Positions 1 to 32,354 of a stretch of 32,354 nt of DNA are shown here, in pieces (positions within the stretch are counted from its first letter, which is position 1; each line of letters begins with the position of its first letter). Under the pieces are notes generated by a model that saw only the letters and a program-made list of their open reading frames with translations, ran no database searches and was not told the DNA's origin. This stretch comes from Eubacteriales bacterium. GTDB lineage: Bacteria; Bacillota; Clostridia; Oscillospirales; Butyricicoccaceae. The stretch spans positions 1 through 32,354 of the forward strand of contig JAUNWG010000020.1 in the NCBI GenBank assembly GCA_030540435.1, written 5' to 3'. The translations under genes and the position numbers were made by a program.

Positions 1-63
1 TTTTGCATGGGTATGCTGTTTTACACAGGCTATAAGCATAAATAATAAATGGAGGAATTGAAA

Positions 64-438
64 ATGGAACAGAAATTTTATGTATGTGAGCATTGCGGTA
101 ATATCATTGCAATGGTAAAGAACGCTGGTGTTCCAGTTATGTGCTGCGGACAGAAAATGACGGAAATCATTCCGGGCACTACGGATGCAGCGGTGGAAAA
201 GCATGTGCCTGCCTATGAGGTAAAGGACGGAATCGTTTCTGTCACAGTTGGCGAAGTCGAACATCCGATGCTGGATGCGCATTATATTGAATGGGTATCT
301 TTGCAGACCAGCAAGGGCAATCAGAGAAAGCAGCTTCAGCCGGGACAGGAGCCGAAGGTAAAATTTGCAATCTGTGAGGACGAGGAGATTGAAGCAGTAT
401 ATGCATACTGCAATCTGCATGGACTCTGGAAGAAGTAA
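64..438 (+). CDS. dfx: Desulfoferrodoxin (superoxide reductase, two-iron type)
   Basis: Reduces superoxide to hydrogen peroxide in the cytoplasm of anaerobes without making oxygen. The 124-residue protein has the N-terminal desulforedoxin-like iron site (C8, C11, C27, C28) followed by the superoxide reductase domain with the EKHVP motif (E45, K46, H47), H67, H73, and the C-terminal C-N-x-H ligands C116 and H119. All ligands of both iron centres are present, so it should be active. An ATG at 49 is also in frame, but the GGAGG at 51-55 lies 8 nt before the ATG at 64 and would itself fall inside the longer reading, so I chose 64. The gene stands alone and is followed by a terminator at 457-490. 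The upstream promoter is probably outside or at the edge of the window. Confidence 0.95.
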   Translation: MEQKFYVCEHCGNIIAMVKNAGVPVMCCGQKMTEIIPGTTDAAVEKHVPAYEVKDGIVSVTVGEVEHPMLDAHYIEWVSLQTSKGNQRKQLQPGQEPKVKFAICEDEEIEAVYAYCNLHGLWKK

Positions 439-456
439 TCGGTGTATATAACGGTG

Positions 457-490
457 CAGACCGCATCCTGATGGGTGCGGTCTGTTTCTT
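457..490 (+). terminator. Rho-independent terminator after dfx
   Basis: A 12-bp stem (CAGACCGCATCC at 457-468 with GGGTGCGGTCTG at 473-484) and a 4-nt loop are followed by a T-rich stretch. It sits 19 nt after the dfx stop codon. Confidence 0.85.
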
Positions 491-559
491 TCCACCTGTG
501 TGTCAGAAACAGACAATACTTTAAAAGTGTAATTTTTCGTCTGAAATTCGGGAAAACCC

Positions 560-588
560 TTGACAGCACTGCGGAATCGACGTATAAT
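560..588 (+). promoter_or_regulatory. Sigma-A promoter of the leu operon
   Basis: TTGACA at 560-565 and TATAAT at 583-588 are both perfect hexamers separated by 17 bp. Transcription should start near 595 and run through the T-box leader. A strong constitutive promoter followed by attenuation fits the T-box logic. Confidence 0.9.
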
Positions 589-599
589 ATGTATCGTTA

Positions 600-894
600 A
601 TATTATAAATGTGATGAACGGGTAAAGTAACTGTCAGCCGTCTACAGAGAGTTGCCGTCTGGTGCGAGGCAATGGCGTTCAGCAGCGAAACTCACCCGGG
701 AACAGTCCGCTGAAACAGATCGTGCGTCTGATTAGGTTGGAACGGAAGTCCCACCGTTATAAGGGAAGCACATTGCTGGATGTGTAAAGCGGCTGACTAT
801 CGATAGCAGGATAGCAGCAAGAAGAGTGGTACCGCGGAAGTTTGCTTTCGTCTCTGTTTCCAAAAGAATTTTTGGCGAGATGAAGGCTTTTTTT
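600..894 (+). promoter_or_regulatory. T-box leader, leucine-specific, upstream of leuA
   Basis: A T-box riboswitch senses the charging of a tRNA and controls a terminator. The conserved T-box sequence AGAGTGGTACCGCGG lies at 823-837. The specifier loop reads GAAACTCACC, which places the codon CTC (Leu) at 691-693. In the T-box bulge the TGGT at 827-830 would pair with an ACCA acceptor end, matching the A73 discriminator of tRNA-Leu. A competing terminator follows: GCTTTCGTCTC at 844-854 pairs with GAGATGAAGGC at 877-887, then seven T. An AGAGAG sequence near 645-650 fits the stem I AG bulge. When tRNA-Leu is uncharged, the antiterminator forms and leuACDB is transcribed. The specifier is my reading of the fold and was not computed. 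Confidence 0.92.
844..894 (+). terminator. Attenuator terminator of the leu T-box
   Basis: An 11-bp stem (844-854 with 877-887, including two G-U pairs) is followed by T7 at 888-894. It competes with the antiterminator built around the T-box at 823-837. Confidence 0.9.
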
Positions 895-958
895 ATGCCC
901 GCTCCATCCACTACCTTTGAACCAGTAAATATTATATTATTTTACGGAGGATATTGTT

Positions 959-2473
959 ATGTCAAAGCAGATTAAAATTTTTGACACCACACTTAGAGAC
1001 GGCGAGCAGTCTCCAGGATGCAGCATGAACCTCAGCGAAAAGATCGAAGTTGCACGCCAGCTGGAAACACTGGGTGTAGATATTATCGAGGCTGGTTTTG
1101 CGATTGCATCTCCCGGTGATGCGGCAGCGATTTCTGCAATTGCGCACACCGTTAAGAATTCTACCGTCTGCTCTCTGGCGCGCTGCGTAGAGAAGGATAT
1201 TGACACCGCGTATGGCGCAATTAAGGACGCAGCTGATCCGCGTATCCATGTTTTCCTTGCGACCTCTCCAGTCCACATGGAGTATAAGCTGAAAATGACG
1301 CAGGAGCAGGTACTTGAAAGCATTGCACACCATGTTGCCTATGCAAAGAAGTATTTGTCTAATATCGAATTTTCCGCAGAGGATGCAACCCGTTCGGATT
1401 GGGATTTCCTGTGCCGTGCGGTTGATATTGCAATTAAGAATGGTGCAACTACAGTTAATATTCCGGACACAACCGGTTATCTGACTCCGGACGAATATGC
1501 AAACCTGATTCGTTACATCCGTGAGCATGTGCAGGGTGTGGATGATATCATTCTGTCCTGTCACAACCACAATGACCTTGGTATGGCTGTTGCCAATTCT
1601 CTGGCAGGCATTCAGGCAGGAATCGGTCAGGTAGAATGCACCATTAATGGCATTGGCGAGCGTGCCGGCAATGCCTCCCTCGAAGAGGTTGTCATGGCGC
1701 TGAAAACCCGTAAGGATTTCTTTGATGCAGATACCCGGATTGATACGACACAGATTTATCGCTCCAGCCGTATGATCCAGACGATTACCGGCGTTCCGGT
1801 TGCACCGACCAAGCCGATTATTGGTGCAAATGCCTTTGCACATGAGTCTGGTATCCATCAGCATGGCGTGCTGAATAATAAGGCAACTTATGAGATCATG
1901 ACACCGGAATCTGTTGGTATCCCGCAGAATGCGATCGTTCTGGGCAAGCATTCCGGACGTCATGCGTTTGAAGCACGCTTGAAGGATCTTGGCTATACGC
2001 TGTCTAAGGAAAAGATCGACAAGGCCTTTGCCAAGTTCAAGGTTCTGGCTGATAAGAAGAAGGTCATCAAGGACCGTGACCTCGAAGCACTCATTGGCGT
2101 TGTCCCGGTTTCCGGTCCGGTTCGCTACAACCTGAAGCAGTATGTTATCAATAGCGGCAATACCATCAGCACGACTGCTGTCGTTAAGATGACCAAGGGC
2201 GATGAGGAATTTGAACGCGCTGCTCTGAGTGATGGCCCGATCAATGCTTCCTATGCTGCGATCAACAAAATTACCGGTCTGGATATTGCACTTCAGGACT
2301 ACTCGCTGCGCGCACTGACAGATGGTCAGGATGCACAGAGCGAAGCTGTTGTTAAGATGACAATTAACGGAAATGACGACGAGGTCATCACTGGCCGCGG
2401 CGTATCTGTAGATATCGTAGAAGCCTCTATCAAGGCGTACATCAATGGCATCAACAAGTATCTCAACGAGTAA
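959..2473 (+). CDS. leuA: 2-isopropylmalate synthase
   Basis: Condenses acetyl-CoA with 2-ketoisovalerate to 2-isopropylmalate, the first committed step of leucine synthesis. The 504-residue protein has the HMGL-like TIM barrel (about residues 4-271) with the catalytic R13-D14 in TLRDGEQSPG, the metal ligands H202 and H204 in SCHNHNDLG, and the GIGERAGNASLEE signature ending the active site. The C-terminal part (about 370-500) is the LeuA allosteric dimer domain that binds leucine in this family. Length is normal for a bacterial LeuA. GGAGG at 946-950 lies 8 nt before the ATG. It is the first gene of leuACDB, under both the T-box and, presumably, feedback inhibition. Confidence 0.97.
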   Translation: MSKQIKIFDTTLRDGEQSPGCSMNLSEKIEVARQLETLGVDIIEAGFAIASPGDAAAISAIAHTVKNSTVCSLARCVEKDIDTAYGAIKDAADPRIHVFLATSPVHMEYKLKMTQEQVLESIAHHVAYAKKYLSNIEFSAEDATRSDWDFLCRAVDIAIKNGATTVNIPDTTGYLTPDEYANLIRYIREHVQGVDDIILSCHNHNDLGMAVANSLAGIQAGIGQVECTINGIGERAGNASLEEVVMALKTRKDFFDADTRIDTTQIYRSSRMIQTITGVPVAPTKPIIGANAFAHESGIHQHGVLNNKATYEIMTPESVGIPQNAIVLGKHSGRHAFEARLKDLGYTLSKEKIDKAFAKFKVLADKKKVIKDRDLEALIGVVPVSGPVRYNLKQYVINSGNTISTTAVVKMTKGDEEFERAALSDGPINASYAAINKITGLDIALQDYSLRALTDGQDAQSEAVVKMTINGNDDEVITGRGVSVDIVEASIKAYINGINKYLNE

Positions 2474-2488
2474 TAAGGAAAAAACGGA

Positions 2489-2520
2489 ACATCTGCCTGC
2501 TTCCACAAGCGGGCAGATGT
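2489..2520 (+). other. Intercistronic hairpin between leuA and leuC
   Basis: ACATCTGCCTGC at 2489-2500 pairs with GCGGGCAGATGT at 2509-2520 (12 bp, one G-U) around an 8-nt loop. No T-run follows, so it is not a standard terminator for the plus strand. It may protect or delimit the leuA part of the mRNA, or set the leuA to leuC ratio. Confidence 0.6.
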
Positions 2521-2545
2521 CATAAAAAGAGGAGGTTTACCACCC

Positions 2546-3811
2546 ATGGCAATGACTATGACACAGAAGATTCTCGCAAGCCATGCGGGATTGGACAGCG
2601 TAACAGCAGGACAGCTGATCGAAGCAAAGCTGGATTTGACGCTGGCAAATGATATTACCGGCCCGGTTGCGATCCGTGAGATGGAAAAGGCTGGCTTTGA
2701 CCATGTGTTTGATAAGAGCAAGATTGCGCTGGTTATGGATCACTTTGCACCGAATAAGGACATCAAGTCCGCAGAGCAGTGTCTTACCTGCCGCAGCTTT
2801 GCAGGCAAACATGAGATCGAAAATTTCTTTGATGTAGGTCAGATGGGTATTGAGCATGCTTTGCTGCCGGAAAAGGGTCTGGTTGGCCCGGGCGAGCTGA
2901 TTATCGGCGCAGACTCCCATACCTGTACTTATGGTGCACTGGGCGCATTCTCTACCGGCGTCGGCTCTACTGACCTTGCAGCAGGCATGGCAACTGGTAT
3001 GGCGTGGTTCAAGGTCCCTTCTGCGATCAAGTTCAATCTGAAGGGAAGCCTGCCGAAGTATGTTTCCGGCAAGGACGTTATTCTGCATATTATCGGTATG
3101 ATTGGTGTTGACGGAGCGCTGTACCGTTCGATGGAATTTGGCGGCGAAGGCGTAGCATCGCTGTCTATGGATGATCGTTTCACCATCTGCAACATGGCAA
3201 TTGAAGCAGGCGCAAAGAATGGCATTTTCCCGGTCGACGAAAAGACCATGGAATATGTGGAAGGCCGCGTCAATCGTCCAGTTACAAAGTTTGAAGCAGA
3301 TGCAGACGCAATTTATGATGAGACATATGAGATTGATCTGTCTGCACTGCGCCCGACTGTTGCATGCCCGCATCTGCCGGAAAACACCAAGAGCATTGAT
3401 GAGCTGGGCAAGATCGAAATTCAGCAGTCTGTGATCGGTTCCTGTACCAATGGCCGCATTCAGGATATGCGCGAGGCAGCGGCGATCCTCAAGGGCAGAA
3501 CAGTGAAGAAAAATGTCCGCACGATCGTGATCCCGGCAACACAGGAGATTTACCTGCAGTGCATCAAGGAAGGTCTGGCAGAAATCTTTGTCAAGGCCGG
3601 CGCGATTTTGTCCACACCGACCTGCGGCCCGTGCCTGGGCGGTCACATGGGTATTCTGGCACATGGCGAGCGCGCTATTTCCACAACCAACCGTAACTTT
3701 GTCGGACGTATGGGTCATATTTCTTCGGAAATCTATCTGGCAAGCCCGGCAGTTGCTGCCGCATCTGCAATCACCGGTTATATTACCGATCCGGCTGAAA
3801 TTGCGGACTGA
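2546..3811 (+). CDS. leuC: 3-isopropylmalate dehydratase, large subunit
   Basis: With LeuD it isomerises 2-isopropylmalate to 3-isopropylmalate through a dehydration/rehydration at a [4Fe-4S] cluster. The 421-residue protein carries the three cluster cysteines C300 (in IGSCTNGR), C360 and C363 (in [10 protein letters not shown]), and the aconitase-family motif [13 protein letters not shown] near residue 121. The length is that of the shorter archaeal/clostridial type of LeuC, not the roughly 465-residue proteobacterial type. A GAGGAGG-like ribosome site sits about 10 nt upstream of the ATG. It follows leuA after a 72-nt gap holding a hairpin, and is followed by leuD 22 nt later. Confidence 0.97.
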
Positions 3812-3833
3812 GGAATAAGGAGGTCATTGATTC

Positions 3834-4331
3834 ATGAAAGCAAGAGGTTCTGTCTTTAAGTATGGCGATAACGTCGATACTGACGTTATTATTCCGGCGC
3901 GTTATCTGAACATTGCCGATCCGGTTGAACTGGCAACACATTGTATGGAAGATATTGACACCGAGTTTGTCAAGAACGTAAAGAAGGGCGATATTATGGT
4001 CGCAACCAAGAATTTCGGCTGCGGCTCCTCCCGTGAGCATGCGCCGCAGGTTATCCGTGACAACGGCATTTCCTGTGTGATCGCTTCCTCCTTCGCCCGT
4101 ATTTTCTATCGTTCTTCTCTCAACATCGGTCTGCCGATCATGGAGAGCGAAGAGGCTGCAAACGCGATCAACGCAGGTGATGAGGTAGAGGTCGATTTTG
4201 ATACCGGCCTCATTACTGATATCACCACCGGCGAGCAGTTCCAGGCAGCGGCATTTCCGCCGTTCCTGCAGAATATCATTTCAGCAGGCGGCTTGCTCAA
4301 GAGCCTGAAGGAAAGGGAGGAAAACAAGTAA
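3834..4331 (+). CDS. leuD: 3-isopropylmalate dehydratase, small subunit
   Basis: The swivel-domain partner of LeuC. The 165-residue protein has the family features [15 protein letters not shown] near the N-terminus and the substrate-binding [12 protein letters not shown] loop (about residues 62-73). It is the short-form LeuD that normally pairs with the 420-residue LeuC, in agreement with the neighbour. GGAGG lies upstream of the ATG. The stop codon overlaps the leuB start by one base (TAATG), so the two are probably translationally coupled. Confidence 0.97.
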
Positions 4332-5407
4332 TGCAGTACAATATTGCAGTAATCAAAGGCGACGGCATCGGCCCGGAAATTGTCACGGAGGCAATGAAGG
4401 CACTGGATGTTGTCGGTGAAAAGTTTGGACATTCCTTCCAGTATACCCAATGCTATGCGGGCGGCAATGCGATTGATAAGTATGGGATTCCACTGCCGCA
4501 GGAAACCCTGGATATCTGTAAAGCGTCTGATTCTGTCCTGTTGGGCGCTGTAGGCGGCCCGAAGTGGGACAGTGTTCCGTCGGATAAGCGTCCGGAACGT
4601 GCGCTGCTGGGCCTGCGTTCCAATCTGGGCCTGTTTGTCAACCTGCGTCCTGCACAGATGCACGCAGCTCTGGCAGATGCCTGCCCGATCAAGGAAGAAA
4701 TCATCGGTGACGGTTTTGATATTCTGGTCTGCCGTGAGCTGACTGGCGACGTTTACTTTGGCAAGCGCGGTCGCCGTGAAAGCGAGCTGGGTGAGACTGG
4801 CTGGGATGATATGAACTATTCTGTTACCGAAGTTGAGCGTATCGGCCGCCGTGGTTTTGATATGGCAATGAAGCGCGGCAAGAAGCTGGTCTCTGTCGAT
4901 AAGGCAAATGTTCTGGAAACTTCGCGCGTATGGCGTGAGACAATGCATAAGCTGCGTGAGGAGTATCCGGAAGTCGAATATCAGGATATGTATGTAGACA
5001 ATGCTGCGATGCAGCTGGTTCGGAACCCGGGTCAGTTTGATGTCATTGTTACCGGCAACCTGTTTGGCGATATCCTGTCGGATGAAGCGAGCATGATTAC
5101 CGGTTCCATCGGTATGCTGCCGTCTGCTTCCATTGGCGAGACAAAGCTGGGCATGTATGAGCCGATTCATGGCTCTGCGCCGGATATTGCGGGCAAGGGC
5201 ATCGCAAACCCGATCGCAACGATCCTGTCGTGCGCAATGATGCTGCGTTATTCCTTCGGTCTGGGCGAAGAGGCTGACTGCATCGAAGCAGCAGTAGAAA
5301 AGGCACTCAACGATGGACATCGCACCGCGGACATCGCAAAGGAAGGCGAGAAGGTTCTCTCCACCTCTGAGATGGGTGCAATCATCTGCGAGAACATCAA
5401 GGGCTAA
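4331..5407 (+). CDS. leuB: 3-isopropylmalate dehydrogenase
   Basis: NAD-dependent oxidative decarboxylation of 3-isopropylmalate to 2-ketoisocaproate, the last specific step before transamination to leucine. The 358-residue protein has the isopropylmalate/isocitrate dehydrogenase fold: substrate arginines in RSNLGLFVNLRP (96-107) and R135, the catalytic K191 in VDKANVLETSRVWR, and metal aspartates D223, D247 and D251 in the GNLFGDILSDEAS region. Length is standard. It is the last gene of the operon; a strong terminator starts 15 nt after the stop. Confidence 0.97.
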   Translation: MQYNIAVIKGDGIGPEIVTEAMKALDVVGEKFGHSFQYTQCYAGGNAIDKYGIPLPQETLDICKASDSVLLGAVGGPKWDSVPSDKRPERALLGLRSNLGLFVNLRPAQMHAALADACPIKEEIIGDGFDILVCRELTGDVYFGKRGRRESELGETGWDDMNYSVTEVERIGRRGFDMAMKRGKKLVSVDKANVLETSRVWRETMHKLREEYPEVEYQDMYVDNAAMQLVRNPGQFDVIVTGNLFGDILSDEASMITGSIGMLPSASIGETKLGMYEPIHGSAPDIAGKGIANPIATILSCAMMLRYSFGLGEEADCIEAAVEKALNDGHRTADIAKEGEKVLSTSEMGAIICENIKG

Positions 5408-5422
5408 AAATATAAATTGTAA

Positions 5423-5461
5423 AAAAGCTGTGCAGTCAAAGGATAGGATTGCACAGCTTTT
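5423..5461 (+). terminator. Terminator of the leu operon
   Basis: AAAAGCTGTGCAGTC at 5423-5437 pairs over 15 bp (one G-U) with GATTGCACAGCTTTT at 5447-5461, followed by a T-rich tail. Confidence 0.9.
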
Positions 5462-5486
5462 CTATTTTTATAGGAGGTTTTAGGCT

Positions 5487-5540
5487 ATGGAAACATTTGA
5501 ATTTGACGGACAAAAATATAAACAGGCATCCACGCATTAA
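5487..5540 (+). pseudogene. Interrupted 5' end of the methyltransferase gene
   Basis: An ATG at 5487 with an excellent ribosome site (GGAGG at 5473-5477, 9 nt upstream) opens 17 codons (METFEFDGQKYKQASTH) and then meets TAA at 5538-5540. The reading frame continues without a break into the methyltransferase at 5559. The codon after His is expected to be Gln (CAA) in relatives that I remember as having an HQKEWG-like segment, so a single C-to-T change would explain the stop. This memory-based comparison needs an alignment. The alternative is a base-calling error. Confidence 0.7.
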
Positions 5541-5558
5541 AAAGAATGGGGAAATCGT

Positions 5559-6266
5559 TTGATATCTGCATTGAAGCTGCAAGGGGATGAAGCTATTTTG
5601 GATTTGGGTTGTGGCGATGGCGCGCTGACAGCACAGTTGGCGCAGCTGGTGCCGGATGGGAAGGTTCTTGGAATAGATGCTTCGGCAGGGATGATCCAAT
5701 CTGCATTGCAATATGCCGGAAATAATCTGGCGTTTGCACAGAAAGATATCAACCAGATGGATTACGATACCGTATTTGATGTCATTTTTTCAAATGCTGC
5801 GCTGCATTGGGTAAAAGACCATAAAAGGCTGATCAGGCATGCTTTCCGCGCGCTGAAACCGCATGGCGTACTCATATGGAATTTTGGCGGAGAAGGGAAC
5901 TGTGCAAATTTTCTTCAGGTTGTTCGGGAAGCGATCAGGGAAGAACGGTTTGCGCAACATTTTCAAGCCTTTGAATGGCCGTGGTACATGCCGTCAAAAG
6001 TGGAATACGAAATGCTGATGCAGCAAGTCCCGTTTTCTAGTGTGGTTGTCACAGAAGAAAATGCAGATCAATACTTTTCAGATGCAGATGAGATGATTCG
6101 ATGGATCGACCAGCCCAGTCTTGTGCCGTTTATCCAGTGTATTCCAGATGAGAACAAAGAGGAATTCCGCGATGCGGTCATACAAGCAATGTTGGAGCGG
6201 ACGCTGCAGCCGAATGGCACTTGCTTTGAAATATTTCGCAGGATAAACGTGTATGCTGTAAAATAA
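5559..6266 (+). CDS. Class I SAM-dependent methyltransferase, 5' end interrupted by a stop
   Basis: A small-molecule-type methyltransferase of the trans-aconitate methyltransferase/Methyltransf_11 kind. The surviving 235-codon frame contains SAM motif I (ILDLGCGDG, residues 14-22), the acidic end of beta-2 (VLGIDAS), and motif IV-like FDVIFSNAALHWVKD followed by LKPHGVLIWNFGG. Substrate cannot be told. The family usually starts with about 20 more residues; these are encoded upstream at 5487 but cut off by TAA at 5538. The only available start for this part is TTG at 5559 with a weak GGGG 7 nt upstream, so expression may rely on re-initiation or be lost. No close co-directional partner; it converges with the ATPase gene at 6323. 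Confidence 0.75.
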   Translation: MISALKLQGDEAILDLGCGDGALTAQLAQLVPDGKVLGIDASAGMIQSALQYAGNNLAFAQKDINQMDYDTVFDVIFSNAALHWVKDHKRLIRHAFRALKPHGVLIWNFGGEGNCANFLQVVREAIREERFAQHFQAFEWPWYMPSKVEYEMLMQQVPFSSVVVTEENADQYFSDADEMIRWIDQPSLVPFIQCIPDENKEEFRDAVIQAMLERTLQPNGTCFEIFRRINVYAVK

Positions 6267-6271
6267 AATCA

Positions 6272-6303
6272 GACGGGATTTCAGCATAAAACTGATCCCC
6301 GTC
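6272..6303 (-). terminator. Possible terminator for the ATPase gene (minus strand)
   Basis: GACGGG at 6272-6277 pairs with CCCGTC at 6298-6303, with an inner TCAG/CTGA pairing. On the minus strand the stem is followed by TGATTTTATTTT, so termination of leftward transcription is plausible; the T-run is interrupted. Confidence 0.45.
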
Positions 6304-6322
6304 GTTGTGTTTGGTGCAAAGA

Positions 6323-7180
6323 TTATTCAAATTCCGCCGCATGGCTGCGAAAAAAATCATAATAGGCGCGGACATGCGGAAGTTCTGTCCACGCTTTTAC
6401 CTCTGCTGGATTTTCGTCCAGATCGTAAATTTTTGCGCCTTTCATGGAAAGCAGGAATGGCGAATGGGTGGCAATGATAAACTGACAGCCAAAGAACCGC
6501 GCGGAGGATGTAAGAAATTCAGTCAATTCCTGCTGCCGTGCAGGAGAAAGGCTGTTTTCCGGCTCATCGAGCAGATATAACCCATTATCCCTTATCTTTT
6601 CGGAAAAATATAAAAATGCACTTTCCCCGTTGGAATGCTCACGGATGTTATCCATCAGGTTGCGCCGCACATATTGTGACTGGGATTTGCGACGCGCAAG
6701 ATTGACTTTTTTCAGCTGTTCATAATCATCCAACGATTGCATCTGAAAATTGGAGTATTTTTCGTCCAGATATTCATAAAAAAGATCTTCGCGCTTGTAG
6801 TCAATGCCATTGTTGATGCTGCGGAGATTGAGCATGTAATCAAAAACATCATCGCTGGTAATCACACGGCTGTGCGGCGGGATGCGGGTTTTTGTATCAT
6901 AATCGCACAACTTTGTATACGCTTCAAAGAAGTTGGAGCGATTATAAAGCGTATCACGGTTGAGCTGTAATGTTTCAGCGATAATGTTTAACACAGTTGT
7001 TTTACCCGAACCATTTCCGCCGTATAGAATGGTGATCGGCTCAAAGTCCAGCCGAGTGAGCTGCTTTGCAGGCAAGATCTGGAATGGATAGAACGTATCA
7101 TAGCATGTACGCCTTTCACCTAGAAAGAAGCCGTTTTCCTCCTCTGCACATGGGAAGAAAAAACGCGACAAATAAATCAC
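6323..7180 (-). CDS. AAA/ABC-like ATPase (AAA_21 type)
   Basis: A 285-residue soluble ATPase with Walker A GGNGSGKTT (residues 54-62), Walker B followed by the catalytic Glu in YLLDEPENSLSP, and the switch histidine in FIIATHSPFLL. This order is that of SMC/ABC-type single-domain ATPases found in stand-alone predicted ATPases and in OLD-like proteins, but no TOPRIM or other effector domain is attached. The start is GTG at 7180, and GTGA overlaps the stop of the upstream HD-Nudix gene by 4 nt (7177-7180), which indicates translational coupling. The partner or substrate is unknown. The pairing with a nucleotide hydrolase is the only functional hint. Confidence 0.85.
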   Translation of the reverse strand: MIYLSRFFFPCAEEENGFFLGERRTCYDTFYPFQILPAKQLTRLDFEPITILYGGNGSGKTTVLNIIAETLQLNRDTLYNRSNFFEAYTKLCDYDTKTRIPPHSRVITSDDVFDYMLNLRSINNGIDYKREDLFYEYLDEKYSNFQMQSLDDYEQLKKVNLARRKSQSQYVRRNLMDNIREHSNGESAFLYFSEKIRDNGLYLLDEPENSLSPARQQELTEFLTSSARFFGCQFIIATHSPFLLSMKGAKIYDLDENPAEVKAWTELPHVRAYYDFFRSHAAEFE

Positions 7181-7986
7181 AGATATGCCTCCCGGATTTT
7201 GTCTAAAATTTCAACATCGGCGGGACAGAAGTCATATTGTCCGATTTCCGCAGGCGTAATCCAACGGATATCATTGTGCTCCAGCTTTTTGGGGATGCCT
7301 TCTGCGATGGTTGCATGAAACAATGTGAGATGAACAGTCAAATCGGGATAGAGATGTGTAACATCCATGAAAACATCATCGACGGAAACAGTTACAGCCA
7401 ATTCCTCCGAGCATTCACGGATCAGCGCCTGCGGCTTGGTTTCACCCGGTTCGACCTTTCCGCCGACAAATTCCCACAGAAGCCCGCGTGCTTTGTGTGC
7501 AGGGCGTTGGCAGATCATGAACTTGTCCCCATCCCAGATCAGCGCGGCGACAACTTCGGTGGTGCGAAGGATTGCCATTGCCTTTTTGTATTTTTCTGCG
7601 CGTTCCCGATCAGCTGGCGTGATTTTGTCCAGCCGCGTCAGATCGCTGTTATGTGCAAGGTCTGCCAGCTTGACGGTTACAGCAATCCTGTTGCTGCGCA
7701 GGGAACGGATATAATCCAGATAAGGGACAGATGCATCATGCGTGAGCATGCGGACAGCGTCCAATGATTCGGATGGAAAACCTTCACGCACTAAGTCAGC
7801 AAAGGTCACATCCGTATCTTCTATGGTATCATGCAGTAGCGCGGCAATTGTTGTCTGTTCATCCGGCATTTGTTCTGCAACATGCAGGATGTGGTGGATA
7901 TATGGCAGCCCGGTCTTATCGGTCTGTCCGTGGTGCGCTTGATATGCCAAGCGCATGGCACGTTTGGTATATGGTGTATAGATCAT
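7177..7986 (-). CDS. RSH-type HD hydrolase domain fused to a Nudix hydrolase
   Basis: A 269-residue two-domain enzyme. Residues 1-140 form an HD domain of the RelA/SpoT (guanosine 3',5'-bisdiphosphate hydrolase) type: H31-H32, the LLHDTIED motif (H52, D53, E56-D57) and KLADLAHN (D109), matching the HDxxED signature of alarmone hydrolases. Residues 143-269 form a MutT/NUDG-like Nudix domain with the box running from G176 through E182 to R190-E191 and E194-E195; the usual final Gly is Ala197. There is no synthetase or TGS domain. Both halves could act on nucleotide polyphosphates, but the substrate is an inference. The ATG at 7986 was chosen over an upstream in-frame start at 8079 because GGAG lies 8-9 nt before it and the longer version would read through a terminator hairpin. 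It overlaps the ATPase gene by 4 nt. Confidence 0.88.
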   Translation of the reverse strand: MIYTPYTKRAMRLAYQAHHGQTDKTGLPYIHHILHVAEQMPDEQTTIAALLHDTIEDTDVTFADLVREGFPSESLDAVRMLTHDASVPYLDYIRSLRSNRIAVTVKLADLAHNSDLTRLDKITPADRERAEKYKKAMAILRTTEVVAALIWDGDKFMICQRPAHKARGLLWEFVGGKVEPGETKPQALIRECSEELAVTVSVDDVFMDVTHLYPDLTVHLTLFHATIAEGIPKKLEHNDIRWITPAEIGQYDFCPADVEILDKIREAYL

Positions 7987-8040
7987 TACGATTCTCCTAT
8001 TGCGATTTCTTTCATTGTAGCGCACGGAGAGGATATTTTC

Positions 8041-8131
8041 AATAAAAAAGCAGCCGGTTTCCCAAAGACCGGCTGCCAAGAGAAGAGAGAAACTGAAATT
8101 ACCAGGAGCAAAAGCTCCTTGATCTGTCTAC
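8041..8131 (-). ncRNA. Candidate small RNA or attenuated leader of the HD-Nudix gene
   Basis: On the minus strand an extended -10 promoter (TGATATACT, 8146 to 8138) would start RNA near 8131. The roughly 90-nt RNA contains AGGAGC-TTTT-GCTCCT (8119 to 8104) and ends in a strong terminator (8076 to 8050, then T6). The HD-Nudix start codon lies only 55 nt further on, so this is either an independent small RNA or a leader that attenuates the gene. No known riboswitch class is recognised. The -35 is poor. Confidence 0.5.
8044..8076 (-). terminator. Terminator on the minus strand upstream of the HD-Nudix gene
   Basis: GCAGCCGGT at 8050-8058 pairs perfectly with ACCGGCTGC at 8068-8076 (9-bp GC-rich stem, 9-nt loop). 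The A-run at 8044-8049 gives six T after the stem on the minus strand. Confidence 0.8.
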
Positions 8132-8167
8132 GACAGCAGTATATCACATAAATTGACGGAGATTCTT

Positions 8168-8197
8168 GTATTATATACTCACATTATGGTACAATAT
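8168..8197 (+). promoter_or_regulatory. Likely promoter of the AraC-type gene
   Basis: TTGTAT at 8168-8173 and TACAAT at 8192-8197 are separated by 18 bp, with an extended -10 (TGG directly before TACAAT). It faces the minus-strand promoter at 8138-8146, so the two units are divergent. Confidence 0.55.
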
Positions 8198-8233
8198 CGT
8201 CAAGCAAATAAATGCGCGATGGGAGGTGGGAAA

Positions 8234-9184
8234 ATGTCGTTTGAATTTGTGAAGGTTGTCACGGAGGATACCGTAGAGATTGTAACAGACGATACATTGC
8301 GTGAAATGAAGGAACATGGTACGATGGGGTTTCCGTTCCAATATTATAGTGAACATTTTGACTGGAGTCGGCTGGAATCGGTAGAATGGCACTGGCATAA
8401 GGAGTTGGAACTGATCGACGAGGTAAGCGGCGATATGGAGTGTCAGATTGGCGACCGACATTTGCATTTGGGTGAGAATACCGGTATATTGATCAATAGC
8501 GGCGTTATTCATCGTTTTCAGGCGCCGGCAGGAAAAGAGGGCTCGAAATGTGATTTTACAGACTTTCTTTTTTCTCCTGAGATGATCGCTCCGGCGCATT
8601 CGGTCGTGTATCATAAGTATATTCAGCCGTTTCTGGTATCCGGTATTGATTATCTCATTTTGAAAAAGGATATTCCATGGCAGGGACGAATGATTGAGCA
8701 GATGAAAGAAACCGGGCGTGAATGCAGGGCGAGGCGTAAAGCGGCAGAGCTGCGCATACAGATTAATCTGGGAACGATGTGGCTGGAGATAGCGGAGCAT
8801 ATGGAGGAATATCTGGGCGAATCGGCAATCATTCCGTCAAAAAATAATAAAAATATATTAAATCAGGCGCGTTTGCGTAAAATGATGCAGTATATCTGGG
8901 ACAATTACACCGAGCGAATTTCACTGGATGATATTGCACAGGCAGCGAATATCAGCAAGAGTGCGGCATTACGCTGCTTCCGTTCGGGCTTACAGACCTC
9001 TCCAGTCGGCTATTTGAATGACTATCGGCTGAGTCGTGCAAAGGAGCATTTGCTCAACGATAAAGGTTCAATTTCTGATGTTGCCATGTCAGTCGGTTTT
9101 GATAATGTAGGCTATTTTGACCGCGTGTTTAAACGGGCATTTGGCGTCACGCCGAAACAGTTTATCAAGCAGGCGTCTACTTGA
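8234..9184 (+). CDS. AraC-family transcriptional regulator with cupin sensor domain
   Basis: A 316-residue regulator. Residues about 25-110 form the cupin-like ligand domain (VEWHWHKELELIDEVSG, HLHLGENTGILINSGVIHRFQ). Residues about 213-312 hold the two helix-turn-helix motifs of the AraC type (ISLDDIAQAANISKSAALRCF, and DVAMSVGFDNVGYFDRVFKR followed by FGVTPKQF). The cupin suggests a small carbohydrate-like or carboxylate effector, but none can be assigned. The ATG at 8234 has GGAGG at 8222-8226; an upstream TTG in frame at 8153 lies across the promoter and is rejected. It is transcribed towards hydE, whose own promoter begins at the stop codon of this gene. Confidence 0.9.
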   Translation: MSFEFVKVVTEDTVEIVTDDTLREMKEHGTMGFPFQYYSEHFDWSRLESVEWHWHKELELIDEVSGDMECQIGDRHLHLGENTGILINSGVIHRFQAPAGKEGSKCDFTDFLFSPEMIAPAHSVVYHKYIQPFLVSGIDYLILKKDIPWQGRMIEQMKETGRECRARRKAAELRIQINLGTMWLEIAEHMEEYLGESAIIPSKNNKNILNQARLRKMMQYIWDNYTERISLDDIAQAANISKSAALRCFRSGLQTSPVGYLNDYRLSRAKEHLLNDKGSISDVAMSVGFDNVGYFDRVFKRAFGVTPKQFIKQAST

Positions 9185-9209
9185 CAGTAAAGGGAAAACA
9201 TGGTACTCT
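9181..9209 (+). promoter_or_regulatory. Likely promoter of the hydE operon
   Basis: TTGACA at 9181-9186 (overlapping the AraC stop codon) and TACTCT at 9204-9209 with 17 bp between, plus an extended TGG before the -10. An inverted repeat, AGTAAAG at 9186-9192 and CTTTACT at 9208-9214, brackets the spacer and -10 and could be an operator. Confidence 0.6.
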
Positions 9210-9290
9210 TTACTTAATTAGAAAATGCTAGTTAATAAATATGAATATTAGAAAAAAGGCTTTGCCACGACCACATAATATGAGGTGAAC

Positions 9291-10322
9291 ATGGAACAGC
9301 TGATACAACAACTCAAAAGCCAGCAAAATTTACCAGATGAAGCATTACAGATATTGATTGCGCACGAAGGAGACGATGCACCGCTCTTTGCTGCGGCGGA
9401 TGAAGTCCGAAAAGAGCGTTATGGCATAGATGTATTTTTGCGCGGACTGATTGAATTTACCAATATATGCAAAAATGACTGCTATTACTGCGGCATCCGG
9501 CGCAGCAATGCACAGGCGGAGCGCTATCGGCTTACGCCAGAGGAGATACTGTCGAGCTGTGAAAACGGTTATCAGATGGGATTCCGTACTTTTGTCTTAC
9601 AAGGCGGTGAGGATCCATATTATACAGACGATGCAGTATGTTCGCTTGTGGAGCAGATCAAGGCAAAATATCCGGACTGTGCAGTGACATTGTCCATTGG
9701 GGAAAAGCCGCGCAGCAGCTATCAGGCATATTTTGACGCGGGTGCAGACCGTTATCTGCTCCGGCATGAAACCGCAAGTAACGCACATTACCGCAAACTG
9801 CATCCGCCGGAGTTGCGTCTTGCCAATCGCAAGCGATGCCTGTATGATTTAAAGGATATCGGTTTTCAGGTTGGTGCAGGTTTTATGGTCGGTTCCCCTG
9901 GACAGACGACGCGGGAGTTGATCGCCGATTTACGGTTTTTGCAGGAATTAAAGCCGGATATGATTGGAATTGGGCCGTTTATTCCGCATCATCAGACACC
10001 TTTTGCGCATGAAAAGCAGGGAACGCTGGAGCTGACGCTGCGCATGCTGTCCATCCTGCGGCTGATGTTTCCGTACGCGCTGCTGCCCGCCACAACAGCG
10101 CTGGGCACAATCAGTCCAATCGGGCGTGAGCTTGGGCTGAAGGCAGGCGCAAATGTCATGATGCCGAATCTGACCCCAATCCGGGCAAAAAAGCATTATG
10201 ATCTATATGACAATAAGATCTGTATGGATGAGGAAGCGGCAAAATGTCATGTATGTCTGGAAGGGCGCGTGCGCACATCAGGCTATCGTGTCGTGAGTGA
10301 CCGCGGCGATGTCCGCAGATGA
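9291..10322 (+). CDS. hydE: [FeFe]-hydrogenase maturase HydE (radical SAM)
   Basis: A radical SAM enzyme that acts in building the diiron subcluster of the hydrogenase H-cluster together with HydG and HydF. The 343-residue protein has the radical SAM cysteines C60, C64 and C67 in TNICKNDCYYCGIR, the GGED motif near 107, and at the C-terminus a C-x7-C-x2-C set (about C311, C319, C322), the optional second cluster site known in some HydE proteins. GTG at 9285 is also in frame, but GAGGTGA just before ATG 9291 matches the anti-Shine-Dalgarno, so 9291 is preferred. hydG, hydF and the hydrogenase itself are not in the window. The stop overlaps the next gene by 4 nt. Confidence 0.93.
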   Translation: MEQLIQQLKSQQNLPDEALQILIAHEGDDAPLFAAADEVRKERYGIDVFLRGLIEFTNICKNDCYYCGIRRSNAQAERYRLTPEEILSSCENGYQMGFRTFVLQGGEDPYYTDDAVCSLVEQIKAKYPDCAVTLSIGEKPRSSYQAYFDAGADRYLLRHETASNAHYRKLHPPELRLANRKRCLYDLKDIGFQVGAGFMVGSPGQTTRELIADLRFLQELKPDMIGIGPFIPHHQTPFAHEKQGTLELTLRMLSILRLMFPYALLPATTALGTISPIGRELGLKAGANVMMPNLTPIRAKKHYDLYDNKICMDEEAAKCHVCLEGRVRTSGYRVVSDRGDVRR

Positions 10323-11467
10323 CAGAGAAAGGATATACAGGCATGGTACAGGGAAAACGGCTGGTTCAGACCTTTTGCGAGCTGGTTTCATGCGACAGTC
10401 CGTCCTATGGCGAGCGTGCTGTCTGTGATTATTTGAAGCAGGCATTGCGGGCTCTGGGGCTGACAGTGACAGAGGATGATACGGCGGAGAAAATTGGTGG
10501 AACAGCAGGGAATATATATGCTGTTTTGCCAGCATCAGAGGGAATGGAGCAGCTCCCGCCGCTGCTGTTTTCCGGGCATATGGATACGGTAGAACCGTCG
10601 CGTGGAAAGCAGGCGATTGTGCATGAAGACGGTACCATTACATCAGATGGAAATACCGTGCTTGGTGCGGATGACTGTGCAGCGCTTGCTGCCATTTTAG
10701 AAGCGCTTACCGTGATTCAGGAGGAACATCTGCCGCACCGTATGATCGAAGTACTGTTTTCAGCGGCGGAGGAAGTGTATTGCATTGGTATCGGGGCATT
10801 GGATTACAGCAGGCTTCGGGCAAAGGAAGCCTATATTCTGGATATGTCCGGCCCGGTCGGCAGCGCGGCTGTGCAGGCTCCGACGATTCTGTCGTTTGAG
10901 ATAACAATGCATGGAAAAGCCTCCCACGCAGGTTTTTCACCGGAAACAGGCATCCATGCCATTGCGGCAGCAGTGGAGGCGGCTGGACAGCTACAAAACG
11001 GCTGGCTGGATACCGAAACAACACGGAATATTGGAACGATCTCCGGCGGTACAGCAACCAATATTGTACCGGACTGCTGCAAAATTACCGGAGAGATCCG
11101 TAGCTTTTCACATGAAAAAGCGTGCAAGGTATGGGAGGAAACGCGACAGGCATTTGCCGCAGCCGCAGAACGGTACGGCGCAGAGATGGAAGCGTGCCAT
11201 ACGGTGCATGTCCATGCCTATTGCACACCGCGGAAGCATGCGGTCGTCAAACGGTTTGAAGCGGTCTGTGCACAGCAGGGCATTGCGTGTGGCCTGCGCA
11301 GCACAATGGGCGGCAGTGACAATAACCCGCTGTCAGAGCACGGCATTACCGGCATTGTGCTGGCAACGGCGATGAACAATACGCATTCCTGCGCAGAATA
11401 TACCGAAGCGGATGAGCTGGAGCGCATTGCCAATATTACGGTCGGATTGATGTGTGCGGAGGATTGA
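10319..11467 (+). CDS. M20-family metallopeptidase, PepT-like
   Basis: A cytoplasmic zinc aminopeptidase/tripeptidase-like enzyme. The 382-residue protein has the M20 zinc motifs: FSGHMDTV (H87, D89), GADDCAALAAI (D118 region), and the general-base pair E151-E152 in FSAAEEVYC. The inserted dimerisation domain spans about residues 175-285 (HGKASHAGFSPETG). It fits the PepT-like M20/M25/M40 subgroup more closely than carboxypeptidase G2 or true PepT; substrate is unknown. ATG overlaps the hydE stop by 4 nt (ATGA), so the two are coupled. There is no obvious biochemical reason for it to sit with hydE. Confidence 0.88.
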   Translation: MTEKGYTGMVQGKRLVQTFCELVSCDSPSYGERAVCDYLKQALRALGLTVTEDDTAEKIGGTAGNIYAVLPASEGMEQLPPLLFSGHMDTVEPSRGKQAIVHEDGTITSDGNTVLGADDCAALAAILEALTVIQEEHLPHRMIEVLFSAAEEVYCIGIGALDYSRLRAKEAYILDMSGPVGSAAVQAPTILSFEITMHGKASHAGFSPETGIHAIAAAVEAAGQLQNGWLDTETTRNIGTISGGTATNIVPDCCKITGEIRSFSHEKACKVWEETRQAFAAAAERYGAEMEACHTVHVHAYCTPRKHAVVKRFEAVCAQQGIACGLRSTMGGSDNNPLSEHGITGIVLATAMNNTHSCAEYTEADELERIANITVGLMCAED

Positions 11468-11472
11468 CCGGC

Positions 11473-12096
11473 ATGAAGACACCACTGCATTATCAGATTT
11501 CAGAATACGACTGTGGCCCGACAACCATGATGAACGCAATGAGCTTTCTGTTCAGCCGGGAACAGATCATGCCTGATGTTGTGCGGCATATTATGCTGTA
11601 CAGTTTGGATGCTTATAACGCAAAAGGGGAGTCAGGAAAGAGCGGAACATCACGCATGGCGATGATGTTCCTTTCCAGTTGGCTTTGCGAATTTGGCAAA
11701 GCCTGCCACTTTCCGATTGATTGTGTTTATCTATCCGGCAAAGAGGTTTATCTGGGCAAGGACAGCAGATTGACGGATGCACTTCGCTGCCGTGGCGCAG
11801 TGATTGTCCGGCTAAATTATGGAGGCGACCATTATGTTTTGCTTACCGGGCAGGAGGGCGAGCAGGTTTCCATGTTTGATCCATATTACCGCAGGCGTCC
11901 GTTTGTGCAAAAGGATATTATACTGTTAGAGAATGAACCGTTCCGGCGCAACCGCATTGTGCCAGTGGAACGGTTGAATAATGAAAAGAAAAGCGGTATT
12001 TATGCGCTTGGCCCGACCGAAGGACGGGAAGCGATCCTTTTGTTTAACCGCGATACACAGCTGACAGCGGAAAAGACGATCGAATATTTTATTTAA
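11473..12096 (+). CDS. C39-like cysteine peptidase-fold protein
   Basis: A 207-residue protein with the papain-like C39 arrangement: ISEYDCGPTTMMNAM near the N-terminus (C14 as nucleophile, after the family's xxDCGP pattern), GGDHYVLLTG (H120) and MFDPYYRRR (D136). It has no signal peptide or membrane segment and is not attached to an ABC exporter, so bacteriocin-leader processing is unlikely; a stand-alone cytoplasmic peptidase or related amidohydrolase is more likely. An in-frame GTG at 11452 lies within the upstream gene; ATG 11473 with GGAGG at 11458-11462 is chosen. It starts 5 nt after the PepT-like stop, so it belongs to the hydE operon. Confidence 0.75.
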   Translation: MKTPLHYQISEYDCGPTTMMNAMSFLFSREQIMPDVVRHIMLYSLDAYNAKGESGKSGTSRMAMMFLSSWLCEFGKACHFPIDCVYLSGKEVYLGKDSRLTDALRCRGAVIVRLNYGGDHYVLLTGQEGEQVSMFDPYYRRRPFVQKDIILLENEPFRRNRIVPVERLNNEKKSGIYALGPTEGREAILLFNRDTQLTAEKTIEYFI

Positions 12097-12161
12097 GGCT
12101 ACCTATGAAAAAGCTGGGGCATTTTCTGAATGGTTCAGCGGAAATAAATGAGGATTTTATG

Positions 12162-13199
12162 ATGGAACAACAGCATAAACGCCGTGTGCGCTATAAGGGT
12201 ACACACCCGCGGAGCTATAAAGAGAAGTACAAGGAACTCAATCCAGAAAAATATCGGGCAGATGTAGAAAAGATCATGCAGAAGGGCAAAACGCCTGCCG
12301 GAATGCACATTCCTATCTGTGTCAATGAAATTCTGGATTTTTTGCAGATACAGCCGGGGCAGGTCGGGCTTGACGCGACACTGGGCTATGGTGGACATAC
12401 CCGCAGGATGCTCGAATGTCTGCAAGGCCAGGGGCATTTATATGCCACGGATGTTGACCCGATTGAATCGGAAAAGACAAAGGCGCGGTTGGAGGCACTG
12501 GGCTATGGCGAGGATATCCTGACGATCCGCCGTATGAATTTTGCACAGCTGGATGAGGTCGCTCCGGGACAGAAGTTTGACTTTGTTCTGGCAGATCTGG
12601 GCGTTTCTTCCATGCAGATCGATAATCCAGAGCGTGGCTTTACCTTCAAGCAGGATGGTCCGCTTGACCTCCGGCTGGATCCGACAGCAGGAGTGACAGC
12701 GGCACAGCGTCTGCGTGAGCTGGAAGAGGATGAGCTTATAGGCATGCTTGTGGAAAATTCGGATGAACCATATGCAGAACAGATCGCAAGGGCTGTGATG
12801 CAGACTTTCCGTAAAGGCGGCAACATTGAAACGACCCGTCAGCTGGCGGGAGTGATCGAGCAGGCGCTGGCGTTCCTTCCAGCCTCTGAGCGGAAAGAAG
12901 CAGTCAAGAAATCCTGCCAGCGCACGTTCCAAGCTCTGCGAATCGATGTCAATAGTGAGTTTGAAGTGTTATATGCTTTTTTGGAGAAGCTGCCGACTGT
13001 GTTGAAGAGCGGCGGCAGAGCTGCGATCCTGACGTTTCATTCCGGTGAGGACAGGCTGGTTAAAAAAGCCTTCCGGCAGGGAATGCGGGAGGGCTTTTAC
13101 AGCGAAGTGGCGCGGGATGTAATCCGCCCATCTGCGGAGGAATGCTTCCGTAATCCGCGTGCCCATTCCACCAAAATGCGCTGGGCGATCAAAGCATAG
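12162..13199 (+). CDS. RsmH-family rRNA methyltransferase paralogue with N-terminal extension
   Basis: RsmH (MraW) methylates N4 of C1402 in 16S rRNA. This 345-residue member contains the full family pattern: DATLGYGGHTRRML (motif I), LADLGVSSMQIDNPERGF, the RTFQALRIDVN segment, ILTFHSGEDRLVK and the final HSTKMRWA. It differs from the usual RsmH of the division cluster by about 45 extra basic residues (HKRRVRYKGTHPRSYKEKYK) before the methyltransferase core, and it is not next to mraZ or ftsL. It is therefore probably the second, clostridial-type paralogue. Starts at 12105 and 12159 are also in frame; GAGG at 12150-12153 is 8 nt before 12162. It follows the C39-like gene by 65 nt. Confidence 0.85.
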   Translation: MEQQHKRRVRYKGTHPRSYKEKYKELNPEKYRADVEKIMQKGKTPAGMHIPICVNEILDFLQIQPGQVGLDATLGYGGHTRRMLECLQGQGHLYATDVDPIESEKTKARLEALGYGEDILTIRRMNFAQLDEVAPGQKFDFVLADLGVSSMQIDNPERGFTFKQDGPLDLRLDPTAGVTAAQRLRELEEDELIGMLVENSDEPYAEQIARAVMQTFRKGGNIETTRQLAGVIEQALAFLPASERKEAVKKSCQRTFQALRIDVNSEFEVLYAFLEKLPTVLKSGGRAAILTFHSGEDRLVKKAFRQGMREGFYSEVARDVIRPSAEECFRNPRAHSTKMRWAIKA

Positions 13200-13388
13200 T
13201 AAAAAATCGGAAGGACAGCGGGTGCGGTATAGTATCCTGTGTATGGTATTTCGCAATATATGTAGGATATCCTTGCATGGTGACTTGTACAAAACATCAT
13301 TTTGCCCAAATTTTATGCCTGTTTTGTAACGAAAATAGTCCGCTTTTAAGAAAATGAGCAAAAAGTATGAAAGAATGTAAAATATTAC

Positions 13389-13417
13389 TTGCATTTTTTC
13401 TCCCACCATGCTATCCT
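13389..13417 (+). promoter_or_regulatory. Likely amtB promoter
   Basis: TTGCAT at 13389-13394, a 17-bp spacer, and TATCCT at 13412-13417 with an extended TGC before it. Transcription would start near A13424, right at the leader hairpin. The stretch 13200-13388 holds no gene and I see no other clear signal in it. Confidence 0.55.
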
Positions 13418-13423
13418 ATTCAC

Positions 13424-13472
13424 AGACAAAGACGTCTAATACTCCTTTGGGAGGGTATTGGGCGTCTTTTTT
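13424..13472 (+). promoter_or_regulatory. amtB leader with two mutually exclusive hairpins, one a terminator
   Basis: A small hairpin, AGAC (13424-13427), hexaloop AAAGAC, GTCT (13434-13437), shares bases with the 5' arm of a terminator: 13431-13444 pairs with 13453-13466, extended by AAA/TTT, and ends in T6 at 13467-13472. Only one can form at a time. The hexaloop has A at position 1 and G at position 4, as in RNA sites bound by ANTAR-domain antiterminators, which are known to control nitrogen genes in Firmicutes. Only one such hairpin is visible; the known motif has two. Confidence 0.6.
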
Positions 13473-13516
13473 GTTTACTTTTTAATTCAATTATCGTATG
13501 ATAGGAGTGAAACACG

Positions 13517-14758
13517 ATGATAGACACTGGCAATACTGCGTTTATCATGATTTGTGCAGGTCTGGTCTTTCTGATGACACCGGCACTGGCTTTCTTTTAT
13601 GGCGGTCTGGTTCGTCGAAAGAATGTTATCAACACAATGATGTCGTCCCTTTTTATTATAGGCCTGGCATCGGTATTGTGGGTAGTTGTGGGCTATTCGC
13701 TGTCGTTTGGCGGCAATTTTCATGGTGTTATCGGTACACTGAAAAATGCATTTTTGAATGGCATCGGCTGGGAGCCTGGCCAGTATGCGGACAGCATTCC
13801 GGCGCTTGTTTTTGCGATCTTCCAGATGATGTTTGCCATCATTACTCCGGCGTTGATTACCGGTGCAGTGGTCGGACGTATGCGCTTTAAGGCGTTGTTC
13901 CTGTTCATTCTGCTGTGGTCGTTCATCGTGTATTACCCGATGGCGCACATGGTATGGGGCGAAGGCGGCTTTTTGGCAGAGATCGGCTCGGTTGACTTTG
14001 CGGGCGGCAATGTTGTGCATATCAGCTCCGGCGTTTCGGCGCTTGTTCTCGCGCTGCTGCTTGGCAAGCGCAAGGGTACAGAAACCGGCAATTTCCTGCC
14101 GCATAATATCCCATTTGTCGTGCTTGGCGCATGCCTGCTTTGGTTCGGCTGGTTTGGCTTTAATGCCGGCAGTGCACTGGCAGCAGATGGTCTGGCGGCA
14201 CATGCATTCATTACCTCAAATACCTCTGCCGCAACGGCGATGCTGTCGTGGATGCTGATCGATGTGATTCGTGATGGTAAGCCGTCCATTGTCGGCGCAT
14301 CGACCGGTCTGGTTCTCGGCTTGGTAGCGATCACGCCGGGCGCAGGCTTTGTTCCGATCTGGTCGTCGTTCATTATTGGCGCACTGGTCAGCCCGATCTG
14401 TTACTTTGCAGTTTCGGTTATCAAAGAAACGTTTGGTTATGACGATGCGCTTGATGCATTTGGCTGCCACGGCATCGGCGGCATGTGGGGCGGCATTGCC
14501 ACCGGCATTTTCGCACAGTCTTCGATCAATTCCGTAGCACGCTGGGATGGCCTTGTATTTGGCGATTGGCATCTGTTTGCCGCGCAGGTATTCAGTGTTG
14601 TGTTCACGATCGTATTTGCGATTGTCGGCACATTGATCTGCGCAGGTATTGTAAAGCTGATCTGCCCGCTGCGTGTTTCGGAACGCGAGGAGCGCATCGG
14701 CATGGACGAATCTGCACATGGTGAGCGTGCTTACCCGACCTTTACCGGTCTGGACTGA
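13517..14758 (+). CDS. amtB: Ammonium transporter
   Basis: An ammonium channel of the Amt/Rh family in the cytoplasmic membrane, 413 residues and about 11 membrane helices. The twin pore histidines are H168 (GGNVVHISSG) and H318 (DAFGCHGIGGMWGG), and D160 of the outer recruitment site is present, all at the same numbers as in the E. coli protein. There is no cleaved signal peptide, which is usual in Firmicutes. AGGAG at 13503-13507 lies 9 nt before the ATG. It is followed after 21 nt by the PII gene, the standard amtB-glnK pair in which PII blocks the channel when nitrogen is plentiful. Expression is probably set by the leader at 13424-13472. Confidence 0.97.
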   Translation: MIDTGNTAFIMICAGLVFLMTPALAFFYGGLVRRKNVINTMMSSLFIIGLASVLWVVVGYSLSFGGNFHGVIGTLKNAFLNGIGWEPGQYADSIPALVFAIFQMMFAIITPALITGAVVGRMRFKALFLFILLWSFIVYYPMAHMVWGEGGFLAEIGSVDFAGGNVVHISSGVSALVLALLLGKRKGTETGNFLPHNIPFVVLGACLLWFGWFGFNAGSALAADGLAAHAFITSNTSAATAMLSWMLIDVIRDGKPSIVGASTGLVLGLVAITPGAGFVPIWSSFIIGALVSPICYFAVSVIKETFGYDDALDAFGCHGIGGMWGGIATGIFAQSSINSVARWDGLVFGDWHLFAAQVFSVVFTIVFAIVGTLICAGIVKLICPLRVSEREERIGMDESAHGERAYPTFTGLD

Positions 14759-14779
14759 TCATACAGGGAGGAATAGAAT

Positions 14780-15121
14780 ATGATTAAGATTGAAGCCATC
14801 GTTCGTCCGGATAAAATGGAAGATGTCAAGGACGCACTGGCTATGATAAATGTAAACGGCATCACGCTGTATCAGGTCATGGGCTGCGGCTCCCAGCGCG
14901 GCTATACCAAGAAGGTGCGTGGTCGTTCATTCCAGATGAACCTGATCCCGAAGATCAAATTTGAGATCGTTGTTTCCAATGAGGAATGGGAGCGTATCAC
15001 GATCGATGCGATCTGCAACGCTGCTTACACCGGCGAACCGGGTGACGGTAAGATATTCAGCTATGATCTGGATAATGTTGTCCGTATCCGTACGCGTGAG
15101 ATCGGTCTGACGGCACTGTAA
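14780..15121 (+). CDS. glnK: PII nitrogen regulatory protein (GlnK type)
   Basis: A trimeric sensor of ATP/ADP and 2-oxoglutarate that controls AmtB. The 113-residue protein has the PII start MIKIEAIVRPDKMEDVK, the T-loop region GCGSQRGYTKKVRGRS followed by F51, and the C-terminal YTGEPGDGKIF signature with R101/R103-type residues. Position 51, the tyrosine that is uridylylated in enteric GlnB/GlnK, is phenylalanine here, so this protein cannot be regulated by uridylylation at that site. Regulation by nucleotides and 2-oxoglutarate alone is expected. It is co-transcribed with amtB and followed by a terminator. Confidence 0.95.
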   Translation: MIKIEAIVRPDKMEDVKDALAMINVNGITLYQVMGCGSQRGYTKKVRGRSFQMNLIPKIKFEIVVSNEEWERITIDAICNAAYTGEPGDGKIFSYDLDNVVRIRTREIGLTAL

Positions 15122-15135
15122 GTGAAATTATATAC

Positions 15136-15185
15136 AAGCCAGTCTGGACGCAGAAACATCCTTTCTGCCGTCAGGCTGGCTTTTG
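15136..15185 (+). terminator. Terminator after glnK
   Basis: AAGCCAG from 15136 pairs with CTGGCTT ending near 15182; an inner CAGAAA/TTTCTG pairing lengthens the stem, and a short T-run follows. Confidence 0.8.
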
Positions 15186-15317
15186 TCTGCCAGAGCACTG
15201 CAATTTATTGAACATATCCAGCAAATGCGTTGTAAATGAAACTGTGACTTCTGTTTACTTTTGGTTTACTGTATGCGGATATCTTGTGATTATTGCCGAT
15301 GCCTTAAAAAACAAAAT

Positions 15318-15389
15318 GTGATAAAATGGTAAGGAAATAGTATAAAATCCTATTTTTTCGGATAGATGATACCATAAGTGTATCACTTA
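15318..15389 (+). promoter_or_regulatory. Candidate promoter and palindromic operator of the dehydratase operon
   Basis: GTGATA at 15318-15323 and TATAAA at 15341-15346 are 17 bp apart. A perfect inverted repeat TAAGTG-TAT-CACTTA at 15375-15389 lies about 20-35 nt past the predicted start, where a repressor could block elongation. Which regulator binds is unknown. The rest of 15186-15428 is A+T-rich and shows no gene. Confidence 0.5.
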
Positions 15390-15428
15390 AATAGAAATAT
15401 ATTGAAATGAATTAGAGGGAGAAAAAAC

Positions 15429-16706
15429 ATGCAAGTGGTAGATACCTTTGGCCGCTATGTTGAAAAATTCAGTGAAGATACGCCAAAACGGGCGCGCTGG
15501 CTGCTGAAAACCGGCTGGCAGGTACAGAAGCTCCGGCAAAAGGCGACAACAAATAAGTATTTGATCCCGGCTGACCGTTATCTGTCAAAGCTGATGATGG
15601 ATACCATGATTGCACCGTTGCAGAAGCCGGAAGATTCTGCCATTACCAGTATTTTTACCCCGTGCGAAATGTTGCATGAGGTTGGTTTGCATCCATATAA
15701 TGTGGAAGGGTTTTCCTGCTATCTGTCGGGTTCCCATGCTGAGCGCTCCTGCATTCAGCAGGCGGAAAATAGCGGCCTGTCTGAGACGCTGTGCAGCTAT
15801 CATAAGACCTTTATCGGCGCCGCGGAAAAGGGATTGCTGCCCAAGCCGAGATGCATTGTTTACACGAATCTGGCCTGCGATGCAAATTTGGTTACCTTCC
15901 GCCGCCTTGCGGAGCTGTTTGAGGTTCCGATTTTTTCGATTGATGTTCCGATGCAACAGAATGAGGATAACATTGCTTATGTAGCGGACCAGTTGCGTGC
16001 ATTGGCAGCATTTTTGCAGGAGCAGACAGGAAAAGAGATTTCGGAGGATGCACTGAAAAAGCGTGTGGAATGCTCCATACAGACAATAAAAAACTATGAG
16101 GTATTCCAGCACCGCCGTGCGTCAAAATATATCCCGGCAGATTTGGTCAGTCCGTTATATGCCGGTATGACAGGCAATCTCTTGCTTGGTACGGAGGAAG
16201 AGCGCAGATATACACAGATGTTGCTGCATGATGTGGAAAAAGCGCCTGCGGCAAAGGGCAAACGGATATACTGGATGCATACGATTCCGTATTGGTCCGA
16301 TGCTGTGGCAGATGTGCTCCGTTTTAGTGAAGAAGCGCAGATCGTCGGCTGTGAGCTGGCGCAGGCGTATCCGCATGATTTTCCATATGATCCGGACAAG
16401 CCGTTTGAAGCGATGGCGGCGAGAATGGTTTATCACTATATGAATGGCAACATTCTCCGCCGTATTGAAGCAGGTATCCGCCATGCAAAGGATGCCAATG
16501 CGGATGGAGTTGTCTGGTTTGCACATTGGGGCTGTAAACATACACTGGGCGGCGCACAGCTGGCAAAGAAAAAATTTGAGGAGGCTGGTATTCCGCTGCT
16601 GATTCTGGATGGCGATGGCTGTGACCGCAGCCATGGCGGTGAAGGGCAGACGGCAACACGCCTTGGCGCATTCCTTGAAATGTTGGGAGGTGCGGAGCAT
16701 GAATAA
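15429..16706 (+). CDS. 2-hydroxyacyl-CoA dehydratase-like subunit (HgdB/FldB/DCCP family)
   Basis: A 425-residue member of the HGD-D family (PF06050-type): Fe-S proteins that either eliminate water from 2-hydroxyacyl-CoA by ketyl-radical chemistry or, as double-cubane proteins, reduce small substrates. Visible features are the FTPCEMLHEVG motif (C79), the following FSCYLSGSH and C108, the C142-x7-C150 pair (RCIVYTNLACDAN), and the C-terminal WFAHWGCKHTLGGAQL. Several cysteines are available for a cluster, but which ones bind iron cannot be decided by eye. No CoA-transferase or acyl-CoA dehydrogenase gene is adjacent, so an amino-acid fermentation role (as in HgdAB, FldBC, HadBC) is not shown by context. 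It overlaps the next gene by 8 nt. Confidence 0.85.
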   Translation: MQVVDTFGRYVEKFSEDTPKRARWLLKTGWQVQKLRQKATTNKYLIPADRYLSKLMMDTMIAPLQKPEDSAITSIFTPCEMLHEVGLHPYNVEGFSCYLSGSHAERSCIQQAENSGLSETLCSYHKTFIGAAEKGLLPKPRCIVYTNLACDANLVTFRRLAELFEVPIFSIDVPMQQNEDNIAYVADQLRALAAFLQEQTGKEISEDALKKRVECSIQTIKNYEVFQHRRASKYIPADLVSPLYAGMTGNLLLGTEEERRYTQMLLHDVEKAPAAKGKRIYWMHTIPYWSDAVADVLRFSEEAQIVGCELAQAYPHDFPYDPDKPFEAMAARMVYHYMNGNILRRIEAGIRHAKDANADGVVWFAHWGCKHTLGGAQLAKKKFEEAGIPLLILDGDGCDRSHGGEGQTATRLGAFLEMLGGAEHE

Positions 16707-18357
16707 GACATATTATGTGTGTAAATATACGCCGATTGAACTGTTACAGGCATTTGGCGGCGAATGTGAAAATCTGAACGCGATGCCGGAGGGCTTTGAA
16801 CTGGCGGACCAGATCGCGCACCCGAATATTTGTGGCTTTGGCAAGGCGCTGTTGGAAGCAGTTATGAACGGTGAAGTCAAGGAGCTGGTACTGGTCAACT
16901 GCTGTGATACTATCCGCAGTGTATATGATGTATTGTATGCCAGCGGCAAGCTGGATTTTCTGTACATCATTGATATGCTGCACTGCGGCGATGCCTGCAG
17001 CCGGGAGCGCACAGCTGTCCAGCTCAAGGGTTTGGCACGTGCGTATGGCTCATATAAGGGAAAGGCATTCGATGAGACAAAATTCCGGGCAGCATTTGTC
17101 CCACCGGAGCGGGTAAAAGGGCCGCATCTGTCCGTGCTCGGCGCGCGTATGGGTACAGAGCTGTTTGATATGGTACAGGAGGCAATGCCGCTGCCGGTAG
17201 AAAATGACAGCTGTGTACACAACCGCTCGGTTGGCACAGTACCGCCGCCGGAAGGTCTGGATTTTAACGAGCTGATGGACTGGTATGCAGGCGAGCTGCT
17301 GCGACAGGTGCCGTGTATGCGCATGATGGATAACACCGGCAGAAAACAGCTGTACAATGACCCGGATTTGAAGGGCATTATCTATCATACGGTTAAGTTC
17401 TGTGACTTTTACAGTTTTGAATATGCAGATATCAAGCAGCACGCAAATTTGCCGCTGCTGAAAATTGAATCGGATTACACCGTACAGAGCAGCGGGCAGC
17501 TGCTGACGCGTCTGGAGGCATTTGCGGAGAGCATTGACCCGGCGCAGTATGAAGGAAAGGAAAAGAAGATGGGCAAGGGTTATTTTGCTGGCATCGACAG
17601 CGGCTCGACCAGCACGGATGTTGTCATTCTGAATAAGAACAAAGAAATTGTAACAGGAATCATCCTGCCGACCGGCGCAGGCGCGGCGATAGGTGCAGAG
17701 CGTGCGTTGGAAGAGGCACTCAAGGATGCAAAGCTCCAGCGCGAGGATATTGATGCGCTGGTTACGACCGGCTATGGACGCGGCGCGATCCAAGACGGTG
17801 ATAAGAGTATCACAGAGATCACCTGCCATGCCCGCGGCGCACATTATCTTGACCCGCAGGTGCGCACAGTAGTCGATATCGGTGGACAGGACAGCAAGGT
17901 CATTCGTATGGATGAAAACGGCGCAGTCGTTAATTTTGTTATGAACGACAAGTGTGCCGCCGGTACCGGACGTTTCCTTGAAATGATGGCCCGTACAATG
18001 GAAATGAGCCTCGACAAAATGAGCGTTACCGGTCTGCATTATGAGGAAGATATCACGATTTCCAGCATGTGCACTGTGTTCGCAGAGTCTGAGGTTGTTT
18101 CCTTGATCGCGCAGAACAAGGCGACGGATGATATTGTGCATGGCTTGAACAAGGCAGTTGCATCCAAGACCGCTTCGCTGGCGAAGCGTGTCGGTGGTGA
18201 AGAAAAGTATATGATGACTGGCGGTGTTTCCAAAAATAAGGGTCTGGTCAAGACACTGGAAGAAAAGCTGGGCGCTGAGCTGGTAATCAGCGACAAGGCG
18301 CAGCTCTGCGGTGCGCTGGGTGCGGCGCTGTTTGCAGCTGATATGGTAACGGAGTGA
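16699..18357 (+). CDS. Fusion: 2-hydroxyacyl-CoA dehydratase-like domain plus ATP-dependent activase
   Basis: A 552-residue two-part protein. Residues 1-285 resemble an HGD-D dehydratase subunit (C68-C69 in VLVNCCDTIRSVYDV, C96, C100), probably partner of the preceding protein. Residues 292-552 form the BadF/BadG/HgdC-type activase of the ASKHA fold: FAGIDSGSTSTD (phosphate 1), VDIGGQDSK (phosphate 2), MTGGVSKNKG (adenosine motif), and the [4Fe-4S] cysteines C419 (NDKCAAGTG) and C458 (SSMCTVFAESE). The activase drives one electron into the dehydratase at the cost of ATP. It is normally a separate homodimeric protein. ATG 16699 has GGGAGG 8 nt upstream and overlaps the previous gene by 8 nt; an in-frame ATG at 16609 lies deep in that gene and is rejected. 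An internal ATG at 17569 could also be used. Confidence 0.87.
   Translation: MNKTYYVCKYTPIELLQAFGGECENLNAMPEGFELADQIAHPNICGFGKALLEAVMNGEVKELVLVNCCDTIRSVYDVLYASGKLDFLYIIDMLHCGDACSRERTAVQLKGLARAYGSYKGKAFDETKFRAAFVPPERVKGPHLSVLGARMGTELFDMVQEAMPLPVENDSCVHNRSVGTVPPPEGLDFNELMDWYAGELLRQVPCMRMMDNTGRKQLYNDPDLKGIIYHTVKFCDFYSFEYADIKQHANLPLLKIESDYTVQSSGQLLTRLEAFAESIDPAQYEGKEKKMGKGYFAGIDSGSTSTDVVILNKNKEIVTGIILPTGAGAAIGAERALEEALKDAKLQREDIDALVTTGYGRGAIQDGDKSITEITCHARGAHYLDPQVRTVVDIGGQDSKVIRMDENGAVVNFVMNDKCAAGTGRFLEMMARTMEMSLDKMSVTGLHYEEDITISSMCTVFAESEVVSLIAQNKATDDIVHGLNKAVASKTASLAKRVGGEEKYMMTGGVSKNKGLVKTLEEKLGAELVISDKAQLCGALGAALFAADMVTE
17552..17571 (+). promoter_or_regulatory. Possible internal ribosome site at the activase junction
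   Basis: AAGGAAAGGA at 17552-17561 is about 8 nt before an in-frame ATG at 17569-17571, exactly where the activase domain begins (MGKGYFAGIDSGSTSTD). A free activase could be made from it in addition to the fusion. Confidence 0.4.
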
Positions 18358-18362
18358 TTGTG

Positions 18363-18914
18363 ATGGGGCATTTATATTTTGTCCGGCATGGGCAGACTGT
18401 TTGGAATGTAGAAAACAAGATCTGTGGCGCGACCGATATTGAACTGACAGCGCATGGACACCAGCAGGCGATCGAAACCGGGCGGGAGATCGTAAAGCAG
18501 GGATTACAGATTGATGAGATTCTGTATTCCCCATTGATCCGCGCTGCGGATACGGCGCGGCACATTTCGGAAATCACAGGAATCCCGGCGCATGCTGAGC
18601 CGCGGCTGATCGAACAGTGCTTTGGAAAATATGAATCCACTCCACGTGACGGTGCGCAATTCCGCGAGGCAAAAATGCATTTTGCTGATCGGTATGACGG
18701 CGGTGAATCCATGCTGCATCTGGCACAGCGGATCTATAATCTGCTGGATGATCTGCGGGCGGCATCTGCGGATAAAACCTATCTGCTTGTTGCGCACAAT
18801 GGAATCTCCCGTGTGGTGCAGTCTTATTTTACGGATATGACTAACGAGGAATATGCGAACTTTGGGATCAAAAATTGCGAGATCAGACGATATGATTTTC
18901 CAGACACGCTTTAA
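18363..18914 (+). CDS. Histidine phosphatase family protein (phosphoglycerate mutase-like)
   Basis: A 183-residue member of histidine phosphatase branch 1. The phospho-accepting H9 is in FVRHGQTVWN, the family R/H pair in SPLIRAADTARH, and the second histidine in LLVAHNGISRV. Such small members dephosphorylate varied metabolites; I cannot assign one, and true 2,3-bisphosphoglycerate-dependent mutases are longer. A GTG at 18354 overlaps the previous stop codon, but GGAG at 18351-18354 is correctly spaced for ATG 18363. It is the last gene of the dehydratase operon, 5 nt after the fusion gene, which suggests a shared but unknown pathway. Confidence 0.85.
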   Translation: MGHLYFVRHGQTVWNVENKICGATDIELTAHGHQQAIETGREIVKQGLQIDEILYSPLIRAADTARHISEITGIPAHAEPRLIEQCFGKYESTPRDGAQFREAKMHFADRYDGGESMLHLAQRIYNLLDDLRAASADKTYLLVAHNGISRVVQSYFTDMTNEEYANFGIKNCEIRRYDFPDTL

Positions 18915-18922
18915 ATATGTGT

Positions 18923-18965
18923 AAAAAAGTGCTGAGACCGAATCAAATGGTTTCAGCACTTTTTA
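18923..18965. terminator. Bidirectional terminator between the phosphatase and the AEC carrier
   Basis: AAAAGTGCTGAGACC (from about 18925) pairs with GGTTTCAGCACTTTT (from 18949) around a 9-nt loop, with an A-run on the left and a T-run on the right. It can end both converging transcripts. Confidence 0.85.
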
Positions 18966-18976
18966 TATATCTATTG

Positions 18977-19984
18977 TTACAACATGCCGACGGAGCGGAA
19001 CAGCACGGCCAGAAAGAAAATTGTGAACATACTGAGCAGGGAGTTCCATACGACGATCTGTCCGGCAAGGACGTCATCTGCGTGCATTTCTGATGCCATA
19101 ACGGCACTGGAGACAGCAACAGGGGAGCCATATGCTGCGATCATGATACCAATTGTGGCAGGTCCCAGCTCAAGCAGCCCGAAATGGGAAGCGGCAAATG
19201 CCATACTGAAGCCGAGAATCGGCGCCAAAATCAGGCGCATCAATACCGCTGCGGTCAGCTGTTTGCGGATACCGTGTACATCGGAAAAATTAAACTGTCC
19301 ACCCAGCATGATTAAACACAGTGGTGTACCGAGGCGGGCAAGATATTGCAGTGTGGTGTATAGCCACGGCAGCGTTCCGGAAATCGAAAAGACAAGCGTG
19401 CCATCCGCTGCGACCGGAATGAATTCACGGATGACAAGTACGATCACACCGGCGGATAACCCCTGAATCAGCGGATTACGTACCAGATTTTTGAGAATTT
19501 TACGCGGCGAAAAGGCTGCATCATCGGAATAAATCGTCAGTGCCAAAACGGATACCACATTAAAATAAATGACCGTAGGAGCCTGCATCGCGGCAGCGGC
19601 AGCTCTTCCAGCCGAGCCAACCAGCCCCTCTACCAGAGGAAGACCGATAATAGCAAAATTAGATCGGAAGCCCGCTTGAATCAGCACACCTTTCTGGTTG
19701 CGTGCATTGGTGAGGAGATTGGCGAGGATGATGCTCACAAGCGTGATAATCATTAGGCTGATGAGCAGATAGACAGCCAGCCGCACATCGATTTCCCAGA
19801 TACTATCCAGCGTATACAGGTTGACAAACATCAGTGCAGGAAAGCTGTAATGGAATGCAAAGCGGTTGGCGAGCTTGAAAAACTGTGGAGAAAACACCTG
19901 TTTTACTCGCAGCAGATAGCCGAGCAGGACCAGCAGCAGGATCGGCGCGATTGCATTGAATGCATAAGAAAAAATCGAAAGCAT
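18977..19984 (-). CDS. AEC-family (auxin efflux carrier-like) membrane transporter
   Basis: A 335-residue integral membrane protein with about ten hydrophobic segments in two halves, as in the bile/arsenite/auxin efflux carrier superfamily (Mem_trans). Visible signatures are the first helix IFSYAFNAIAPILLLVLLGY, the half-site GFRSNFAIIGLPLVEGL and, in the second half, IAAYGSPVAVSSAVMASEM. Bacterial members carry malate or other organic acids, but no substrate can be read here. ATG 19984 is preferred; an upstream GTG at 20032 lies ahead of the predicted transcription start (-10 TATACT at 20029-20024). The GAGGAG before 19984 is 16 nt away, which is long, so translation may be weak. It is a single-gene unit on the minus strand. 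Confidence 0.85.
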   Translation of the reverse strand: MLSIFSYAFNAIAPILLLVLLGYLLRVKQVFSPQFFKLANRFAFHYSFPALMFVNLYTLDSIWEIDVRLAVYLLISLMIITLVSIILANLLTNARNQKGVLIQAGFRSNFAIIGLPLVEGLVGSAGRAAAAAMQAPTVIYFNVVSVLALTIYSDDAAFSPRKILKNLVRNPLIQGLSAGVIVLVIREFIPVAADGTLVFSISGTLPWLYTTLQYLARLGTPLCLIMLGGQFNFSDVHGIRKQLTAAVLMRLILAPILGFSMAFAASHFGLLELGPATIGIMIAAYGSPVAVSSAVMASEMHADDVLAGQIVVWNSLLSMFTIFFLAVLFRSVGML

Positions 19985-20084
19985 AGGGGAATTTTTGATG
20001 CTCCTCTGAAGAAATTTAAATCCAGTATACACCGTTTGGCTGTACTATTCCAGCTTTTATATGGTATTTTATGTGAAAAACATG

Positions 20085-20114
20085 AAAAAGCCGTCCGCAG
20101 TGACAGCGGACGGC
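20085..20114 (-). terminator. Terminator of the 320-residue unknown gene
   Basis: GCCGTCCGC at 20090-20098 pairs perfectly with GCGGACGGC at 20106-20114. The A-run at 20085-20089 gives T5 after the stem on the minus strand, 27 nt past the stop of the gene. Confidence 0.85.
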
Positions 20115-20141
20115 TGATGATATCATTTGAGGGCAGGAGAA

Positions 20142-21104
20142 TTAGTCAGCAGCGTGCTCGATAAATTCCTTATACTTCGGATATGCACGCTCAGTAAATT
20201 CAAATACGGCCATCTGCAGCAGCTTCTCAACGAAGGAGTTGCGGATCTCCATATCCATGATGTAATCAATATTATCGGCGCCAACAGAGTAGTTGGTGGT
20301 GATGTATTCCTGCCACGGCGCATACTTGGACAGCTGCGGATCGTCGGCAACACTTTCGCCTGCCAGAATCTTCTTTGCCAGAAGTTTGCAGTCATGCTGC
20401 TGATGCTTGTCCAGAATAGCAAAACCGATCTTACCCATAGGGCCGAACGAATTCGGGAACAGAATGGAAGAGGTCGGACGGATCTGTGCATTGGCCGGTT
20501 CGCCGCACATGATCAGCTTGATCTGATACTTTTCTCCGGCACGAAGTGCAAGGATAGTAGCAGAATTGCCTTCTGCATATGCTTCCCAGTTTTTCGTGAT
20601 CTTAGCAACCAGCTCCGTCAGCTGTTCACGGTTTGCAGAGGTAAGGCGCAGAGTCGGAAGCGGCCAGGTAATGCCCATTACTTCTACGTCCGGGAATGCT
20701 TCATAGGAAAGCGGGGTTTCGTCAGCTGCGATCTGCAGTGCATAATCGCCCGGTTTTTCCACATGGCTCAGGAACTTGTGTGCGCCAATTCCATACAGGT
20801 CAACAGTTTCCGGATCGTAAAGAACGAAATTATCCGGTTTCAGATCGAGGAAATCCAGCAGGTACGGAACAGCAGTAGCAGGTCCTTCAATTGCATCTCT
20901 GTCAGCCTGTCCAACGGAGCAGAAATCCGGACACTGGCGGATCGGCATGCTTTTCACGATCCATTTCTCACCCTGAAGGGTAACCGTGCTTTCCTCATAC
21001 GGATAAGCAGCGCACTCCTCAGCGCTCATGCGGTACCAAATTGGCAGCTTGTTATATAAGCTGGAAATTTTCTTGTGATTTGCCAGATAATACAGTTCAG
21101 CCAT
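20142..21104 (-). CDS. Conserved-looking protein of unknown function, 320 residues
   Basis: I do not recognise this protein. It is a soluble, acidic, 320-residue sequence with no signal peptide, membrane helix or nucleotide-binding loop. Features that stand out are CPDFCSVGQADRDAIEGPAT near residue 58 (two cysteines close together), a long hydrophilic middle, GEPANAQIRPTSSILFPNSFGPMGKIGF around 215-242, and an aromatic C-terminus (EFTERAYPKYKEFIEH). Codon use matches the neighbours, and it has a consensus promoter, a good ribosome site and a perfect terminator, so it is a real and probably well-expressed gene. ATG 21104 has GGAG 9 nt upstream; the ATG at 21119 has none. It is transcribed alone. 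Confidence 0.8.
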   Translation of the reverse strand: MAELYYLANHKKISSLYNKLPIWYRMSAEECAAYPYEESTVTLQGEKWIVKSMPIRQCPDFCSVGQADRDAIEGPATAVPYLLDFLDLKPDNFVLYDPETVDLYGIGAHKFLSHVEKPGDYALQIAADETPLSYEAFPDVEVMGITWPLPTLRLTSANREQLTELVAKITKNWEAYAEGNSATILALRAGEKYQIKLIMCGEPANAQIRPTSSILFPNSFGPMGKIGFAILDKHQQHDCKLLAKKILAGESVADDPQLSKYAPWQEYITTNYSVGADNIDYIMDMEIRNSFVEKLLQMAVFEFTERAYPKYKEFIEHAAD

Positions 21105-21169
21105 AATCTCAATCTCCATTCGTCTATAGTATTTGTGAAGGTGGTCTATACCTCTGCGTATATGAATTT

Positions 21170-21198
21170 AGTATACAGTTTAAAAGATTGTTTGTCAA
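21170..21198 (-). promoter_or_regulatory. Consensus promoter of the 320-residue unknown gene
   Basis: On the minus strand TTGACA (21198 to 21193), 17-bp spacer, TATACT (21175 to 21170). It would give a leader of about 60 nt. The stretch from 21200 to 21420, between this promoter and the blaI promoter, is A+T-rich; I see no gene or clear signal in it. Confidence 0.85.
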
Positions 21199-21421
21199 TA
21201 AGTAATAAAAAAATAGTAAAGAAAATTCAAAAAAAGGAAACTTGCACAAAAAAATTCATACGAAAATGCAACTCTTGGGTAAATTGTGATTGATGTTGGT
21301 TTGAGAGGGAAGACTTTCCTGAACATGGTTAAAGGACAAAATACAGATGGGAATGTCCCAAAAGTATAAGAAAATACATGTCGGGTATTTTAGGCTGTAT
21401 CAAAAAAGTGTGAAAAAGCTA

Positions 21422-21478
21422 TTGACAAAAATATTCGACAAATGTAGAATGTAAATATTACATTCGACAATTGTTAAA
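21422..21478 (+). promoter_or_regulatory. Promoter of the BlaI-type gene with overlapping operators
   Basis: TTGACA at 21422-21427 and TAGAAT at 21445-21450 with 17 bp between. Three inverted repeats lie over and after the -10: TTCGACAAATGTAGAA at 21434-21449 (near-perfect), GAATGTAAATATTACATTC at 21447-21465 (perfect 8-3-8), and TTCGACAATTGTTAAA at 21463-21478. The ACA-n2-TGT core resembles BlaI/MecI boxes. Autorepression is expected. Confidence 0.85.
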
Positions 21479-21493
21479 TATGGAGGCGATGCT

Positions 21494-21859
21494 ATGAAAA
21501 GATTACCGGACAGTGAGCTTGAGATCATGCTGGTCATATGGGAGGCGGAGGGCAGCGTAACATCCGACTACATTCTGGAACGCATCAACAGGGACTGGAC
21601 AAAAACCACGCTTTTGAACCTTTTGTCCCGTTTGTGCGGACGGGGATTTCTGGCATGCAGCAAGGAGGGGCGTCATAATATCTATACTCCGCTTGTAGAG
21701 AAAGAGGCATACTTACAGGCTGAAAGCCGCAGTTTTTTGAAAAGAATGTATCATAATTCGCTTACAAAACTGGTTATGTCTCTTTATGATGGAAAAAGTA
21801 TTTCTAAGGATGATTTGGCGGAGCTAAAGGAATTTATTGAGGAGGCAGAGGATGATTGA
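21494..21859 (+). CDS. BlaI/MecI/CopY-family transcriptional repressor
   Basis: A 121-residue winged-helix repressor. Residues 1-75 form the DNA-binding domain (LPDSELEIMLVIWEAEGSVT, the recognition helix WTKTTLLNLLSRLCGRGFL, and the wing), and the rest is the helical dimerisation part that is cleaved by the partner protease in the BlaR1/BlaI system. The recognition helix is TKTTLLNLLSRL, where BlaI usually has a TVxTLLxRLxxKG-like sequence, so the family call is firm. GGAGGCG lies 8 nt before the ATG. Operators over its promoter suggest autoregulation. The M56 protease gene starts inside its last codons. Confidence 0.92.
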   Translation: MKRLPDSELEIMLVIWEAEGSVTSDYILERINRDWTKTTLLNLLSRLCGRGFLACSKEGRHNIYTPLVEKEAYLQAESRSFLKRMYHNSLTKLVMSLYDGKSISKDDLAELKEFIEEAEDD

Positions 21860-22661
21860 TATACTTTTGGTTTCCCTTGCCGTGTCAGTGATTATTGTGT
21901 GCATGCTTCTCCTGTCTCCGCTGTTCAACCGGCGGTACAGCGCGGGCTGGCGGCGCTTTGTGTGGCTGATACTAGCTGTGCGGTTGTGTATCCCGATTCG
22001 GTTTGAACTGCCGTCTGCGCCCGTGCATATCCCGGTCAGGAACAGCGTGGTCGTACTGCCGACTGCCGATGCGCCGATAGAAATTGTTTCAGAAACAGAA
22101 GCTGCGCCCAATCCGGCACAGGAGGCGCAGATCGCAGATGAGAGCACCCAGACGCAGGATCAGAACAACGATGCGGCAACATCAATCAAGCTGGAAAACA
22201 TTATTTTTGCAATATGGGCAGCGGGCGCTGTGCTGTTCTTAGGCGTGCATTTTGGCAGCTATATCCTATTCAAACTGCGGGTACGACCGTATTGCAGACG
22301 GATCGAAACGAATATTTATCGGTGCAATCGGATTGAACACCCAATGATGATTGGCTTTTTCCGACCGACGATATTGCTGCCGGAAACCGATTATTCTGAC
22401 GCGGAATTGGATGTGATTTTGACACACGAGATGACACATTTTCAGCGGCATGATACATGGTACAAACTGGTGCTTTTGATTGCGAATGCGATGCATTGGT
22501 TCAATCCTCTGGTATATGTGATGGCGAATTGTGCAGACCGCGATCTGGAATATTCCTGCGATGACATTGTTGTGCGCGATAAGGACGCGACATTCAGAAA
22601 GCAATATTCCATGGTGATTTTAAAGACGATGGGAGGCAGACAAAATGACGAATTATGTTAA
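21852..22661 (+). CDS. M56-family metalloprotease (BlaR1/MecR1-like), probably N-terminal half of a split receptor
   Basis: A membrane zinc protease that in BlaR1/MecR1 receives a signal and inactivates the BlaI-type repressor. The 269-residue frame has an N-terminal membrane helix (residues 3-21), further hydrophobic segments at about 36-46 and 116-140, and the M56 core with HEMTH (H192, E193, H196) and the third ligand E233 in RDLEYSCDD. Full-length receptors continue into a further membrane helix and an outer sensor domain; here translation stops after TMGGRQNDELC. The missing part is encoded in the next frame, starting at 22645, which overlaps by 17 nt. ATG 21852 has GGAGG 6 nt upstream and overlaps the repressor gene by 8 nt. 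Confidence 0.85.
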   Translation: MIDILLVSLAVSVIIVCMLLLSPLFNRRYSAGWRRFVWLILAVRLCIPIRFELPSAPVHIPVRNSVVVLPTADAPIEIVSETEAAPNPAQEAQIADESTQTQDQNNDAATSIKLENIIFAIWAAGAVLFLGVHFGSYILFKLRVRPYCRRIETNIYRCNRIEHPMMIGFFRPTILLPETDYSDAELDVILTHEMTHFQRHDTWYKLVLLIANAMHWFNPLVYVMANCADRDLEYSCDDIVVRDKDATFRKQYSMVILKTMGGRQNDELC

Positions 22662-23421
22662 GCCGCCGCGGCTATCGACGTGTTTTTCCAAAGACGGCAA
22701 GCAGGCAAAAAAGCGGTTTGAAAATATCTTGCGCCCGGGCGCAAAGAAAACGGGGATTATCGCGTTGCTTATTGTGGTTGTTGTCGCTGCGGGAGCGGGG
22801 GTTCTGTTCACCTGTGACCGGGAACCGTCGCATACGCTCAGTGAAGAGCGTTTGTATAAATTGGGGATGGCGTCGATTGGAACTGATATAGCAGAACCTG
22901 TGTATGCGTCTGATGACAGGGCGATTTTCTATTACCGCTATGCGTTGGTCGTGTTCGACATGCGAGAAGGAAAAATAGAGCACATGGTGGATTTAGCCAC
23001 GCTGGATGTTCCGCTTAGCACGCAGGGGGAGGACATTATATATGTGAAAGCAACGGCAGACGGGAACGGCGTATACATTGGCTCTACAGATAGTTCCGTG
23101 GTGACGCAGTATGAGGATGAACGCGGATATTGGTATGATGTTGACCAGGACACGGTCAGTGAATATACCGGTACCGGCGATGAGGAATATTTTACACGGT
23201 TTGGACAAGTGGACACGGACAAGTGGACCAGCCGTTGTGTCAATATTTCGGAGAACAAGCGCTGTTATTTTCAATCTCCTTCTAACTTTTCGGGAGCACC
23301 CGCCGCAGGTATTGAGTTCGTTATTGAAGATAATGGGCAAACGACGCTATGGTATCCGTTCATGGATGAGAGCGTTGACGCGGAAGTGGAAGAGGAGGCA
23401 CTGCAACACATCGGACAATAA
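22645..23421 (+). CDS. Membrane-anchored sensor-like protein, probably C-terminal half of the M56 receptor
   Basis: A 258-residue protein. Residues 1-35 are a basic cytoplasmic segment (RLSTCFSKDGKQAKKRFENI) of the kind that follows the protease core in intact M56 receptors. Residues 37-56 form one membrane helix, and the remainder is an outer domain with beta-rich repeats (YALVVFDMREGKIEHMVDLA, EDIIYVKATADGNGVYIGS). There is no SxxK penicillin-binding motif, so it is not a beta-lactam sensor of the BlaR1 type. ATG 22645 has GGAGG at 22632-22636, 8 nt upstream and inside the protease gene, so separate translation is possible. The alternative is a frameshift in one gene. Confidence 0.75.
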   Translation: MTNYVKPPRLSTCFSKDGKQAKKRFENILRPGAKKTGIIALLIVVVVAAGAGVLFTCDREPSHTLSEERLYKLGMASIGTDIAEPVYASDDRAIFYYRYALVVFDMREGKIEHMVDLATLDVPLSTQGEDIIYVKATADGNGVYIGSTDSSVVTQYEDERGYWYDVDQDTVSEYTGTGDEEYFTRFGQVDTDKWTSRCVNISENKRCYFQSPSNFSGAPAAGIEFVIEDNGQTTLWYPFMDESVDAEVEEEALQHIGQ

Positions 23422-23479
23422 AGCGGGGAACGGTGTTTTGATTTTTGCCTGCGCCGCGCTGAAAAATGACACCCAGGAC

Positions 23480-23508
23480 TTTTCTTTTGATGGAAAATCA
23501 GATATAAT
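23480..23508 (+). promoter_or_regulatory. Possible hisD promoter
   Basis: A perfect TATAAT at 23503-23508 with only a weak TTTTCT-like -35 about 17 bp upstream. It would give a leader of roughly 55 nt before hisD. Confidence 0.4.
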
Positions 23509-23570
23509 CAATGCAGTACAGATTATATTGTTATAAAATGATTGACATACATCAGGAGGCAAGCCCTAAC

Positions 23571-24836
23571 ATGAAGATTTTAAAGCAGGCAGAAAAAAAG
23601 ACCTACCAGCGCGATTCTGCCCTGACGCGGACTGTCATGGATATCATCGACAATGTCCGGGAAAACGGTGATCAGGCGCTCATTGAATATGCGGTGAAAT
23701 TCGACCATATGGATATTCAAACGGTCAAGATCGACCGGGAAGCCGTCAAATCGGCATACGAGCAGGTCGATCAGGATACCATCGATACCATCCGCTTTGC
23801 TGCGGGACAGATTCAGTTCTTTGCAGAAAAGCAGCGCGAATGCCTGAAGGATTTGGACATTCCGGGCAAGGTAGAAGGTTTGGAGATCGGTCACCGGATG
23901 ATTCCGGTCGAGCGATGCGGCTGCTATGTTCCAGCCGGCAGACATCCGCTGCCGAGCTCTGCGTTGATGGGTATTGTAACGGCAAAGGCTGCCGGCGTCA
24001 AGCACGTTGCGGCGTGCTCCCCGGCATATAAGGGCTATGGTACGATTCATCCGGCTGTGCTTGTTGCAATGGATATTGCCGGTGCGGATGAGATTTACTG
24101 CATGGGCGGTGCACAGGCTGTCGCTGCGTTTGCATACGGCACGGAGAGCATTGACAAGGTGGATTTGATCGTCGGCCCGGGCAATAAATTTGTCACTGAA
24201 GCAAAGCGTCAAGTATTGGGTGACGTCGGTATCGACAGCTTAGCAGGCCCAAGTGAAGTGCTCATTATTGCGGATGAGACGGCGAACCCGACTTTCCTTG
24301 CGATTGACCTGCTGGGACAGGCAGAGCATGACCCAAATTCCAAAGCAATTTTGGTGTGCACAGATGAACCGACGGTAGATAAGACGTTACAGGAAATGGA
24401 TCGTCTGCTGGAGACCTTGGAAACAAAGGATGTTGCAGTGCAGTCGTGGAACGACAACGGCGCGATCTATCTGGCGGACAGCATTGAGGAAGCGATTGAG
24501 ATATCCAATCGTGTTGCGCCGGAGCACCTTGAGGTTGAGACGAAGGATGAGCGCGAGGTGGCAAAAAAGCTGCTTCACTACGGTTCTATGTTTATCGGAC
24601 ATTATGCACCGGTTGCGTTTGGTGACTTCGTTTCCGGCCCGAACCACACGCTTCCGACAATGGGTACTGCAAGATATTCCAACGGCGTTTGGGTCGGTAC
24701 GTTTATCAAGACGCCGTTCCATCAGTATGTGTCCAAGCAGGGCTGCATCAATCTGGCGGAACGTTGCATGAAGTTTGCAGATATTGAGGGACTACCGGCA
24801 CACCGCGATTCCGTCCGCCTGAGAATCGAGGAGTAA
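23571..24836 (+). CDS. hisD: Histidinol dehydrogenase
   Basis: Zinc enzyme that oxidises L-histidinol to L-histidine in two NAD-dependent steps. The 421-residue protein has all key residues: Q250 and H253 (GQAEHDPNS), the catalytic pair E318-H319 (RVAPEHLE), D352 (GDFVSGPNHT) and H411 (GLPAHRDS). Length and motifs are typical, so it should be active. A frame extends upstream to 23511, but AGGAGG at 23554-23559 supports ATG 23571 (spacing 11). No other his gene is in the window, so it is separated from the rest of the pathway, or it serves as a stand-alone copy. It is followed 30 nt later by the GyrI-like gene. Confidence 0.95.
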   Translation: MKILKQAEKKTYQRDSALTRTVMDIIDNVRENGDQALIEYAVKFDHMDIQTVKIDREAVKSAYEQVDQDTIDTIRFAAGQIQFFAEKQRECLKDLDIPGKVEGLEIGHRMIPVERCGCYVPAGRHPLPSSALMGIVTAKAAGVKHVAACSPAYKGYGTIHPAVLVAMDIAGADEIYCMGGAQAVAAFAYGTESIDKVDLIVGPGNKFVTEAKRQVLGDVGIDSLAGPSEVLIIADETANPTFLAIDLLGQAEHDPNSKAILVCTDEPTVDKTLQEMDRLLETLETKDVAVQSWNDNGAIYLADSIEEAIEISNRVAPEHLEVETKDEREVAKKLLHYGSMFIGHYAPVAFGDFVSGPNHTLPTMGTARYSNGVWVGTFIKTPFHQYVSKQGCINLAERCMKFADIEGLPAHRDSVRLRIEE

Positions 24837-24866
24837 GTGTAGCGTTCGGCTCAAGGAGGCGTGAGT

Positions 24867-25511
24867 ATGGCATTTGACTATAAGAAGGAATACAAGGAAT
24901 TTTATCTGCCGCCGAAAAAGCCGGGAATCGTCGATGTACCGGAGATGAATTTTATCGCTGTCCGAGGACACGGCGACCCGAATGAACCGGATGGAGAATA
25001 CAAGGCCGCAATAGGTATGCTGTATGCCATCGCTTTTACCATTAAGATGAGCTATAAGGGCAGTCATAAGATCGACGGGTATTTTTCTTATGTTGTTCCG
25101 CCGCTGGAGGGCTTATGGTGGCAGGATGGACAGAAAGAGATCAATTATGCCCATAAGGAAAACTTTGCATGGATCGCAATGATCCGCTTGCCGGAGTTTG
25201 TGACAAAGGAAGAATTTGACTGGGCGATTCAGGAAGCGACTGCGAAAAAACACAGCGATTTTTCCAAGGTGGAGTTTTTCACATATCATGAGGGGCTTTG
25301 CGTACAATGTATGCATATCGGAAGCTATGACAATGAGCTGGAAACCGTTGACCGGATGCATACCTATCTGTCTGAAAACGGCTATGTGAATGATATTTCC
25401 AGCACTCGTTTGCACCATGAGATTTATCTCAGTGACCCGAGAAGAGCCGCACCGGAAAAGCTGCGGACAGTCATACGCCATCCGATCAAAAAGTGCGGTA
25501 TAGCCGAATAA
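24867..25511 (+). CDS. GyrI-like small-molecule-binding domain protein
   Basis: A 214-residue single-domain protein of the GyrI-like (SOUL/BmrR effector-binding) superfamily. It has the domain start MNFIAVRGHGDPNEPDGEYK, the conserved segment YAIAFTIKMSYK, the aromatic DGYFSYVVPPLEGLWW and the acidic MHIGSYDNELETVDRMHTYL, followed by HHEIYLSDPRR. No DNA-binding domain is attached, so it is not a MerR or AraC regulator. Stand-alone members of this kind bind or hydrolyse small toxic compounds, but the substrate cannot be deduced. GTG 24861 is also in frame; GGAGG at 24855-24859 is 7 nt from ATG 24867. It is probably co-transcribed with hisD. Confidence 0.85.
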   Translation: MAFDYKKEYKEFYLPPKKPGIVDVPEMNFIAVRGHGDPNEPDGEYKAAIGMLYAIAFTIKMSYKGSHKIDGYFSYVVPPLEGLWWQDGQKEINYAHKENFAWIAMIRLPEFVTKEEFDWAIQEATAKKHSDFSKVEFFTYHEGLCVQCMHIGSYDNELETVDRMHTYLSENGYVNDISSTRLHHEIYLSDPRRAAPEKLRTVIRHPIKKCGIAE

Positions 25512-25530
25512 TAGCATCGTAATAAAAGAG

Positions 25531-25572
25531 AAACAGCACGCCGCGGAGCAAAATGCCGAGCGTGCTGTTTTT
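25531..25572. terminator. Terminator between the GyrI-like and YfcE-like genes
   Basis: AAACAGCACGC at 25531-25541 pairs with GCGTGCTGTTT at 25560-25570, followed by T's. It ends the plus-strand unit and may also serve the converging minus-strand gene. Confidence 0.8.
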
Positions 25573-25590
25573 ATGTTGCTGCATATGGTT

Positions 25591-26133
25591 TTAGATCGTA
25601 TATTGCTGTTTTATATTGCCGTCGAAATCCTTCCAGAGGAATAGGTCGTTTTCCAGCGTCATGTAGCCGTGCCAACTGTCTTCCTTGGGAATTGCTACTG
25701 ATCCCGGATTCAGATACGTATAGATTTCATGCGCGGTACATGCCGGTACATGCGTATGACCATGCAGGAGGATGTCTCCTTCATGCAGCGGCGGGAGGAT
25801 ACTTTCGTTGAACACATGTCCGTGTGTTGCAAAGATCATCTTACTGCCTTCGGTGAGAATGGCATAGTCTGCCATGATCGGAAACTGAAGCACCATCTGG
25901 TCCACATCGGAATCACAATTGCCGCGGACGCAAAGGATGTCTTTTTTCATTCCGTTCAGCTGATCGATCACCTGCGCCGGGGCGTAATCCCGCGGCAGGG
26001 CATTTCGCGGCCCGTGATAGAGGATATCCCCCAGCAGGAGCAGCCGGTCTGCCTTTTCGCGGTGATAGGCTTCCACCATTTGCGAGCAATAATATGCGGA
26101 GCCGTGGATATCTGATGCGATCATCCATTTCAT
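25591..26133 (-). CDS. yfcE: YfcE/MJ0936-family metallophosphodiesterase
   Basis: A 180-residue calcineurin-like phosphodiesterase. The metal-binding signatures are all present and in order: SDIHG (D8, H10), LGDILYHGP, RGNCDSDVD, FATHGH and LHGHTHVP. Members hydrolyse model phosphodiesters; the physiological substrate is unknown. Length is standard for this family. On the minus strand AGGCAGG precedes the ATG at a usable distance. A promoter is likely at 26170-26199 (TTGCCT, 18 bp, TATAAT). It is transcribed alone. Confidence 0.92.
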   Translation of the reverse strand: MKWMIASDIHGSAYYCSQMVEAYHREKADRLLLLGDILYHGPRNALPRDYAPAQVIDQLNGMKKDILCVRGNCDSDVDQMVLQFPIMADYAILTEGSKMIFATHGHVFNESILPPLHEGDILLHGHTHVPACTAHEIYTYLNPGSVAIPKEDSWHGYMTLENDLFLWKDFDGNIKQQYTI

Positions 26134-26169
26134 AAATTATTCGCCTGCCTTTTTGTTTTGTTACGAATT

Positions 26170-26199
26170 ATTATACAACAGGACGGCAAGGGAAGGCAA
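26170..26199 (-). promoter_or_regulatory. Likely promoter of the YfcE-like gene
   Basis: On the minus strand TTGCCT (26199 to 26194), 18 bp, TATAAT (26175 to 26170). Confidence 0.6.
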
Positions 26200-26234
26200 C
26201 TGTTGTTTATCCGCAACAAAAATACCAAGATGCA

Positions 26235-26263
26235 TTGATTTTTGTTTATAATTGTGCTATCGT
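26235..26263 (+). promoter_or_regulatory. Possible promoter of the small unknown gene
   Basis: TTGATT at 26235-26240, 17 bp, TATCGT with extended TGC near 26258-26263. A TATAAT at 26247-26252 also exists but lacks a -35. Confidence 0.4.
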
Positions 26264-26305
26264 GCATATATACAAATTTACATCCATAGGAAAGGAATGA
26301 GATTT

Positions 26306-26608
26306 ATGACAGTACAGGAAATGGAAGATAAGTTTATTGGACGTACAGTAGATGAGGATAAGCTGAATTACCATTTTAGTATGATGGGCCGGTTTGGCAA
26401 GGCATCTATGTACACAGTTTCCTTTAACACGCAGGATTATACAATTTCTGCCGATGTCTGTATTGAACAGGGGAAAATCACTGGCATTGTCACGGAAAAG
26501 GAACAGCGTGAGGACGAATGGGGCTATAATCCGGAGCCGGGGCCGTCTGAGATGCAGCCGGAGGAATATGATACGCTTGCGATGTATTTGAACTGTGTAG
26601 TGGAATAA
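26306..26608 (+). CDS. Small protein of unknown function, 100 residues
   Basis: I do not recognise this protein. It is a small, strongly acidic, soluble protein with no membrane segment. It has a beta-rich middle (MYTVSFNTQDYTISADVCIEQ) and an acidic C-terminus rich in Glu and Pro. ATG 26306 follows AAAGGA about 9 nt upstream; an ATG at 26297 is also possible and would add MRF. A strong palindromic terminator starts 7 nt after the stop, and codon use resembles the neighbours, so I regard it as a real gene. Confidence 0.65.
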   Translation: MTVQEMEDKFIGRTVDEDKLNYHFSMMGRFGKASMYTVSFNTQDYTISADVCIEQGKITGIVTEKEQREDEWGYNPEPGPSEMQPEEYDTLAMYLNCVVE

Positions 26609-26614
26609 AGAGAA

Positions 26615-26653
26615 GCTCCTCGTCACAGGATATCCTGTGACGAGGAGCATTTT
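26615..26653. terminator. Terminator with a 34-bp perfect palindrome
   Basis: GCTCCTCGTCACAGG at 26615-26629 pairs perfectly with 26634-26648 around ATAT; the full palindrome is unbroken. ATTTT follows on the plus strand. It lies between converging genes and may act on both strands. Confidence 0.85.
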
Positions 26654-26654
26654 G

Positions 26655-27500
26655 TTATGCGAGGAATTGTTGGATGTCGTCCAGCCGATGCAGCGCTTCC
26701 GCTCTGCCGATCTCATAAACCCGGTGTAATTCCTTTGGGTCATGCACAACCTGTGCGATGTTGAGCGGCTGATTCGGGCGGATTACCAGTACCTTGCCCT
26801 GCTTTTCCAGCGCACGGATGTAAGCGGTTGTTTCATTATAGATATCATGGCGACGTTTGACCGCATCAATCACCTTCGGATATTTTCGCATTGTCACGCG
26901 CATGAGCGGCAGCATTTTGTTTTTCTTTTTTACATAGTCAAGAGGCTGGGTCAGGATGATGATATTCTTTTCATAGCCCAGCTGCTGGAATTTCCGAATC
27001 GGAATGGAGTCTGAGATACCACCATCCAGCAGCTGGTATCCGTCAACTTCGACGATACGGGATACCATTGGCATAGAAGCGGAGGCACGCATCCATTTGA
27101 TATCGTTTTCATCACCGGTTTTGCAATTTTTGTATACCGGTCTGCCGGTTTGGACATCTGTGCAGACGACATAAAAGTCCATGTTTGAATTTTGATATGT
27201 ATCGGTATCAAATACATCCAGTTTGTTCGGAAGCTCGGAATAACAGAAATCTGCGCCGTATAGATCACCGGTTTTCATCAGAGAACGAAAGCTCGCGTAG
27301 CGCGGATCTTTACAGAAGCGTGTGTTATATCGGAGCACACGCCCGATCTGATGTGATTTATAATTACAGCCAAAAACTGCGCCTGCCGACACGCCGATTG
27401 CGCCGTCAAAGGTGAACTCGTGTTCCATCATCACATCGATCACACCGGCAGTGAACAGGCCGCGCATTGCGCCGCCTTCCATAATCAATCCTGTTTTCAT
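26655..27500 (-). CDS. Patatin-like phospholipase (RssA-like)
   Basis: A 281-residue serine lipid acyl hydrolase of the bacterial patatin family. The oxyanion loop GGAMRG (residues 9-14), the nucleophile S38 in GVSAG, and the catalytic Asp in LLDGGISDS are all present, so the Ser-Asp dyad is intact. There is no signal peptide; it is cytoplasmic or membrane-associated. Substrate is unknown. Two start codons are in frame (27506 and 27500); AGGG is 9 nt from the second, which is chosen. A promoter with TATAAT at 27539-27544 lies upstream. It is transcribed alone on the minus strand. Confidence 0.92.
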   Translation of the reverse strand: MKTGLIMEGGAMRGLFTAGVIDVMMEHEFTFDGAIGVSAGAVFGCNYKSHQIGRVLRYNTRFCKDPRYASFRSLMKTGDLYGADFCYSELPNKLDVFDTDTYQNSNMDFYVVCTDVQTGRPVYKNCKTGDENDIKWMRASASMPMVSRIVEVDGYQLLDGGISDSIPIRKFQQLGYEKNIIILTQPLDYVKKKNKMLPLMRVTMRKYPKVIDAVKRRHDIYNETTAYIRALEKQGKVLVIRPNQPLNIAQVVHDPKELHRVYEIGRAEALHRLDDIQQFLA

Positions 27501-27538
27501 AATCATACACCCTGCTTTATCGTTTTTTTATTATAGTT

Positions 27539-27567
27539 ATTATACACCAGATTATCTGTTGTACCAA
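27539..27567 (-). promoter_or_regulatory. Likely promoter of the patatin-like gene
   Basis: On the minus strand TTGGTA (27567 to 27562), 17 bp, TATAAT (27544 to 27539). Confidence 0.65.
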
Positions 27568-27644
27568 GTGCAATTTGCTGTATATAGAATAAGAGGGGGA
27601 AAGCAGAGAATAAAAATCATCTCATAAAAATATGCCGCATTGAC

Positions 27645-27673
27645 TTGCGCAAATGCAAAAGTGCTAGTACAAT
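27645..27673 (+). promoter_or_regulatory. Likely promoter of the potassium channel gene
   Basis: TTGCGC at 27645-27650, 17 bp, TACAAT at 27668-27673. A second -10-like TATAAT lies at 27681-27686 without a matching -35. Confidence 0.55.
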
Positions 27674-27707
27674 ATTCTAATATAATCGACTGGAAGGGCT
27701 GTTCGTT

Positions 27708-28895
27708 ATGCTGACAAAAAAGCGCGTCTTTGACATTATCCAGATTGGAAATACTGGTGACCTGCCGAGCAAGGCATTTGACCTGATGTTTATTATCACG
27801 GTTTTGACAAATGTGATCATTGCGATTGCGGAGACCTTTGATCTTTCATCGCAATGTATGGCGACGCTGAATACAATTGAATTGATCACAGTTGTCTGTT
27901 TTGCAGTTGAATATGTTCTGCGGGTATGGACATCAGAATTTTTGTATCCTAATATGAGGAAGGAAAAAGCATTGGTGTACTATGTGACATCGTTCAGCGG
28001 TATCATCGATCTGATGTCGTTTCTTCCGTATCTTCTTCCGGTCTTTTTTCCGACCGGTGTTGTCGTATTCCGTATGTTCCGCGTTGTCCGCATCCTCCGG
28101 TTGTTTCGTGTCAATGCGTATTATGACGCGCTCAATGTCATTGGTGATGTTGTCAAAGGCAAGCGGGATCAGTTGTTATCCTCGATCTTTATCATTTTGA
28201 TCCTGATGATCGGCGCTTCCCTGATTATGTACAGCTTGGAGCACGATGTACAGCCGGATGTTTTTCAGAATGCCTTTTCCGGTTTCTGGTGGGCAGTATC
28301 TACGCTGCTGACAGTCGGCTACGGCGATATTTATCCAATCACGATCGCGGGGCGAATATTCGGTATTATTATCACCTTCCTTGGCGTTGGTATGGTCGCC
28401 ATACCCACCGGTATCCTTTCCGCAGGCTTTGTCGAACAATATACACGCTTGAAGAGCTTTAATGACTATTCGATGGAAGCGGATATCCGTTTTGTCCGTC
28501 TGGAGGTAGGCGACGGACATCCGTGGCTTAATCTGAAGGTCAAAGATATTCCGCTCCCGCCTGGGCTTATCCTCGCCATTATCCAGAGAAAGGGAGAAGT
28601 CGTTGTCCCACGCGGCAATACAATCATTCGTCATGGCGACCATATCGTTTTGGGCGCTGAGGGCTATCAGGATGATGTCGGCATTACACTCAAAGAGCTG
28701 ATTTTGAAGGAACGCCACCCATGGACCGGGCAGCGCATCCGCGATTTGGATATTTCACGCCAGACGCTGATTGTCATGGTACGAAGAGATGGAAAGGTAC
28801 ACATCCCGAATGGCAATATGCGGCTGATGGCGGGGGACACCGTACTGCTGTATACCAAGCGGAACATGTCGGATGCAAAAAATGTGAATATATAA
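27708..28895 (+). CDS. Voltage-gated-type potassium channel with two TrkA-C domains
   Basis: A 395-residue six-helix cation channel. Helices S1-S3 lie at about 24-42, 54-72 and 92-112. S4 (residues 121-135) has regularly spaced arginines (R122, R125, R128, R131, R134). S5 is at about 157-176, the pore holds the K+ selectivity filter TVGYGD (202-207), and S6 (216-240) has the PTG hinge. The cytoplasmic tail carries two consecutive TrkA-C (RCK-C) domains, about 262-318 and 325-385, which resemble each other (HPW at 271-273 and 337-339; P-x-GN and GD-x-x-VL in both). The nucleotide-binding RCK-N domain usual in such channels is absent. GGAAGGG precedes the ATG by about 9 nt. Confidence 0.92.
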   Translation: MLTKKRVFDIIQIGNTGDLPSKAFDLMFIITVLTNVIIAIAETFDLSSQCMATLNTIELITVVCFAVEYVLRVWTSEFLYPNMRKEKALVYYVTSFSGIIDLMSFLPYLLPVFFPTGVVVFRMFRVVRILRLFRVNAYYDALNVIGDVVKGKRDQLLSSIFIILILMIGASLIMYSLEHDVQPDVFQNAFSGFWWAVSTLLTVGYGDIYPITIAGRIFGIIITFLGVGMVAIPTGILSAGFVEQYTRLKSFNDYSMEADIRFVRLEVGDGHPWLNLKVKDIPLPPGLILAIIQRKGEVVVPRGNTIIRHGDHIVLGAEGYQDDVGITLKELILKERHPWTGQRIRDLDISRQTLIVMVRRDGKVHIPNGNMRLMAGDTVLLYTKRNMSDAKNVNI

Positions 28896-28906
28896 CAGTG
28901 CAAAAT

Positions 28907-28949
28907 AAAATGGCAGAGGCTTTTATCGGAAAAGCTCCTGCCATTTTTA
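28907..28949. terminator. Bidirectional terminator between the channel and pepD
   Basis: AAAATGGCAG at 28907-28916 pairs with CTGCCATTTT ending at 28947, with an inner CTTTT/AAAAG pairing. A's on the left and T's on the right suit both directions. Confidence 0.85.
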
Positions 28950-28960
28950 CTTTTCTAGCG

Positions 28961-30409
28961 TTATTTTAGGCGTTTGAGGATCTCCAGTGTGAATCTCCAT
29001 GTGCGCTGGACGGATGCCACATCCATACGTTCACTTGTTGTGTGGATATCCGTCATGTCCGGTCCAAAGGAAACGCAGTCCAGCCCTGGCAGCTTACCGG
29101 CAAATAAGCCGCATTCCACACCGGCATGCAGCGCCTGCACGACTGGCTTGCGTCCATATTGTTCTTCAAAAATTTCGATCATCAGGTCGCGCAGCTTGGA
29201 GTCAGGATTGAATTCCCATGCCGGATAATCGCCGGCACATACAACACTGCCTCCAAGGACATCCATCAGATTGGACAGCTGGCTGACAAGCGCTTCCTTT
29301 TCTGTGCCGACGCTGCTGCGTACGGAAAAGCTCATGGAAACGTCGTCATCTGTCGTGGCAAGGATACCGAGATTTAGGGAGGTCTGTACCAGCCCCGGTA
29401 TATCTGCGCTCATACGCTGGATGCCACTTGGCAGATTGACCAGCGCAGCGATTGTGCGCGTTTGCGAGCTGTTGTCCATGACAGAGAATGTCCCGGATTC
29501 GCCTATTATAGCAGTCAGAGAAAGAGAAGGCTCCGTTGCGTGATATTCTGCCGCAAAGATTTTCTGATATTTTGCTGCAAATGATAGGATTGCAGCTGTA
29601 GCTTCCGGGGAGGCAATCAGCTCTGCCACAGCTTCGCGTGGAATCGCATTGTCCTTCAAACCGCCGGAAACAGAAATCAGGGAATAGGAAACTGTTTTGT
29701 ACAGTTCGTTTAGCGCACGACCAAGTAACTGGTTGGCATTGGCGCGGCCTTTATCGATCTCTACGCCGGAATGCCCGCCTGCCAGATCGCTGACTGCAAG
29801 CGTGACATAGATGCCCTCCATACTTTTGCGAACGATCGGTACATGGCAGGTTGCACAGACGCCGCCTGCACAGCTGACGAGCAGGTAGCCTTCATCTTCC
29901 GAGTCAAGATTCAACATGGTGCGTGCCCGGAGCGGTGCGCAGTCAAGTGCTGCCGCACCCAGCATACCAATCTCTTCATCAACGGTAAATACGACCTCAA
30001 GCGGTGGGTGCGGGATATCATCTGCTGCAAGGATGGCAAGTGCATAGGCAACGGCAATGCCGTCGTCACCTCCCAGTGTCGTCCCCTCGGCGGAAATCAA
30101 ACCATCATCCACCCGCAGAGAAAGTCCATCCGTTTCAAAATCGATGGTACAGTCCGCTGTTTTCTCACAGACCATATCCAGATGACCCTGTATCATGACC
30201 GGCGCGGACTGCTCATAACCCGGTGTGCCGTCTTTGAAAATAATGATATTATTGGAAGCATCCTGTATACAGCGGAGAGCGTGTTCTTGTGCAAAACGTA
30301 CACAATAGTCGCTAATTTGTTTTGTATTACCAGAGCCATGCGGGATCGAACAGATTTCCTCAAAATACTGGAATACCGAAGCCGGCTCCAGTCCAGTTAA
30401 TATTGCCAT
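28961..30409 (-). CDS. pepD: Aminoacyl-histidine dipeptidase (PepD, M20C)
   Basis: A cytoplasmic zinc dipeptidase that hydrolyses Xaa-His and other dipeptides. The 482-residue protein matches the full PepD length. Zinc and catalytic motifs are IQGHLDMVCE (His and Asp), LGGDDGIAVAY, and FTVDEEIGMLGA (general base Glu), with the later HAGVECG segment. The inserted lid/dimer domain carries SGGHSGVEID-like residues as DLAGGHSGVEIDKGRAN. GAGG lies 8 nt before the ATG. It follows rsmE by 22 nt on the same strand and shares its promoter. Confidence 0.95.
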   Translation of the reverse strand: MAILTGLEPASVFQYFEEICSIPHGSGNTKQISDYCVRFAQEHALRCIQDASNNIIIFKDGTPGYEQSAPVMIQGHLDMVCEKTADCTIDFETDGLSLRVDDGLISAEGTTLGGDDGIAVAYALAILAADDIPHPPLEVVFTVDEEIGMLGAAALDCAPLRARTMLNLDSEDEGYLLVSCAGGVCATCHVPIVRKSMEGIYVTLAVSDLAGGHSGVEIDKGRANANQLLGRALNELYKTVSYSLISVSGGLKDNAIPREAVAELIASPEATAAILSFAAKYQKIFAAEYHATEPSLSLTAIIGESGTFSVMDNSSQTRTIAALVNLPSGIQRMSADIPGLVQTSLNLGILATTDDDVSMSFSVRSSVGTEKEALVSQLSNLMDVLGGSVVCAGDYPAWEFNPDSKLRDLMIEIFEEQYGRKPVVQALHAGVECGLFAGKLPGLDCVSFGPDMTDIHTTSERMDVASVQRTWRFTLEILKRLK

Positions 30410-30431
30410 AGTTTTCGCCTCGTTTATTGTA

Positions 30432-31181
30432 TTATTCCAGATTCCCAGTCAGCGTCATCACTGAAGCCAAAACAGCGAGCGGCGCGGTTTCACAGCGCAG
30501 GATGCGCGGGCCGAGTCCGATGGTTTTTGCACCGGCTTTTGCTGCGTTTTCCGCTTCCTCAGCGGAAAAGCCGCCTTCCGAGCCGGTAACAATTGCAATT
30601 TTTAACCGATCACCGTCGGTCGCTGATTTCTGCGCTTCCTTCAACACACGATGCAGAGGATCGCCGCCGCATTCATAGCAGAACAGGACAATATCGTACT
30701 GTGCAAAGGTACGGCAGACCTCACCAAAGTTCCGCAGTGGCAGTTTGACTTCTGGCAGAATGCCACGCCCACACTGTTTGGCAGCTTCCACAGCGATCTT
30801 ATTGTAGCGAACATTCTTTTGCTCCTCTTTTTTGGGTGAAGCAACGCAGTAACGGCTGAAAAATGGAACGAAGTATGCGCAGCCCAGCTCAACGCCATGC
30901 CGGATGATATCTTCCAGCTTATCCTGCTTAGGATAGCCGGCAAATAGCGTTACTTCTATCGTTGGCTCGGCAGCGCTCGGATATCCTTCTTCAACCGTAA
31001 ATTCTACAGTATCTTCCCCGAACCCGGTGATGACGGCGGTATATTCAATTGCCTTTCCGTCGCAGAGTATGACGGTATCGCCCTGCTTGGCACGCATAAC
31101 ACGTGCCAGATGGTGCGCATCCTGACCGCGCAGGACAGCTGTACCATTTGCGACCTCAGTCGTAAAATAGCGGTGTGGCAT
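30432..31181 (-). CDS. rsmE: 16S rRNA (uracil-1498-N3)-methyltransferase
   Basis: Methylates N3 of U1498 in 16S rRNA using SAM. The 249-residue protein has the N-terminal PUA-like start (MPHRYFTTEV, QDAHHLARVMRAKQGD) and the SPOUT knot with IVTGSEGGFSAEE and LGPRILRCETAPLA, the standard RsmE signature. The frame is open upstream to 31256, but AAGGAG lies 9 nt before ATG 31181, and this matches the usual N-terminus. It is the first gene of a two-gene unit with pepD. Confidence 0.95.
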   Translation of the reverse strand: MPHRYFTTEVANGTAVLRGQDAHHLARVMRAKQGDTVILCDGKAIEYTAVITGFGEDTVEFTVEEGYPSAAEPTIEVTLFAGYPKQDKLEDIIRHGVELGCAYFVPFFSRYCVASPKKEEQKNVRYNKIAVEAAKQCGRGILPEVKLPLRNFGEVCRTFAQYDIVLFCYECGGDPLHRVLKEAQKSATDGDRLKIAIVTGSEGGFSAEEAENAAKAGAKTIGLGPRILRCETAPLAVLASVMTLTGNLE

Positions 31182-31214
31182 AGCTGAAAACTCCTTTTTA
31201 TGAATGATATCCAA

Positions 31215-31243
31215 AGCATAGCATATTTTATTTCGGAACGCAA
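31215..31243 (-). promoter_or_regulatory. Likely promoter of rsmE-pepD
   Basis: On the minus strand TTGCGT (31243 to 31238), 17 bp, TATGCT (31220 to 31215), with an extended TGC before the -10. Confidence 0.65.
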
Positions 31244-31319
31244 TGTTCCTATACAAGAAAGAATCGACTGAAAAAATCAGTCAAGAACAGATTGGAGATT
31301 CAGTAAGTATTAGGCTGCA

Positions 31320-31348
31320 TTGACAAGAGAACCTCGTTTCGATATATT
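31320..31348 (+). promoter_or_regulatory. Promoter of the alpha/beta hydrolase gene
   Basis: TTGACA at 31320-31325, 17 bp, TATATT at 31343-31348. A small inverted repeat GACTGA-AAAAA-TCAGTC at 31266-31282 lies upstream, between this and the divergent rsmE promoter. Confidence 0.75.
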
Positions 31349-31395
31349 GATATAAATATATGGTAATGGGATTCGGATGAAATAGGAGGGAAAGC

Positions 31396-32217
31396 ATGCT
31401 TTATTATGCGAAGAACGGAAGTGTTCGTGTAGGAAATTCTGATATGGACTATATCTCCTTTGGATGTGGAAATAAAGTTTTGATTATGCTGCCCGGTTTA
31501 GGAGATGGGTTATCTACAGTGAGGGGAACCGCTCTCATTTTTTCAATTGCATACAAAATATATGCGAAAAAATGTACAGTGTATATTTTCAGCCGGAAAA
31601 ATCATTTGCCGCAGGGATATTCAACAAGAGAAATGGCAAAAGATCAGGCAGAAGCGATGATAGCTCTTGGCATCTCAAAAGCAAATATTTTAGGAATATC
31701 TCAAGGTGGTATGGTTGCCCAATATCTTGCGATTGATTATCCCGATATGGTAGATAAACTTATATTATCTGTAACAAGCTCGCGGCCAAATGAAATCACG
31801 CAAGACGTTGTTGCAACCTGGATGGAAATGGCAACGCAGGGGAATTATAAGGATCTGATGATTGATACGGCAGAAAAATCATATTCAGAAAAATACTTGA
31901 AAAAATATCGGTTACTCTATCCGTTACTTGGGAGAATAGGCAAGCCAAAAAGTTTTAATCGCTTTCTCATACAGGCAACGGCCTGTATGCAACACAATGC
32001 GTATGCAAAATTAGATCGGATAGGGTGTCCAACATTGGTCATTGGAGGAGATTGCGACAAAATTGTAGGGACAGCTGCTGCGTCTGAATTAGCTGAAAAA
32101 ATCAGGAATAGTGAGCTGTTGATTTATAAGGGACTTGGCCATGCTGCATATGAAGAAGCAAAAGATTTCAATGAACGGGTTTTAAATTTTATATCGGAGC
32201 AATCACAAAATAGCTGA
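31396..32217 (+). CDS. Alpha/beta-fold hydrolase
   Basis: A 273-residue hydrolase with the fold's catalytic triad visible: S102 in ILGISQGGM (nucleophile elbow), Asp in IGGDCDKIVG, and His in GLGHAAYEE. The oxyanion region is LPGLGDG near residue 32. There is no signal peptide. Substrate is unknown; the family covers esterases, thioesterases and haloperoxidase-like enzymes. AGGAGGG lies just upstream of the ATG. The gene uses many AAA, ATA and TTA codons and is visibly more A+T-rich than the genes before it, which may point to later acquisition. The 137 nt after it hold no complete gene; the window ends with an AAGGA that may be the ribosome site of the next one. Confidence 0.88.
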   Translation: MLYYAKNGSVRVGNSDMDYISFGCGNKVLIMLPGLGDGLSTVRGTALIFSIAYKIYAKKCTVYIFSRKNHLPQGYSTREMAKDQAEAMIALGISKANILGISQGGMVAQYLAIDYPDMVDKLILSVTSSRPNEITQDVVATWMEMATQGNYKDLMIDTAEKSYSEKYLKKYRLLYPLLGRIGKPKSFNRFLIQATACMQHNAYAKLDRIGCPTLVIGGDCDKIVGTAAASELAEKIRNSELLIYKGLGHAAYEEAKDFNERVLNFISEQSQNS

Positions 32218-32354
32218 ACCAGTCAACGGTCAAGACGAGTGCATTTTGCTTACTGTGTACATGTAATAGGCTTTTAGTTCCTGTACTCCTTTTTACACTC
32301 TTTCGGCTAAACCACATAGTATACTAGTATATTTTCATGAACCAGAAAGGATAA

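Follow-up and report, generated by a model that had tools for sequence, protein, structure and literature searches.

The BlaR1 family of receptors switches on penicillin resistance in Staphylococcus, and BlaR1 signalling hinges on whether and how a loop, at which the receptor cuts itself, leaves the active site. The autocleavage takes place between Ser283 and Phe284, and the loop blocks the access of the repressor BlaI whether it is cut or uncut (PMC9834060). The helices alpha-9 and alpha-10 of BlaR1 are swapped onto the partner of a domain-swapped dimer, where Arg294' completes the active site (PMC9834060).

In this work we analysed an operon at 21422-23421 on the + strand of the window, by which we mean the whole stretch of 32,354 nucleotides. 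It consists of a promoter, two operators, a gene of a BlaI-type repressor, a gene of an M56 protease core and a separate sensor gene. In the initial annotation the unit was started at 21852; the receptor pair recognized there was confirmed, but the unit starts at 21422, since the promoter, the operators and the repressor gene precede the receptor. The following features were assigned.

21422..21450, + strand: sigma-70 type promoter of the operon, TTGACA-17-TAGAAT, matching 11 of 12 consensus positions
21434..21446, + strand: BlaI-type operator 1, TTCGACAAATGTA, within the promoter spacer, a location kept in relatives
21463..21475, + strand: BlaI-type operator 2, TTCGACAATTGTT, in nearly all relatives 25-29 bp downstream of operator 1
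21494..21859, + strand: BlaI/CopY-type repressor gene, 121 aa (Penicillinase_R, PF03965, E 1.8e-27)
21852..22661, + strand: protease core subunit of 269 aa, comprising the M56 zinc metalloprotease and its membrane helices (Peptidase_M56, PF05569, E 6.9e-44), ending after helix alpha-8
22425..22439, + strand: zinc/catalytic motif HEMTH, residues 192-196 (HExxH invariant in 14 split cores)
22548..22550, + strand: E233 (in EYSCD), third zinc ligand, invariant in split cores
22632..22636, + strand: ribosome-binding site GGAGG of the sensor gene, within the core gene, 8 nt before the sensor ATG
22645..23421, + strand: sensor subunit gene, 258 aa, with a homologous start and linker in relatives
22672..22716, + strand: segment LSTCF...R, sensor residues 10-24, equivalents of BlaR1 Leu280-Ser283/Phe284 (the scissile bond) and Arg294, from a phmmer alignment, PMC9834060 and the sensor census
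22741..22809, + strand: single membrane helix of the sensor, residues 33-55 (AlphaFold2 model)
22840..23418, + strand: outer domain of three four-stranded blades (half beta-propeller) and a C-terminal helix (AlphaFold2 pLDDT mostly over 90)

Repressor, operators and genomic context

The Penicillinase_R domain covers the repressor over its whole length (residues 6-117, 96.4 bits against a cut-off of 22.6), and the protein scored under the cut-off of every named NCBIfam equivalog. Comparison of the repressors placed the BlaI cleavage position (Asn101-Phe102) at the S-L of LVMSLYDG in the window protein. The repressor gene overlaps the core gene by 8 nt, and upstream of it the shared operator pattern TTCGACAAWTGTW occurs at 21434 and 21463; a BlaI-type repressor with operators at the promoter of the receptor operon is a feature of the BlaR1/MecR1 systems. 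The arrangement of promoter and operators was kept in 11 of the 12 loci of the closer relatives (group 1, see below) whose upstream region was examined; at the remaining one, L088, both operators were present and the promoter failed the strict pattern.

Across the 95%-complete genome no other convincing occurrence of the operator pattern was detected, a third exact match being situated in a coding frame. Since operators were found in this genome only before the operon, no output gene is known beyond the operon itself. The core at 21852-22661 was also the only M56 gene found in the genome. In eleven other genomes of the genus there was no match to the split receptor system at E 1e-10; it is apparently absent from them and is an accessory system, gained or lost.

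Elsewhere in the window, a T-box leader (605-858; RF00230, 116.8 bits) stands upstream of an amino-acid biosynthesis cluster including an aconitase-family gene, and two overlapping open reading frames (15429-16706 and 16609-18357) are of the 2-hydroxyglutaryl-CoA dehydratase type, the second of them carrying a BadF/BcrA ATPase-type activator domain in addition to its dehydratase-type part.

Two-gene receptors among the Clostridia

The initial annotation had read an M56 core with HEMTH and E233 that stops soon after the domain, followed by a second frame that shares 17 nt with it. GGAGG stands 8 nt ahead of the second ATG, and this frame opens with the cytoplasmic segment next to the core and continues into a membrane helix and an outer domain. 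All of this was borne out. The core runs from the ATG at 21852 to the end of its stop codon at 22661, terminates 36 residues past E233 and carries both HExxH and the downstream Glu of zinc metalloproteases. The sensor frame is +1 relative to the core, its first approximately 30 residues correspond to the segment that single-chain relatives have next to the M56 core, and the AlphaFold2 model places the helix and the outer domain after them. The predicted core fold matched BlaR1 with Z 17.6 over 228-238 residues, BlaR1 being the only match at E under 0.001. A model of the core with the sensor tail, built as one artificial read-through fusion chain which cannot show the binding of separate chains, superposed on BlaR1 through the autocleavage loop (model residues 1-286 on BlaR1 2-293, Z 17.6). 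In the predicted model the membrane and protease part has the BlaR1 fold.

The same arrangement, a short core followed by one to three sensor genes, was found in twenty further species of the class Clostridia, gut and rumen bacteria, on two separate branches of the core tree, and the sensor genes amount to 39, each with its own start. For group 1, a profile built from four split cores was run against 391 genomes of the class and gave short cores in G605, G633, G819, G604, G785, G646, G564 and G532; further members are genus g74 of family f19, locus L040 and two more genomes of genus g237, in which the split is kept in 7 of 8 genomes. This group contains 14 species including that of the window (families f1, f19, f36, f44, f76 and f78, and one of unknown family), with cores of 262-291 aa, the L040 core being cut off at the contig start. 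The best-scoring relatives of the window core are mostly short. In each group-1 locus the next open reading frame has its own ATG, mostly with a recognisable ribosome-binding site; the two genes overlap by 17, 11, 8 or 4 nt, or else 7, 14 or 69 nt separate them. Group 2, which surfaced while the outer domain of the window was traced, comprises seven species (families f30, f35, f43, f53 and f76) with cores of 275-302 aa; its sensor genes begin MLENLYTTKMS..KK.LQNRFSKIRSK after gaps of 2-17 nt, and their ribosome-binding sites are mostly strong. A phylum-wide sample contained no additional short cores at E 1e-60, and plasmid records contained no sensor relatives and distant M56 matches only. In the single-chain relatives there is no interruption: the core continues into the linker (LST.F..G...KKRF.NIL), which leads to a membrane helix and then to the outer domain. 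As to selection, in three close pairs the core had dN/dS values of 0.14-0.23 and seven sensor genes had values of 0.13-0.30 each, and by this measure both genes are under purifying selection.

It could be supposed that the window holds a single-chain receptor gene broken by a frameshift mutation or an assembly error, since the species is represented by one genome, in a fragmented assembly of 180 contigs, and a frameshift leaves just such overlapping frames. A true case was indeed met in G614 (contig C43, L083/L100, at 5386), where a single-chain M56 gene is frameshifted; in contrast to the split genes, the break there falls within helix alpha-9, and no start precedes the linker in the second frame. 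In the window the ATG with its GGAGG stands where twenty other species begin the sensor, in many cases after a clear gap or in a 4-nt ATGA overlap, and the core length (269 aa) is within the range of the other split cores. A frameshifted pseudogene should have single-chain relatives and no second start; we found a second start, split relatives and purifying selection in them. A broken gene is therefore very improbable. The receptor of the window is, as judged from its sequence and those of its relatives, a genuine two-gene M56 receptor of the BlaR1 type, and of the two readings initially offered, split receptor or frameshift, the first is upheld by the short cores and separately started sensor frames of 14 group-1 and 7 group-2 species. 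That one protease gene is followed in relatives by up to three different sensor genes likewise argues for a real split. It should be emphasized that such a gene pair readily passes for a frameshifted gene and is then labelled a pseudogene in annotations.

The initial annotation had proposed that the 17-nt overlap be sought in relatives. The split was kept there and the exact overlap was not: with overlaps of 20, 17, 11, 8 or 4 nt and gaps of 2-69 nt, the junctions vary from a 20-nt overlap to a 69-nt gap, in differing relative frames. This variation of spacing and frame argues for independent translation, and the separate translation initially considered possible is supported by the ATG and GGAGG of the second frame and by its start at a homologous place in twenty other species. 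The overlapping frames of the window would also suit programmed ribosomal frameshifting, yielding a full-length fusion besides the two proteins; but several relatives have stop codons and gaps of 2-69 nt, and in operons with two or three sensors this mechanism could not fuse every one of them to the core, so we regard it as extremely improbable.

The two groups belong to different supported clades with single chains between them, which means that at least two splits of the gene took place. Single-chain pairs are also scattered among the members of group 1 in the tree (2-4 changes; AU test for one clade, p 0.052), so further splits or re-fusions are possible. Two loci preserve relics: the core of L089 retains VLSTYLNGG of its own loop, and in L096 (1-420, G564) the core is followed in another frame by RKRLVHIL and a helix, its own alpha-9 and membrane helix, and then by a new sensor gene. 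These remnants suggest that the gain of separate sensors came before the loss of the core's own sensor half, and the L096 relic is possibly a fossil of how the split arose. One candidate intermediate, L113 (G763), where a linker-bearing frame follows a single-chain M56 gene, was rejected, the second frame being a decayed partial duplicate. Separately, a single-chain M56 gene in G673 (L099, 4968-4970) has an in-frame TGA between the membrane helix and the outer domain, with no new start nearby; this may be a nonsense mutation or a site of read-through.

The sensor tail and the outer domains

When a single-chain relative was aligned with BlaR1 (8exp) by phmmer, LSHSF corresponded to residues 280-284 and an Arg to residue 294. 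All 25 group-1 sensors have Phe at P1' (Phe284) and Arg ten residues further (Arg294), with Ser, Ala or Cys at P1, and the 14 sensors of group 2 all have Met at P1' and the Arg. The elements of the autocleavage loop, P4 Leu, a bulky P1' and the Arg294 equivalent, are thus present, but carried on the second protein. Since the loop residues are on the sensor, the core gene stops behind alpha-8, and only a few residues separate the start of the sensor from the scissile position; by this alignment the gene boundary is in the self-cut loop of BlaR1, just upstream of the scissile bond. With the boundary beside this bond, such receptors are in effect pre-cut, and the sensor half can be added, removed or swapped in an experiment.

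The window sensor matched no Pfam family. Its outer domain had initially been described as lacking SxxK, which is wrong, as one such string is present (SENK at residue 202). The conclusion drawn from it, that the sensor is not of the beta-lactam type, stands on other grounds: there was no match to a transpeptidase or beta-lactamase family, and the model is beta-propeller-like, not the class D beta-lactamase-like fold of a penicillin-binding domain. The model was built with 21 sequences, and its look-alikes in the PDB were all beta-propellers, weak ones, with Z up to 7.5 and no Foldseek E below 0.001. One may speculate from the model that two half-propellers could close a six-bladed ring in a dimer. 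Homologues of the outer domain make up the C-terminal portion in single-chain M56 receptors and also occur as free lipoprotein-like proteins. In L149, L152, L153 and L004 the half-propeller stands alone after apparent signal peptides, some of the lipoprotein type, without linker or protease. A lipobox-like sequence occurs in about half of the sensors, reading LFTC in that of the window, and for this reason lipidation is not claimed.

The initial annotation, considering one receptor of two subunits, missed what is most unusual here, namely the several sensor genes which follow one protease in relatives. In group 1 one sensor gene is present in the window, L088, L089 and L094, two in L092, L093, L101, L102 and L040, and three in L097, L105 and L106; two loci are cut by contig ends. 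Group-2 operons have one to three. Over their first 32 residues, sensors of the same operon share 69-100% identity, and their outer domains are mostly 21-32% identical, with one pair at 52%. This conservation of the linker and alpha-9 among paralogues, and not of the outer domains, is expected if the linker contacts a common core.

The outer domains of other sensors include LytR-CpsA-Psr (E 6.7e-19), DUF4825, DUF4362 and SH3-like domains, SLH and DUF4829 domains, and an M23 peptidase combined with a copper-amine-oxidase N-terminal domain (E down to 4.3e-31). The combination of M23 peptidase and copper-amine-oxidase N-terminal domains was seen in L163, L166 and L167, the second or third sensor genes of group-2 operons; a peptidoglycan-hydrolase-type domain is unusual on a receptor subunit of a BlaI system. 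Taken together, the M23, LytR-CpsA-Psr, SLH and SH3-like domains point to a signal that comes from the cell wall.

Proposed mechanism and comparison with known receptors

By analogy, the split receptor probably works like BlaR1. The sensor would be a one-helix membrane protein with its N-terminus inside, and its cytoplasmic tail (PPRLSTCF...KKRF) would dock on the core in trans, similarly to the alpha-9/alpha-10 unit in the BlaR1 dimer, laying the LSTC-F segment in the active site as a plug or a substrate. A signal at the half-propeller domain may move or release this plug; the freed core would then cut the BlaI-type repressor, probably at the S-L of LVMSLYDG, and the cut repressor would leave the two operators, raising the expression of the operon. 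We hold this whole explanation, a genuine split M56 receptor with a sensor tail docking in trans and a signal-released core cutting the repressor, with reasonably good confidence.

The sensor-like proteins might alternatively be effectors, that is, membrane-anchored cell-wall proteins co-regulated with the protease and perhaps cut in their tails, while the core senses alone. In other proteins some of the outer domains act as enzymes or bind the wall (M23 peptidase, LytR-CpsA-Psr, SLH), several of the proteins have a lipobox-like LVAC or LIAC at the end of the helix, and the core has an EL1-type loop of its own. Nevertheless, tail, helix and outer domain exactly replace the sensor half of single-chain relatives, the outer domain of the window recurs at the C-terminus of single-chain M56 receptors, and all copies keep Phe or Met at P1' and the Arg at +10, the residue which completes the active site of BlaR1 in the swapped dimer. 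We consider the effector role unlikely.

Where two or three sensor genes exist, the trans-docking receptor would have one core common to them. It is conceivable, and we propose it tentatively, that the receptor is modular: one protease hub with several interchangeable sensors, each bringing the displaced autocleavage loop in trans as its own inhibitory plug, so that several cell-wall signals converge on one repressor, a design evolved at least twice by a split in the same loop. Several sensors per protease, if true, would be a new way of combining envelope signals in Gram-positive bacteria.

Among known systems, the core is most closely related to the single-chain M56 receptors of Clostridia (for example L037, L090, L115, L125, L145-L148), which have the same linker and in some cases the same outer domain; unlike in the window, their chain is continuous across the junction. 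BlaR1 of Staphylococcus aureus (PDB 8EXP-8EXT; PMC9834060) shares with the window receptor the M56 gluzincin core fold (Z 17.6), the motif of P4 Leu, P1' Phe and Arg294, the single membrane helix followed by an outer domain, and the BlaI-type repressor in the operon. It is, however, a single polypeptide of about 600 aa and divides into two by autocleavage, whereas the window receptor is made from two open reading frames in different frames with their own starts; its outer domain is penicillin-binding and that of the window a half beta-propeller; and the split relatives have several sensors per core. The MecR1-MecI pair follows a similar receptor-repressor logic, and the NCBIfam MecR1 model reaches the window core with 43.9 bits against a cut-off of 1200; the differences are otherwise those listed for BlaR1. 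As the receptor is without two defining features of BlaR1/MecR1, the one chain and the penicillin-binding domain, it was not filed as BlaR1. With the BlaI/MecI/CopY repressors (PF03965) the window repressor has in common the whole-length domain match and operators of the form TTCGACAAxTGTA, and differs in having Ser-Leu in place of the Asn101-Phe102 site (N-F) of BlaI.

A split receptor acting on a BlaI repressor, it was held at first, would be a new arrangement; it is not unique to the window, and no description of a split M56 receptor was met in the literature searched, subscription journals being outside its coverage. The core and the repressor are members of known families.
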